Source of the DNA: Schizochytrium sp. TIO01
Taxonomy: Eukaryota > Sar > Bigyra > Thraustochytrida > Thraustochytriidae
Length of the DNA: 64,000 bases
Direction of reading: 5' to 3'
NCBI GenBank assembly: GCA_004764695.1
Contig: SMSO01000014.1
Coordinates: forward strand, 6,872,029 to 6,936,028
The notes below the pieces were generated by a model. That model made no database searches. It saw nothing but the letters and a program-made list of their open reading frames with translations, and had not been told where the DNA came from. Position 1 is the stretch's first letter; every line of letters starts with the position of its first letter. Positions 1-64,000 of this stretch are shown one piece after another. A program made the translations under genes and the position numbers.

Positions 1-915
1 GCGAAGGCGAGCGGTATTTCACGAACTTGTAGAAAGTAGGAACCGAGCACCTCACCCGGCGAATCAAAACGCTACGGTGCCGATTCTATCGGTACGAGTT
101 TCTGCTGCACATATGCTGCTGATGCCAATCATCAATAAAGGCGACTCGGAGTACGATGAGAACGCAAGACTAATGACGGTGGTGTCGTTTGAGCTAACGA
201 GCGTGACGTCCTTGCAGAGCGTCATCCACAGCGACGGTGCTGACTCAATTAGGCCTCGTCCCCGGAAAGCTATACAATTTCTGCACTTGTAAGGATTTCT
301 GAGGCCGTGGGTTTGGATACTGCGAGCTGAGAGCTCTCTTTGAATCAAGATGTGACTGAGGTGAACTTGAAACGACCAAAGCTGGAGTCCACACTGATGA
401 GCTGAGCGTCAATGGCGACCTAATGGTGATCTAAAGATCGTGACAAATATTTCAAACGCTTCAAAACAGTTGGAAATGAGTGCACTGAGGCATATGATCG
501 ACTGGGCTGAGGGGGGGGGGAGGAGAATCCTATCACTATTTCACTGCTGAGAAAGGCTTCCGTTGAGGACAGAAATTCCGCAACAGAGGCGAGGCCACGG
601 AAGGTGGAGAAGACTAGAAATATAAATCTTTTATATAATATTTAGATAAGCCTGGACATACCTTGTTACACTGTGTTTGCTAAGGAATCGAACTTATGTC
701 TTTAACAAGTGTCGTCGTAGCACGGTGTATCCTCTCCGTTCTAAGCATCGAAGTGATTGTTTGTCAGCCAAGAGTTACAAAAATTTGTCATAAAACGTAC
801 CCATCACAGCTTTCACCATCAGAATTTCATTAATGATGCAAACATAGCGAAAACCAATAGATTAAAAAAAATTGAGACACCAGCGAGATTTGGCTACCTT
901 CATACTATTCCAAGC
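1..915. other. spacer, no gene resolved
   Basis: Only short frames on both strands that overlap each other, without recognisable domains or good ATG starts. There is a run of about ten G near 511-520 and an AT-rich patch near 620-650. The first 350 bases are less AT-rich and could be the edge of a gene outside the window, but nothing supports a specific call. Confidence 0.5.
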
Positions 916-2187
916 CTAAAGCTTGACTACAGGGCCATCATCAGCAGGCGGCTCAATTCGTGGAGGGGGTGGAGTACCGTGCTCGCGAACATAAGCTGCA
1001 ATCTCTTCCCGATGATGCCAGTCTTTACAAGAATATTCGTCCACGCATGCCGTTCCCTCGAGGCAGCTACAGCTTGCGCGGTCCTCATTAGCATCAATAA
1101 CAGTATCATGACGATTTAAATCCTCGCGTAAATGGGGAACATCCTTAAGCGCAATGTCCGCACCCTCAGACCGAAGGTACTGATTGTCCAAGAGCTTGAG
1201 CCCAGGAAGAGCACTGTTGACAAGCTCATGGTATTCACGCATACATGAAGCCGAGTCCTGAAATGGGTTTTCTCGAAGATCTAGCTCGTAAAGATTGGGT
1301 GCTAGAGGAGCCAAGACGCTAATGACACTCTTAGCCGGTGTTAATTCATTTTCCTGGGCAGAGAGTACCTGAAGAATTGCCAGTTTGCTAATTGAAGGAG
1401 GCAAAGCTTTCCATCCGCAGCCATCAGCAACCAGACGACGAAGTGTATCTGCAAGAGGAGCAAAGTCAATCGCCGAATTATCTCCTGTCTGTATATAGCT
1501 AATGTCTAAAATTACAAGTCGCCAAAGCCCCTGTAAATTCAATGGAGTCGAGATACTGCTACTACCGATACTAAGCTTGCGAAGCCACGGAAACCCCATT
1601 TCCATTGGTGTGGCAACGCAATCCGTTGCATTCTCGGATAGATCAAGAGCGACGAGCTGGTGCCGCCCCGGAGGCAGATTCGATAGAGTGTTATTTACAC
1701 TACAGGCTGAATCAAGAACACGAATATGGCGTGGTTTTGTGTTTTCTGTGTCCTGTAAAATATCTGTGAGCTCTTCGCCAGTTTCTATTTCCTCTTCTTC
1801 CAGTTCGTCAAGTGCTCGATCAATATCCTTTAAATGAGCTTCGCAGAGGTCTTTCCATGGATCATATGTCTCTGCAAATACTTGAAATCCTTTCAATAAT
1901 TCTTCGCGTCGTGTAGCACTATTAAGTGCGTCTTGAGGGGCATCTTTGCTGGAAGAATCATCTCCCTCGGTGTTATCTACCTGAGTGGTTTCGCAAGGAC
2001 TGCCATCGTTAGTCTGGTTTTCAGCTTTCGATGATGTCTCAGCTGCTTCATTGTTGGCTTCTCCATGTCCATGTGCTTCTTTGTTATTTTTGTCAGTCTC
2101 GACAACTATAACACCGTAGGCCCGAGCAACTGCCTCGAGAGCTTCTAAAGGCACCTCCTTAAGCGCCACTGATGAAGCACCACCCAT
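916..2187 (-). CDS. leucine-rich-repeat protein, possibly N-myristoylated
   Basis: 423 aa from an ATG with A at -3. The N-terminus reads MGGASS, which fits the MGxxxS/T pattern for N-myristoylation, so membrane attachment is possible (inference). Residues 30-95 are acidic and polar low complexity. Residues about 95-150 are helical and acidic. Residues about 150-345 carry irregular leucine-rich repeats (LxxLDLSEN, LxxLDIS, LxVLSAQENELT, LxELDLRENPF) ending in an LRR-cap-like stretch LPGLKLLDN. The C-terminal 70 residues hold a cysteine cluster (CSC, then C, C) followed by a proline-rich end. LRRs of this kind are protein-binding platforms; the partner cannot be told. I do not recognise an orthologue. 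The single exon is open throughout. Certain as a gene and as an LRR protein; the lipid anchor is a guess. Confidence 0.85.
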   Translation of the reverse strand: MGGASSVALKEVPLEALEAVARAYGVIVVETDKNNKEAHGHGEANNEAAETSSKAENQTNDGSPCETTQVDNTEGDDSSSKDAPQDALNSATRREELLKGFQVFAETYDPWKDLCEAHLKDIDRALDELEEEEIETGEELTDILQDTENTKPRHIRVLDSACSVNNTLSNLPPGRHQLVALDLSENATDCVATPMEMGFPWLRKLSIGSSSISTPLNLQGLWRLVILDISYIQTGDNSAIDFAPLADTLRRLVADGCGWKALPPSISKLAILQVLSAQENELTPAKSVISVLAPLAPNLYELDLRENPFQDSASCMREYHELVNSALPGLKLLDNQYLRSEGADIALKDVPHLREDLNRHDTVIDANEDRASCSCLEGTACVDEYSCKDWHHREEIAAYVREHGTPPPPRIEPPADDGPVVKL

Positions 2188-2602
2188 CCTTACACGCGCC
2201 CAAAGACCAGCGTCGAACAGTGAAGACTTTTAACGCAGCGGATTTGCCGATTGGTCGCTCTAAAAGTCTCCCAGCGGCACTTACCTAGTCGTTTCCTTAT
2301 TAATTGAAAGCAAAAGGACTAGAATAGGTATCCTTTCGGGCGGACGCTTGGAGTAAGTGCCAAGTTCTTTTCTTTTGTACCCTTTTTTGGTCGCTAGAAA
2401 CTTTCACGTACGGACTCCTCGTCTCTCATATGTTTGCTTCAAGTTCGTTATATTTTGTTTCGTTCAGCGGAAATCTCCAGCTTGCTTCGCTTCTCTGTAT
2501 TACTATTTAAATATCGCTATTTAATTTTTCTCACTTTAAAGGTTTTATACCGTGGCAGTAAGTCAACATAATAATTTTATAACCATTGTCTTTTTTCATT
2601 AC

Positions 2603-2636
2603 TGTTATTATTATTATTATTTTGTTATTATTATTA
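2603..2636. repeat. (ATT)n microsatellite
   Basis: Two short runs of TTA/ATT units separated by TTTTG in AT-rich spacer upstream of the LRR gene. Confidence 0.85.
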
Positions 2637-5117
2637 AAAAGATAAGCTGATTCTGGTTTCCGCGTAAACTTGTTGTCTTGAAGAAAGCCTCCCATCAGTT
2701 CATCCACCTCGATGCAATACGTCATGCAGTACACGTTTGCGTCCGCGAGTTACCTTCCATCTCTTTTCATTAGTTTCAAAAATACAATATACATTATAAT
2801 TTTTGTAGAGACATACTCTACTTCAGGATTCAAAGAAAATCCGCATAACGGCTCTAAAGTTACAAGTTGTGCGCTAAGCACCACATGGAGAGCTCGCAAC
2901 TTGACGAGTCCCCCCAAGATCTTGGCACATATTTCCAGACTAAGTAGATACGCAAAAGAAGACGAATTCGGTAAATCACATACGAAAGTCTATTGTTTTG
3001 ACCTGATACAACAATTATAGACTTTTGTTTGCTTACTCCCTATATAAGATGCTTTTTTCCACACTTCACATTTGACCCAATAGTCAGATGAAGAGTGTAG
3101 CTAAGCCTGGCAGGTTCGTCCCATAATTCTGAACTTCTCTGGCTCCTGAGCGGTGGCATGAAGGTAATAAGAGCTCTTAAAAATTTAGGCCTATCAAGAG
3201 ATGAAATAGAGGAAGGCCACCTCCTGATCATTGCCAGCGATGGTGCAGATATACTAAAGTGCGAATGCTTTTATGACTTTTCAAGAAAAGTAATAAAAAT
3301 CTATGAGGAAAATATAGTGGACTTCAATCTACACATCATTTATTGTAGAATGCTGAGCTGATGATGCCTTTCTTTATATAAAAATTTTGAATTACGATGC
3401 CCGCAAGGAATTACGTTGATAGCTAAGCACGATGGTCTTTGGTCATGCAATAGAAGTGCAAGCAGTCAATGAATATACTATGGACCCAAGTTCAAGATAA
3501 TGTGTATCACAGAGGGTAGAATTGCCCCAATAGATCAATCAGACCAAAATAAAAAGTAAGCCCGCCTGCTAGTGGGGCGAATTTATTGCGTTGAGGCAAT
3601 TTACACAATTGCACCACTGCAAGATATATAACATGCAGTCCTTGAAAGTGCCGAGCAGCTTGAGAAGACTGCGATTGCATCCTATGAACTACAGCAAGCT
3701 CCATGCGATCCCCTCGGCTCTGGGTGAGTTTTATGCACCGTGGTCATCGATTCGCATCCTCGCCTGGATCCTCCCATTCATCTTTCGGGGCTGGACTGCT
3801 TGCTCCTCTGTAATGAATGCCCTAGAGCGATGACGTCGTCGCTGTTTGGGCTTGGTCATCACCTCTCAATCTGAGCCAAGTCCCGCATCACCAGTTTTCA
3901 TTGATTCCAATCCTTGCAAAATGCAAACCAGGCCCCGAGATGCCCGAGAGCGAAAGAGCTGCACTCTGCATTTAAGCTCTTCCAAGCGCCTGAAAACGGA
4001 CTCTAACAGGTTCTTCGAAACCTTCATGGTGTCCCTGCGGAGTGATCTCCATCATACTTTACTACGCGGAGAAGCTCAGACTAGGGACTCTTACGCGGGC
4101 CTACGAATCGCAAGGGCTGTAGGGCTTGCTAGGCGAACCGCTAAGCCTCTTGGAAGCATCGAAAGTGGTGAAATGCAATCGCTGCGTTGAAACGTGGGCA
4201 TTGAAATGGCTTTCTGATCCTTACTTCGAGTTTCGTGGCCTTTGAAGAGCTTCCTTCGCTGGTTTCTTGAGTTTGTTTTCATGGAAGAGGCGTGGAAAAT
4301 GGCGGAGGAGCTCTCTTTTCCAGGTTTTGGGGCATCGCCGTATGCGATTCTTGCGGAGCTTCTTCTGCTGATGAGGGAATTGCGGTGGACTGGAGTGGAG
4401 CTCTTTGCTCTTCTGGTGGAGAGAACCTGGCCAGGTATGCCTGCCTAGCTAGATCGACGTGGAGTTTGATCCAGTTTGCAACTTGAAGATCTTGGAGATC
4501 AGATACGATGCTCAGGAATTACAGCTTTGGCTGGTGAAACCAGTTTGCTTCGAAGAGGACCAAGATGAAGATGAGGCCCAGCTCAAAGGCACCGTCGATT
4601 TACAGACTCGAAACGAAGGCCGCGGAGCGAATGAAAAGAGAACAGAGGCGGTCGGCAAGTGGAACTCAAGAAGAGTTGCAGCCACGTCGTAAGAATTGCA
4701 TCGCCGATCATCGAGAAAGAAGATATCAAACAACTAATACATAGGTACTTTACAACTTAGAGATGATGCAACGCATGGAATGAATGATATGATGGATGAC
4801 ACAGACATTCATTGCAATGCGCAGAAAGTCATGACGTACCCCCTTTGACCCTCTGCTCGATTACATGAAAGACTTCTCTGACTAGGACTCACTCACGTGT
4901 AAATATAGCCACTGTTGATGACAATAGAACCCCTTTAGGAGCGGTCGAGGAGTGGCACAGAAGTACCTCTGTGTGATTTATCTGGAATCTGACTTCCTAT
5001 TGGGTAGGTAAGTACTTACTTACCAGGGTGGCAGTAGGAGTCCTACTGTGTCTTTTCCTAAACAAAGTTGAAAAAGGAAAAAGAGCGGAAAGCTCAAGGA
5101 AGGAGAACTTCTAATTA

Positions 5118-5166
5118 AAAGAAAGAAAGGAAGAAAGAAAGAAAGAAAGAAAAGAAAGAAAGAAAG
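5118..5166. repeat. (GAAA)n microsatellite
   Basis: Imperfect tandem GAAA/GAAAG units over about 50 bases, purine-only on the plus strand. Confidence 0.9.
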
Positions 5167-5490
5167 ATACAACTCTCGAGTATCCCTGAGGCGTGTCTAG
5201 CGGAGCACATAGTGAGTACTAGCAGTGGTAGCAGTACATAGAAGTTTATGTTAGGTAGGTACGAATGATTTTCCCATTAAAAATAATTTTTTATGAAAAA
5301 AAAATGAAGAGAGAATGAATAGTAAATAGTATAGGAAGGCCTAACTAAATGAGAGTGCGATGAAGCAAAGAGAATCAAAGGAAGAATCTTAAGCGAAGTA
5401 ATCCAGACCCCGAACGCAAGGAAAGCAAATCAGGAAAGCTTTCGATAACACGTACGTACCTACCCTCGACTGGTTTGAAGCGATGGCTGG

Positions 5491-5518
5491 CTGCTGCTGC
5501 TGCTGCTGCTGCTGCAGC
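5491..5518. repeat. (CTG)n microsatellite
   Basis: Eight or so CTG units ending in CTGCAG, in spacer sequence about 370 bases before the acyl-CoA-binding protein gene. The minus-strand reading makes a polyserine stretch in a short frame that I do not consider a gene. Confidence 0.85.
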
Positions 5519-5881
5519 TTCTATGGCATCTGAGCGAAGCTACGCAGCATGACGCTAAGGGTATGGCTGGCCCTGGTGTGGCTTGGGTTTGATTAGACTG
5601 GATGAACCTGCCCATCCGTGTTACTTTCCAAGGGTTGGCGAAGCTTAGGAGCACCTAGACTGTGCAAGTCTTGGCGAGGTAGTGTGTTGTGAATGGGGAT
5701 GACCCGAGTACAGAAAGCTAACTGACGTGAACTGAAATTGACAATGGGTTGTATTCATTGTGCCTGCGGACTGGGGAAATCGGATGTTTTGGATTTTGGA
5801 TGATGACCTTTTGCTTTTTATCACAACGTATTGGTGTGATCTCGATATCTTTACGCAGGCTTAGAAACTTAACTCTACAAA

Positions 5882-6166
5882 ATGTCTGAGGAACTCCAGA
5901 AGAAGTTTGACGAGGCCGTCAGCCGCATCCGGACCGAGTCTCGCCCGGACGGCAAGAAGCCCTCCAACGAGGAGAAGCTCAAGGTCTACTCTTTGTACAA
6001 GCAGGCCACTGAGGGTGATGTCACTGGCTCCCAGCCGTGGGCCGTTGAGATGGAGAAGCGCGCCAAGTGGGACGCATGGAACTCCGTCAAGGGCAAGGAC
6101 AAGGAGACTGCCATGAAGGAGTACGTCGAGGAGGTCAACCGTCAGATCGGCGAGCCCTCCTCCTAA
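5882..6166 (+). CDS. ACBP: acyl-CoA-binding protein
   Basis: 94 aa, the usual size of the small soluble ACBP/DBI family, which carries long-chain acyl-CoA esters in the cytosol. One ACBP domain fills the protein. The hallmark YSLYKQATEGDV lies near residues 36-47, followed by SQPW (in place of the usual PG.F/W) and KRAKWDAWNSVKGK near 60-73. This supplies the Tyr and Lys that contact the CoA phosphate in known family members. The start ATG follows TCTACAAA, with A at -3. Codon use is strongly C- and G-ending (AAG, CTC, GAG, GTC), unlike the large genes nearby. That points to high expression, in line with a lipid-rich cell (inference). No intron. Very sure. Confidence 0.97.
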   Translation: MSEELQKKFDEAVSRIRTESRPDGKKPSNEEKLKVYSLYKQATEGDVTGSQPWAVEMEKRAKWDAWNSVKGKDKETAMKEYVEEVNRQIGEPSS

Positions 6167-6834
6167 ACTCGCTCCCTGTCCAGGTGCTCTCGTGAGCGTG
6201 CTTGCATATATCTAAATACAGACAGTTTAATTTTACTTTTGTTCTCTCTCATTCGATTGCCTACATTCTTATTGCATGGATGATGAACATGGTTGAGTTT
6301 GTTTATGATCTGTGATCTCTCCTTAAAAGAGAGTTGTTGAGCTTGTGTTACTCAAGCGTCGTATATTCTTTTTGAGACAATATTTGGACATAACAACGGC
6401 TACATCCTAACAAATTCTAGGTGCATTGAAATATGTGCATCGTTTTTATTAAATCCATATCCTACTGAATTTAAATGCAAATAATTATATGCAATAGCTT
6501 CACGTAGTGGACAGCAAACTTTCGAAACATTTAGCAGAACATGTCCCAATCTTGAGGCTCCAACACACATACACTAAGAAAAGGAAGTGTAAGATGATAG
6601 TATAAAGCACAAGAGCACGTTACTTTCTGTAGTTTCCTTGGCCGGACAGATGTAAAGGGATGGGGAAGAGAAGAACTTAGACAGGATCCCAGAAGAATTA
6701 TTAAAAAATGCAAAAAGAAATCCTTTCGGATGAGAATAAAATGAATAGATCTTGTGATATTTGTACGGGTGATGTGTATTGAGGAAACTCTTATGACGCA
6801 CGATACTAGGTAGAGTCTCTTTAAAATTGCATCT
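6167..6834. other. convergent 3' spacer
   Basis: AT-rich sequence between the stop codons of the ACBP gene (+) and the double-PH gene (-). It must hold both 3' UTRs. Two overlapping minus-strand frames are open here (up to 139 codons) but show only low-complexity Leu/Ser/Phe content, so I see no gene. Confidence 0.5.
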
Positions 6835-9600
6835 TCAGTTTCCTTTAGATAAACTACTCTTGTCAAATCCCTGAATAGACTGGAGAAAGTTGGGCCGTGG
6901 AGGAGCAGGGGCACTCTGTTGAGAACCAGCCGATTTGCCGTGTGCACCATTTTCTGGCTTCAAGGATTTGATAGATTGCAGGAAAGCCGGCTTAGGAGGA
7001 CTCTTGCTAGACTCTTTGCCGAGTGAATTGATTGACTGTAAGAACGCCGGCTTGGGTCGCGCCGCGGATGCTTCTTCCTTTTCTTCACTATGCAATTCGC
7101 TATCTTCACCTAACGACGATTTAGAGAAATCCTCGCCTGCATTTCCGGTATCACTTTCATCGCCAGAGGAAGTGGCGTCATCATCATACGATGGTCGGGG
7201 CTTCAGTAGCGTGGTATGCGCCTCGGTAATTGCACCAGGTCTCATCTTACCCATGAGAAAAGCATAGCGTTCCTCCGTATCTTCTGTCCAAGGTTCAGAT
7301 TTTGCCCAGTTCAGAAACTTTGTTTGGTCCATCTTCAGAAGAGATACATCCTTGAGTTTCTTTGCCCACCAGGGTTGGGTCAATCGAACCTTTGAAATAG
7401 TATGTGTCTTCAAGACCATCTCCAAACCCTCCAAAAAGTCTCGGACATGGCCCGGGTCCCCAATGTAACGACGGACGAGCTGCTCATAAGGTCCGCCGTC
7501 AGCTAGAATATAAGCACTTATATCATTTTCTTCAAAGTAGTGACGATAGGTGCGGGACAGCTTTTTAGTGGATACAGAATCCTCCAGGTAACCGTCTCGT
7601 TGAAGCTTCATCATCATCGTCTCTAGCGGTGAGTACGATTTGGTTGACCCTTGTGCGTCTACATTGCCACGCTGCATATTGAGAATCATATTGCGGCTTT
7701 CTGCAAGCTCTGCGCGTAGTTTACGCATTTCCTTGTCCCACTTTGCACGCTCCGCCTCATGAATAGCTTTCAGTGTTTCAATTTCTCCTACGGCTAACTC
7801 GGATGTTGCAACAAAGTCGTTTGAGTTATCTGCTTTAGAGTTAGGCTCACTTCTGCCTGGAGCCTCGTTTTGTGTTACATTTCCAGTAGTGGATCTACTT
7901 TGTCCACTGAGTTTTGTGGGGGCGAGTGCTGAGATATCAATGTCGTGAGACTGTTGGCGAACACGTGCAGCTGCTGCAGCTGCGGTAGACGTGACATCCC
8001 AAGTATTCGATTTTTGGCCTGGCCCGACGGAAGGCTGGTTGGAAACCCCAGCTGTAGAGGTTGCTAAATCTAAAAGATAAATCCTACAGTCATCATCAAT
8101 CATGCGATCCGCGCCAAGGAGCTCTTCTTGGGTCTTGGACACCTTTGTGTATTCATGTTGAAGTAGGCGACCAAGCGCAGAATCTGGTTGAGGTGCAGAC
8201 CTCGGCATACGAACAACCTTATTTAGTTTCAGCAAAAAAGCAAAGTCCAAAGGAAGGTCAGCCGCATCGAGCTCGCGATATAAATGCTCTCGAATAGCCA
8301 CAAGAGGCATTTCTGGCGTCACATAAAGCCTACCGATTGAAGAACCCTCACTACCTTGCCGCTGGTTCTGGGTTAAGATGATTTCTACTTCTGTAGTGCA
8401 TTCAGATGTACTCGAACTAGGAAAGGAAGCATTCAGGCGAGTACTAATGTTTCGGGAGGAGCGGTACGAAGCAGTTTCGACACTACTTAATGGTTCGGCA
8501 TACAAAAGGTTATCTCCAAGATGAGCACCCTGCTGAAGAGACTCTACCCAGTCATAACGCTCAGAAGGCGTCTCTGCAGCCAGAACAACTGTGAATTTAA
8601 GCTCCTTGGATGTAATGTAAAAACAACAATCAAGCGAAAGATCTTCCCCGAGTGAGGAAGGGTCGACATTGTCTGGAAGCCCATTCAGAATGCGCGCTCC
8701 AGTATCAAGCAACATGTCATTCTTAGCACGCTTGTCTAGTTCGCTTTCAAAGTAGCTCAGAAGATTTCGATACTGAACAAAATACCTTTTCTTCCAGTTA
8801 CGACGACTTTTCAAAGCCAATTTATAAAGATAGCCTAGCTTTTGAACAGATTCTCGAGAGGAATTATCGCTTGAGCTTGAAAAGCCACCTGCGGTAGATA
8901 AACCTTTGGAAAGCTGACTTGGTTTGCTCGTAAGTGTGGCTCCAAATTGGGACTCATCAATTCCAACGACGGATCCTGAAGCCATACTAAATGACGGAGC
9001 TGCGACGCTCTGGGCAGCTGATGCACTTGCACGAACTGAGTGAATAACACGAGCTAATCCGCATACCCAGAGCTCCTTCTCAGAATTCGACTCTGCAGCG
9101 ATACTAAGAGTACCATTCCGAGTGATGATATCAAAGCAGTGTGGTCGGCCCGCAAAGGAAGCATCGCGAATGTATGTATTCGGTCCCAAAACTAACTGTC
9201 CTTTGGGTTTGCTATCTCCTGACTTCGCAAAATAAGTCAGACCTTGATCAACAAGTCGAAAGTAGCGTACCTTCCAACGCGGACGGAGCCGCGATGTTGA
9301 TCCAAATGGGAGCTTTGCTAAATCACCGTTTACTTTTACCTGCTGCATTGCTTTGCCTGCTTCGCTGCAAACCTCAGCAAGAAGTCCCATTAAGTTGAAC
9401 AAATCCTCAGCGCGATAGCTTTGTAAGTTTTTAGTCATAAGTTTGGCCATGAGTTCTTCTGCACCTTTCAAAGATTTCTTGGGATCCGTGAGAGCGCCAT
9501 GCAAGATTGCATACTCTTCTGGGAATATGAGCTTCGACTCAGCAAGATGGGTGAGGATGCCCAGGGCACCATTGTGCTGATAAACATCCCTGGTTGACAT
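6835..9600 (-). CDS. double PH-domain protein with C-terminal FLQSI repeats
   Basis: 921 aa from the first in-frame ATG; the frame stays open six codons further upstream only through TTG. Residues about 1-90 are helical. PH domain 1 lies about 94-190 (RWKVRYFRL start, ELWVCGLARVI end with the conserved Trp). PH domain 2 lies about 255-360 (LGYLYK, NWKKRYFV start, RYDWVESLQ end). Residues about 405-500 form a possible ubiquitin-like or RBD-like segment (weak). About 625-665 is a coiled coil, and about 680-820 is a conserved-looking region I do not recognise. The acidic Ser-rich tail carries three copies of [KR]PxFLQSI at about 850, 870 and 902, which resemble the helix of WH2 actin-binding motifs but lack LKKT. 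A membrane- or phosphoinositide-linked scaffold is likely; actin binding is speculative. It faces the BRK1 gene head to head. Confidence 0.9.
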   Translation of the reverse strand: MSTRDVYQHNGALGILTHLAESKLIFPEEYAILHGALTDPKKSLKGAEELMAKLMTKNLQSYRAEDLFNLMGLLAEVCSEAGKAMQQVKVNGDLAKLPFGSTSRLRPRWKVRYFRLVDQGLTYFAKSGDSKPKGQLVLGPNTYIRDASFAGRPHCFDIITRNGTLSIAAESNSEKELWVCGLARVIHSVRASASAAQSVAAPSFSMASGSVVGIDESQFGATLTSKPSQLSKGLSTAGGFSSSSDNSSRESVQKLGYLYKLALKSRRNWKKRYFVQYRNLLSYFESELDKRAKNDMLLDTGARILNGLPDNVDPSSLGEDLSLDCCFYITSKELKFTVVLAAETPSERYDWVESLQQGAHLGDNLLYAEPLSSVETASYRSSRNISTRLNASFPSSSTSECTTEVEIILTQNQRQGSEGSSIGRLYVTPEMPLVAIREHLYRELDAADLPLDFAFLLKLNKVVRMPRSAPQPDSALGRLLQHEYTKVSKTQEELLGADRMIDDDCRIYLLDLATSTAGVSNQPSVGPGQKSNTWDVTSTAAAAAARVRQQSHDIDISALAPTKLSGQSRSTTGNVTQNEAPGRSEPNSKADNSNDFVATSELAVGEIETLKAIHEAERAKWDKEMRKLRAELAESRNMILNMQRGNVDAQGSTKSYSPLETMMMKLQRDGYLEDSVSTKKLSRTYRHYFEENDISAYILADGGPYEQLVRRYIGDPGHVRDFLEGLEMVLKTHTISKVRLTQPWWAKKLKDVSLLKMDQTKFLNWAKSEPWTEDTEERYAFLMGKMRPGAITEAHTTLLKPRPSYDDDATSSGDESDTGNAGEDFSKSSLGEDSELHSEEKEEASAARPKPAFLQSINSLGKESSKSPPKPAFLQSIKSLKPENGAHGKSAGSQQSAPAPPRPNFLQSIQGFDKSSLSKGN

Positions 9601-10687
9601 TTTCCAGGTCACCTTCAAGTCTTTCTTTAGAGCTTGAGAACGTCACAGACAAGTCTTCACGCGCTGAGGGTTTCTAGCAAACGTATCTCCTCGGTTAAGC
9701 GCGTCACTAATTTCACGTAGCGCCGCTGTTGTTTGCAATATCTATCTATTCACGCTCGCCAGCTAGAAGAGGCTTTGCCTTGAATTTCGTTATCTTGAAA
9801 TGAAAAAAAGGAAATGGAGTGCTGCCTGTCCCTCTACTGATACACCTCTCTCGTTGGTGCGATCCACCTTTTGAAATAGTAGCAAGTGTATTAATAAATA
9901 CTGATTTTTAATACCAAACAATGATCACTTGCTTCCTTGTTGCTTACTCGAAGTCATGCGCACAAGTCTTTGCGTTCGGCATTCCCTTGCCAATGCTTTC
10001 AGTAAAACAGGAATGGACTCAATAATCAATTTCCCGTCAAGTAAACTTGGACTCTGAGGAACTCTGCCCTCCGCGCCCAATGCTATCTCTACTATATGTT
10101 TTGTAGGGACTTCAGTAAATAAAAAGCGGTAACTCTTTGCTGCTATACTTTGTCACGTAGCATCATATAATATGATGCCTGCCACACGCTAATCTTAACG
10201 AGATAATGTTTTACAAAATGTAACGTCGAGTAATTTAAGGGAAATTACGCTGTCAGTACGTCCCCTTGAGAATTCTTGAGACCTAATATCTACGTATAAG
10301 TTTATTCTAGTTAATAATATTCCCTGTTTCTTTTTACGGTTCGAAATGAACTAGATCTAGAAGATGCTTAGTAGGATGGCATCTATTGATTTGCTAGTCT
10401 CCAGTTGTGGGAAGAAGAAAAGAAAGTTCCGTTGGTAAATAGGGTTCCGCAGACCGCGGTGAGGGAAGCCAGGCGGACCTTGGATCTCCGGGTGGGACAG
10501 CACACGAATCATGGAGACGCTATTCCATGCAAAGCATCAGGCGCTTTCTAGCAGATCAGATTCTTTGAGGTACCGAAGGGAGAGATTAGGGAAGGTGTCT
10601 ATACCGAGGTAACCTGAAGTGGCAAAGGATCGCAAAAGCTTCAAGGTTACATACAAGCTTGCGTCTCTACTGCAAGTGTTGATTACC
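9601..10687. other. divergent promoter region
   Basis: About 1.1 kb between the start codons of the double-PH gene (-) and BRK1 (+). AT-rich with no recognisable coding. It should contain the promoters and 5' UTRs of both genes. I see no clear TATA pair or repeat. Confidence 0.4.
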
Positions 10688-11168
10688 ATGGCAGACGCTC
10701 ACACTCTCAGTGAAGACTGGAAAAACCGGGAGGTCGTTGAGTCTCTTGAGGTTAGCGTGCTGCAAATAACTCAGTTCTTGCATCGCTTCGGTACGTCTAG
10801 AAAATCTATGAAGTATAGTGGTTATGATATTAACAGAAGACGAGCTCTATCCTTCTTCGCATGTTTTTTATTATCTCCACCTTGCTGATACAATAACAAC
10901 TTTTCGCAAACTAACGATACTACCATGCAATTTTATATATTCTTCACTTTGCCTGGCGCAAACGAATGGTGAGACATTGAACTCAATGTTGTGCAACGGG
11001 TCTGTGATAATTCTCGATTTGACAGATGGCCATGTTCGAAACAAACTTGCAGAACTAAATCACCGTATTGACGCTGTGGGTAAAAGTGTTTCTGTTCTAG
11101 AAGAGAGCATATCGCTTGTTCCATCAACTCAATCTCCACATGAATTTGTGTCAAGCCAGGCTGCATAA
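10688..11168 (+). CDS. BRK1: BRK1/HSPC300, subunit of the SCAR/WAVE complex (two exons)
   Basis: Exons 10688-10790 and 11026-11168; intron of 235 nt, GTACGT...GACAG, phase 1. The spliced protein is 81 aa, close to the 75-85 aa usual for this family. Exon 1 gives the N-terminal helix with DWKNRE, matching the DW.NRE motif of animal and plant BRK1, and ends FLHRF. Exon 2 resumes with DGHVRNKLAELNHRID, matching the family's FD....[RK]LA.LN..L helix, and continues as a coiled coil to VLEESI. The ATG has ACC before it (A at -3). BRK1 is the smallest part of the five-subunit SCAR/WAVE complex, which activates Arp2/3 to build branched actin. Neither exon alone is recognisable in a single frame. The C-terminal Ser/Pro/Gln tail is variable in the family. 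Very sure of identity, sure of the splice. Confidence 0.92.
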
Positions 11169-12537
11169 TTGTAATGAATAGAGACAATATTGCGTACTAT
11201 TGTCAAGTAAAAGTCTTTGTTAGAGCAAAATCCTTGAGCACATTAATACAATTATGTTAAATACAAGTTCCTTTAATGTTATTGGAAACAAAAACATTTG
11301 CTTGCATTTGTCTATAAAAATGTTCTAAAATAGCAGGATAGTGTACAAAACGTCGAACGTCTACAGATTCGTCAACTTAATTCAGGCATAGGTGAAATTG
11401 TGAGAAAAATTATCTGGAAAATTCCCAAGCATTTATTTGCTATCATTTGTACCTTGTCAAAAATTCATCGCTAGCACCATCTCGTACCATTGATATTATT
11501 TCAGGGAACCCTAATTCTGAATTTATATCGAGATTAGTGGAGCAAAAGTTGAGAACAAGAAGATAATTTGTCCCATTACTTACCCTTGAATGTTTTCAGT
11601 TTCATTATACGAAATTACTGAAATATTAATCTTGTAGCTATCCATCAACAATTATATTTGCCTTGTACATCAGAGATTTAATATCATATTATGTTAATGC
11701 CCAATGCCATATGCCATGAAGTGAAACAAATTAACTGTTGACCTAAGAAATGCTGGGAAGCATTTTCGAATTATTCATATGATAGGATAGGAAGGTGATT
11801 GAAATCCAAAAGTGCAGAATTTGATTATGCAACCTTGTATACTACTGCCTTTAGCAATAACGACTCTTTTTATCACGAATAGTCTAACAAAATTTGCTAC
11901 CAAAAGCTTCCTTACCCCTTATCCCCATAGCTTCGAGCTTCTCCATCTCTTGATCTTGAGGCTAGATTTTACTAGCTAGTGTCTCATAACGTTTGAATAA
12001 CTGTTTGTTATTAGCGGTTCAAATTCTCAAGAGGGTACACACCCATATCTCCTTCAACGGATATATCTCCTATTTTCCAAGGATTAAAAATAACACTTGT
12101 TGTGATGATAACTTTTTCTTTTTTTTTAAGGAGCTAAAAGAAGACAGATGGCTCCATTTTGCTCCTGTTTGTTCTTAAGCGAAAACTGTTTATTCAAGCT
12201 GGTGCCTTGCTCTGCACGAATCAACACTGTTCGCGAAACTCATCGAATTGGCCCTTTCTTTAATAGTATAATTCATTATACCCCGTAGCGAGAGTCTTCA
12301 GCGTTTTTAAAATTGAAACTTGCTACTAGGTAGCTTTAACTTTGAATGTAATTTGGAATATATTGCTATGTGATCTGTGGCATTGCGTAATTAGGTCGTT
12401 TATAGCAAACAGTGCAAGTTGCAGCTTTAAAGAAAAAGCGACGACACTACGAAGCAAAAAAAATAGCAAAGCAATACAGCCTTGTACGAAGGCTTATTGC
12501 GCGTGCTTGGTGCTTTCGCACGAGCTCACGAAGAAAG
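11169..12537. other. spacer before kinesin gene
   Basis: AT-rich, no domain seen. From about 12412 the kinesin frame is already open and encodes a basic stretch (KKKRRHYEAKK...), but without an ATG. This could be 5' UTR or a missed upstream exon preceded by an AG acceptor (TTGCAG near 12419-12424). Confidence 0.4.
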
Positions 12538-14721
12538 ATGAGCTCGCAGGGCTCGAGGGCGAGCTCGCGCAGTAGTTTATCTAGCAAAGCGACGATTGAA
12601 TCAGCACGAAGCCGGCAATCCTCTGCAAGTACATACAGTGACAATGTGCGAGTGATTGTACGATGCAGACCGCTCAGTGAAAACGAAGCATCGCGCGGAG
12701 AGGACGAAGTTGTCCATGTAGATGGAGATGATACAGTGAGGCTCGTCCTTGGAGCACTTGGTGCAACGCGAAGCCAGAAAAAGTATCGATTCAACGCAGT
12801 TATGGGCCCAGCATGCTCTCAGAACGATTTTTTTGAAGCTTCTGGAGTCAAAGCTCTTCTAGAATCTGCCTTGGATGGATATGCTGCAACTGTCTTTGCA
12901 TATGGTCAGACAGGGTCTGGTAAGACTTATAGTATGAGTGGCTACGAAGAGCAAATTGCTAATGATTCTTATGTAGCAGACACGCAAGCAGATGGTCTCA
13001 TTCCACGTTCGATGAACTATATATTTCACAGAATTAAAGGCATGGATTGCTCATATCGACTTAAGGCATCATATTGCGAAATCTACAATGAGCAGGTTTT
13101 TGATTTACTCAATTTGACATCGACTAGCTTGCCCGTTAGATGGAAGCCCGGAAAAGGCTTCTTTGTACAAGATCTTTTTGTAGTAGAATGCCAGAGTCTT
13201 GAAGATGTGATGGAAGTAGTCTGTGAAGGACATCGGAATCGGCGTGTTGGCTCGCATGAGATGAACAAAGACTCTAGCCGCAGTCATAGTATTTTAACTC
13301 TTTATATCGAGTCAGAGACAACGGATCCAGAGGACGGCCATGCTGTTGTAAAGTTCGGTAAAATTGTGTTTTGTGACCTTGCAGGAAGTGAGCGTCTTAA
13401 GGACACCAAGTCAGCAGGTTTAACTTTGACAGAGACCGGTGCCATCAACAAATCCTTATTTGCGCTCAGTAATGTAATTGCCGCACTGTCGTCACCTGGT
13501 GCGTCTTCAAACTATGCTGTCTCAAGCCCGAATGCCACACATATTCCATATCGCGACTCGAAACTGACCAAGTTATTGATGGATTCTTTGGGAGGATCAA
13601 GTCTTACTCTTATGATTTGTTGTTGTTCTCCGGCAGCTACATATGCTGAGGAAACACTTAGCACTCTTCAATATGCGCATCGAGCATCAAAGATTAAAAA
13701 CAAGCCAACAATTCACCTTGATGGTAAAGAACAGCTCATTGCTCGCTTAAGGGAGGAAATCAAGCTCCTAAAACTTGAAAACGCATACTTAAGAGAGCAA
13801 GTAGCTGGGAACACAACAATTGTGTCAGCTTCATCACTACCTATGTCACCTCTTTTTCCTGGAGGGCCAGAAACCTCCACAGATCGACTGCTGAATTCCG
13901 AGTCTGCTCTACCCCAAATTGGCAGATCTAGCTCGCAAACGGAACATGAAAGCTCACATCTAGTTCCACCTGGGCTGAATATACCTTTTGGCAATTCAAT
14001 GCCCCCGTCGGGACCATCCTCACCTTCACGGAGTGGAAAGACATCACCTAAAAAAGCATCTCTCATGCAGCGTCATCAGCAGGCTCAAATTCAGGCTCAG
14101 CAAACCTACAATCAGTCCCCCGTTTCAATTAGTGCAACTACTTCAAACCATGCAATGTTGCAACAGCTACAACAGCAACAAGGCAATATTGATCAAATGA
14201 TTGTTGGTTTCCAGCGAGAGATCCAACGCTTGAAGTCCGAAAATCGTGAGATTCGCACGAGAGAGTTCACCTCTGATCGAAATTATCAAAATGCCATGCT
14301 AGAGAATGAGCGCCTAACGCAAAAGCTCGAGCACCTTGAGGAGGTATTTGTACATGATTCTAACTTGCCGATGGCAAGAAACGAGAGAGATCAACTTTAT
14401 ACAGCAAATGCACGTTTACAGCAGCAGGTGGAACATCTCAAGCGGCTCGTAAACGACGCTAACAGCAATCGGAGTGAAGATGCCGAGCCTTTACGTTCTG
14501 AGAACAATTATTTACGGAAGGTGATTGCTGACATGAAGCATCGTGAGTTGGCACTACAAGCTGATCTTCAAAGAATGTCAAAGCAGTCACAAATCTCATC
14601 GCGAATTCTACCTAACCAGCAGCAAGTACTGCAGCCACAAGGGATCCAACAACAGTTTATTGATGAGCGTCTTGATGAAGGTGTTGAACACAAGAACTCC
14701 GATAACTTCCTATTCAACTAG
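12538..14721 (+). CDS. kinesin, N-terminal motor, KIF12-like (tentative)
   Basis: 727 aa from the first in-frame ATG; the frame is open a further 42 codons upstream through GTG only. After a Ser/Arg-rich leader the motor runs about 36-390: VRVIVRCRP (nucleotide base pocket), P-loop GQTGSGKT at 123-130, switch I NKDSSRSH at 243-250, switch II DLAGSE at 280-285, and YRDSKLTKLL of the microtubule-binding face. All ATPase motifs are intact. A neck-like coil follows (LREEIKLLKLENAYLREQV), then a Ser/Pro- and Gln-rich linker, then coiled coils with QREIQRLKSENREI and NERLTQKLEHLEEVF. The neck style recalls kinesin-12/KIF12; the subfamily needs a tree. It should be a plus-end microtubule motor. Its stop is 359 bases from that of the K+ channel gene on the other strand. 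Confidence 0.93.
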   Translation: MSSQGSRASSRSSLSSKATIESARSRQSSASTYSDNVRVIVRCRPLSENEASRGEDEVVHVDGDDTVRLVLGALGATRSQKKYRFNAVMGPACSQNDFFEASGVKALLESALDGYAATVFAYGQTGSGKTYSMSGYEEQIANDSYVADTQADGLIPRSMNYIFHRIKGMDCSYRLKASYCEIYNEQVFDLLNLTSTSLPVRWKPGKGFFVQDLFVVECQSLEDVMEVVCEGHRNRRVGSHEMNKDSSRSHSILTLYIESETTDPEDGHAVVKFGKIVFCDLAGSERLKDTKSAGLTLTETGAINKSLFALSNVIAALSSPGASSNYAVSSPNATHIPYRDSKLTKLLMDSLGGSSLTLMICCCSPAATYAEETLSTLQYAHRASKIKNKPTIHLDGKEQLIARLREEIKLLKLENAYLREQVAGNTTIVSASSLPMSPLFPGGPETSTDRLLNSESALPQIGRSSSQTEHESSHLVPPGLNIPFGNSMPPSGPSSPSRSGKTSPKKASLMQRHQQAQIQAQQTYNQSPVSISATTSNHAMLQQLQQQQGNIDQMIVGFQREIQRLKSENREIRTREFTSDRNYQNAMLENERLTQKLEHLEEVFVHDSNLPMARNERDQLYTANARLQQQVEHLKRLVNDANSNRSEDAEPLRSENNYLRKVIADMKHRELALQADLQRMSKQSQISSRILPNQQQVLQPQGIQQQFIDERLDEGVEHKNSDNFLFN

Positions 14722-15079
14722 TAAAAATGGTACGTGAACTATTTTGTTCTCATCAATAAGCCTCTGTAACCCATATACATTTGAATACTAGTTTAAACTC
14801 CCTTTTTCATTTAACAACCTTTTGATGCCTTATTTCATTGTAGGGGGAAGAATAAACTTCTTGATGTGCATACAGTTATCCACATTTTTGGTTCAAATAC
14901 TATCTTGAATTATTTGTGAAGTTTATCAAGCGGGCTTGCATTGTCCAAAAAATCAGAGGAAAACAGAAGCGCTTCTAATATAATTGAAAGACAAAATATT
15001 GATGAAATGAATAATATTCACTTTTCATATAGGTAAGTGTCTGGAGGTCAATTTATTTCTATTCCATGTATAAGTCAAG
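14722..15079. other. convergent 3' spacer
   Basis: 358 bases between two convergent stop codons. It contains AATAAA near 14851 that could serve the kinesin transcript. Nothing else seen. Confidence 0.45.
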
Positions 15080-17185
15080 CTACGGCTCTTCAACTTGGTC
15101 CCAAATAGTCTCGACCATCTTGCGAATACGCTGAAGCTCATCATACATTTGCTCGTTGTCAATATTTTGAAGTTGAGTTGAAGGTAGAATGCCTCTCTGC
15201 AGAGCTGCGGCTTCTCGCTTACGTGAATTGTAAATTTGTTTTAGAACTTGCACACTTTTAGTGCGGAATGCGAGTTTGATTACATGCTTTTTGAAGCGTT
15301 TATAAGTCTCTGGAAATGCACCAGTTTTGAAAATCTCAAGGAGGGCGCGTCTAGAAAGCTTGTGTACTTCTACAAAAGTGCAAGTAAGACAGTGATAGCG
15401 CCGTCGTGCATTTGTAAGAATCATATCCTCGCCAATAGTGTCTCCATGCATAAGTATGACCTTTTCTGCAGCGTTGAGAGTGGAGGTAAGGTCTATATGC
15501 TTTATACCTCCGTTTTCTTTATTTTCTGTCTGCGCTTGTAGAAAATCAGATGGAATCCCTTCATCTTCTGAAATACGTTCTGGAGGTGTAAAATATGACC
15601 TATTCATCATGACCACACCTCTTTCGATGATATACAACTCTCTTGAGACTTCCCCAGGTCTAATAATTCGTTCTTGAGGTGGAAAAATACCCTGTACAAG
15701 TGCAGCAGACAAAGATGTAATGAAAGATCTCCGTTCAAACTCAGTCGTACAATGAATAAAGGGAAGCTTCACAACCCACTTTGCGTTAACCCTTCGAAAT
15801 ACCTCCCCCCGCATTTCAGGTGACATTTCGCTTAGCAGCTGATGATAGTGTTCATTACGATACTGCTTCGCAGTATAATGAAAATAGCCTCGAATTTTTA
15901 CGCGTAAGTCATTTGGAAGTTTCTGCTCCTCCATAAACACGTTAATATCATCAATTTTACGATGTAGCTGTGCTGTAAGCTCGCCCATACTAGCTACGAG
16001 GCCACATACCGAACCCACAATGTATGCATACGCTGCTCCACCTACCATCATTGCAAAAATGACAAACCATCTCTCTGCAGTAGTTTTGGGAACAACATCA
16101 CCGTAGCCAATTGTAGTCACAGTCATGACAGCCCAATAGAGAGCGGCATTATATTGCTGTAAGATGGTGACGCTTGAAAAATCAACGCCAATAGCATTTT
16201 GAAAGTAGGCTTCAAGCCAGCTCTCGATATCATCTTCCCCAAAACTTAATCCATGAGGCACTTCCATGGTGGCAGCAAGTTTGAATAAACACGCTAACCA
16301 GTGTGAAAGAAGCAACATGTATAAAACAAACTTGCACAACGTTAAAGTGCCGTAGTTAATTGACACGTGAGTCTCCCAGCGCTTCAAGACCCTGCTTGCA
16401 CGAAAGATACGCAAGAGCTTAGCAAGACGCAGTAGGCGAACCATACGTAGCATGTCAAACGGGAGTACTGAGGCCAGGTCAATCAAAAACCACGTGCGAA
16501 TGTAATTAAAGGCAATCCGAGGATGACTGTGCACCCATACACCTTGGGATGATTGATATGGTGTAATAAAATTAAAAATGATATCAATATAGAAAATGAT
16601 ATCAATAATTTGATCAAGGACCTCGAGTGGTCCTGGCGAACTTAGAAAACCCACTTCAAAGGGCGTCACAATTGAAACAAACAGTAACGCAAAAATTACG
16701 ACAATATCCCAGCGATTTCGCACGCTCCCGCTTGGATCCAAGAGGAAACGTGAGTGTTTTTTGGAGTTACCCTGGGATGCAAACGATTGATGCTTCAATT
16801 TCTCCTCCTCATCTGCAACACGTTCGAGGCGACTTATTATCGTTCCGCTGATTTTACGTTCGGATAGCTGTGGACTTAATTCTGTAATTCTTCGTTTAGT
16901 AGATGGGTGCACGCATGACTCGGCTAGAGGAACAATTTTGCGCGAGCCAAGAGTCGCGGGGTTGTGATTTGACTTTCGACTTCCTTGCGATCTTCCACTC
17001 CCAGTCTGGTCATGTTCTCTCATTGAATATGATGACACAGCGCCAGGAGGTAAAACTTCGAAGCTTTTGCGGAATTGGGAATTTTTGGTGGCGCCAGACG
17101 AGAACTTGCCATCTTGCTCTGTCCCTGAACGCCGCATTGCTTCTTGTGTAGCCTTTTTCGTGTCTGCAATGGCTTGGTTGAACAT
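15080..17185 (-). CDS. voltage-gated K+ channel with cyclic-nucleotide-binding-like domain
   Basis: 701 aa, one exon. A polar N-terminus of about 155 residues precedes six membrane segments: S1 about 159-180, S2 about 192-210, S3 about 229-245, S4 about 247-270 with regularly spaced Arg/Lys, S5 about 282-304, S6 about 374-400. The pore helix leads to the K+ selectivity filter TTIGYGD (357-363). A C-linker (about 405-490, with HRKIDDINVFM and RGYFHYT) leads to a CNBD fold about 500-620. The architecture is that of the CNBD channel superfamily (EAG/KCNH, HCN, plant AKT/KAT). The order and the YGD filter make K+ selectivity sure. The phosphate-binding cassette reads GEDMILTNARRRYHCL and lacks the usual RTA/RTS, and about 40 polar residues are inserted before it. 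Cyclic nucleotide gating is therefore doubtful. Plasma or endomembrane location cannot be told. Confidence 0.95.
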   Translation of the reverse strand: MFNQAIADTKKATQEAMRRSGTEQDGKFSSGATKNSQFRKSFEVLPPGAVSSYSMREHDQTGSGRSQGSRKSNHNPATLGSRKIVPLAESCVHPSTKRRITELSPQLSERKISGTIISRLERVADEEEKLKHQSFASQGNSKKHSRFLLDPSGSVRNRWDIVVIFALLFVSIVTPFEVGFLSSPGPLEVLDQIIDIIFYIDIIFNFITPYQSSQGVWVHSHPRIAFNYIRTWFLIDLASVLPFDMLRMVRLLRLAKLLRIFRASRVLKRWETHVSINYGTLTLCKFVLYMLLLSHWLACLFKLAATMEVPHGLSFGEDDIESWLEAYFQNAIGVDFSSVTILQQYNAALYWAVMTVTTIGYGDVVPKTTAERWFVIFAMMVGGAAYAYIVGSVCGLVASMGELTAQLHRKIDDINVFMEEQKLPNDLRVKIRGYFHYTAKQYRNEHYHQLLSEMSPEMRGEVFRRVNAKWVVKLPFIHCTTEFERRSFITSLSAALVQGIFPPQERIIRPGEVSRELYIIERGVVMMNRSYFTPPERISEDEGIPSDFLQAQTENKENGGIKHIDLTSTLNAAEKVILMHGDTIGEDMILTNARRRYHCLTCTFVEVHKLSRRALLEIFKTGAFPETYKRFKKHVIKLAFRTKSVQVLKQIYNSRKREAAALQRGILPSTQLQNIDNEQMYDELQRIRKMVETIWDQVEEP

Positions 17186-17600
17186 TGCGCAAGCAGAACT
17201 CGCGGCTCAAGGTTAGCTTATTGAAACATCAACCAGAAGACTCCTCCATTTACATCCACTGTTTGCCTCTCCAAGTTTGTGTAAGTGGCGCAGCGAGGTT
17301 TTCGTTTAGTTCGTTCTGCGCGAACTCTCCTGTTCAAACTACGCGTTGCTGCAGTACAGGCTTCCGCAGCAGCGGTAGTAGCAGCAGCAATCACAAGTAG
17401 GTTGTAGACGAAACAATTATCCTGGCCCTTCGCACGATTTTGGCGGTCTTTCCTGGAATTATTGCTCTGCAGCTAGTCTTCAACGTTATTGAGATCACTT
17501 CGTCTATGCTAACATTCAAAAAGTGATCCAGCTGCATTATTGGCCACCCACTATTTCTCAAGAGTCCAACTGATGATATATGTGACCTAATCACATATGT

Positions 17601-17625
17601 TAGATAGGTAGATAGGTAGATAGGT
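17601..17625. repeat. (TAGATAGG)n microsatellite
   Basis: Three tandem units of TAGATAGG, the strongest case of a GGTA/TACC theme repeated through the spacers of this window. Confidence 0.85.
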
Positions 17626-18050
17626 GAGGCGTCAAGTGAATTCAGAAAATCACAACTGTAGAGAAGGGGTATCAGCATTGTTAAAGTTGATAGCTTCGTT
17701 CTAAGGGTTATATAATCTAACGGTATAAAAATAATGGCTTAACATTTAACTATTGAGTACCTACTTTAGCCTTTATTCCTTAGTCCTTGTTATTCTTAGT
17801 AATACTCCAACGCCTATGTGCAGCCAGCAAAACAACCCTCCTTCTTCTTTCCACTCTTGTGTCTCAGTGAGAAAAGATGTGTATCTGGTAAGGTAAGAAT
17901 GGCTGAGTTCCCTTGTTTCCATTGGTGAGTAATATTACATTTGTGTGACAAATTGGAAAAAAGAAAAAAGAAAAAAAAAGGGTGTCAGGGGTACTTACCA
18001 TACTACAAGCCTATCAGAGGGTTGCTTATGTGCATTCTGACAGCGAGTAT

Positions 18051-18086
18051 GACCAAACGAAGAGACCTGACCAAACGAAGAGACCT
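18051..18086. repeat. 18-bp exact tandem duplication
   Basis: The unit GACCAAACGAAGAGACCT occurs twice head to tail with no mismatch, in spacer sequence. Probably slippage. Confidence 0.9.
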
Positions 18087-18878
18087 GCCATGATTATGAA
18101 GGTTTGAGAGCGCTTCAGAATTGAAAAGTGAAGTTTGCGCATCAATTTTTTATAAGGTGTTTGAGACCCTTTGGCTGTGACGCAATTTTCACTTGACGTC
18201 ATACTCTGCAATGGTTTCAGGAAACCAACATAAGTCGGTGTTGCAATAATATGTCGCACACCCGCGCCGAGTCTAGTGGCCATGTATCCTAAGTTGATTT
18301 ATTAGTTCATGTCCATGGTTTACTTTAACATATGAACTAAGAATTAAAATTTTGACTGTCACAGTTTTCGTTGATGAAACGCCAGGAAAGAAAGGCGACT
18401 GAGAAGCAAAGCGAGGGAGACAGAAATCAGGGTTGTTCTCAGCTCCTCCTACAAGGAGGTAAACCTCTTCAAAGGTATATATACAAGAAGCTCTTATAGG
18501 CCAATCCCTTTAAATAAAAGGAAAATCCCGGGGGTGCTATGGTTTAAACTTGCAAGGTGAGTAATAGCAACTCTCAAGAGGATTTGTTTGTTTGCATGAA
18601 TGTATCTGGACCTAATCAGCATACTCCATTATTTGTCCTACACTCCTCAACCCTCTCTGTTCGAAGGTAGGAAAACAAGAAAATGCCTTTGTGCCAAAAT
18701 GGCCACTAGCATTAGCAAAATATTTCCTTGGGGAGTACTGAATATAAAGTTATAAACTTAAATTAATTCATACACTTGAGAGATAAAAGTAAGTCTAGAA
18801 TAAGTTTATGCACGATATTTGTGAAGGATTGGTCAGCAAGGTTAGGAGTTTCGCATCGCGTTCTACTACTAGGACTAC

Positions 18879-18898
18879 TTTTTTTTTTTTTTTTTTTT
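18879..18898. repeat. T20 homopolymer
   Basis: Twenty T in a row in AT-rich spacer; length may vary or be uncertain in assembly. It could also be a retroposed poly(A) tail on the minus strand, but no flanking duplication was seen. Confidence 0.85.
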
Positions 18899-20475
18899 CA
18901 AAATTCTGACGTGATTTCATTCCGCATACTAGAGAATTTTAAACATTCAAGTTGGAAAGATCTACGATGAATGGTGCAAAGAGTGCGATAGAAAATAAAC
19001 TACACTATTATATAAATGTTAGCCTTCCTTTGGATGTTGAACAGGAGGGCTGCATCAGTCTGTCTTGAGAAGAGGCTGATTACATATAAATGATAAACAC
19101 ATCAACGCTCTCTTCTCGATTTGAGTTGAGGAAGCAACGGGGTATCTTGACCACTGATCAATCCTGCCACGAATCAATCGTGCCTGAAGTAACAGATGGA
19201 TTATGGAGGGCAAAAATGGAGAGAAGTTGAGAAGAAAGAATGACACCAAGAAGCAGAAGAGCTATGATACATCAATACATAAGCTATACCAAATAATGCA
19301 GTAAAGTGAGAAAAGCAAAACTGGATACCAAGCGCGGAGAAATGATCCTTTCCTTTTAGCAGGACTGGTTAAGAGGTGTGTACCCTGGTAGTCTCTGATA
19401 CGATCTTTCTACCATAAGTTATATATACTTATTAGAACATTTGGAACTGTGATGTTTTGTTTGTCTTTCAATGAGCAAAATTCTTCCAATTCAGGTTGTT
19501 GTATTGTCATGCGTGTTCGTTCGGCTTGTATAAAGTTTGTATTATCTATCTGTAACCCCGTCACCTTAGCTGGTAGCAAATCCATAAAGTATTTTAGGGA
19601 TAAGTTAATAAGCCTACATTTTTATTTTTCATTTCGGGATTTGGCGAAAAATAGAAAGGTCAAGAACCATGGTAGCCTCAAATCGCAATCGAGAAAACTA
19701 CAGCGTGCCGCTCAATCTACACCTTATAGGCTAGTCCCATTGCCTATAAGAATAAATCACGCCAAGCTCGTGTTGTTGCTCGAATTCCCAGGACGTTTCT
19801 AGCTACATAGTACATAGTAGGCGACAGTAGTGTGATAATGCAATATTTGTTATTACAAATAAAATAAAAATACATCCATTTCTTCACTATTATAGTGGAG
19901 GCTGGTGCGCAGACACTGGGAGTCCATTTCCTGGCGGACACTTGGGATTGTAGATGAAAACAATCCACTTGCACAAACTGTGCATATACTCTATGCGTAT
20001 GGAAGTTCTTTAACAGAAGCTAGGACTGATGCATCAAAGAGGCTATGCTTTTAGTATATTGCAATCAACCGTGCACGTGCTGTGAAGCTAAACCCAGGTC
20101 CGCAATCCGTCTAAGGCAAGGCGCACCAAGCTTTTGTGTAGCGAGGTCCGCCGCCAGAACGACTACTTGCTTGAGCACAGTGGGCGTGGATTGCTGTAGG
20201 CTACGTGAGGTGTCGGTCTTTGGCGGCCTTGTTAGTGCTATCCAAAAAGCTTGTCTTCCCAAGGCGTGGACTAGTCTTGCAAAGTAGCAATTACGCTTAA
20301 AACATAGCTTGGTTTGAGCGACAAATACTTGGAGAACTGCAAGGGTGAGCCTACACTCACGCGAATCCCTGAGGATTTGTAGAAGACTTTGAGCGAACAA
20401 TACTACAGAAATCTGTGATAGCAAGGGGCATTTTGCCTGCGTAAAACCTTGGCCACCTTTGGCTGCAAAGGAGAA

Positions 20476-22470
20476 ATGGAGCGACGCTCCACAACCTTTG
20501 TTGATATGAAATTGCGTGTCGGTACAGAGCCAGAAGGCCCACGACAAACCCTTATTAGGAGGAAGAGTGGGTTCAAGAGTGAACAAGGCGTTGGATACAC
20601 TGCTCGACACGGCGAGGACATTTTTTACGATTGTGATCCTTGCACGACACGGGATACAACACAGCCATCGGAGACCGAGACAACCGAAGCCCTTCCACGT
20701 GGTGAACAAATAAACTCAGACCAATGTAAGCCTCCCAAGTTGCATTTGGAGACTCCGCGTCTGCATATGTTGACCACTGACCTCACTGCGAAACCTCTGT
20801 TCAGTGCCATGGCTTCGCCACGGGGAGTACGAAAGCGGATAAAATGGTTCCTCTTACAGCATGCGCCAGAGGATGTTGGGCGCACTGAAAGTCTTATCAA
20901 TGTATTACGGAGTGGTAAGATCTCTGAAGAACAGCTTTTTGACGAGCTTCGTCGTGAAGTCCGTGCCAAGGTGGAAACTACTACCGGGCGCTCACCCACC
21001 GCTGATGGCATTGTTGGAGGTATGGAGAGTCCTCAAAGTCCTGATGTAGATCCAGTAGCGCTGATTCTTAATGTAGATGAACTATCATTCATTGACCATG
21101 GAGATATACAAGAGGAGGAAGAAGATGACGAAGAGGAAAATCTTGGAAGAGGAGGCCGAACCAATGGTGTTGAGGGCAGTAATCGAAAGACTCTCTCCTC
21201 TCGTGGCAACAATGAGTCTTCTTCTGCAGGTCAGCTAATAACTCGAGGTACTCGATCAGATCGTCGACTTCGAGTTCGCATGTATGTGGAGGAATCAAAA
21301 GCTTCAAGTTTTGACGGGTATAGTGTTGATGATGACCCCCCTACTGCTACAAGCTCAAGTTCACAGGAAGACATTGTAAGCCGGGACAGCTTTCGCACGG
21401 CATTCTCGTTGGATGACGATGATGCTTATGTTGCTTGGGCATCCACTCAGGCAATGACATTCGACTCGCTGCAGGTACGATTTTCAGATTCTGTACTTAT
21501 TCTTCGGACGGAGCCTTCTGGGTTACCTCTGAGTCCTGAATCAGGAAGTTTACAGCCGCCCCATGTTTGCAAAGAGAGTTCGAATGTATCTGAAGTGCAG
21601 AACTTCATCGCCCCGCGTAGGCGTGGCAAAAAGAAACGTCGCATTCGGCGCTTGTCACTTGCGGAGAAGTTCGATCTGTACGACTGGCGTAATGATTTGA
21701 TGCCGGACAAGTTTGCGGATCGTCACAAGGAGCACCTTCGGGAAAGGCGCGAGGCGGCAGAGCTAGGTCTGCTAAGAAACGATTATAATAGTCGTAATGT
21801 AGTTAAAGACAAGAACGAAGGATTTGAATCTGAGAGTGCCGCCATATTAGATGCATATGGTATACAAGACTCCCAGATGTCTCCTCAATCTCCAGGCTCA
21901 AAGTCGGCCTTCACTTCACCTGTTATATCTTCCAAGCGCGCACCTACTGGACGTGGACTTGGCTCAAGCTCCGCAAAGCTGTCTTCGACATCCTTTGGCT
22001 TTGCGATACGAAGTGCAGCTACGCCATCTTACGCTACATCGAAGCAACGTCAGCGTCATGACGCTGAGTATAGTCAGACTACGGTGTCTGCAGAACCGCG
22101 ATCTGAGGCAAACTTTGACGAAGATATGTATGAGAGCACTCCCATCAAAAGGAGTGATGCTATCACAGCAATTGTACCGTCTTTGTCAATGGGCTCAGTC
22201 AAGTTCAGTCCGAACTTCATGCTGTCCAGTAAATTTGCGGTGGCCTCTAGCTCTGAAGCGCCAGCTGATTCTAAAGATCCGCGTCAGTCTTTGCCAGTAA
22301 AGCCAGAGAGACGTTCGTGGAATATCTTTCGTACTCCGCGACCGACGTTCAGCATTTCGAGAGGCACGCGAAATCTTCCACGGGTATCATCTAAAGGGCA
22401 CACTATATCTCGTTCAAGTCAAGAGGAAGAATCCGACTCCAATTCAGGTCACACTTACGTTGTTGTCTAA
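20476..22470 (+). CDS. unrecognised 664-aa protein with helical APE/LF motif
   Basis: 664 aa from the first in-frame ATG; the frame opens nine codons earlier through TTG. Most of the protein is polar, Ser- and acid-rich. One compact helical segment at about 115-163 stands out: KRIKWFLLQHAPEDVGR, then SEEQLFDELRREV. It resembles the short motif [YH][NA]PE...V....L....G.EE.LF..L that I recall as common in proteins of oomycetes and other protists, whose role is unknown. A second conserved-looking block lies about 380-450 (RRRGKKKRRIRRLSLAEKF, LYDWRNDLMPDKFADRH). No membrane segment or signal peptide. AATAAA follows the stop within about 10 bases. Clearly coding (long, consistent frame); function unknown. 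Confidence 0.8.
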   Translation: MERRSTTFVDMKLRVGTEPEGPRQTLIRRKSGFKSEQGVGYTARHGEDIFYDCDPCTTRDTTQPSETETTEALPRGEQINSDQCKPPKLHLETPRLHMLTTDLTAKPLFSAMASPRGVRKRIKWFLLQHAPEDVGRTESLINVLRSGKISEEQLFDELRREVRAKVETTTGRSPTADGIVGGMESPQSPDVDPVALILNVDELSFIDHGDIQEEEEDDEEENLGRGGRTNGVEGSNRKTLSSRGNNESSSAGQLITRGTRSDRRLRVRMYVEESKASSFDGYSVDDDPPTATSSSSQEDIVSRDSFRTAFSLDDDDAYVAWASTQAMTFDSLQVRFSDSVLILRTEPSGLPLSPESGSLQPPHVCKESSNVSEVQNFIAPRRRGKKKRRIRRLSLAEKFDLYDWRNDLMPDKFADRHKEHLRERREAAELGLLRNDYNSRNVVKDKNEGFESESAAILDAYGIQDSQMSPQSPGSKSAFTSPVISSKRAPTGRGLGSSSAKLSSTSFGFAIRSAATPSYATSKQRQRHDAEYSQTTVSAEPRSEANFDEDMYESTPIKRSDAITAIVPSLSMGSVKFSPNFMLSSKFAVASSSEAPADSKDPRQSLPVKPERRSWNIFRTPRPTFSISRGTRNLPRVSSKGHTISRSSQEEESDSNSGHTYVVV

Positions 22471-24087
22471 AAAGAGCAAATAAAATAGCACTGATACTCT
22501 TATTACTCGAAAGAGTGATACTGTGTACAAAGGAGTGCATCAGCATGCCACGAGTCTACAAATTTTGGCTTTCCGCAACCTTTTGCTTTGTTGTGTGAAG
22601 CAAAGCTTTACCTTTGTAAAAATAAGGAAATCATTATTTTTTTAATTTTAAGAAATAAATCACCACGAAGATTTACAGTAAACTTCAAATGTAGAGTCAT
22701 TTTGTGCACAGCGTCAATCTATAATTTTGGATGAATAATTTCTTCATCTGAACTAGTCGTGATTGCCTTGTCTTTACGCCGCGCTCAATGAATAATTTGG
22801 CCCTACTGTCTTTATTTATATCCGGGCTTTAAAATGACAAGGGTCCAAGAGCGCTGTATAGAAACCATTTTTACCGAGGTGATGGTTCATCAATAAGAGT
22901 GATCAATACAGCGTACATATTCATCAATATTTGTTATTCTGTAGCAGAAAAGACGAGACGTTACAGTCTCTTGAGTGAATATACTCGTTAATCTGTAGAT
23001 GATGCTTTGTATGGTCTAATGTAGCCAATCATGGTGCGCTACCTTTCCATCCACGGAAATGATTTAAGAATTGTCTTTAAGTCTTAGCCCCACTTTGTCA
23101 CCATAGAAAATGCAGGTTTTGCACATTTTACAAGTTAATCTTTAAGTGCTAAATAGCTAAGTAAGCCATCCCTATATGTTGAATTCGTTCATGCTGCATG
23201 CCGTGTAGTCATGCATGGGTTGATTCACTGATTCACCTCGTCAAGAGCCATTACACTGTACGCATTGTCATTTCGCTCGCCTTGCATCACAAACAATTCA
23301 ATATGTCTTAAGCAAACAATGCATGAATTTGCAATTGAGCCTGGGACTTCTTTATTGCAAATTGAGAAAATGGATGGAGGCAAGCCAGTAAAGAGCAGGA
23401 AATCTTTTGCATTGCACTCATTATATTGCTTCACAGAATACCACTGTTTGGCATTTGTCATTCATTCATACCTTGAAGGACTTCTGCAGACGTGCTTTCT
23501 TAAGCTCCTTCGTCTTAGTCTTACATCCTTTCCTCGCTCCAACTACCTTACCTTCCTACTCCCATTAGTCGGTCTTAGGCCTAGTACATAGGTAGCTGCT
23601 TAGGAAACTATTTAGTTGCGTTAATTCAACTACCGTTCATTAGTTAGTTTACTAGTAGTTTATCCCCATAATCTCCGCCTCAATCGTGATACATGGTGTT
23701 ACTGTAAGAAGTAGTATTGTAGTTACTAGTAGTAGTTACTAGAGGTTTTTGCGGCTAATAATCGCTGATGTTCTTGTCGCCGTTCTTTTTGTTCTAGTTT
23801 CCCATTTCAAGCACCACTGCTAGCTTTCCCAGTAGCTGGTGACTGCTATAAGAGACGCTAGCCCTCCTTAGTGCCTTCATTGCATTTTGTTCGCACCTAC
23901 TACTATTAGCAGCAACACTAGTTGTAGTAGTAGTAGTATTAGTACATCATTTATTTATTTTTAATTTTTTAAAAGAAAAGTGAACTTCAATTGGTGTATA
24001 AGTGGGTGAACAGTACTAAACAATGAACATGAATAATTAATTATCCCTAAGTAGTGCTAGCATTTCTCTATCATTAAAAAATTAATA

Positions 24088-24170
24088 AGAATGAGTGAAT
24101 GAATGAATGAATGAGTGAGTGAATGAGTGAATGAATGAATAAATGAATGAATGAATGAATAAATGAGTGA
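24088..24170. repeat. (GAAT/GAGT)n microsatellite
   Basis: About 80 bases of tandem tetranucleotides GAAT, GAGT and AAAT in mixed order. Confidence 0.92.
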
Positions 24171-24354
24171 TGTTGCTGCTTCGTGCTAGTTGTTTCCTCC
24201 TAATGTTTTCAGTAGTTGTCTTTAGATCTGCTGCATTGCCTGCTTTGCCAACCTTAGGCTTTCTTTCTGCTTTCGCTCTGCCTTTCTCACATTCTGCCTC
24301 CCAGTCAAACCTGCGGAGAGCGTGTATCCGAGAGACATCGGCATCGATCGATTG

Positions 24355-24384
24355 ATCGAGAGATAGAGATAGAGAGAGAGAGAG
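24355..24384. repeat. AG-rich dinucleotide repeat
   Basis: GAGAGATAGAGATAGAGAGAGAGAG, about 120 bases upstream of the S18 start; it may lie in the 5' UTR or promoter. Confidence 0.8.
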
Positions 24385-24505
24385 CTAGTTAGAGCTCTCC
24401 TTCTCCTACTCCTACTTCTTCCCTTTGCGGTTGGTCTCCGTTCTCTGTGCTACTACTTTGGCATTGGCTTTTCTTGCCTGTCTGTGGTTTCTCAACTTCT
24501 GCACG

Positions 24506-25477
24506 ATGGCCTCCTCCCTTCGCTTCGCCTTGTCTAACCTGGCACCCCGCTCTTCTGTCTCTTCATTGGGATCTCTGTCTCGCCCTGCTTCTCTGAGCTC
24601 TGTCAGTGCCCTGCGCTCCTCTCCTCTCGTGGCCCTTCGCGCATCCGCTTCTTCTCGCTCTCCTCTCTCTGCTGTGTCCTCTTTCCGCGCCTTCTCCTCT
24701 TCATCTGGTTCTGGCGACAAGGATGACAGCTCTGTCTCTGAGGAAGACCTTCTCAACTCTTTCTCCGGAAAGCTCGCCCGTCGCGGCTTCGTTCCCGTCG
24801 ATGAGGCTCGCGTGAGAGAGGTCATGGGCAAGCCCCCAATTTCGGGCTCTTCTGCATCTGCTGACGGCTCTGGTTCTGCTGCGTCGTCTCCTGAGTCGCC
24901 CTCCTCTGCATCTTCTGCGTCCTCCGCAGCTGCTGGTGATGAGGATGCTCTTGGCGATAGCCGTGGCTCTTCTGGTGGTGTGAACCCTCTGACCGCCTCA
25001 TCTCGGCCGGACAACCGTCCTCTGAGCACTTCTCCTGAGGTGAAGCAGCTCTTCGTGGAGCGTCTGCGCCGTAACCAGTTCCGTCCTGGCCAGTCCTTTG
25101 ACCCCATGACCTTTATCGATGCCAGCGAGAACTTGCGCGGCATCAACGAGAACGCGCGCGCTGGTTCTGGCCCTCGCCGGACTCCTCGCCCTGCCCGCCT
25201 TGAGCGCACAGGTCAGGAGATCCACTTCACCAACCTCTGGTTCCTGAGCAGATTCATGAGCCCCATGGGCAAGATCCTTCCGCGCTACAAGACCGGTCTT
25301 TCCAAGAAGAAGCAGCGTCGCGTTGGTCAGATGATTCGCCGCGCGCGCCAGATGGGCCTTCTGTCATATTTTCACCGCTATGTGCCTGGCATTCTTGAGC
25401 GCACGGAGGGAGAAGCAGAACCCTCTGGACTCGCACCGCCTCGCCCTACCGGCACGGGACGTCAGCAGCGCAAATAA
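24506..25477 (+). CDS. MRPS18: mitochondrial small-subunit ribosomal protein bS18m
   Basis: 323 aa from the ATG in GCACGATGGCC. Residues 1-65 are Ser/Arg/Leu/Ala-rich with no acidic residue, a textbook mitochondrial presequence, probably cut near RAF/SSSS. A long Ser/Ala/Gly linker follows. The S18 domain is at about 237-295: HFTNLWFLSRFMSPMGKILP, then RYKTGLSKKKQRRVGQMIRRARQMGLLSYFHRY, which matches bacterial S18 (LRRFI...GKI..RR.TGL..K.QR....I.RAR..GLLP). S18 binds 16S-like rRNA at the platform of the small subunit. The protein is some four times longer than bacterial S18 through its N-terminal extension, as often in mitoribosomes. Codon use is C/G-ending, which suggests strong expression. 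The stop overlaps an AATAAA. Confidence 0.93.
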   Translation: MASSLRFALSNLAPRSSVSSLGSLSRPASLSSVSALRSSPLVALRASASSRSPLSAVSSFRAFSSSSGSGDKDDSSVSEEDLLNSFSGKLARRGFVPVDEARVREVMGKPPISGSSASADGSGSAASSPESPSSASSASSAAAGDEDALGDSRGSSGGVNPLTASSRPDNRPLSTSPEVKQLFVERLRRNQFRPGQSFDPMTFIDASENLRGINENARAGSGPRRTPRPARLERTGQEIHFTNLWFLSRFMSPMGKILPRYKTGLSKKKQRRVGQMIRRARQMGLLSYFHRYVPGILERTEGEAEPSGLAPPRPTGTGRQQRK

Positions 25478-26927
25478 ATGACCAACAGAGATTGCTGAGT
25501 GCAAATATGGGCAAGGAGGTCAATGTAAAGAGACAAGAATAGGTGGATGGATGGATCATTAAACGAATCAATGAATCGTCAGTAGTTGAAGTCAAGTAGA
25601 GAAGACTCCTTGCTTTATCTTCATCTTCGGATTCATGATTATAATTTTCTTCGCCCCCCTGTTCTCCTCTGACATCGTTTCCTTTTCTTTCTACAAACAC
25701 TTCGACAACCTTTCACTTTGCCTTCTGTGATATGATATGATCAATCAAACTGCCTCAACGAGTGGGCGAACCGGAGTCTACAACATATATTTAGACCATC
25801 TTTGTTTCTTCATTATAAGAAGAAAAGTGAATCAAGCGCACCAATGTGCTTGTATGAGTACCGCAAATAAATGTGGTGGTGCACATGCATGGCTGGTGTG
25901 CGTTATTGCAAGCTTTCAAAGGAGCTAAGTATTCGTGAGGGCAGAAAACCCGTTGTGTAAATTATGAGATTGCTCATCACATTACCGGCTCTAGCAGGTA
26001 CGCGTATCATCTCATAATTGCTCGCTCATTTGCTTGCTTGGTCACTCACTCTTAACTAGGATGGTCTCGCCCTCGAACTTATACCAGTCAGTCACTCATG
26101 AACTAGTTAGTTGCTTCAGTCCTCTCACGCACTCACAGACTATGTGCTCTCAAACTAGTCATTCATCCACTCACAAACGTTCTCTCGCTCGCAATAGCCA
26201 CGTGTGGTGGGTAGGCGAGCAAACAAGGGAAGGAGTGAGTGAGTGAGTGGGTTTCTCTTTCCGCAACAACCCCCCTCTCAACAACTTCTTTTTCTTCGCG
26301 CTCCACGCGTCATCCGGTGCCGCGGTGAATATTGCTGCGGCTTCAGCTATTACGACTGCTACTGCTGCTGCTGCTTCTACTGATGCTGCCATACCTTCAA
26401 AACATGCATAGATATGCCAGCACATGATGCTGGTCTCGACTTTATAATCATAAAAGAAAAAAAATTAAACTTTTAGAACAACAACCAGCACGAATCTCCT
26501 TCGTAAATGATGATGTTTATCATTAAATCTACTCTTGTCTTAAACCACTACAAGCTATTGAAAAAACACTATTATTGTATTGTGGCTTGGCAACCTTTTA
26601 CCTCTAGTGGGTTTCGTTAGAATTGATAATCCTACCAGCTCCTGCACCATTTGACAATTAAGTATCATTCCATATACTCATATCCAGCTCTCAGAGCTTG
26701 ATTATCGATCAGATTAAACTCCCTGAATCATGAACGCCTCACCACAAGGTTCTTAGGAAGCTTTGCTTAGTTCATTAGCTTAAGTTAGTAATGGAGTCCT
26801 ATATTATTAGCTAGATCGGTAGAGAGAACATCAGAACCATTTACACAGATTCATGAACGTCATATTGCAGTAGTCCCTTGGTCTGCATTGATACCCGAGT
26901 CCAAACGGGTGCCAAGGTTACCTACTC
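25478..26927. other. spacer
   Basis: AT-rich with short GAGT runs (about 26231-26250) and scattered CTG units (about 26357-26380). No gene seen on either strand. Confidence 0.5.
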
Positions 26928-28145
26928 ATGAGCGACCTCCCCTTCCTCTGGGGTGCTCGCCAGAACGCGCTCACACCAGAAGAATTGGGCTTCGGCTCTA
27001 ACCAATCTGCCGCCGCAAGAGCTGCTACCCATGCTACAGCAGTCCAAGCAGCCCAAGCAACCCAAGCAGCTCAGGCAGCTCAGGCAGCACAGACAGCAGC
27101 TCACCTCCCGCGAGACCTTGTTCCTGAAAATGTCACGAGTCCTGAGCCAGAAAGAGTTTCCTCCACTATCCAGGTACCAATTGCGAATGAATCTGCAAAG
27201 TCGGAACGCACGTCTTTACCGCCAACATCGGCACTAGTGGAACCAAAGATCACGGCTGAAACAACACAATCAGAAAGAAATGCAACTCTTTCGACTCCCC
27301 GTTTGGCTTCTTCAGTCTCTGCTGCGTCTAAGAGCGCAAGCGGTTGCTGGAATGGGGAACTCATAGTAGCATCGCGATTGCACTTTAACGAGGCACAGAA
27401 GGAAGACATCGACATCAATAAGCTTGGAGCTTTTCTCAGAAGTGCACTGTCAATTTCCAATGATGTGGTGATCGCAGTAGGCGCTTCTCAGGAAACCATC
27501 GTGAAGCTTCAGCAGCTTGTCACGGCTGTGCAAAAGACGTGCCAAAGCTCTACAGCACAAGTCCACATCCTTCCTGTCTCTCCCTGGGGCAAATTTATTC
27601 CTGCTTTGAATGCGCTGGTCAGCTTTGCAGCCAATCATAACTTCAAGTATATCTGCTTTCAATCGTTGGAGGTGACTGTTGCACCAGAAGTCGTGCGTTG
27701 CTTAACTGCTCAGTTCGAGCTTGGGGACACCTTGGTAGCTGGAGCAGCGTTTCCGAAGGATCACTTATTCGAGCCTGGTTGGCGGGTCCTCAATGGACGC
27801 ACCTCTCCATGGAATACACTTGCCGTATGGAGTTTGAACAAACTAGCACTCACAGGTTTTAGCCTTGTCGCGGAGGGTCTTCCTATGGAAGGTATCCCAG
27901 CAGGCGTAGAAGAGGTCTCCACTATATCCATTTTGCAGCGTATTCTGCCTCGTCAAGCCAAGGCTAAATTGATTCTTCATCCTTCTTTCTTGCGATCCAA
28001 CTCGTGGAATACTGAGTTCTCAGACCATGCGCGCCAGGAGTGGCACCGCAAAAAGATGCAGTCCAAAATTGACCGCCCTGCTGCTCAACTCGATGCTCTG
28101 GGTATTGATCCAGGTATTGTTCAGCACATTTCGATTGAACCATAA
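26928..28145 (+). CDS. unrecognised protein, possibly GT-A-type glycosyltransferase fold
   Basis: 405 aa. Residues 1-140 are low complexity; 36-62 is a run of Ala/Gln units (TQAAQAAQAAQ) coded by imperfect 9-base DNA repeats. Residues about 140-405 look like one compact domain: GELIVASRLHF, then a helix and VVIAVGAS (beta strand), VHILPVSPWGKFIPALNALV, YICFQSLEVTV, GDTLVAGAAF, and a Trp-rich part with SPWNTLAVWSLNKLALTGF. The spacing of strands, an ALNALV helix after the second strand and a central LEVT where a DxD would lie recall GT-A glycosyltransferases, but no DxD is present at that point. I therefore call it GT-A-like only tentatively. No signal peptide or membrane segment. Sure as a gene. 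Confidence 0.75.
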   Translation: MSDLPFLWGARQNALTPEELGFGSNQSAAARAATHATAVQAAQATQAAQAAQAAQTAAHLPRDLVPENVTSPEPERVSSTIQVPIANESAKSERTSLPPTSALVEPKITAETTQSERNATLSTPRLASSVSAASKSASGCWNGELIVASRLHFNEAQKEDIDINKLGAFLRSALSISNDVVIAVGASQETIVKLQQLVTAVQKTCQSSTAQVHILPVSPWGKFIPALNALVSFAANHNFKYICFQSLEVTVAPEVVRCLTAQFELGDTLVAGAAFPKDHLFEPGWRVLNGRTSPWNTLAVWSLNKLALTGFSLVAEGLPMEGIPAGVEEVSTISILQRILPRQAKAKLILHPSFLRSNSWNTEFSDHARQEWHRKKMQSKIDRPAAQLDALGIDPGIVQHISIEP

Positions 28146-28595
28146 GTTGACCCACCCAGCACATATGCTGACCAAACTTCACTTTGCGTCCTCATTCTCC
28201 CGAAACGAAGAATAAAATTAAGAAATCTTCGCCTCATCCATCCAATAATAAAGGTCATTTTAATTCCTCCACTCCCTTTCCTTTCTTTTGTAGCAGTAAC
28301 CGTGTTTATTCTTTCTTGAGCTCATTGTGCCACCACTGCTAAAATGAGGTTTCACCTTAATCCTATTTCATATGTTGTCAGGGTATTCAATTCATTGCGT
28401 TAACTTTAATCAAGGTTAAAACCTTCAGTGACAAATGCAATAATCCATTTTTCATTTTGAGGAGATTCAAATCGGCGTATAATCATTAATCATTTTGTTC
28501 TATATAAATAAGAAAGCACCACCCTACTTGTACATGTCCTTAGCCTTTACCACGAGAAAGATTTAGCCAGCGACCCTAGTCATTAGCACTGGTCG
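28146..28595. other. convergent 3' spacer
   Basis: 450 bases between two convergent stops. AATAAA-type signals near 28211 and 28245 suit the plus-strand gene. Nothing else seen. Confidence 0.45.
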
Positions 28596-30908
28596 TTAAT
28601 CGAAAATATTGATTGTGAGCTTCTTTCCACCACGGCGTAATTTAGACACACCAGCGTTCTCACTTTGAGCACCTAATCCTTCCGAAGGGGGCGGCGATTT
28701 GGCACATTCTGCAATGATGGAGGGTGTTTCTTTAATTGCTTTCTTCGCTCGACGGGGAGGAAGCTTCAAGATAACTTCATCTTCATCGGCACCACCATCT
28801 CCACCGTCCTCCTCAACAGAAGTGAACTCTATATTGTTGAGCGCATCCTCACTTGCCTTTGCAAACTGGAGGCGTTGGTGGGACTTAGCCTGAAGCTCAG
28901 ATATATCCCTGATTGCTTTGAGGTCAATCACGAGAGCGGTTGTGTTGTCATTGCTACGACCGTTAATAGCAGCCGCGACCAAAGTGTCCGCAGCTTGCTG
29001 AGGAGAGGTTGCCAGCTTTACGACACTAGACGCATTGACATTGTTGATGAAGTCCCACAGACCATCAGTGCCAAGAACGATGGCACGATCATGCTGATCG
29101 AACTTCCGATGTATAACCTCAGGTTTTGAAATCACATACTTTTTCAGCGCACGGTCTCCAATCGCGCGCGACATGCAAAGAATCCCTTCAACGCGATTGT
29201 CTTGAGATAGCCTTCCTCCAGCCGCCTCAATACGTGCTTTCTCGGTAGGGTTATTAGGTTTATGGTCATTCGTAAGTTGGATTGCTTCCAACCTATCCTG
29301 ACAAACCAAAACCGCGCGAGAGTCACCCAAATTAGCAATATAACACTCCGTCGACGTAATAATTGCAGCAACAGCAGTTGAGCCCACATAATCTCGGCCT
29401 GCGAGCTGGTTAGGTAAAGTACGCACTTCCTCGTCCGTCTGTAAAAAGGCCCTTTCAAGACATTCCACGGATTTCTCAATACCATATTCCTTTAGTAAGA
29501 TAGCCAAGTTTTTGTAAAGATTTGATGCACAGAAACTTGCAACACTATTTCCACCATGTCCATCAAAAACTGCAAAAAATGAAGCATATGGTTCTGTCAG
29601 CAAACCTCCTACCACGCAGAAGCGATCTTCCATATCTGCTCGGGGTCCTTGATTAGCACATACTCCAAAGGGGAAAAGGGACAAATCAGCATCTTTCTCA
29701 ATCCCAAATTTGTGTGAATTAGTTCTGGGCATTACCAATGCAGCAACGAGCTGACGTGCATCTTCCATAGGAAGATCGAGTGATTTAAGACGCTTAAGTC
29801 TTCTTCGGCATGTCGCCTTGGCAGAATCTTCATTCTCATTATCTTGGGAAATGACGGAATTTTGGAATACAAGGCCTCTTTCACCTTGAATGGACTGCAC
29901 AGGAGGGTTTTTGATAACAAACATATCGAACTGGGAAGGGCGTGTTGACGGCACTGACGAAAACGGATTATGTTTTTCTTCAGTTCCACGTGTACTTGAT
30001 GTGCTCATTCCATTTGAGAAAGGGTTTGGTGATTTAGAAAGAACGCTGCTAGCGTTTCCATCACATTGCGTTGCTTTCATACTATTACACGCTGCAAAAG
30101 GATTTGTAGACTCCTTAGCACTACCTTCTTCGTTCTTGATTGAAAAGGCCATGGCGCTCGAAAAGGGATTATTCTTTGTGGTAGACATGTTGTTTGCTGG
30201 AAAAGATTGACTTTCTTGGCATCTTCCTGGCCACACATCATATTTGCCCTCGTTCTGACTGTAGCTGCTATTCTTATCACCAAATTTGCAAACTTCATTA
30301 CTCAGGTCGCTACCCTTTTCACCACCATTTAGACTCGGATTGGAAGTATGTATGGCATTGCTATTGTTAGAATTGTTCGCCTCAAAGCTAGCAGTTGCGG
30401 ACGCGACCTTTTCCTTGAGGCCTGCACTTGCATTCGAAAAGGGATTTATATGTGAACTGGCGGCCAGAACACTCGGAGCTACATTAAGTGACACCATGTG
30501 GCTAGAGAGCCTACCAGCATCAAGCGATAAGCGCGCGCCATTGAACCGACGATATAATGATCCTGTGCTGCGCCTTTCTTTATGCAATGGTGTTGGGGTT
30601 GTTGAGGCCGAAGAAGAGGAGGAGAGCGAGAGTGACGAGGTTGCCCAGTCCTTGGAACTGGGCATACTTCCAACATCCCAAGCTGAGTCTACTTCATCTA
30701 ATACATGGTCTGCACTCCGCTTCGTCGACAAAGGCAAAAACCGTGGTGAATCTGTCACCATACTGCTGTGCCCCGAAGGCTGACTGTTACTTTTCCACCA
30801 TGATCCATCCTCGTTTAAATTGAAAGACCATGACTTTGGTGAACGTTCGACGTCATTTAACTCCCCACCTGTAGAGCGGGGCGATGATGAAGACGAGTTC
30901 ATACGCAT
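28596..30908 (-). CDS. PP2C-type Ser/Thr phosphatase with five NPF motifs
   Basis: 770 aa from the first in-frame ATG. The frame stays open to 31097 through GTG, and that extra stretch looks coding, so the true start may be upstream through a short intron (see findings). The C-terminal half is a complete PP2C/PPM domain, about 410-690. It has RADMED at 423-428, FDGHGG at about 448-453, GSTAV, NLGDSRAV, NDHKP, SRAIGD, GTDGLWD and NDNTT, which supply the Asp residues that bind the two catalytic metals. The N-terminal 400 residues are disordered and Ser/Asn-rich, with NPF at about 155, 247, 269, 295 and 314 (DNA 29961-30446). NPF is the core ligand of EH domains in endocytic proteins such as Eps15 and EHD. 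A role in membrane traffic is inferred from this. The extreme C-terminus is basic. Confidence 0.93.
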   Translation of the reverse strand: MRMNSSSSSPRSTGGELNDVERSPKSWSFNLNEDGSWWKSNSQPSGHSSMVTDSPRFLPLSTKRSADHVLDEVDSAWDVGSMPSSKDWATSSLSLSSSSSASTTPTPLHKERRSTGSLYRRFNGARLSLDAGRLSSHMVSLNVAPSVLAASSHINPFSNASAGLKEKVASATASFEANNSNNSNAIHTSNPSLNGGEKGSDLSNEVCKFGDKNSSYSQNEGKYDVWPGRCQESQSFPANNMSTTKNNPFSSAMAFSIKNEEGSAKESTNPFAACNSMKATQCDGNASSVLSKSPNPFSNGMSTSSTRGTEEKHNPFSSVPSTRPSQFDMFVIKNPPVQSIQGERGLVFQNSVISQDNENEDSAKATCRRRLKRLKSLDLPMEDARQLVAALVMPRTNSHKFGIEKDADLSLFPFGVCANQGPRADMEDRFCVVGGLLTEPYASFFAVFDGHGGNSVASFCASNLYKNLAILLKEYGIEKSVECLERAFLQTDEEVRTLPNQLAGRDYVGSTAVAAIITSTECYIANLGDSRAVLVCQDRLEAIQLTNDHKPNNPTEKARIEAAGGRLSQDNRVEGILCMSRAIGDRALKKYVISKPEVIHRKFDQHDRAIVLGTDGLWDFINNVNASSVVKLATSPQQAADTLVAAAINGRSNDNTTALVIDLKAIRDISELQAKSHQRLQFAKASEDALNNIEFTSVEEDGGDGGADEDEVILKLPPRRAKKAIKETPSIIAECAKSPPPSEGLGAQSENAGVSKLRRGGKKLTINIFD

Positions 30909-33083
30909 GTCGACATTTGTGGATACTGTGGAAGCCCACGATTCGACTAATGTTGGGCTCGCTGGTTCACTGAATCGGCGATAACGAGGACTAGCGGACT
31001 TCTTTGCTGTTTGTGACGGAAGAGGCGGGCAGATTCGCACGACTGCTACTTTCAGGTGTGGCCATTGCAGAAGACCTTCTATCCGTGTCAACTTCACTGG
31101 CAGTCAGAACTAGTTCCGTAGGTACAGAAAAATAAAAGGTTATCGTGAACTATCGAGGCTCTCCAACACTCCAATTAAACCAGAGTCAGTAGCTGTTTGA
31201 GGCCACAAGCAAAAGACCAGAGTTTGTATGATAACTGACTTGTCAAACAAATGTTTACTGCATGACGTCTCCTCTGCTTGAAGATTAATTACAAATATTG
31301 ATGAGCCTAAAGCAGGCCTGTCTTCAGAATAGCTTCAAAAACTTCGTGATCAAGCTAAATGGGATAAATAAAGACTTTCTGTCCAAGCTGTTCGAATGAA
31401 GTACACGGGTGAGAGAGAAGTGCCAGCTAGTTTTCTAGATCTACTGTGACCGACAGAATCCGATTTGTTTTATGTAGGAGTTGGCTGCAGAAGCAATTCC
31501 AGCTCGTCTTTCGCTCTTCGTCTCGGTCTCTCGATCTGATACACGTGCGTAGTTTCGAGCCCTTGAAAGCCTCAGCGATAGGTAGGTATGCGCTCCAAGT
31601 ATGCTAGTAGAACTGTTTCCCCTGTGGCTGACTATGTACTGGCAGTAACGTTGCTGCTCATGCGATTAGGTGTTGCGGAATAAGCTTACAACTGATGGAT
31701 TTGATTGAAACTTGGTTGATTAACTCAAGTGTCTTCTTTTCTATCCATTTGACTACCATGGTAGTATTAGTAGCTACGTAGCTAGTACATACCAAAATCA
31801 TTACGGCAGGAAATGTTCTTTGAAAGACGCAAGAGATAGAAATAGGCCTACTATTACAGGTAGTACCTACCAAGTAGTACTAGTACGCAGCGTACTCATT
31901 ATAAAGTTTTTCAAGTTATCGTCCATCCTGGTATCCTTCGAGGGTGCTCGTTCTGTCCTGTTAGTAAAGATCGACACCAAAAGAGCACGGGTTCAACATT
32001 ACAGACGATTCCTCGAATGTAACATTGAAGATCTGAAATTATTTGTTTTCGATAGGCACGTATTTGGTAAAACTGTATTTTTATCTGACTTTTTTTTTTG
32101 CATTATCTTAACCATGCATGGCACGTGCTCGGGTCTTTCACTCCCTTTGATTTTAAGCCTTCGCATAGTGCTGGGATCCATTTAACAGCATAAGTCTATT
32201 ATAAAAGCAACATCGTTACGGAAAGCCTCCAAGGAAACTGAAGATTAAACGTGAAGCAGATTGCGCTCTAAGAAGAATCACTAGTTGGACGTTAGTTATG
32301 GAATTGAGATATGCGATTTGTGCAAGTAGCAAGATATTAAGCGTCCTCGCCTCAAGCCTTTTTTCGGAATCATCTAGGTAGGCAGGTACTACCTCGTACC
32401 ACAAGTAGATATACATAGATGATATAATCCCTCCATTGAGACGACACTCTCGCTATTCCTTGATGATTTTCTTTGGGTAATAACTCAATGAAAAACCTGT
32501 TCGTACCATCTGGAACGATTCTAAGATCACATTATGTGGCAGGTAGACACAAAATACGAAAAGGGACAAACATCCTCAAAAGTCGCTTACAATAGCCTCA
32601 AACCAGCTTTGTGGCCCTTCATATAGCTTTCTTTAGTCAATGATCTTTGTGTTGCCAATGAGCTGCGTTTCTCCCATTTTAATTGAAATATTCTACGAGT
32701 GAAATATTACCTATCTACATAAGCTTTTATTTGAAGTAGAGTTCTAAGAGATGTAACTAAAACTACTTACCTACCTGAATTGTATACTAGGATAAATACT
32801 AAGTCTTTCATTAGCCAGAAAAGTAAAACAAGAAGAAGTCCTACCGGATCAATCAGAATGTGATTGCAGACAATCATAAGATCAATACTAACGGGAAGAC
32901 TCTTGTACTGCGCAATTCATTAAACAACAACTTGTTCTTGTCTTTCTCGTAGTGGAGACAATAGCGTGCAGAGGCCAAATCTTACGCGACAGCTAGATAT
33001 CATAGATGCAACACGTGTTCAGAAGTCTCTAAACCAGCGAGCTGCGTGGAGTGGCTACGCAACGCGCACACCAGCAATATACA
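30909..33083. other. spacer with possible 5' end of the phosphatase gene
   Basis: The first 190 bases probably contain the upstream start of the PP2C gene (-). The rest is AT-rich spacer with several TACCTACC/GGTAGGTA clusters and nested GTAC/TAGT hairpins near 31860-31900 and 32375-32400. No gene seen. The kinesin frame starts at 33051 through GTG; the first ATG is at 33084. Confidence 0.45.
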
Positions 33084-35261
33084 ATGATTCGAGCTATTGT
33101 GCGTGTTCGAGGAGGTAAGGGCAACTCCATTCAAGATAATCTGGCAAGTGAATCAAATTTAACTGCGAAACCATCCTCCTTGTCCACAGCTGAGTTTGAT
33201 GATGAAGCAAAACGAGAAAGAACGAAGAAAGGAAGATCAAATGTTTCTTCGGTAGATGAAAAGTCTAATAATTTCGAAGATGAACCCCAAGAGGCCTTTT
33301 TACAAATGATGGACGAAACAAAGATACGCATTCATACAGACGACCACGACCAATCAAGTCGTGAATTTGAATTTACACGATGTTTTGGTTCAGAGGTGAC
33401 ACAAGATGAATTTTACAAGGATTCTGGAGTGGAAGACCTCATCAATCACGCCCTTTCCGGTTATGCAGCCACACTTTTTACATATGGAGCGACTGGTTCT
33501 GGCAAAACATACACAACATTTGGATGCGAGGGTGTTGAGGGGTGTTTCGGTAATGCGGTACGAACTATTTTTCAACTCTTGGATACCTCAGAGTTCCAAG
33601 GGACATCCGTGAAAATGAGCAGCGTAGAAATCTACAATGATCGTTTGCAGGACCTTCTTACACAAAATACAAAACTAAATAGTACTCAAATACCAGGCTT
33701 AAAGTGGAGTGCCCGTGAACAAGGATTCGTTCTCAAAAATGTAAGAGCCATCAATGTGGATAACTGTGCTAGAGGTCTTGCGTGTCTACGTAAAACAATG
33801 CGACGCCGGCAGGTATCTGCTCACGCTCTCAATGACCGTTCCTCAAGAAGCCACTGCATTACAATTTTATTTTTAGAAAACCAAGTCACAGGGAAATACG
33901 GCAAAATTATGTTCTGCGATTTAGCTGGCTCAGAACGGATCAAGCGAACAGATTCTCAAAATGCAAAAGAATCTGGTGGTCTCAATAAGAGTTTATTTAC
34001 CTTAAGCAAAGTCGTTCGCGCACTAGACAATAAGAATGGCCCAAAGCCTCCATATCGCGATTCAGCATTAACCAAGTTGCTTTGTTCATCGCTTGGAGGC
34101 TGCAGTATGTGCATGATGATCGCGTGTGTATCACCACAGACAAATTGCCTCTCGGAATCCATGAGAACATTGCGTTTTGCAGCGCGAACTATGCGGATTA
34201 AGAATACACCTATCATTTTTCGAAGCAAGCACGATCGCCTTGTTGAGAAACTTCGTACGCAAATACGAGAGCTCACAGTTGAGAATGAAGTTCTTCGACA
34301 GCGTGTAGAGGAGCTCTGTACGACATCTGACATGACCCGTATACAGCAGGATCTGTTAGGCCAAGACCGAGATGAAGCCCAACAGCTTCCACTAATGTCA
34401 AGACCGGCCGTAGCATCCTCAAAAGATAGCTTATTTGGCAGGAGAAGTAATTTAGAATTTGAGCTATTGAGCATCTCGGAACGCGGGAATGGGATGATGA
34501 ACGAGGTTTCCAGCAACCTCAATATCGATGCTTCAACATCAAGCCAAAGCAAGGCAGACATTGTTGTACCAACGGTTGCTTCTTCTGATTCCGACTTTCA
34601 GGAGACAGTTCCTGAAGTGGATGAAGACAATAAATACGAGGATGACTTTGATACATGCTATGACCAAGCTATGGCAGTGGATCTGGACAAAAAGAAGGAA
34701 ACACAGACTTGCAGTATTGAGCGAGCCAATCTGTACGATCAGAGCAGCTTTCAGACTTCATTGAATGATGCCCAAGAGTTCAATAATATGATAAGTCAGG
34801 GACTCTCTCCAGAACCCATCGGCACAACAATTTTGGGAACTGGATTATCTCACTCCACGCAGAATAACTTCAGTTATTTCTCATCTCAAGCAGGTACGAT
34901 GCCAGACTTAATATCTCAACAGCAAAACTTCCAGGAAGGCCTTTTCCAAGCGCTTTTTACACATGACCATGAGCCTTTGGCACAAGAGATTAAGCATAGA
35001 CCAGCATTCGCAGGCGTATATAACAACCCCTTGCCCGTACCTCGGGCCCCAAGCATACTCAAGAAAGGCACGAAATCAGCTTCTCCCCGGATACGCAAAT
35101 TGAGCGCCCAACGGCATACGAAAGGCAAAACCAAAAAAACGGCGAGTCGTCTTCGTGTCCGAGCGTTGCGAGATGAGGTCGAATCAAAACAAGTGCAGCA
35201 AGTGGTGTCTAATTGGATTACTCACCATCGAACAAGGTATTCAAATGACTTTGTTTTCTGA
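33084..35261 (+). CDS. divergent kinesin motor protein
   Basis: 725 aa from the first in-frame ATG. The motor occupies about 1-385. P-loop GATGSGKT at 135-142, switch I NDRSSRSH at 250-257, switch II DLAGSE at 279-284 and YRDSALTKLL are intact. Two things are odd. The first strand reads RVRGGKGN where kinesins have RxRP, the motif that contacts the adenine. Also, about 60 acidic and polar residues sit between this strand and the next. A neck coil follows (KLRTQIRELTVENEVLRQRVEEL), then a long polar region without strong coiled coil, and a basic C-terminus (KGKTKKTASRLRVRALRDEV). The neck resembles that of the kinesin at 12538-14721, so the two may be paralogues of the KIF12-like group (tentative). 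AATAAA lies about 80 bases after the stop. Confidence 0.92.
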   Translation: MIRAIVRVRGGKGNSIQDNLASESNLTAKPSSLSTAEFDDEAKRERTKKGRSNVSSVDEKSNNFEDEPQEAFLQMMDETKIRIHTDDHDQSSREFEFTRCFGSEVTQDEFYKDSGVEDLINHALSGYAATLFTYGATGSGKTYTTFGCEGVEGCFGNAVRTIFQLLDTSEFQGTSVKMSSVEIYNDRLQDLLTQNTKLNSTQIPGLKWSAREQGFVLKNVRAINVDNCARGLACLRKTMRRRQVSAHALNDRSSRSHCITILFLENQVTGKYGKIMFCDLAGSERIKRTDSQNAKESGGLNKSLFTLSKVVRALDNKNGPKPPYRDSALTKLLCSSLGGCSMCMMIACVSPQTNCLSESMRTLRFAARTMRIKNTPIIFRSKHDRLVEKLRTQIRELTVENEVLRQRVEELCTTSDMTRIQQDLLGQDRDEAQQLPLMSRPAVASSKDSLFGRRSNLEFELLSISERGNGMMNEVSSNLNIDASTSSQSKADIVVPTVASSDSDFQETVPEVDEDNKYEDDFDTCYDQAMAVDLDKKKETQTCSIERANLYDQSSFQTSLNDAQEFNNMISQGLSPEPIGTTILGTGLSHSTQNNFSYFSSQAGTMPDLISQQQNFQEGLFQALFTHDHEPLAQEIKHRPAFAGVYNNPLPVPRAPSILKKGTKSASPRIRKLSAQRHTKGKTKKTASRLRVRALRDEVESKQVQQVVSNWITHHRTRYSNDFVF

Positions 35262-35772
35262 TAGCTTCCATGAATAGAACTGATAAAATAAGCGATTGTT
35301 TTAAATGTACAAAATTTAGATCTTGCACATTCTCTAGATAGAATAAAATGGAATTCCCATTTTAGGAAATCAAGATTACTAGAGATCAAAAGAAAAGAAA
35401 TGCTACTTAGGCAGTTGATTTCCCAATCAACAAGATTAGATTGTGCGCATGGATGTTATTGGAGCTCTTACTAACTACTCAACATGATCTACATCTCTAA
35501 CGTTCGCTTTTGTCCTTCAAGTAAAAATAGAATGAACTTTAGATAAATTGAGGAAGCGGACTTCATAGAATGTGTTCTTCTTTTGCTTTTTAGCACAAAA
35601 CTATCAGGGGTGGCTCGGCCCGGGCCTGCTCAAGTACAGTTCATTTGTTTTTCATGACAAAACGCAATGCTGCACTTGAGAGGAAATTAAGAAACCTCCT
35701 AAGGAAGTTTCTCGATTCATACATTCTCGCAAAATCGAACGTCAGGGTCACTATGTCCTCGAACATTGCAAC
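35262..35772. other. convergent 3' spacer
   Basis: 511 bases between convergent stops. It contains AATAAA at about 35342 and the GC palindrome GGCCCGGGCC near 35618. No gene seen. Confidence 0.45.
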
Positions 35773-37104
35773 TTAATGCCAAGAGCCATCAATATATTCT
35801 TCAGCAATGTCTTCGCAGTTCATAGCAGCTGGAATACTTCGTCTAGCAACTGGGATGGTATTTGAACTCTCAAAGACCTTGTCTTCAGCTTCACGCCTTG
35901 AGGAGGTTTTACGTGAGCTTTTCTTGCTAGATCTACGCTGATTAGATTCTGGATGTTCACCAAAATCATTGCAGCCATTGTCATCAGACAATGCTTTGCT
36001 GCGAGTTGACCTGCTCTCTGTGATGCTTCGACGTGTTTTGGAAGAATGACCACTGGACTGGCGTTTGGAGGGCTTAATAGGTTTGTCATCATCAACGTCA
36101 CTATCGATCGAACATGTTGCAGATTTGGACTTAATCGTGTCTGAATTGTTTGCTTGGGTGGTGCGACGCTCTTTTGAGGACGAGGTCTTGCTTGACGATT
36201 TTGATGATGACGATTTCTTTTCTGTTGCGCTTCGGCGTTTCGAAGACGACGAGCTTTCTAGAGATTTTTCTGATGCTCGATTGGATCGAGAGGACTTTCT
36301 TTCTGACTTACTGGAAGATTTCTTTTTACTGGTATTGGTCTCGCCAGTACTGTCAAGACTTCCGCTAGGAAGTGAGTTAGCATCAAAGGTGCCAGAATCT
36401 GTTGGAGAACATGATGATGATCTAGATGAAGACGACTTATGCCTGCTACTGGATGCTTTATTGGAGCGGCGCGAAGACCGTTTACTATCTGTCTTTGATT
36501 TGCTTGATCGTGACTTGCGAGAGCTGTGCCCATCGCTCTCGATCGAGGAAACACTTGTATCAGGCTCCAGTTCCTTACTTTCAAATTCGAAAGCATATTT
36601 CGTGACAGGCAATTTGTCATCTGTTTCTACAGACTCTAGTACTTTGTCGATACGGGTAAGCAGGTTATCCCGAGTATCAACTGTTTTTCGCTGAAGCGCT
36701 ACTTCGCGAAGGGTTTCTACTCCGGTTCGCTCTGTCCAAAGTTTCATCTTCTTTCGCAGAGCATACACCCACTGGATTGCCTCATCGCGCGATGGAGTTC
36801 GAATTACTAAACGACGTGAGTTTGCAACTATCTCAAGAGAATATGTACCGTATTCGTCTCGATTGAACTGATCTTCAAGTCGCGATTCTGAGTGTAAAGT
36901 ACGAATTCGAAGAACTTCTTGAAAGTTGATGAAACCACATGGTTTTTCACCTGAGAAAGGGTCCGCGGTTTTGAACCATTTGATCCTATCACGAACTACC
37001 ACAAAGTATCGCTTACTCCAAGCCTTGGTAACATGCCTTGCGAGGGAGTTTCCTTCATGTGTGCGTCTCAGCTTTAGAAACCACCCTTGCAATTGAGAGC
37101 TCAT
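35773..37104 (-). CDS. PH-domain protein with Ser/Lys/Arg-rich tail
   Basis: 443 aa, one exon. A PH domain fills residues about 3-122: LQGWFLKLRR start, WSKRYFVVVRDRIKWFK, then YSLEIVANSRRLVIRT and the closing helix with RDEAIQWVYALRKKM, including the conserved Trp. Compared with a typical PH there is an insertion around RTHEGNSLARHVTKA before the second strand. Residues about 170-400 are almost only Ser, Lys, Arg, Thr and Glu, in SRSS/KSSS units like an RS domain and surely disordered, with many possible kinase sites. The tail ends NCEDIAEEYIDGSWH. PH domains bind phosphoinositides or proteins, so recruitment to membranes is likely; the role of the tail is unknown. The opposite strand is also open here for 209 codons because of the repetitive codons. 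Confidence 0.9.
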   Translation of the reverse strand: MSSQLQGWFLKLRRTHEGNSLARHVTKAWSKRYFVVVRDRIKWFKTADPFSGEKPCGFINFQEVLRIRTLHSESRLEDQFNRDEYGTYSLEIVANSRRLVIRTPSRDEAIQWVYALRKKMKLWTERTGVETLREVALQRKTVDTRDNLLTRIDKVLESVETDDKLPVTKYAFEFESKELEPDTSVSSIESDGHSSRKSRSSKSKTDSKRSSRRSNKASSSRHKSSSSRSSSCSPTDSGTFDANSLPSGSLDSTGETNTSKKKSSSKSERKSSRSNRASEKSLESSSSSKRRSATEKKSSSSKSSSKTSSSKERRTTQANNSDTIKSKSATCSIDSDVDDDKPIKPSKRQSSGHSSKTRRSITESRSTRSKALSDDNGCNDFGEHPESNQRRSSKKSSRKTSSRREAEDKVFESSNTIPVARRSIPAAMNCEDIAEEYIDGSWH

Positions 37105-38733
37105 TTACAAGTACTTCTTTGAACACCAATGATATGTTGATTTGAACGCCAGATGTAGTTTGTGCACGACCGCACAAGCGCCTTTATCTATTGTCTCAAG
37201 TTTCAGATTTGGTTTTGCTGCGGTTGTATCTCTAATGCGTGTCAAAAACTTTTCCTCGCTTTTAAAACGTCAATATAACATTTATCTATTTATTCTTGCA
37301 TCATTCGTTTACTGAGTTCTCGACTAATACTATCTCACCGTCGTCAACGAGTAGCTAGCTAGTAAGCGTGCCACTAAGAGATATAATGGAAGGGGGTGTA
37401 ACCTGCAATACAACTTCAGAGGTGGTTTTGATAAGGCTCTCTTCAACGTTGACATGAGTACAATATTGAAACGCACTGAAATGTGGAAACTATCCGTTGA
37501 CGGCCCATATATTTTAATTTATAAAATTCTATTTAGAGGCCCGAGTATATTTAAAAATTTATTTTTAATTTTATAAAATATTAAAAGCGCGAAACAAAAA
37601 TGCCTAACAACTTTCATTGTTCTGTTCTGAATCAACCAAGAGTCAACCATGTGCTTTCTGTAAGTAAGCAGCTCACCTTGATATTTTGGCCTCTTGATCT
37701 CTGGCTAGCTTACCCAACCATGCAATGTTCTTACAAAACCATCGAGCTCTACCTCACTTCACTTCACATATTTGAAGATTTGCTATGCAGGTTTCACAAG
37801 CAAAATGGTAGTAGCACTTCTCAAATCGTGGTTTTTCTGTACTTTTTGGTTGAAAATTAATCAGCAAATCCACGAGAAAAGCCTATCCATATAGGCCTCC
37901 CAACTTTGCTTCAATAATACGTTTCACTCACAGCTAGTATATCGCCTCCAAAATATGCATAAGAACGATGCATACGAGCCTCCGTTCATGTCATTTTAGC
38001 GTTTCCTAAATTTGATCTTTCATCTTCCGAATCTTTATGCGAGGATCTATGCTGGTAATACTTCAGCTACTCGGATTTCAGATGAATCTCAAAATTAGGC
38101 TGGAACATCGTGTTATATCAACTGAAACTTAGAAGGTGTTGTGAATCACCTGACTATGTATCGTGGAATCAACATTTGGGGGGGGGGGAGAGAAAGGTTC
38201 CTTTCTCAAAATACTTGTAAGTTTTAACGCAGGAACTTCAAATAATCTTTTTAGTTGGGTTGAATAGATGTTCTTCACTAGTTGTTATCGAGTAACTTTA
38301 AACTTGAGACCATTTCTCCTTCTTCGTCCCGAAAGTTTTGCAAATAAGCTCAAAATAGATTGCTTTCCTTGATTGAATATTCATTTATGAAGTAACTATG
38401 TTTTAAAGCCAATATCTGAAAACAAGGAAATTATTCTCTATCCCAAAATCCCTTTCATTCACTTGCCTAGGATTGCGTCGTTCCAATTGTCCAAGCGCAG
38501 AGGCCTAGGTAGCTTTGCCAAGGTTCGCAAATTGTTGAGAATAGCCTGGTATTAGGTTCTTTGCGATTTAAAATATATAAAAACAATTACACTTCATGTG
38601 CAACTCTAAAACACTGTTGCATAGGATCCCCAGAACACATGACCTGCAGCAAACTCCAAACGCAAGACCTCAAGCCTCGGAATCAGGTCTAAAGCACAAG
38701 TCCAAAAGAAAAAGAAGAAGAAGAAGAAGTAAG
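37105..38733. other. spacer
   Basis: AT-rich, with a run of nine or ten G near 38168-38178. Short frames only; an 86-codon ATG frame at 37600-37860 has no support beyond being open. A basic, purine-rich stretch at about 38690-38730 (KRKRRRRRSK in frame) directly precedes the small gene. Confidence 0.45.
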
Positions 38734-39041
38734 ATGGCGCCGAAGGATCAGAGAAAACATGATGAAAAAGAGATGCTGAGGCATTTCACCAGATTTTATG
38801 AAATTTTCAAGAATCTGAATGATGTAATAGAGAAGAAGAAACCCTTTGCTTTGATTTATCTCGTGACGTGCCCCTAGTTATGCGGAGTCCCCAAGCGGCC
38901 TTGGACGCAGTCAAAGAGCGGGAAATCATCTATGACAACCCTGACTTCGTCCGCATGCTGATGAAAACGGAAGAGGCACTTGGCATCAAAAGTGACGAGG
39001 ATCTAGAGCGGGTCATGGGCATTAAACCTCGAGGCAAGTGA
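38734..39041 (+). pseudogene. small gene of about 100 codons broken by one frame change
   Basis: Two open pieces meet here. The first runs from the ATG at 38734 to a stop at 38877 (KKKPF near its end). The second, in the frame two bases on, is open from 38821 to a stop at 39041 and reads FDLSRDVPLVMRSPQAALDA and on through NPDFVRML to GIKPRGK. The second piece has strongly coding character (GC-richer, balanced residues). One missing base within the CTTTGATT stretch near 38850 would account for the switch, and I see no GT-AG pair that does. So it is either an assembly error in a T run, a real disabling mutation, or an intron I cannot define. The frame upstream of 38734 is open to ATG 38596 with a basic stretch. 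I do not recognise the family. Confidence 0.4.
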
Positions 39042-39451
39042 ATTCCTCCCTATCGTAGCAGGGAATGAGGCTTACTTAAGGATGACAAAGAAAAAAATAT
39101 TTGTAGGTAGCTTTTTGACTGCCAGTGGAATATAATTTATAATTACTGTCGAAGAGTCTGGTATGCGACAAGGGCCAAAGTTGATGCTTGCCCATGAGAA
39201 CTTGCCAAGAATGGCCTCAGAAGCTCGTAAAATAAAAGGAAACTTCAACAAGACTTCCAAACTCCGCCTGAGAGATAAAATCTAAAGATAGTATGCCTTT
39301 TATTATGTCACCATAATCCCTTAAACGGTGTTTGGGAAGCGCGGTTCAAAGTAGAGCTAGATGAAGAGTCGCAGAGACTGCGCTGCATCGTTAAAAGATT
39401 GAGAATAAAATTGCCAGACGCATTGTAGAGAAGTGATTTATGGCAAGTCTT
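39042..39451. other. convergent spacer
   Basis: 410 bases between the small plus-strand gene and the stop of GMP reductase. AT-rich, nothing seen. Confidence 0.4.
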
Positions 39452-40812
39452 TTAATGCTTGGCTTTCTTGGCTGCCGGTTCTTCACCGTTAGACTCTTCA
39501 AGGTATGACTTTGGTACTCGGCTCGTTTCTGTCTGCTGGTTGAAAACCGGGTTAAGTTGTTGCGTGCAACGAATAAATGTAGTCCGCTTGGATAACTCCT
39601 TGACCGAAATGGCTCCAACGTAGGTGCATGCAGAGCGCATACCACCGAGAATCTCCAGCATGGTTGCCTTCACGGGACCGCGGTATGGGACCTGAACAGA
39701 CTTTCCTTCCGAAGCACGGTAGTTGTTAACTTTTCCAACATGGCGTTCCATGGCTGTTGTGGAAGACATGCCATAAAACTCCTTAAATTGGCGTCCATTG
39801 ACCTCAACAAGCTCGCCACCACTCTCATCGTGGCCTGCAAACATACCACCAGACATCACAAAGTCTGCACCCGCACCAAGGGCCTTAGCAAAATCACCCG
39901 GGCAGGCACAACCTCCGTCAGAGACCACGCAGCCACCTAGACCATGGGCACTGTCACTGCAGTCAAGAACAGCGGAAAGTTGAGGGTATCCGACACCAGT
40001 CTGCTTGCGAGTGGTGCATACAGAGCCCGGACCAATCCCAACCTTGACGATATCAGCGCCACTAAGGATGAGTTCTTCAACCATCTCACCTGTGACAACA
40101 TTGCCAGCAATGATTGTGTGGTTGGGATGATTGGCACGAACCTTGCGCACAGTAGAAACAAAGTTCTCTGAGTACCCATTGGCAACATCGAGGCAGATCA
40201 TTTTGATTTCAGGGATCTTCTCGAGAACCTCCTTGACGGTGTTAAGGTCATTCTCTGAAGTTCCAGCACTGACGGTGACGTATGGCAGTGCCTCAGGCTG
40301 CTCCTTGGCAAACTTGAGCCAGTCTTCGATTGAGTAGTGTTTGTGCACACAGACGATGACATGATGCTTACTCAGTTCAGTGGCCATCTCAAAGGTACCA
40401 GTGGTGTCCATGTTTGCTACCATGATGGGAACACCGGTCCATTCTTGCTTGCTGTGCTTGAACACGAATGTACGCTCAACACTGACTTCTGAGCGGCTCT
40501 TGAGGGTGGAGCGCTTAGGCCTATTTAAATATTCGTTCAAAAACCAAAAAGATAAAAACCAGCATCAGTACAACAGGGTAGTACTCAAATGTTAGTCGAA
40601 TGAACTGGTTATTCTCCCGCCAATTTACCTTTCACGCTTCACTGGACATTTCTTCCTTGCAATCTCTGGCAATGGTGCTGTGTAGTCCGTTATCAAGACG
40701 AGCTTGCCTTAAAAGTCCAGGTACCAGACGTCTTTCTTTCGCGTCCCAACTCTACCTACCTGATGAGCACGTCCTTGAAGTCCAAGCGGACCTCAGGTTC
40801 TACCCGCACCAT
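39452..40812 (-). CDS. GMPR: GMP reductase (two exons)
   Basis: Exon 1 is 40812 down to 40760, exon 2 is 40520 down to 39452; intron of 239 nt (GTAGGTAG...AATAG), phase 2. The protein is 373 aa, slightly longer than the usual 345-350. It converts GMP to IMP with NADPH in purine salvage. Exon 1 supplies MVRVEP and LDFKDVLI, and the junction restores the family's DVL[LI][13 protein letters not shown]. The TIM barrel then shows [31 protein letters not shown] with the catalytic Cys at 186 (same number as in the human enzyme), [17 protein letters not shown] and the flap [14 protein letters not shown]. No CBS domains, which with the GMPR-type flap separates it from IMP dehydrogenase. The tail is longer and ends in KKAKH, a possible weak NLS or peroxisome-like end (unlikely). 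Very sure. Confidence 0.96.
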
Positions 40813-43800
40813 CTTGCGTGCGTGTTGTAGCTGTTGCTCTACCTTCGAACTACAGCTGTAGCGCCGAGGCGTCTCTTGATTTGGGTTTGCTTGGATCGAA
40901 CTGCGTTTTCAAGGTGGCAAGGATTCTTCGTAACTAGTACAGTCTACTTATGATCTACGATTCTATGTATCGCAGTTCTTCTCTTTTCAAAGAACTATCT
41001 ACTACTACGTACCTACCACCAGGATAAAGCCTAATGGATATACTATCTACTACCCCTGATTAATTCGAAAAACATTTCTGTTTAATTTTAACAAAATTAT
41101 AATTATTAAAAAATGCGTATCATACTAGCCGCTTTCTATATGATAGTGGGCAGGAATAAGAAAAAGTAATAAAAAGCACGAATGGAGCCTGAGTACGGCG
41201 ATTCGATTTCAAGTAAAAACACAGAATCAAATAAATGCACATAGCTATTATGTCTATTTGACCCTTAGTGGTATCCAAAAACGCAAGTTAGGCCAAGAAA
41301 ACCAAGAAACGTACCATAGTTACTCATAAAGAGTAATGCATCCTTTTGTGTGCCTAAGGTGTCTAAACAAGGCACTGGTTGAAAGAGTACTTTGTAGCCG
41401 ACTCCAGTGATGTCGTAAGTGTATGCACCAAATAGACAGAGAAAATACTTCTCAGTTATAAACGTCCCTTCTTGTAGGTCGAAAATCGTTTCGTTACTTA
41501 GCAGACCAGTGCACTTTATTCTGTTTTTTTAATTTATTATTATTGAAATGGAGTATCAAACTGTTTCTTTTAGTAAATCTTGATGCTTTTTTCTTTTTCT
41601 TTTTTAAATTTTAAAATAATTATCTGCAAGAAACCAGTTTGTAGAGATGTGAAAAAAGGTATCTTGCCAGTTTACAGTGGTCGATGCGGCTAGCTTACGA
41701 TCGAGTTGCAGAAGCGCATGCAAATGAGCGTCTCTTTTGATGGCAAACGTCGCCCAGGGCTTGTTGTACGGCTACGTCAAGGCAAGTTTTTATTCTTCAG
41801 AAACAAAAAAATAGCAGAAAAATCATCCCTATACAGCCTCAGTATCTTTTTCAATTTTTAATTAAATAATAAAAATCTTCAATCAATTTTACCCGATACA
41901 TATATAATACTTTAGGACTTCTTAGATGAAACTCGAAATTAGAATAGCCATCAACTTTCTCTAGTCAAAGACCAATGCTGATCCCTTTTCCCTTAACCTA
42001 GCACGCGAAACATGGCATGACAGTTCTAAGATGATTGCATACCTTGTTCTCGGCAGCCATTTTGCCTCCGAAGTATCTCGATGTTGTGTTTCCCTCAACG
42101 AAGTTTGTTCTTTCAAGCCATAGTGGCTAGATAGGCCTTCTAACAAGCCCCAGAACATTTTAATTCAATTTCGCGAGATCTCTTTCGTCGGGCGAAGTTG
42201 GGCTATCGTTGATCTTGACGACGCGCCAATAACTAGAAGTGTGTTTTGAAATATAGACCATTGGTTGCGTCCAGCTTTGCAAGGTATGAAGTTCTTTCGC
42301 AAAAGCTCAGGAGGGTCCGGAAGAATGTTTTCCGCTATTATGTGGTGGGGTATATTGTGACCTTACTGAAGTTGTGAAGTGTGCGAAAAAGGGCGGAGGA
42401 TGTGAGTGGCTTTTAGAAGGGGGTAGGGCAGGGAAGAACGAAGTCCAAATTTTAGGCCTTCTTCACTTGAAGAAATAGGTTCCATTGCATGCAGTCACAT
42501 TGCTACACCATGTGTGGCCTAGAGAAAAGGTTGCAGAGTTGTCGATGAGCTCTTTGACTTAAGTTTAGACTGGAAAACACATTGCAAGTTGTAAGAAGAC
42601 CGTGCATAAATGTAGTAACGAAGGGCAAATATTTGCAGGACCATCATCAACATATCCTTCAAAGTACCAAATGCATTCATCTCAAGAGATTGTCTATCTA
42701 GGGTGTAAGAAAAAAATGTTATAACTTCATAGGCTAATTTTAGACATTTACAATGCTCTATATTTGACAAATTTTGTAATTTTCGTCGGAAGAATCCAAA
42801 CTAACAACCCTTAAACCCCCTACGCCATTGCCTATGATAATAACGTTTCGAACTAAATTCAGAGTACATACAAGCTATCTGAGCTTGACTGTAGCTATTC
42901 ACTGATGTTTATCCCACCAGAGTAGAAATAGGGGCTCAAATGCTCATGAAAAGGAACACACTATCTAAGCGTAGGATAATTACAAAAGGGCGGCACAACA
43001 CATAAATATACAAATATGTTATTTTAGGATTATTACTACCTACATCTTCAAGCTTCTGTGACTTTGGGTCAGTCATAATTTTAGAACTCTCATAAAAATA
43101 TCTGTGGTGAAGTGCCTCAAAACTTATCTTAAATGCTCTAAAAGCCTAGATGCACAGCAGAGTGATGTGCGAAATACCATTGAGTGGCTAGCTATATCTA
43201 GTTCTAGACGTCAAATGGAAAACTTGGTTTCTGTGAGAAAGAAAGAAGTAGAACTAGCTTCTTACTTTAATTATCGTGGGCTCTTTCAGTCATCTTCTAC
43301 AGTGTAGCTGTCAGGCGCTCTAAGAGGTTGAGTGTCTAAATTTGCACCTTATATTGTTTTGGTTTTTGACATGGTATACTCCTGATTTGTAGAGCTAAGC
43401 AACTGGACATGCTTTGAGTAAACCCTCGCATACGATCTCTTGGACATTGTGATTCTTAATTAGCTTTTTTAGCGCCAATTGGTGTAGGGGAGGGAAAGAA
43501 AAGAAAGAAACATAATAGAGTATATTCAGTTTCGCCCTGATCACTATTTAATTTTTTTTTAGGGATACTTGTAACCCGGAACCAGATCGAGGATTTCTCA
43601 TGGAGGCAAGCTTGAGAATTCCTTCTCCCGAGTAGCCACTCTCACAGCCAAAACTAAGGCATCAATCAATCTTACAAGGTATTTGCAAAGCTTCAACTTA
43701 ACAACCGAAACTTCAGGCGTGCGACTCACAAGGATATTTCTTCTGATGTTCTATTCGATTAGCTCTTGAGGCACTAGGTCGTAGCTAACCAAATAGAATA

Positions 43801-44280
43801 CATCTCAACCAATGCCTACCATCGTTTCGCCTATAGAAGAGTTTTATTGTTCACAGCAATTTCGAAGAGTAATATTAGGGCAATCAAATCATGGCCTGAG
43901 GATACAACCTCCTGTGTTGTAGCTGAAATGCCTTGCTCTGCCTCTCGAGTTGCCTGTGTTATGTCCTAATAATTCTTAGGTCAACTAGAACTAGATACAC
44001 TTTAGATATTAGCGATGTGAGTAATACCTATATAGACACTATAAAGGGCTTTTGCATATGCTTATCAAGAAAGATCAGACGCAGTGACCTCTACTATGAA
44101 ATACGCTAAGGAGTCTTATTGTGTATCTTGTCCTATCGCTCTCTTGACTACACATGAATACGACTACCTGTGAATCATGATAATCATAGAGAAGGAAGCA
44201 TCACAGCACAGAAGCAAACACGCATCATTGATCTCAGAAGTTTACGTCAAGGACAGACAGGAAGACCAGAAGCAGAGAAG
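40813..44280. other. 3.5-kb spacer
   Basis: AT-rich with TACCTACC motifs near 41010 and 43040, and no domain on either strand. A short ATG frame near 41719 (MQMSVSFDGKRRPGLVV) looks mildly coding but closes within about 40 codons. The first 100-150 bases are the GMP reductase promoter and 5' UTR. Upstream ATG at 44177 begins a frame that overlaps the start of the next gene. Confidence 0.45.
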
Positions 44281-44962
44281 ATGTTCCGTGCCGGCATCAG
44301 CAACCCTCTTCTTAAGGTGGCCACCCGTACTGTGGCTCGCCAGCAGACCCGCTCTCTCACCATCCCCATCAACCAGGTAAGTTCATGCTGGAAAGAAACG
44401 ACCTAGGTAGTTAGTACCTAGCACTTGCTCGCAAGACAGTAAACTTCTTACGAGGCAACGAGTTGCACTAACTAACTTATGGCATGAAAATCTATGTGTC
44501 CTGGCTGTATCTTCTTACACACCAATGAACATGATACATACTATGACACGGATCTTTTTGGTCTGATCATCTTCTTTGCGTACCTTGTGTACATTCCTAT
44601 CGACGTGTGGTATTTACTTAAATTCTTTAATTGGACAGGTCTCTAGCGCTATGGAGTGCAACGTCAAGAACGAGGAAACCGCTGAGAAGGCTGACCTCAT
44701 CACGAAAAAGCTTGCTGCCAAGTACAAGGAGCTCCACGCTGACGGCTACGTTGGCTACACTCGTATGGTGTGCAAGGCCAAGTGGGACTACAAGGCCATC
44801 CACGTCTTCTCAAACCTTGACCACTTCGTTGGCAAGCATGTGAAGGATGAGACTAGTCAGCGTGAGTTCAACGATGCTGTTGGTGAGCTCAAGGAGCTTA
44901 TCGGTGGCGATGTTCACACTCAGAACTACGTCTTTGACTTCGAGAAGATCCAGGTGCCCTAA
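44281..44962 (+). CDS. small mitochondrial protein of unknown function (two exons)
   Basis: Exons 44281-44376 and 44639-44962; intron of 262 nt, GTAAGT...GGACAG, phase 0. The spliced protein is 139 aa. Exon 1 is nearly all presequence: MFRAGISNPLLKVATRTVAR, with Arg and no acidic residue, cut perhaps after RQQTRS. The mature part of about 110 residues has a helix (AEKADLITKKLAAKYKEL), strand (GYTRMVCKA), strand (KAIHVFSNLDHFVGKH), helix (REFNDAVGELKELI) and a last strand (QNYVFDFEKI). This order recalls a dimeric alpha/beta-barrel fold (ABM/EthD type), a weak structural guess only. Codon use is strongly C/G-ending, so it is likely abundant. The intron sits exactly at the end of the presequence region, as in exon-shuffled targeting signals. 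Sure as a gene and as mitochondrial; function unknown. Confidence 0.87.
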
Positions 44963-46249
44963 ATAGGATCGCAGCGCTAAGCTGGATTGCCCATGTATGG
45001 TATAGTACGATTACATTTTTATGGCATCGCTTATCATTCATACAGTTTTTGATCTCTTGCATACGGCACACGAACAGAGGCCAATGCACCAAACTTTCAG
45101 CGCATAAAATACATGCATTGTCATCGTACGGTGCCGCTGGTTACATTTCTACTTAAATTGAAAGACATTTTGTTTTAAGATTCAGAAAGGATGCAAATTT
45201 GGACATCAAACAGAGAAATCGGTTTTGAAACTTGACTTAGAATGATATTCTGCTCTATAACTTAACAGTAAGCACATTTGGAGTAGAAACCGTTGAAGAG
45301 GTATTCCATGATTTCGAAAATGAGTCATAGATCATCCATCAACAATGTCACACTATGTGGTACCAGAACTTCAGAAGCATGGATGCATTAAGTGAGTTGT
45401 GGTTTTGGCTTGGGTTTTCGCCCAAGCTAAAATATTTCAAGGAACCGTCCTCTCACTAGTGAGAGTGATCAAATTCCCCTAATAGCTGTATATAATCCCT
45501 GTTGCTTTGCCAGGTCGATATTTGTCTATAAAAAACTGTTTTGCTATAATTTTTATGCAGCGAGTAAGCATTCGTGAAAGCATGCTGAGAGGTGTCACAG
45601 ATGAGCGTCATTTCTTACGCACGCGATGCCATGAATTTCTTATCTTTATTTATCATGAATTTTGTCCGTTTAAAAAAAGTCACAGTAAAAAGGAAGAGGC
45701 TATTTATATACAAGAAAGAAGAACAACAAAACGAAAATTAGGTCTATTTGAGACTATTCTGCTTGCAAACAGGCTGGACCTGTTTTAAAGTATATTAATC
45801 AACTCTACAGCTCGCCGTTCTCCACCCCAAATCATCATAAATTATCTCACTATGCTGCCGTGGGTACCTCTTCGAGTGAATAGCCTGTATATCTGAAAAC
45901 TTCAAGGAGTAGAAAATTTGAAAAAAACAGAATGAAAGGAGTTTATAGTAATCAGATAGTAGGTTTGTAGCACTCTCACTAGTCAGAGGTAAATGATTTA
46001 AAATCATTTAGCTTGGGTTAAAACTCATGCCAAAATAATCACTCACTTGCTGACAAGAGTCCCAGAGTCTTTGTTTTGCGCATATGGAGACGCTGCACCG
46101 GGATATAGAGACCTGCTTAATCGTTTCAAAACCTTCAAAGGGTGTTGCTCTGACGTTCCTAGCGGGATTTGGAGCTCTGTACCTTGTGCAAGACGTAGTT
46201 CTTGTAGAAACAGAGTACCCTAAGGAAAAGAAACAGGGACGAAACCAGA
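44963..46249. other. spacer
   Basis: AT-rich. A 69-codon ATG frame (46084-46293) with a possible membrane segment (GVALTFLAGFGALYLVQDVVLV) overlaps the start of the coiled-coil gene in another frame; it could be an upstream ORF. A 138-codon minus-strand frame lies over the same bases. Neither is supported by domains. Confidence 0.4.
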
Positions 46250-46978
46250 ATGGAGAGGCACGAGGACGACCGAACAGGAGCTGCAGATTCTGAAAGCTTA
46301 CCATGGAGCCCCTCTCGTCACCGGTTGCAAAAATCGAGATCTCTTCGCAGACTTGAACCGTCTCCGAGCTCTGGACGCGAGCTTGATTCGCGAACTGAGT
46401 TACACAATCAAGCATATTCAACAATTGAAACCCTTAAAAAACATATTCAGGAACTTCACAATCTTAGGGAACATATGGAGAGTAAGGAAGCTACAACAGT
46501 GCGGCAACTTCGTGCTCATATAAATGGCGATGCTGAAGCTCTTACGATTGATAATATGCAGAGGTCGCTGGCACGATATCACGCATCCTCAAACGAATCT
46601 CAGAACCAAGTTGCCACAGCCGGCTTACAGCGCGTTCTGGCTGCTGAGGTAGCCCGTGTCTTAGTGATAATGTCACGCGGGGCACCTGTAGGTCAAAATC
46701 CAGATGATGGCATGACTCTGAATGTACAACTTTCTGTACCAAAGCTTATTTCCGCTACTCTAGGGTTTTCACATTTGAATCAGGCCCTTCGAGACTCACG
46801 AATGAAGTGTAGCTGCCTAGAAAAAGATCTTGAAGATGCTCATCAAACAATTAGTTCACTGGAAGAAGAACGAGATATTCTTCACGATGTTCTTGCACGA
46901 TCGAGTGATAGTGAAGCCCTGCATCGCTATCATTTGATAAAGAATATGAATCTTGCCAACAACAAAGAGAAATCAAAT

Positions 46979-47010
<32 letters not shown>

Positions 47011-48481
47011 ACCGTCGGTAAAACAGCAAAGCCCCTCTGTTCATACATATTCTGTTGCCACAACCCAAACACCCTCAGACTTTTTACAGAACACTCGAAA
47101 AGATGATAGGAAAGCATCGCCTAAAGACATCCTTCTTGTAAGCGTGGGTGCTCAGACACGATGTACATTTTTTGACGGGCAACAAGGACCAACGATCACC
47201 GGAACGCCTAGCAAGCATGAAACCAGAAATACCGCATCACAAACCAAGCTGCACTTGAAACAACAGAGTAAGCAATGCCAAACCGAAGACAACACATCCA
47301 CGCTGGAGAACAACGAGACTTTGTCCCAAGGTGGACTCTTACGGGTTGCATGTGAAACTACTACGAGCATTAACAGGCGAGTACACTTTAATGAGGTTGT
47401 TAAAGAGGGAAAATGTCTACCTTGCGACACCTCTGAGAAAGCTATGCGGGCTAATTATGTCGGTCAATCGTGTGAAGCCATTGCGCAAACCGACAGAATA
47501 GAACACCAAAACAGCATTATGCAGACGGACGCACATGAGCTGACTGTCGCTCAAATAGGATATGCTTTGCTCATTCCTCAGCTAGACGCAACAACACAAA
47601 CAGAAACACATTTTACTGTATCAGATGCAACAGTGCAAACAGGTTCGCCTGCTCAGTCAAGTACGCTCGTACAAACAGATTCTGCTTGGGCGGATTTAGA
47701 AAGCAAATGTAAGCAACAGAACGAAGCCTTAGCTCTATTGGCTATTAAACACCAAGCTCAAACTACATCCATGGATGTTATGCTGAAATGCTCAGAAACG
47801 GAGAATACTGTACAACGCAAACAGATTAATGATTTAATGTCAGACTTAAAGCGTGGTGAGTCGAAGCTCGAGTCATTGAGCAACGCACTAAAAATTGCAG
47901 AAAGAAAATTAGTGAGTTTTACGGAAACAGAAAAGGCACTGTCACTCGCAATTTCAGATGCAACGCATAGCGAAGAACGAGTCAAAGGAGAGCTAGATCT
48001 GGCTCGAAAGGACATCGAAAATCTTCGCCTCGAAAGAGCGCGCTTGGAACACAATCTTGAAGACCAGGTTCACAAAGACAAGGTGTTAGAGGAGACTGTG
48101 GCATCACTGCGGGTTCAGCTCCGCGGTCTCATGAAAATCCCTCGAAGTACATCGTGTATATCTAGCACGGAAAGCTCAAATCAAGTTCAAGACTTGCTTC
48201 GCTCCGCGACTGAAGTGCTTAACGAGCGCCTTCAACTTCACCTTGAGCTCCTCTCCACAGCTACATCTACAAGTGCAGAGCAACCTGGGATGCTCCGAGT
48301 GCCCGATGCTCACTGGCCTCACTTACAGGCCCGAATCGAAACTCAGAATGAGACATTGAGGAGTTTGCAAAACCGTATTGCTAACTTATGGCCTCTTGAA
48401 AGCCTGGATCAATCTCAACTTTCCAGCACTCGTGATCAATTGACGAAAGTAAGAAAGGTGGAGGCAGAGACCGAGGGCTAA
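46250..48481 (+). CDS. coiled-coil protein with ten QT (LC8-site-like) motifs
   Basis: 743 aa, one exon, ATG with A at -3. Order: a basic Ser/Arg-rich N-terminus; a coiled coil about 55-95; an unrecognised region about 100-170; a second coil about 175-225; a polyglutamine run at 244-252; a disordered region about 260-510; and a third long coiled coil about 480-625 followed by a further helical tail. The disordered region carries QT at about 273, 302, 331, 344, 413, 425, 450, 463, 475 and 504, in contexts such as ATTQTP, IAQTDR, IMQTDA, TTQTET, TVQTGS and LVQTDS. Those match the [TVIM]QT[DE] core that binds dynein light chain LC8/DYNLL. A dimeric scaffold strung with LC8 is likely (inference). 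A link to centrosome, basal body or microtubules is plausible. No orthologue is recognised. Confidence 0.88.
46980..47003 (+). repeat. (CAG)n coding repeat
   Basis: Eight or so CAG units in frame, giving the polyglutamine stretch of the coiled-coil protein; prone to length change. Confidence 0.9.
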
Positions 48482-48589
48482 CATAGGTCTCCAAAGCTAT
48501 GATATCATGCCATTCCAGAAGTGTTCTGGGTAACAGAGATAGCACGATTTGTATCATGATTCCAGAAATATTGTTTGATCCTTGTTCCG

Positions 48590-48901
48590 CTAGGTTGCAA
48601 TCGCCTTGATTTCCGCAAGTTTGTCCTTGTACCCCTGAATTGCCTTTTGTTCGTCTTCAAGGCGTCTTTGGAGGGCTGTGACTTCAGCGTCACGAGCGGT
48701 ATTTGCGTCTTCGAGTTTGGCATTCGTTTCTGGTGTGTGTTTACTAGGTCTGTAGAGTATCTGAGGCTGGGTAGCAGTAGCAAGCACATCTTTTCTCTCG
48801 TCACGCTCACTTTCTGCTTTACGAAGAGCTTTTTCAGTCTCTGCACGTGCCTTTTCAGAGACAAGGATGAGCTTGAGCAACGACTGCTTTGTGTACTCCA
48901 T
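48590..48901 (-). CDS. short coiled-coil protein
   Basis: 103 aa from an ATG whose context I cannot call strong. Two charged helical stretches, about 8-42 (LVSEKARAETEKALRKAES) and about 60-100 (NAKLEDANTARDAEVTALQRRLEDEQ), are joined by a Pro/Thr/Gln linker. Both have heptad-like hydrophobic spacing, so a small coiled-coil dimer or a hairpin is likely. I do not recognise the family. Its stop is only 108 bases from the stop of the LC8-site protein on the other strand, so the two 3' UTRs probably overlap. It could also be one exon of a longer gene, but upstream no continuation is seen. Confidence 0.6.
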   Translation of the reverse strand: MEYTKQSLLKLILVSEKARAETEKALRKAESERDERKDVLATATQPQILYRPSKHTPETNAKLEDANTARDAEVTALQRRLEDEQKAIQGYKDKLAEIKAIAT

Positions 48902-50489
48902 CTTGATTTTACTCTCGACTTGGGTCAGGTGAAGAACCTATACCTGTTTGCTTATGGAAGAGATTCGGGCACAAACAGGGAAGCGCCCTGTGCTGAAGCC
49001 TTGTGTTACTGTGATCCGAAGTATCTGCTCTGCAAATACGAGTTTGCCCAATAATGGACGTCGAGGTTGCTTTGTATTTTGTATTTTATTCCACTCTCCA
49101 CAGACCCTATATTCTACATTACTATCTAACAAGACCTAATCTAATCAACCGAGGTAACTACTTTGTTTGATTTGGACTTGTTTTCTGCTATCATGATTTG
49201 CGAGCTCCAAGCCGTCAGACAGCTTTTGCTGATTCTTGCAGCACAGCAACAACAAGTACGTATCCACGGAAAAGCCAGGTCGGGTTAGATCAAAAGTTTA
49301 GCACATATGAGAAAGCTATCTCTACCTTGGATTCTTGAGCAGTCCACAAATCATGCTCAGCCAAAAAAACAAAAAGCAGAATTAGTTAGGTTTTGATGTG
49401 ATTTATTATTATTATTATTATTACTAAATAGAGCAAATAGTGCCACAATTCCAATTATCCTGGGTAAAGTTCGAATTAGGACACCCTGATATACTTATTT
49501 ATTTATGTAGAGTGGCAGCTTTAATCAATCTGCTGTAGCATCTTTTATGTGTGGCTGTTTTGAATAAATTATAAAACAATCTATCTCGCCGTCGCTTTCT
49601 TTCCAGATCATGTATGCTCTCTTTTTGTTGTTCTTTTTTCGATTGACCAATCGATGATTAGCCCAGACTATTATTTAAATACCGGGGCCTTCAGACTTTT
49701 TTCATGCTTGGGAATTCCTTCAGACTCTCAAATGTTCTTTCTCCGAAGTGTGCGTAATAAACATCACTTTGACTTTCAGGCTTCAGGTTTTTCTTCTTTC
49801 CTCGACTCCTACCTATAACCTTCTTAGACACAAGTCCAGTAACTAATTAGGTAGTCATTGTAATAATAGATTAATAGAAGCTAACTAGCGTCAGCAGACA
49901 AATGAATAAACAAACAAATACAAAACCTTGAGCTGCGATCCTTGGGCTCTTGAGCTCGAGAGTCTTTTAGCATCGCGGTTCGAACTCATTGCAAGCTCTT
50001 TGGGGTGGGTTGCTCGACGTAGGGCCCCACTCTTTGCACGCAATCGATTCTGAAGGGTCTAGAGTGAAGACAACCGGACGTTTCTTTGCTCCCGTGGGGG
50101 GGTGAAGTTGGCTTAGTGCAGCGCCTCGTACTATTGCACACAAGGTTTCTTCTTTCGAGATTTACGTATTGTCTTCCCCTTGCTGAGTTGCCTGCGCTGC
50201 CAGGTCGTGCTGCGATCAGTATACTTGGCTTAGGCTACTGCTGTCACGTCCAGGTCTTGTCTCTTAGGATATTTTTACCAGTCTGGAAGTGTAGTCAAAT
50301 ATTTGTTCTTCAACCTAGCCTGTCTGGAAATCAGCAGAAATATTTGCAGATCAACCATATCAGGAACAAGTATTCAGAACTCACATTCTATCAGTTTCTA
50401 TCAAAACCTTAAATAAGAGCCGTGAATAAAATCACTTCGACCGGAGTTAATTGACATATTATTTCAGGTGAGCAAGGATTTAACAGAAA
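48902..50489. other. spacer with ATT repeat
   Basis: AT-rich; TTA/ATT repeat at about 49401-49423. A 108-codon frame (50086-50412) lacks a domain. Just before the ubiquilin start is TATTTCAGGTGAGC (about 50458-50471), which reads as an AG acceptor or a GTGAGC donor, so a spliced 5' UTR is possible. Confidence 0.4.
49401..49423. repeat. (ATT)n microsatellite
   Basis: Seven or so TTA units in spacer. Confidence 0.85.
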
Positions 50490-51911
50490 ATGGGCAAAAT
50501 CACAATCAGCGTACGATGCTCAACAGGACCTAAGTTTGATTTCCAGCTTGATGACCAGATAACTGTATTTGATCTCAAGTCAAAACTTGCGGTAGAATCT
50601 CGGGTACCAAAGGAACAGCAAAGATTGATATTTAGAGGCCGAGTTTTGAAGGACGAACTCACTGTAGAGCACTACGCCATCGAAGATGGGGACGCCATAC
50701 ACCTTGTAGCGTCAAGTACTGGTGCTTCTCACAGTGGAACTTCTTCTTCTGCTGCTGCTGCTTCTTCTTCCTCTGCTGCTTCTGGAGACTCAGCTTCATC
50801 AGGGCCTGCTCATGCGCAAGCACGCTCTGCCGTCGCAGGAGTCCCATCGCTGGGCATGGGTATGGGATCGCCTCCCGGAATGCCTCCCGGCCTAGATGCA
50901 ATGATGGACAACCCATTTGTACAGAGCATGTTGGAAAACCCAGAGCTGATGCGAAGCCTTATGATGGCTAACCCTCAGGTTCGAGCCATGGTTGAGCAGA
51001 ACCCGCATTTGGGTCAGATTCTCTCCGATCCCGAGCTTCTCCGCACTACCATGAATGCGGCGCGTAATCCTGCACTCATGAACGAGCTCATGAGGAATCA
51101 AGATCGAGCTATTGCTAATATTGAAAGTCTCCCTGGCGGCTACAATGCGCTTGCCCGAATGTATGAAGATGTCGCTCCTATGATGGATGCTCCTTTGTCC
51201 AATTCCGAATCAACATCTTCATCAACAACTGCAGACGCAGGTACATCTTCTGAATCTGGCCAAGGTCATGGAGGCGCACCCATTCCCAACCCGTGGGGAG
51301 GTAACAGTAACACTAGTGGGAGCTCAAACAGGAACAATAGCCAGAGTCAGCCTGGTGTATCTCCTTTTGCTGGACTTGGTGGGGCTGGAAGTGGTATGCC
51401 TAACTTGTTCGGAGGTGCGTTCCCTTTCTCACAGTCACCGAACGGTAACAATAACAATAGCAACAATACTGGGAATACTCCATTTGGTTTTCCCGCTCCC
51501 TCTCCTGAGCTAATGGCTCAGATGATGAGAGCCATGTCATCAAACGGAGGTAGTGGGTTCACAGCAAGTCCTTTCTTTGGTAACGGTGGTAGCAGCAATA
51601 ATTTTGCTGGAACAGGCAGTGGATCTGGAGGTGCCGATGCCGTGGCCGCAGCTGCAGCAGCTGCAGCAAAGAGCCATGCCACCAGCACGGCCAACGCAAG
51701 TGCTCGAGCAGCATCGTTACGTAGCGCACCTAACCCATGGGCTCCAGCGGATTCGCCCGATTCGCCCCAGGTTAAGTACAAATCTCAACTCGAAGAAATG
51801 GAGAGCATGGGATTTCCTGATGTGAAAACGAATATCCAGGCACTCTTGCGATGCAATGGTGATGTTGGAGAAGCTATTGAGTTTCTACTTGGTGACTCTG
51901 CATCAAGCTAG
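50490..51911 (+). CDS. ubiquilin/Dsk2-type proteasome shuttle factor
   Basis: 473 aa, between yeast Dsk2 (373) and human ubiquilins (about 590). A ubiquitin-like domain is at about 3-75 (ITISVRCSTG, LKSKLAVES, QRLIFRGRVLKDE). A Ser/Ala linker is followed by an STI1-type region about 135-215: NPFVQSMLENPELMRSLMMANPQ and HLGQILSDPELLRTTMNAARNP, ending NIESLPGGYNALARMYED, which is typical of the family. A long Gly/Asn/Ser-rich low-complexity part follows with a run of nine Ala. A UBA domain is at about 433-470 (MESMGFPDVKTNIQALL, GDVGEAIEFLL). The Ubl docks on the proteasome, the UBA binds ubiquitin, and STI1 holds hydrophobic clients. Only one STI1 block is evident where metazoan forms have more. 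The linker composition favours phase separation (inference). Very sure. Confidence 0.96.
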   Translation: MGKITISVRCSTGPKFDFQLDDQITVFDLKSKLAVESRVPKEQQRLIFRGRVLKDELTVEHYAIEDGDAIHLVASSTGASHSGTSSSAAAASSSSAASGDSASSGPAHAQARSAVAGVPSLGMGMGSPPGMPPGLDAMMDNPFVQSMLENPELMRSLMMANPQVRAMVEQNPHLGQILSDPELLRTTMNAARNPALMNELMRNQDRAIANIESLPGGYNALARMYEDVAPMMDAPLSNSESTSSSTTADAGTSSESGQGHGGAPIPNPWGGNSNTSGSSNRNNSQSQPGVSPFAGLGGAGSGMPNLFGGAFPFSQSPNGNNNNSNNTGNTPFGFPAPSPELMAQMMRAMSSNGGSGFTASPFFGNGGSSNNFAGTGSGSGGADAVAAAAAAAAKSHATSTANASARAASLRSAPNPWAPADSPDSPQVKYKSQLEEMESMGFPDVKTNIQALLRCNGDVGEAIEFLLGDSASS

Positions 51912-52414
51912 ATCTCAGAAGTATCAATAATCAGAACAGCCCCGTAGATTTTAATAAGATTTAGTGCGATTGGCATCATAGGTGCCTCTGGTAACGTAGG
52001 TGGCTAATTATTTGATATAGACCGAAGCCTTTACTGGCAGTCTCTACATTTATAACAATCCGGGCAACGTTGTATAGACTAGTATACAACCGAGCTGATT
52101 CTGACCTGCACTAAAGCATATGATCACACAAAAAAAAAACACGCTGCATTGTGGTTGAAACGCCCACATTTACGGTACCACCCCATCTTTCCCTCAGCAG
52201 AAAGCTTATGTGCAAATGTTAAACAAGAATTTCAATCGTATGCCGTGCTGCCCCAGTCCCCTTCCTTCCCCTTATGCATAACGCGCAAACAAGTTCAATG
52301 AGCGGCGCTAGAAAATACATCAATTTCCTTTCCTCCTCACACTCCTCTCTCTCTCTCTTTCAAAAAAGAACAAGCAGTTTCATTACAACGGGAGGATAGT
52401 AGTCATGGTTCATT
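51912..52414. other. convergent 3' spacer
   Basis: 503 bases between convergent stops, with an A10 run near 52130 and a CT-rich run near 52340-52362. No gene seen. Confidence 0.45.
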
Positions 52415-53479
52415 TTACTGATTGATTCGTAAAAAGGTAATGGCTTCGGTAAACGACATACTTTGAGTTTCTTTTCGCAGTTGCTTTGATGCAGTGGCAT
52501 CTTCTTCAAAAAGGTCGAATGTGTAACATGATTGCTCTTCGGGTGTAAATAAAGCTTCGTATACTTGCTTCAGCGGAAGGCGCTCTTCGGGCTGCATCAG
52601 ACACTCGCCATTTTCTTGGTTTAAGGCTTCGGAAAATGCTGTCCGAATGCTTGCTTCCCGCTCAACGGAGAGGAATGGACAAGCCTCTTGATGATACCAC
52701 TCCAGCACATTTTCGAGATGCTTAGACACCTCTTGAACATCAAAGTCTGCTACGGCGTCTTCCACGCACTCGCAGGGAAGTTTTCCACACCCATTAGAAA
52801 ACAAGGTCGCGTGGAATGAACGCGTTGCCCCCTCAGGCCCATCAAGCATCTCCTCATTTGCAGGGAAGTCCTTGTTTCGCGATTCACTACTATCTGTTGC
52901 TTCTGCTTGTGATGCTTGATCATGACTTACAAATGTAGGCTGTATTGCTCGAGTCCATGTGGAGTTCACCGGTCGGCTCCATTGCGTTTTCAGGTCAAGC
53001 AATTTATCGACAAATTCTGGGCCATGGAGACTAACGAGAACGACAGCACCGCCGCAGCGAGTCGTGCGAGCAATTGTGGCAAGATACGAGGCGCAATCAC
53101 CGACACAAAGTAGAGCGTCAAGAGTACCTTTGTCTACAACCAGATCAAAGGAGCGGTTCTGTGTTGCGGACTTCACTGAAGCCCAGTCAGTGACATCTGC
53201 TACTGCCCATTCCATCCGCTTATCATCGCGATGCTTGTCAGACATAATATCTACACAATGTTGCTCTAAGTCGAGACTTAAAACTGACGTTACGGCTCCG
53301 TCGTTCACCAGGGCCTCACTTAGCCCCGACGTGCCTGCACCAAGCACCAAAGCATTCTTGACATCTGTTGACGTCTTTGCAATCGCCTCTGCAATCAGCT
53401 CACGAATTTCTGCATAGTCTACAAGCCAGTCAAAGCATTCTGTGGGCGCCTCTGTGCTCATCTTGCTTTGCTTTGACAT
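52415..53479 (-). CDS. SAM-dependent methyltransferase, EEF1AKMT4/METTL13-like
   Basis: 354 aa; ATG at 53479, with a second Met at residue 7 (MSTEAPTE) as another possible start. A class I Rossmann methyltransferase: motif I VLGAGTSGLSEAL (about 45-57) for SAM, the acidic end of strand 2 SLDLE, then VADVTDW, and FDLVVDKGTLDALLC (about 110-125). The DxGTLDA block is a hallmark of the METTL13/EEF1AKMT4/ECE2 group, some of which methylate elongation factor eEF1A. The enzyme is therefore likely a protein lysine or N-terminal methyltransferase, though the substrate is inferred only. The C-terminal 180 residues (a Ser/acid-rich stretch, then helices with EEDATASKQLRK) are not recognised. A CCAAT box lies about 55 bases upstream on its strand. 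Confidence 0.88.
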   Translation of the reverse strand: MSKQSKMSTEAPTECFDWLVDYAEIRELIAEAIAKTSTDVKNALVLGAGTSGLSEALVNDGAVTSVLSLDLEQHCVDIMSDKHRDDKRMEWAVADVTDWASVKSATQNRSFDLVVDKGTLDALLCVGDCASYLATIARTTRCGGAVVLVSLHGPEFVDKLLDLKTQWSRPVNSTWTRAIQPTFVSHDQASQAEATDSSESRNKDFPANEEMLDGPEGATRSFHATLFSNGCGKLPCECVEDAVADFDVQEVSKHLENVLEWYHQEACPFLSVEREASIRTAFSEALNQENGECLMQPEERLPLKQVYEALFTPEEQSCYTFDLFEEDATASKQLRKETQSMSFTEAITFLRINQ

Positions 53480-54901
53480 GCACTTGCTTTATGGTTTGTA
53501 TGCTCGTATTATGCCCTCTGAGTTGTTCTTGATTGGTTTCGACTAAAGTTGTGATACTCTCAAGTCTTGGGGCCTACTTTTTTTAATGCTCTTCTTTGCC
53601 TCTTTTTGGATAAAATTAAAAAAATAAAATTAAAATTAAATCATAGTAGTCAGTCAGTGGTTATCAAAATTCTGATAGAATCAATAGAGAGAAGAAGAGA
53701 AAGAAAGGAAGAAAGAAAAAAGAGGACTATGTCTAGTCTGAATAAAAGAAACCCAACTGAGAGAAACCTGGGATTCAGAATGAGCAGGTATCGCAGGCAT
53801 TTGGTCTTTGTCATGAAGGTTGACTCATGACAACCACCTCTCATAAGGAAGTTGAACCTAAGGTTCATCGTAGTCTCACATAGAGATAGAAGAAAACACA
53901 CGAATTTAACAAACGCGGTTGTGGGATAGTGATTGAAGTCTTTGTAAGCTCTTTTAATTAATACTCATCAGAGACTATTCTTCTGAGGACTGTAAATGGA
54001 CATCCGGATTAAGAAAATAATACGTAATTAAAAACGCCTGTTTACTTTCAATGTGTTCTTGGGATCTGTGATTTTTGGTGAAGGATGGCAATAGTCAACC
54101 TTTTTCGTTAAGATCCTCTTTGAATGCATGTGGTGCATGTCTTATAGAAAACATTTAGCCTGAAATATATTTCTAACCAGCCGAAAAAATGATGTTTTTG
54201 GCAATCCATTCAACATTGTATGTCAACAACAGATGCGGTCAAAGGGTTCATATTTACACGGTTGCTGTATTTCCCAATGGTAGATCATAATCGCGATGCA
54301 GATATTGTTTTATGCCAAGCAAACTGCTCCAATAGAATTGTCTCTAAATCAAATCTTGGTATGTTGATCGTCCACGCGCCTTGAATAACTGTGACGAACT
54401 AAAAATATTCAGGCAAGGAAAATAAAAATAAAGAGGAAAACATCTATTACTATCTTTAAGTATTGAGCATCTTAGTCTATTAGCTCTAACCGCTCTAGTA
54501 CAGCACTAAAACACTAAGAGACTCCTGAACAGGCTGGGCATTCATTCATGCTTCATCTGGTGCTGCTGGTGCTGCTGCCGCTGGTGCTGCTGCTGCTGCC
54601 GCTGGCCTCACCCCCCCTGCGGAGGTACGCAGGGACACAGGACAACAGGTTCATAGTAATACACAGTGAGCGAAAGACGAGCGAGCAGCAGCACCTCTTT
54701 AAAAGGTTTAGATTGGAAAAAGTATTCGACTCTGGCGGAATCGGGTGGGATCAGAATTAAAATACTAGTTCTCGGGAAAACGAGACGATTGTCCGCTAAC
54801 GAGCATCAACTCTGCAGACAGAGAAAGCAAGTACTACAGAGAGCTTGCCCCCGAAAGAGAAGCCACGTTCTAGTATAATTTTTTTAAATTGATCGCGTAT
54901 A
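53480..54901. other. spacer
   Basis: AT-rich with GA-rich (about 53685-53722) and GCTGGT/GCTGCC (about 54559-54604) repeats. A Leu-rich 70-codon frame comes from the latter repeat and is not a gene. Confidence 0.45.
54559..54604. repeat. (CTGGTG/CTGCCG) trinucleotide repeat
   Basis: Imperfect CTG/CCG/GTG triplets over about 45 bases, GC-rich against AT-rich surroundings, about 300 bases upstream of the symporter gene. Confidence 0.75.
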
Positions 54902-57129
54902 ATGGGGAGGGACTTGAGAAACCTGGCATCTACAGAATCAGACGATTCTCCTCTGGGAAACATCGATCTTCTTGTTCTGTGTCTCTATTTTATTATTCTG
55001 GGTGTTATTTCATGGGTCGTCAGCAAGCACCAGTCTCGCATTAATGCTGAAAAGGAATCATCAGCAACTGACAACTACTTTCTAGCCGAGCGCAGTGTAG
55101 GATGGTACGTTTTCTGATGGAAAGAACTTCACCGCGTCAATCTAAATTTGGCTACTAACTAGGATCCACTGTGCACAAATAATATCAATCGTGATTGTTA
55201 ATTTATCTCTTCGTTACTTTTTATAACTCTGACAGGTGGGCTGTAGGAGCTTCGCTTTTTGCCAGCAACATTGGCAGTGAACACTTTATCGGTCTTGCAG
55301 GAAGCGCCGCTGCGGAAGGCATTGCTGTTGGGTGGTATGAGGTCGGAGCCATCCCGGTAGTGATTCTTCTAGGTCAGTTTTTTCTTCCCACCTATTTAAG
55401 CGCTGCAGTACAAACGACACCAGATTACCTTGAGAAACGATACAGCAGGTTCTGCAGAACTGTGATTGTGTTTGTGTCCATGTTTCTTTATATCTTCACT
55501 AAAATCAGTGCGACTTTATTTGCTGGACAAATTATCTTGGTGGAGGTTGTGCGCGTCAATAAGTACCTTGCAGTGATTCTGTTGGTATCTTTCACATCAC
55601 TATATACAATCTTAGGTGGACTGGAGGCAGTCATTTATACTGAAGCCTTACAAACGATTGTGCTTTTCGTAGGTGGCTTTCTAGTTCTGGGATTTTCGCT
55701 TCATGAAGTTGGTGGCTGGCATGGTCTAGAAACCCAATTGGATGACTTGTACAACATTGACGATAACTTTATGCACTTTTTCCGGCCTGTCTCGGATGAA
55801 GATTACCCTTGGACTGGTTTTATTTTTGGTTACTATGCCGTGGCACCTTGGTATTGGGGCGTTGACCAGGTTATTGTCCAACGCACTCTTGCTGCTAGAG
55901 ATGTTGCCCACGGACAACTTGGATGTATAATGGCCGCTTCTCTTAAATTCCTTCCATTTCTCATGATGGTTATTCCTGGAGTATGTGGACGTGTTCTGGT
56001 CGAAAACCGCCTCGGAGCTGAAGCTGCTGTTAGTTTTGATTTTGATACAATTTACCCTTGGTTGGTTCTGAATGTAGTCCCGCAGAATGCACGGGGGATT
56101 ATCATAGCTGCTATGCTTTCGTCATTGATGTCTGCGTTGGCAAGCGTGTTTAATTCGGCTGCCACGCTAATTGCCCTGAATATTTGGAAGGTTGCCTATC
56201 CAGAAACCTCTGAAGGGAACTTGGTCAAGGTAGGCCGAGTCTCGGTAGTGGTACTGGCAGTCTTCTCATTGCTGTGGCTTCAAGTCATGCCTTATCTTGG
56301 TTCAAGCCTCTTCCTTATTATTCAGGCGCCGCCATCATACGTTGGGCCGCCGATTCTGGTTTTGTATGTCTGGGGCATGCTTTCAAAGATTCCGTCTCGG
56401 CGTGCAGGCCAATGGACTTTGGTGATTGGTATTGCAGTGGGCTCAGTTCGATTCGTCCTTGAAGTTTTGGAGGACGTTGCTGGGCAGCACCTTTTTGGTG
56501 CGTTCACTGGAGTGAACTTCTTGCATTATGCTGCAATTAGTTTTGTAGCTTGCACATGCCTTTTGTTTGCTCTCTCGTATTTGCTAACAGACGGGGCTAT
56601 CTATGCTACAATGGATGTGTCAGACGAGCCGAGTTCTGCAGAATTGAATTCGAGTATTGACAACTCTCTGCTTTTTCGTTGGAGCCTTTTTTACGAACTC
56701 ATGTTTCGCAATAAAACTCATGATTCCTTGGAACCCATCACACCTAATGATCTGTCCCAGGGCACCTCTGGAGCACGTGGACCCACGATCTATCATGAAC
56801 GTTTGGTTGAATTGACGCGAATGGGATCAATGGAATCTGATTCAGTAGCTGACCTCACTCAAGTTGAACTTTCCGAGCTTGCTCTTGAAGATAGTGCGAG
56901 TTCCTCTCCTGGTTCAGGTTTCAAGTCTGTACCACTCTCTCGCGAGAGTGAAAGCAGTATTAGTGATAATCATGGTCGACTGCAGCGCTCTGATTTATCT
57001 TTAGACGTGGACGAGATTATGCCTCTCCAAGTAGGGTCGCAAGGTCTTTGGATTTCTCGTAAACTTATCCTAAGCCTTTGTTTGGTAGTGATTGTCGCAT
57101 GGCTCGCTCAAGTCTTTCGCTTCTTTTAA
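54902..57129 (+). CDS. Na+/solute symporter, SLC5 (SGLT/SMIT) type (two exons)
   Basis: Exons 54902-55104 and 55236-57129; intron of 131 nt, GTACGT...GACAG, phase 2. The protein is 698 aa, usual for SLC5 (580-720). The junction reads SVGWWAVGASLFASNIGSEHF, exactly the TM2 region of the family. Exon 1 holds TM1 (about 21-41). Exon 2 has GWYEVGAIPV, TKISATLFAG, TILGGLEAVIYTEALQT, WYWGVDQVIVQRTLAARDVAHGQ (very close to the SGLT pattern) and the Na+-site region GIIIAAMLSSLMSALASVFNSAATL. About 14 helices, with the last at the very C-terminus (ISRKLILSLCLVVIVAWLAQVF) after a polar loop of about 150 residues. It should import a sugar or polyol with Na+ at the plasma membrane; the exact substrate cannot be read. 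The Na+ coupling fits a marine cell (inference). Confidence 0.95.
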
Positions 57130-59756
57130 CTTGTTTAAGTCACAGCGCTTGCACAGAGAATCAAGAAAGTGTATATTATCTAATGCGCAGTCAAATGTTG
57201 GGTTTCCTATGGGCGTGCCACTTTCACTACTGGGTAGTTTAGAAAGCGGTTCGCGTCCTTCTCTTTTAGGCACAATTGCACTGCATTGAGTTGAGAGCAC
57301 TACCTACTCTCATATTTTACTGTATGTATCATGATAGAATAGTTTGGAATACAATAAGAATACCATTCAAACAATTCCCTTTTTATTTAGCGACCAGCAG
57401 ATACCTCTTACGAGCTCTCCTTGGAATCGAAGTCTTCAGTACCAAGTAGCAACATAAAACATAATCCCTTTTGTTTATCTCCAGTACTCCAAGACCGCTC
57501 TTGTACCATGGATTTGCTGATGTTAACTAAGACGCTTCCCAGAGTCTCGCCACCTCGCAAGATAATTCAATTTGGGAAATAATCCCTCCGCCTGGATATC
57601 TTCAGTTTTCTTTCTGGTCCTACTCTCATTCCGTTGTTTTTACTTGCCAAGTCTGCTACATACCTAGTCAATAAAACGTTCCTGAGAATTGTTTCTTTCA
57701 TTGCCTGTGGACCCCACATTTACTTTATATCCCATAACAGCATGATGTGTCCCGCGAAGATGCTGGAACCTTCGTATATAGATATATCAACGATCCAGTA
57801 CCGTTGGCATTTTATTTTCCACAGCCCACCAAAGCACCAGTTGTGGACCTGATGTGGAAGGGTTTTCAAGAACTCACAAATGCCGTTGCTCTAGCCCTCA
57901 TTTTCGAAAGGAAGAGAACTGGTACCCTAGGAATCTCTAGTGTTAGCTAGGCCCATCTCAGTTGCTTGAGGAAGGCACTACTAATCCCTACTACTAGAAG
58001 CATCTAGCTGTTGGGGCATCCTCTGTCTGTCTCAAAGTTGTCAATGTTCGCTCCTTCTATTTGGGGGAGAAATCTTCAGTACGTATTTAGATGCCTACCT
58101 ACATCCCCTGACTCGGGTAGAGACCAATGAGTGATCGTTTTTTGGCTTTAGCTCCTACCCAAGTTGCTTCAAGATTGCATTGGACCAAGCTCATTCCTTC
58201 TGAGTAGGTACGTAGTGAGAGTTAGTACAACTCAACTCCTTGCGTTCTTCACAGTGATTGTACTCTGTGTGGAGTGGTCTTCTCCAGGATGATCGAGAGA
58301 GTATAGAAGCAGCTAGCTAGAGATAGTAGTACCTACCAACCGATTCGTTGTAGAAAGAAAGCCTCAAAGACTTTGTGAAAGAAAACCGAGATCAGATCCA
58401 GCGCAGCTATGCAAGAATGCAAGAATGCAATGAATAAGCTAGGTTCCTAGGTAGCTGGAGTCTGAAATGAAGTCGGCAAGATGCCAACCAGCAGGACGAA
58501 ATAGGCTCCATATGAAGAAGGATGGATTCAGTTGAGAATCTTGAACATTAGTGAAGGAGCAAGAATTTAACCGGCTGTTTGTTTCACTTTTATTCAACAC
58601 AGACAGAAAAGAAAAGAGTATAACGAGTTATGTGCTATGCTAACAGTAGAATGAGAAAGACCTTCTTGGATAGGGCCCAATCAGAATTTTTAAAGAAAAA
58701 AAGAAAATTAAGTTACTGACCGAGCGAGTCAGTCTATGACACGTCTGACAACTTTCCTACATCGATTACAGATCACGTACAGTCAAAATGCAGCTTTGAG
58801 CGACCTCACTCTGCATAATATAACGAACACTCGACGCGTGAGCCATAAAAAGGAAATCTTGTAACATATCATTATGCGCAGTGCCTACCGACATGATTTC
58901 TATTACATATAGCAGAGTTATCGCAGAACTCGTCCAAAGAACCCCTCCATTAGCAAGAAGAACACGTCTCTTGTCCCAGAGAACCCCTTCTCCCTACTGG
59001 AAGACACGCAGACCTCTTCACCTTGGGGTTTTAGTTTTTAACATGCGCGAAGAACTAACTGCCTTTGCCAAAGTCGTTGCAATTGCGAAGAAACGAACAA
59101 TACAGTTTGTTCTGAAGACAAGCTATCTCAGGCCTTTTTATACAACTCTTTTTAGATGGCAAGTTAGGGCGACATTGGTTTCTGGTATTGATCAAATAGG
59201 AAACAAAAACACCATAATACTATCTCAACCAAAACTTCAATTTTTTGATAACCTTTAGCTTTGCTCTGACGCTCACGACGTCGTTCTTTTTGTCCCAACT
59301 TGAAACTCTGTACCTTACCTAACTGCGCCTTTGGTGGAGTCATCTGTTTATTTATTTATTTTATTTATTTACGCGAGTAGAGTAGGGAACTCACTACCCA
59401 AAGCATCTACTACTGGAGTGCGTAGAAGGTTGTTAATACGCGTTAGTCTGATATAGTGTATTAAGAGTGTCTTACGTGCTCATAGCACTGCTATTGGGAA
59501 GAAGTCAGAGATTATTTTCTTTCGTAGTGCGCTGAGACAGAGAACGAGGGAGCGAACTGATTCATCACGACCTACATATAGACCAATGCAAACAAACCCA
59601 GAATTACAGAGTACTCTGCCTGTGTCTGACCAATAGACGAGGCGCATTTTGAGCCCCGGTGCTGCCAGACTCTCGGCTTGGCGTCCCGCTAGAAAGCACG
59701 CGAAGAGAGAAAACCTTGTTAGAACTCGGGTCTCAGGCTTCCCAGGCCTCTTCAGG
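57130..59756. other. 2.6-kb spacer
   Basis: AT-rich. TACCTACC-type motifs near 57300, 58090, 58205 and 58330; a TTTA repeat at about 59346-59370. A 125-codon frame (58881-59258, GTG start) has no recognisable domain. Two CCAAT boxes (about 59583 and 59630) precede the TLC gene on its strand. Confidence 0.45.
59346..59370. repeat. (TTTA)n microsatellite
   Basis: About six TTTA/TTTTA units in spacer. Confidence 0.85.
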
Positions 59757-60746
59757 ATGACCACCATGGTCGTCGAAACTCTGCAAACTGCGCTAGCACC
59801 GCTTGAGCCCTGGCTGGGCCGGGCGTTATCTGAGAGGCAGCTTCAAATTGTACTGACCTCCTTCACAGTACTCAACATCCTCTACCCTATTGTCGCATGG
59901 ATGAGCGCGCGGTTTGTTCCGCAGTACAAGGTGAGTGAAACACTAGAAAAGTCCAGAATTAGCATGTATCATGTAACTCAGAAGCCTACAAACTAAGGAT
60001 CACTCCTTTTTTGTAACAAACAACTTTCAAAGATAGTTTTAGTTGCCTATACGCATGCTCAATTGCTTTGACTAAACTAACATATCCTCATGTGATTTTT
60101 CAAACGAATTGTACAGAATTTTCACCCTGATGAGCGTATCCACTGGAACTCTATGATTCTATCGTTTACTCATGCTACTTTGGTGAGCGGTATTTGCGCC
60201 AGCTTAGTACTATTTCCAGACTATGCCATTGAAGTTGACCGAGAGTTTGGTTACTCCAAGCGAGCTGCAACTGCATTTGCGATATCTAGTGGATTTTTCC
60301 TATATGACATCAAAAATTGCTTCAAGTCAACAGGTCCGCAATGGGCATACATCTTCCATCATGTTGCATGTTTTTTCTGTTATGAATGTGTACAATACCC
60401 GTTTTTGCCTTACTATGCAGTGCGCTTCCTGTTGTTCGAACTTAGTACGCCATTCATGAACACTCGCTCTGTCCTGATGCTCCTTGGTCGTAAAGACACA
60501 GCATTGTTTAAGGCTATTGAACATTCGTTCGTACTTTCGTTCCTAGTCGTGCGCATTCTTATGGGCATTCCTTTGTCTATCTTTGCATTCATTGAAGCCT
60601 ACGATATGTACATGGCATCCAGGCAGCACTCCACCTTCATTATGGCCTTTTTTACCCTGGCCAATTTCGGTCTCAACGCACTGAATTTGAATTGGCTCTC
60701 CATCATGATGGGTAAATTTTTTGAGCGCTACAAAAAGAAGGATTAA
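59757..60746 (+). CDS. TLC-domain membrane protein, TLCD4/TMEM56-like (two exons)
   Basis: Exons 59757-59930 and 60117-60746; intron of 186 nt, GTGAGT...TACAG, phase 0. The protein is 267 aa, the usual size for TLCD4/TMEM56. The frame upstream of the ATG is open only through TTG. Several hydrophobic helices are seen: QIVLTSFTVLNILYPIVAW, SFTHATLVSGICASLVLF, FAISSGFFLYDI, FHHVACFFCY, then FLLFELSTPFMNTR, and two C-terminal helices. The TLC hallmarks are the acidic D in FFLYD, the HH pair in YIFHHVAC and the RF.LFELSTPF.N.R block. TLC proteins include ceramide synthases and lipid-handling proteins of ER and plasma membrane. This one lacks the ceramide synthase Lag1 motif, so a lipid-transfer or lipid-sensing role is more likely. 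The C-terminus FERYKKKD is a possible di-lysine-like ER signal. Confidence 0.93.
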
Positions 60747-61218
60747 GGGTGCCACAGCGACAGTTCCCTGGCTGGATGCCCTCTATTTTGATTGTTTATT
60801 TTTATAAGTTTGTAATGAATGGTTGCATATTGAAATTTGTGGACATATTATTTGAAGCGTCTTGATCATTGAATAGTCAAGTTAAATAGGGATAAGACTT
60901 CATACACGTGTTGACTCGAACATCTTTCGCTTTCGTCAAATCAATTTCTTTCTTTGTCATAATTATCCTACCAGGTATTAGTACTAGAGTTTTGGTTTTT
61001 TACAACAGGAGAATAACAAAAAGTTTTTCTACAATTCAATTACTACAATAAAAATTACAAATATTTTGGTTGTGTTGTGCATGTTCGTTCTTTCCGTTGT
61101 TGCGCTAGATGTATTTTGATCCCATACTAATTTATCTATGGTACAGATGTAAATCAATTTTGGAAGAATGCCTCCTCATGGAGAAATTATATAATAACCT
61201 TTTCGTTGGAGTAACAGA
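60747..61218. other. convergent 3' spacer
   Basis: 472 bases of AT-rich sequence between convergent stops, no gene seen. Confidence 0.45.
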
Positions 61219-63444
61219 TCACCGTTTTCCTTGTGTTGCTGCGTATTCTACGTAAGATGGTAATGGCTGCAGCACCATCATAGCTTGAGCCTCCTGAATT
61301 GGGACGTCCGGGAAATAACCCTGATCGATACACATGCCCCGAAATTCAAGATACAAACTTCTAAGCACTAGCCGAGCTTCTTCTGCAGAGTCATTGTTGG
61401 CTTTCAATGGGGCCAAAACGCGTGCATCTTTTCCACTACGTAAAGTCTCCATAATCCCCTGACAAAGTGAGAGCTTGTCTACTTCATTTCCAAAAAAGGA
61501 AGCGCAAGAAATATCTTCAAAGCTCACCCAGTTGCTATCTTTCGATGCAACTTCGTTGCATACCTGGTTTCCTCTGGTTTCTGATGCCTGATCAGTCGGT
61601 GAGATAAAGTCCTCGGGATTCTCCTTCAAAATATCATCATCTAGCTTCTCCCTGATGCTCAATCTTGATTCAGAGGAGAGTGAATTGCCATATTGTGCTA
61701 TTGATTCAATATCGTCTAAATCAGCACCCTCGCATTCCTCTTCATTAAGCCTCGTCTCGTTTCGTTTTGATTCATTAATCTTCGTCTTATGAATAATACC
61801 ACTCTTACGACCGTTCTCGGCCCTGGATTTCGCTGGTAAGAGGAGCTCTTGAGAAGACTTATCAAATTCCGAGTCAACTTTTGACTGCTTTTGGTCATTA
61901 AACTGTTCCATAGCTAGATCTTGTTGCTGTTGCTGGCGCCGAGCCCGAAGCCGAAGTCGCGACAGCTCAGCAGCTTGACGAGCGATCCTGCGTCCAAGCT
62001 TCTCTAATTTAGAACGCTGCCTAGCCTCTCGAGCTTCCACGCGTCGTGCCTCTTCAGTGTCGATCCTCAATTTTTCAAGAGCGGTAAGCTTGTCAAAGCA
62101 TATCTCGCACACTTTGACTGTTTCGTACATCCGTGATTTCATCTTTTCAGGGAGTGCTTCTGCGAGCTGAGCCGAGTTATTGAGCCCAGTTCGATAAGAA
62201 AGAACTAATTTATAAACTAGAGCTCTCCGCTCTAATGGAGAAACTTGACGCAGTTGATCAAGCGACGCAGAAGAATGGACGTCGCCAATGCACCAGTTCA
62301 ACTGTTCACGAAGTTTTTCACTTTCTGACTTGTGCCCCTCCTGAGCTACCTGTCTCGTTTTAAGAGCAATTTGGCGAACTTTGGCTGAGGTATATGCCGA
62401 AGACAGTAATCGATAGCTTCGAATATCAGAAACAATCTCACGGACGACTTTGGCTCCGCTTGATCCTGCATATTCCTCAATTACAAGATGACCTTCGATG
62501 TCACTAATAGAGCAGTGCTTGGCAAGCTTTCGCGCACAGCGAGATCCCGCCAAACGCTGAAGTCTGCCAAAGCTTGCAGGGACAACGGCTTGTAGTAATA
62601 CAAGACCTGCCGGAGACTTTTCTGGAGCAGCAGAGAACATTTTGCAGAGTCTTTCAAGACACAGGACTAAGTCGTTTTTGGTGAGAACAAACTCATCTGG
62701 CGCTCCCATAGCCTCGAAGCTTCGTGCACGAACTAGAGGCGAATTTCCAAAGTGACCTAAACTTTGGATAATTGTTGCATAAAAAGGTGCAAGGTCCTTG
62801 ACTCCATGAAACTCTTCAGTTACCTCGCCAAAACAAACCCACCGAATAATGCGTTGCGACATGTCGAAAACTAATGTGGGAACAAACTCAACTTTGGCCT
62901 TCTGTATGGCACGTTGCAAACTACAATCCCGCCAAAATTGATATCCCTGCTTCACTTCGCATAAGGTATTGTGCTTCGAATTATCAGTATCTCCCGTTGC
63001 AAAATGTTTCTTTTGCCTTTCCACATGCACATCATCTCCTCTTGCTTTTGATGTTGAGATCGACTTAAGAGTTGCAACACGAGGTAACTTCCCAGGTTTG
63101 TAAGATGGCTTAGATTTTGTGAATGACTTTGATGATTTTTTCGATAGGTCTTGTGCTTGAATTCTAGTAGATCGCGTGTTAACCGGTTGATACCTTTCTG
63201 GGATCTTCAAGTACTTCGTCTCTACACGGTTCCCTTTATGAGTCCTCGTCTTTCCTGTGATGTTACGTAGCTTTGCCTCACGAAGTTCCATTTCAACTCG
63301 AATGTCCCGCTCCGGATCATATTCCAACGTGTTAAACCAATTCAAAAATGAGCTTTTGTTTATACAACGTCCAGCACCAGATTGTTGAGTGCATTTTGGT
63401 GACTCTTGACTCTTTTCAGTTGGTGAGTCGATTGAATCCGACAT
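61219..63444 (-). CDS. unrecognised 741-aa protein with coiled coil
   Basis: 741 aa from the first in-frame ATG (A at -3); the frame continues 19 codons upstream via TTG. The N-terminus is polar, then a short conserved-looking block about 35-90 (SFLNWFNTLEYDPERDIRVEMELREAKLRNI). A basic stretch about 100-140 is followed by a larger helical region about 190-430 (VLVFDMSQRIIRWVCFGEVTEEF, then ARSFEAMGAPDEFVLTKNDL). Around 450-460 is KVCEICFDKLTALEKLR, with a Cys pair, running into a strongly charged coiled coil (RRVEAREARQRSKLEKLGRRIARQAAEL) and a Gln run. A short VC..C....l..l..lR motif followed by coil is something I recall from protist flagellar proteins, but this is weak. The acidic C-terminus ends SYVEYAATQGKR. 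Clearly a gene; function unknown. Confidence 0.78.
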   Translation of the reverse strand: MSDSIDSPTEKSQESPKCTQQSGAGRCINKSSFLNWFNTLEYDPERDIRVEMELREAKLRNITGKTRTHKGNRVETKYLKIPERYQPVNTRSTRIQAQDLSKKSSKSFTKSKPSYKPGKLPRVATLKSISTSKARGDDVHVERQKKHFATGDTDNSKHNTLCEVKQGYQFWRDCSLQRAIQKAKVEFVPTLVFDMSQRIIRWVCFGEVTEEFHGVKDLAPFYATIIQSLGHFGNSPLVRARSFEAMGAPDEFVLTKNDLVLCLERLCKMFSAAPEKSPAGLVLLQAVVPASFGRLQRLAGSRCARKLAKHCSISDIEGHLVIEEYAGSSGAKVVREIVSDIRSYRLLSSAYTSAKVRQIALKTRQVAQEGHKSESEKLREQLNWCIGDVHSSASLDQLRQVSPLERRALVYKLVLSYRTGLNNSAQLAEALPEKMKSRMYETVKVCEICFDKLTALEKLRIDTEEARRVEAREARQRSKLEKLGRRIARQAAELSRLRLRARRQQQQQDLAMEQFNDQKQSKVDSEFDKSSQELLLPAKSRAENGRKSGIIHKTKINESKRNETRLNEEECEGADLDDIESIAQYGNSLSSESRLSIREKLDDDILKENPEDFISPTDQASETRGNQVCNEVASKDSNWVSFEDISCASFFGNEVDKLSLCQGIMETLRSGKDARVLAPLKANNDSAEEARLVLRSLYLEFRGMCIDQGYFPDVPIQEAQAMMVLQPLPSYVEYAATQGKR

Positions 63445-64000
63445 GTTAGGAACTGAACAGCTCGTAATATTTAAGAAGGTCAAAAGTAGATGCCTACTCA
63501 AGAGAGGAGGCGCAGAGAACCGTCCTCACAAGGTCGATGCTTGTATAGCTGGGACCGGAGAGAGCAGAGACAACACCCTGGCAAACTTTTCAGAGAAGGA
63601 ATGTAGTGTTGAGATCTGACACCCGTCCGTGCGTCCAGGATGCTAAATAACTATATCTCTTTTTCGTCAGACAAACCACCAAGAAGCTATTCTCACATTT
63701 TACGTACTCACAGAACATTGTAGTTCTTGCTTTGCAGTCCTCTGCGCAACCCATTTTGTATATATCCGTTGTAGCTGGAGTTGTCTTCCAATTCTGAGCG
63801 GTCCTCATATGTACCAAACTTGGTACTTGTACTACCCTAACCCTAGTTTTAAAGTTTCTTTGAAGGGGTATTATCAATAGCTAGGGTGGGTGATGAGTGG
63901 TGGAGAATTAATACTAAAAGTATCCTTACTGCCATAGTTTAGAGTGACGAGATCATCAACAAGAGCATATGATGAGTGGTGGATAGTTAAAACATATATA
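63445..64000. other. window end, spacer
   Basis: Should contain the promoter and 5' UTR of the 741-aa gene. The 13-base string GATGAGTGGTGGA occurs twice, near 63892 and 63972. No gene supported. Confidence 0.4.

Follow-up and report, generated by a model that had tools for sequence, protein, structure and literature searches.

A candidate multi-site LC8 client with a QT-rich disordered stretch between predicted coiled coils in Schizochytrium sp. TIO01

Exploring a 64,000-nucleotide stretch of DNA from Schizochytrium sp. TIO01 (the window), we found a gene whose product is probably a multi-site LC8 client, in which two chains joined by coiled coils would be held together along their disordered central stretch by several LC8 dimers, as judged from its sequence and a predicted structure. 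It is plausible that the protein itself is previously undescribed, but multi-site LC8 clients are known from animals, fungi and flagella. The open frame spans 46208-48481 on the forward strand, in which the earliest ATG in a favorable context (46250; A at -3, G at +4) begins an intron-free, single-exon ORF (46250-48481, +) encoding an orphan coiled-coil and disordered protein of 743 aa. The genome has intron-poor genes and encodes a PUFA synthase of the PfaA type whose modules are repeated, two features that suggest a thraustochytrid. A profile search with the protein yielded no Pfam match over cut-off; PPP1R21_C, ADIP, WTAP and SR_plectin were rejected, all being below their cut-offs and of a kind commonly seen with coiled coils. 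A PDB search revealed no relative, no paralogue was found in its own genome (64 Mb, 37 contigs) and no relatives were found in viral and prokaryote contig collections. These Pfam, PDB and own-genome results are consistent with the view of the preliminary description that the protein belongs to no described family. Upstream of the gene lie two oppositely oriented copies of a ~78-nt repeat (45390-45467 and 45971-46048), 76% complementary and partly palindromic. A ~75-nt piece of this repeat has at least about 40 dispersed copies in the genome, 75-86% identical and mostly alone, and might be a short mobile element or an RNA-level element. Directly downstream, a short convergent ORF (48590-48937, -) matches the pinin/SDK/memA region (E=8.5e-7), possibly just as a generic charged coiled coil. 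A 768-aa ORF at 61219-63525 (-) has no Pfam match, a basic N-terminal part and a central stretch rich in alternating charges.

The protein carries ten QT dipeptides within residues 273-505 (Q273, Q302, Q331, Q344, Q413, Q425, Q450, Q463, Q475 and Q504), spaced in order by 29, 29, 13, 69, 12, 25, 13, 12 and 29 residues, while an eleventh (Q199, HQTI) lies outside the array, within a helix. The structure was predicted by single-sequence AlphaFold2, and because the mean pLDDT was 48.6 only the coarse picture of the model was used. Residues 248-476 have mostly pLDDT 24-40, which predicts disorder, and show no 3.5-residue hydrophobic periodicity or heptad signal; the periodicity is significant in residues 44-97, 477-628 (including 517-628) and 688-742. 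Predicted helices or coiled coils, all on the forward strand, occupy residues 44-97 (46379-46540; pLDDT up to 85, periodicity p=0.0015), residues 165-247 directly N-terminal of the array (46742-46990; AlphaFold2, with periodicity marginal at 165-217, p=0.04) and, as a long third segment directly C-terminal of the array, residues 477-628 (47678-48133; periodicity p=0.001), followed by C-terminal helices at residues 641-673 and 688-742 (48170-48475; AlphaFold2 and periodicity). A poly-Q tract, (CAG)8, detected by Tandem Repeats Finder at 46979-47003 (+), marks the junction of the second coiled coil and the array. The preliminary description had placed the array between coiled coils, which agrees both with the single-sequence AlphaFold2 model and with the 3.5-residue periodicity of the flanks. 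It had also placed the QTs in a disordered stretch, and this holds for residues 248-476 but not for Q504, which falls inside the predicted C-terminal helix. A low-confidence predicted helix at residues 397-439 would bury Q413 and Q425.

Given that QT alone is weak evidence, we tested the flanks of the ten sites. For an LC8 matrix we used 30 LC8-binding peptides from the literature (tables of PMC6607443, table 2 of PMC5963919, a phage consensus and LCA5) and no peptide of the 743-aa protein; the matrix separated binders from tested non-binders only modestly (leave-one-out AUC 0.77). Scored by flanks only, with Q0 and T+1 omitted, the ten sites had a mean of -0.8, compared with -5.2 for positions drawn at random from that region (p=0.0009); they also outscored 69 QTs located elsewhere in the genome (p=0.001). 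Furthermore, at least five of the six positions of the LC8 consensus [DS]KX[TVI]Q[TV][DE] (PMC3078936) are matched at Q344, Q450 and Q475, i.e. at three sites where 0.06 are expected (0 of 20,000 shuffles). LC8 is reported to prefer P, D or E at +2 (PMC6607443), and one of these residues is found there in six of the ten sites (p=0.001); none of the ten has an internal proline (-5 to +1) or a hydrophobic residue at +2. Strict [TVI]QT anchors, present in four of the ten, are not enriched (p=0.17) and were rejected as proof of LC8 sites. Wider anchor classes adding A, C and M are enriched (p=0.0002) and were given little weight because they were chosen after the sites had been seen. Three anchors of the array are AQT, and a human AQT peptide (IRS1) failed to bind when tested (PMC6607443). 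The sites had been characterized initially as mostly [TVIMA]QT[DEPG], a pattern that fits six of them and misses the remaining four.

The highest matrix score was obtained for site 7, LDATTQTE (Q450, 47582-47605; 14.7, consensus 5/6), followed by the LC8-like sites 1, SVATTQTP (Q273, 47051-47074; 11.0), 4, QSKQCQTE (Q344, 47264-47287; 10.9, consensus 5/6), 8, SDATVQTG (Q463, 47621-47644; 10.0, consensus 4/6) and 9, SSTLVQTD (Q475, 47657-47680; 7.9, consensus 5/6), all ten sites being encoded by the forward strand. The scores then fall to 6.2, 6.1, 5.1, 3.3 and lower, comprising the weak sites 3, RNTASQTK (Q331, 47225-47248; 6.2), 2, VSVGAQTR (Q302, 47138-47161; 6.1), 5, CEAIAQTD (Q413, 47471-47494; 5.1) and 6, QNSIMQTD (Q425, 47507-47530; 3.3), and the doubtful site 10, IKHQAQTT (Q504, 47744-47767), which lies in the predicted helix 477-628 and has the poorest flank score. 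Just two sites score as high as roughly the lower quartile of true binders. Matrix scoring of each site, which the preliminary description had proposed as a check, thus favored Q450, Q273, Q344, Q463 and Q475 and left the others weak, suggesting four to five good LC8-like sites among these residues and four to five weak ones, with about five good and four weak as a reasonable estimate.

Such a distribution is also what one would expect of a client with only two to four genuine LC8 sites (Q344, Q450, Q463 and Q475), the rest being chance occurrences in a Q/T-rich disordered linker, so that no ladder would form. This lebercilin-like arrangement (lebercilin has two sites) is a weaker version of the multi-site explanation and overlaps with it, and we give it close to an even chance of being correct. 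It accounts for the drop in matrix score from the five leading sites to 6.2 and below, for strict anchors without enrichment and for the three to five QTs that composition alone yields. Against it, weak single ASCIZ motifs bind once their neighbors are filled (PMC5963919), and low scores therefore do not exclude binding.

The ten QT dipeptides reported in the preliminary description are indeed present, 12-69 residues apart and in excess over composition. Within the interval that it had singled out, 3.6 QTs are expected by composition and at least ten occurred in 73 of 100,000 shuffles (p=7e-4); with the poly-Q tract included, the excess is weaker (10 against 4.8 expected, p=0.011). Unlike QT, the dipeptides TQ, SQ, QS, ST, TT and QQ showed no significant excess in the QT region by the composition test. 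We screened 76 ORFs (34,246 aa), taken from the window and from twenty 10-kb samples of the same genome, and none of the other convincing ones exceeded 3 QT within any stretch of 244 residues; a 162-aa ORF with 7 QT reads as (CAAA)-rich and is probably non-coding DNA. It is nonetheless conceivable, if unlikely, that the QTs are functionless by-products of Q/T-rich composition and CAG/CAAA slippage, considering that poly-Q (CAG)8 adjoins the array and that CAAAC microsatellites are plentiful in the genome. However, the excess is restricted to QT, the flanks are non-random toward LC8 preference, and the array is encoded by five different codon pairs. Moreover, Tandem Repeats Finder detected no DNA repeat inside the array, only the (CAG)8 upstream of it, and a DNA repeat or slippage was therefore rejected as its origin. 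A genome-wide search for a CARAC triple pattern was swamped by CAAAC microsatellites and was uninformative, because the reversed-pattern control gave the same result. Four of the nine QT spacings are 12-13 residues (p=0.0004 for that bin; p=0.006 for any two-wide bin), leaving 4-5 residues between 8-mer motifs. A regular 12-13-residue ladder via an extra AQI site was rejected, as AQI at Q435 gives spacings of 10 and 15.

In the genome itself, eight Dynein_light matches over cut-off were found (loci L001-L008), one canonical and seven divergent, the latter probably including axonemal dynein light chains. All 89 residues of the canonical host LC8 align to LC8 of solved structures (E ~1e-52), and its groove segment FGSYVTHET is unchanged. 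The same genome encodes two homologues (loci L031 and L032) of RSP3, which has TQT-like motifs and is known to be an LC8 client (PMC12399478). One paralogue carries KDMDVQTE, TEVETQTD and VDAETQVE and the other MAMETQTD and VDVGTQIE, motifs that score 8-13 in the same LC8 matrix. As the RSP3 homologues carry such motifs, the organism appears, from these sequences, to use the canonical LC8 motif vocabulary including VQT and an acidic +2. In both paralogues the LC8-type motifs are N-terminal of the domain and their anchors differ (VQT/TQT/TQV in one, TQT/TQI in the other); the two sets perhaps serve different radial spokes, as in Tetrahymena. The window contains two kinesins, one at 12406-14718 (+) and one (PF00225) at 33033-35258 (+) whose tail has one good LC8-like motif, KKKETQTC (score 10.7). 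A search of the genome with the dynein IC2 family profile gave no match, and the control profiles likewise gave none.

The presence of eight LC8-family loci, together with the many anchors that stray from canonical LC8 (A, C or M at -1), would fit QTs that are ligands of a divergent LC8 paralogue or of another strand- or groove-binding domain. We regard this as a slim prospect: the best sites obey the rules for canonical LC8, which is itself nearly unchanged. The idea of an SQ/TQ cluster serving ATM/ATR-type kinases, suggested by the SQ/TQ dipeptide inside two TQT sites and one SQT, was ruled out and has next to no likelihood, the counts in the region being at or under expectation (TQ, 2 against 3.6 expected; SQ, 2 against 2.1 expected). 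With regard to the ten-site LC8 array originally proposed, the flanks, the consensus matches, the host LC8 and the RSP3 controls speak for it, but only about five of the ten sites score like binders and strict anchors are unenriched.

The clamping of paired beta strands by an LC8 dimer in its two grooves is an established mechanism. In the multi-site client that we favor, two chains would pair via the coiled coils on either side of the disordered stretch, and this pairing would set the QT strands of both chains side by side, so that one matching QT pair, in beta-strand form, could occupy the two grooves of each LC8 dimer. The likely strong sites would be Q344, Q273 and the closely set Q450, Q463 and Q475, which follow one another at 12-13 residues; avidity may help to fill the weaker QTs. 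The LC8 dimers would stack into a rod, forming a stiff and LC8-dependent link between the two coiled coils. What the sequence itself shows is the motif statistics, the disorder predicted between helices and a canonical LC8 in the genome, and from these we infer the dimerisation, the LC8 binding, the stiffening and the cellular role of the protein; its location at the basal body or on microtubules, as raised in the preliminary description, found no support. Dimeric LC8 takes up two strands running in parallel (PMC12017986), and coiled coils on both sides would suit it, as they would keep the chains in register. Four residues between motifs were reported to leave enough room for two LC8 dimers (PMC9481538). 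In ASCIZ, a 3-residue linker is stable yet may slip out of register, and homogeneous complexes are obtained with linkers of 6-9 residues; the 4-5-residue linkers of the close QT sites fall between these two classes.

Lebercilin (LCA5) resembles the 743-aa protein in having a VQT anchor and in the setting of its LC8 motifs, which lie in a disordered stretch with coiled coils on either side, the motifs of lebercilin being 4 residues apart (PMC9481538). It differs in having two sites only and in belonging to the Pfam Lebercilin family (PF15619), a domain that is absent from the 743-aa protein and weakly matched at a different locus of the genome. Nup159, which binds Dyn2/LC8, likewise has a QT array (about five) beside a coiled coil, and this array forms a stiff beads-on-a-string rod with LC8 (PMC12017986). 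The 743-aa protein, whose translation shows neither FG repeats nor a Pfam nucleoporin match as expected of Nup159/Nup214, differs also in the uneven strength and spacing of its sites. ASCIZ/ATMIN has 7 sites in fly and 11 in human (PMC5963919, PMC10046861), so that ten sites are no record. As in our protein, a disordered region carries many QT sites, weak and strong mixed, with linkers both short and long (PMC5963919, PMC10046861). Taken singly, ASCIZ peptides bind with a Kd of 7-20 uM, one being too weak to measure, and the seven-site domain takes up seven LC8 dimers per two chains (PMC5963919). Unlike the 743-aa protein, ASCIZ is a zinc-finger transcription factor that is a monomer when unbound, whereas our protein has coiled coils and no zinc fingers. 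Outside the taxonomic group in which they occur, most known LC8 motifs are not conserved (PMC5746249), and a conservation comparison therefore needs close relatives. RSP3 has several TQT-like LC8 motifs in common with the 743-aa protein (anchors V/TQT and TQ[VI] in the same genome) and is a separate family, since the Radial_spoke_3 domain (PF06098) is found at the two RSP3 loci and is absent from the 743-aa protein. Swallow, with an LC8 motif beside a coiled coil, and Chica/FAM83D, with several LC8 motifs, are alike in function, as taken from literature descriptions alone.

Well-studied many-site LC8 scaffolds are chiefly animal, fungal or axonemal. It is doubtful that the protein forms the fullest version of such a scaffold, i.e. 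a ladder of five to nine canonical LC8 dimers between two coiled-coil rods, acting as a stiff strut outside the axoneme and having arisen independently of Nup159, ASCIZ and Chica. If the multi-site reading is true, the protein would be tractable, its graded weak and strong sites allowing one to ask how stiffness depends on the strength and the spacing of the motifs, and a non-axonemal scaffold in a stramenopile would suggest repeated evolution of LC8 ladders.
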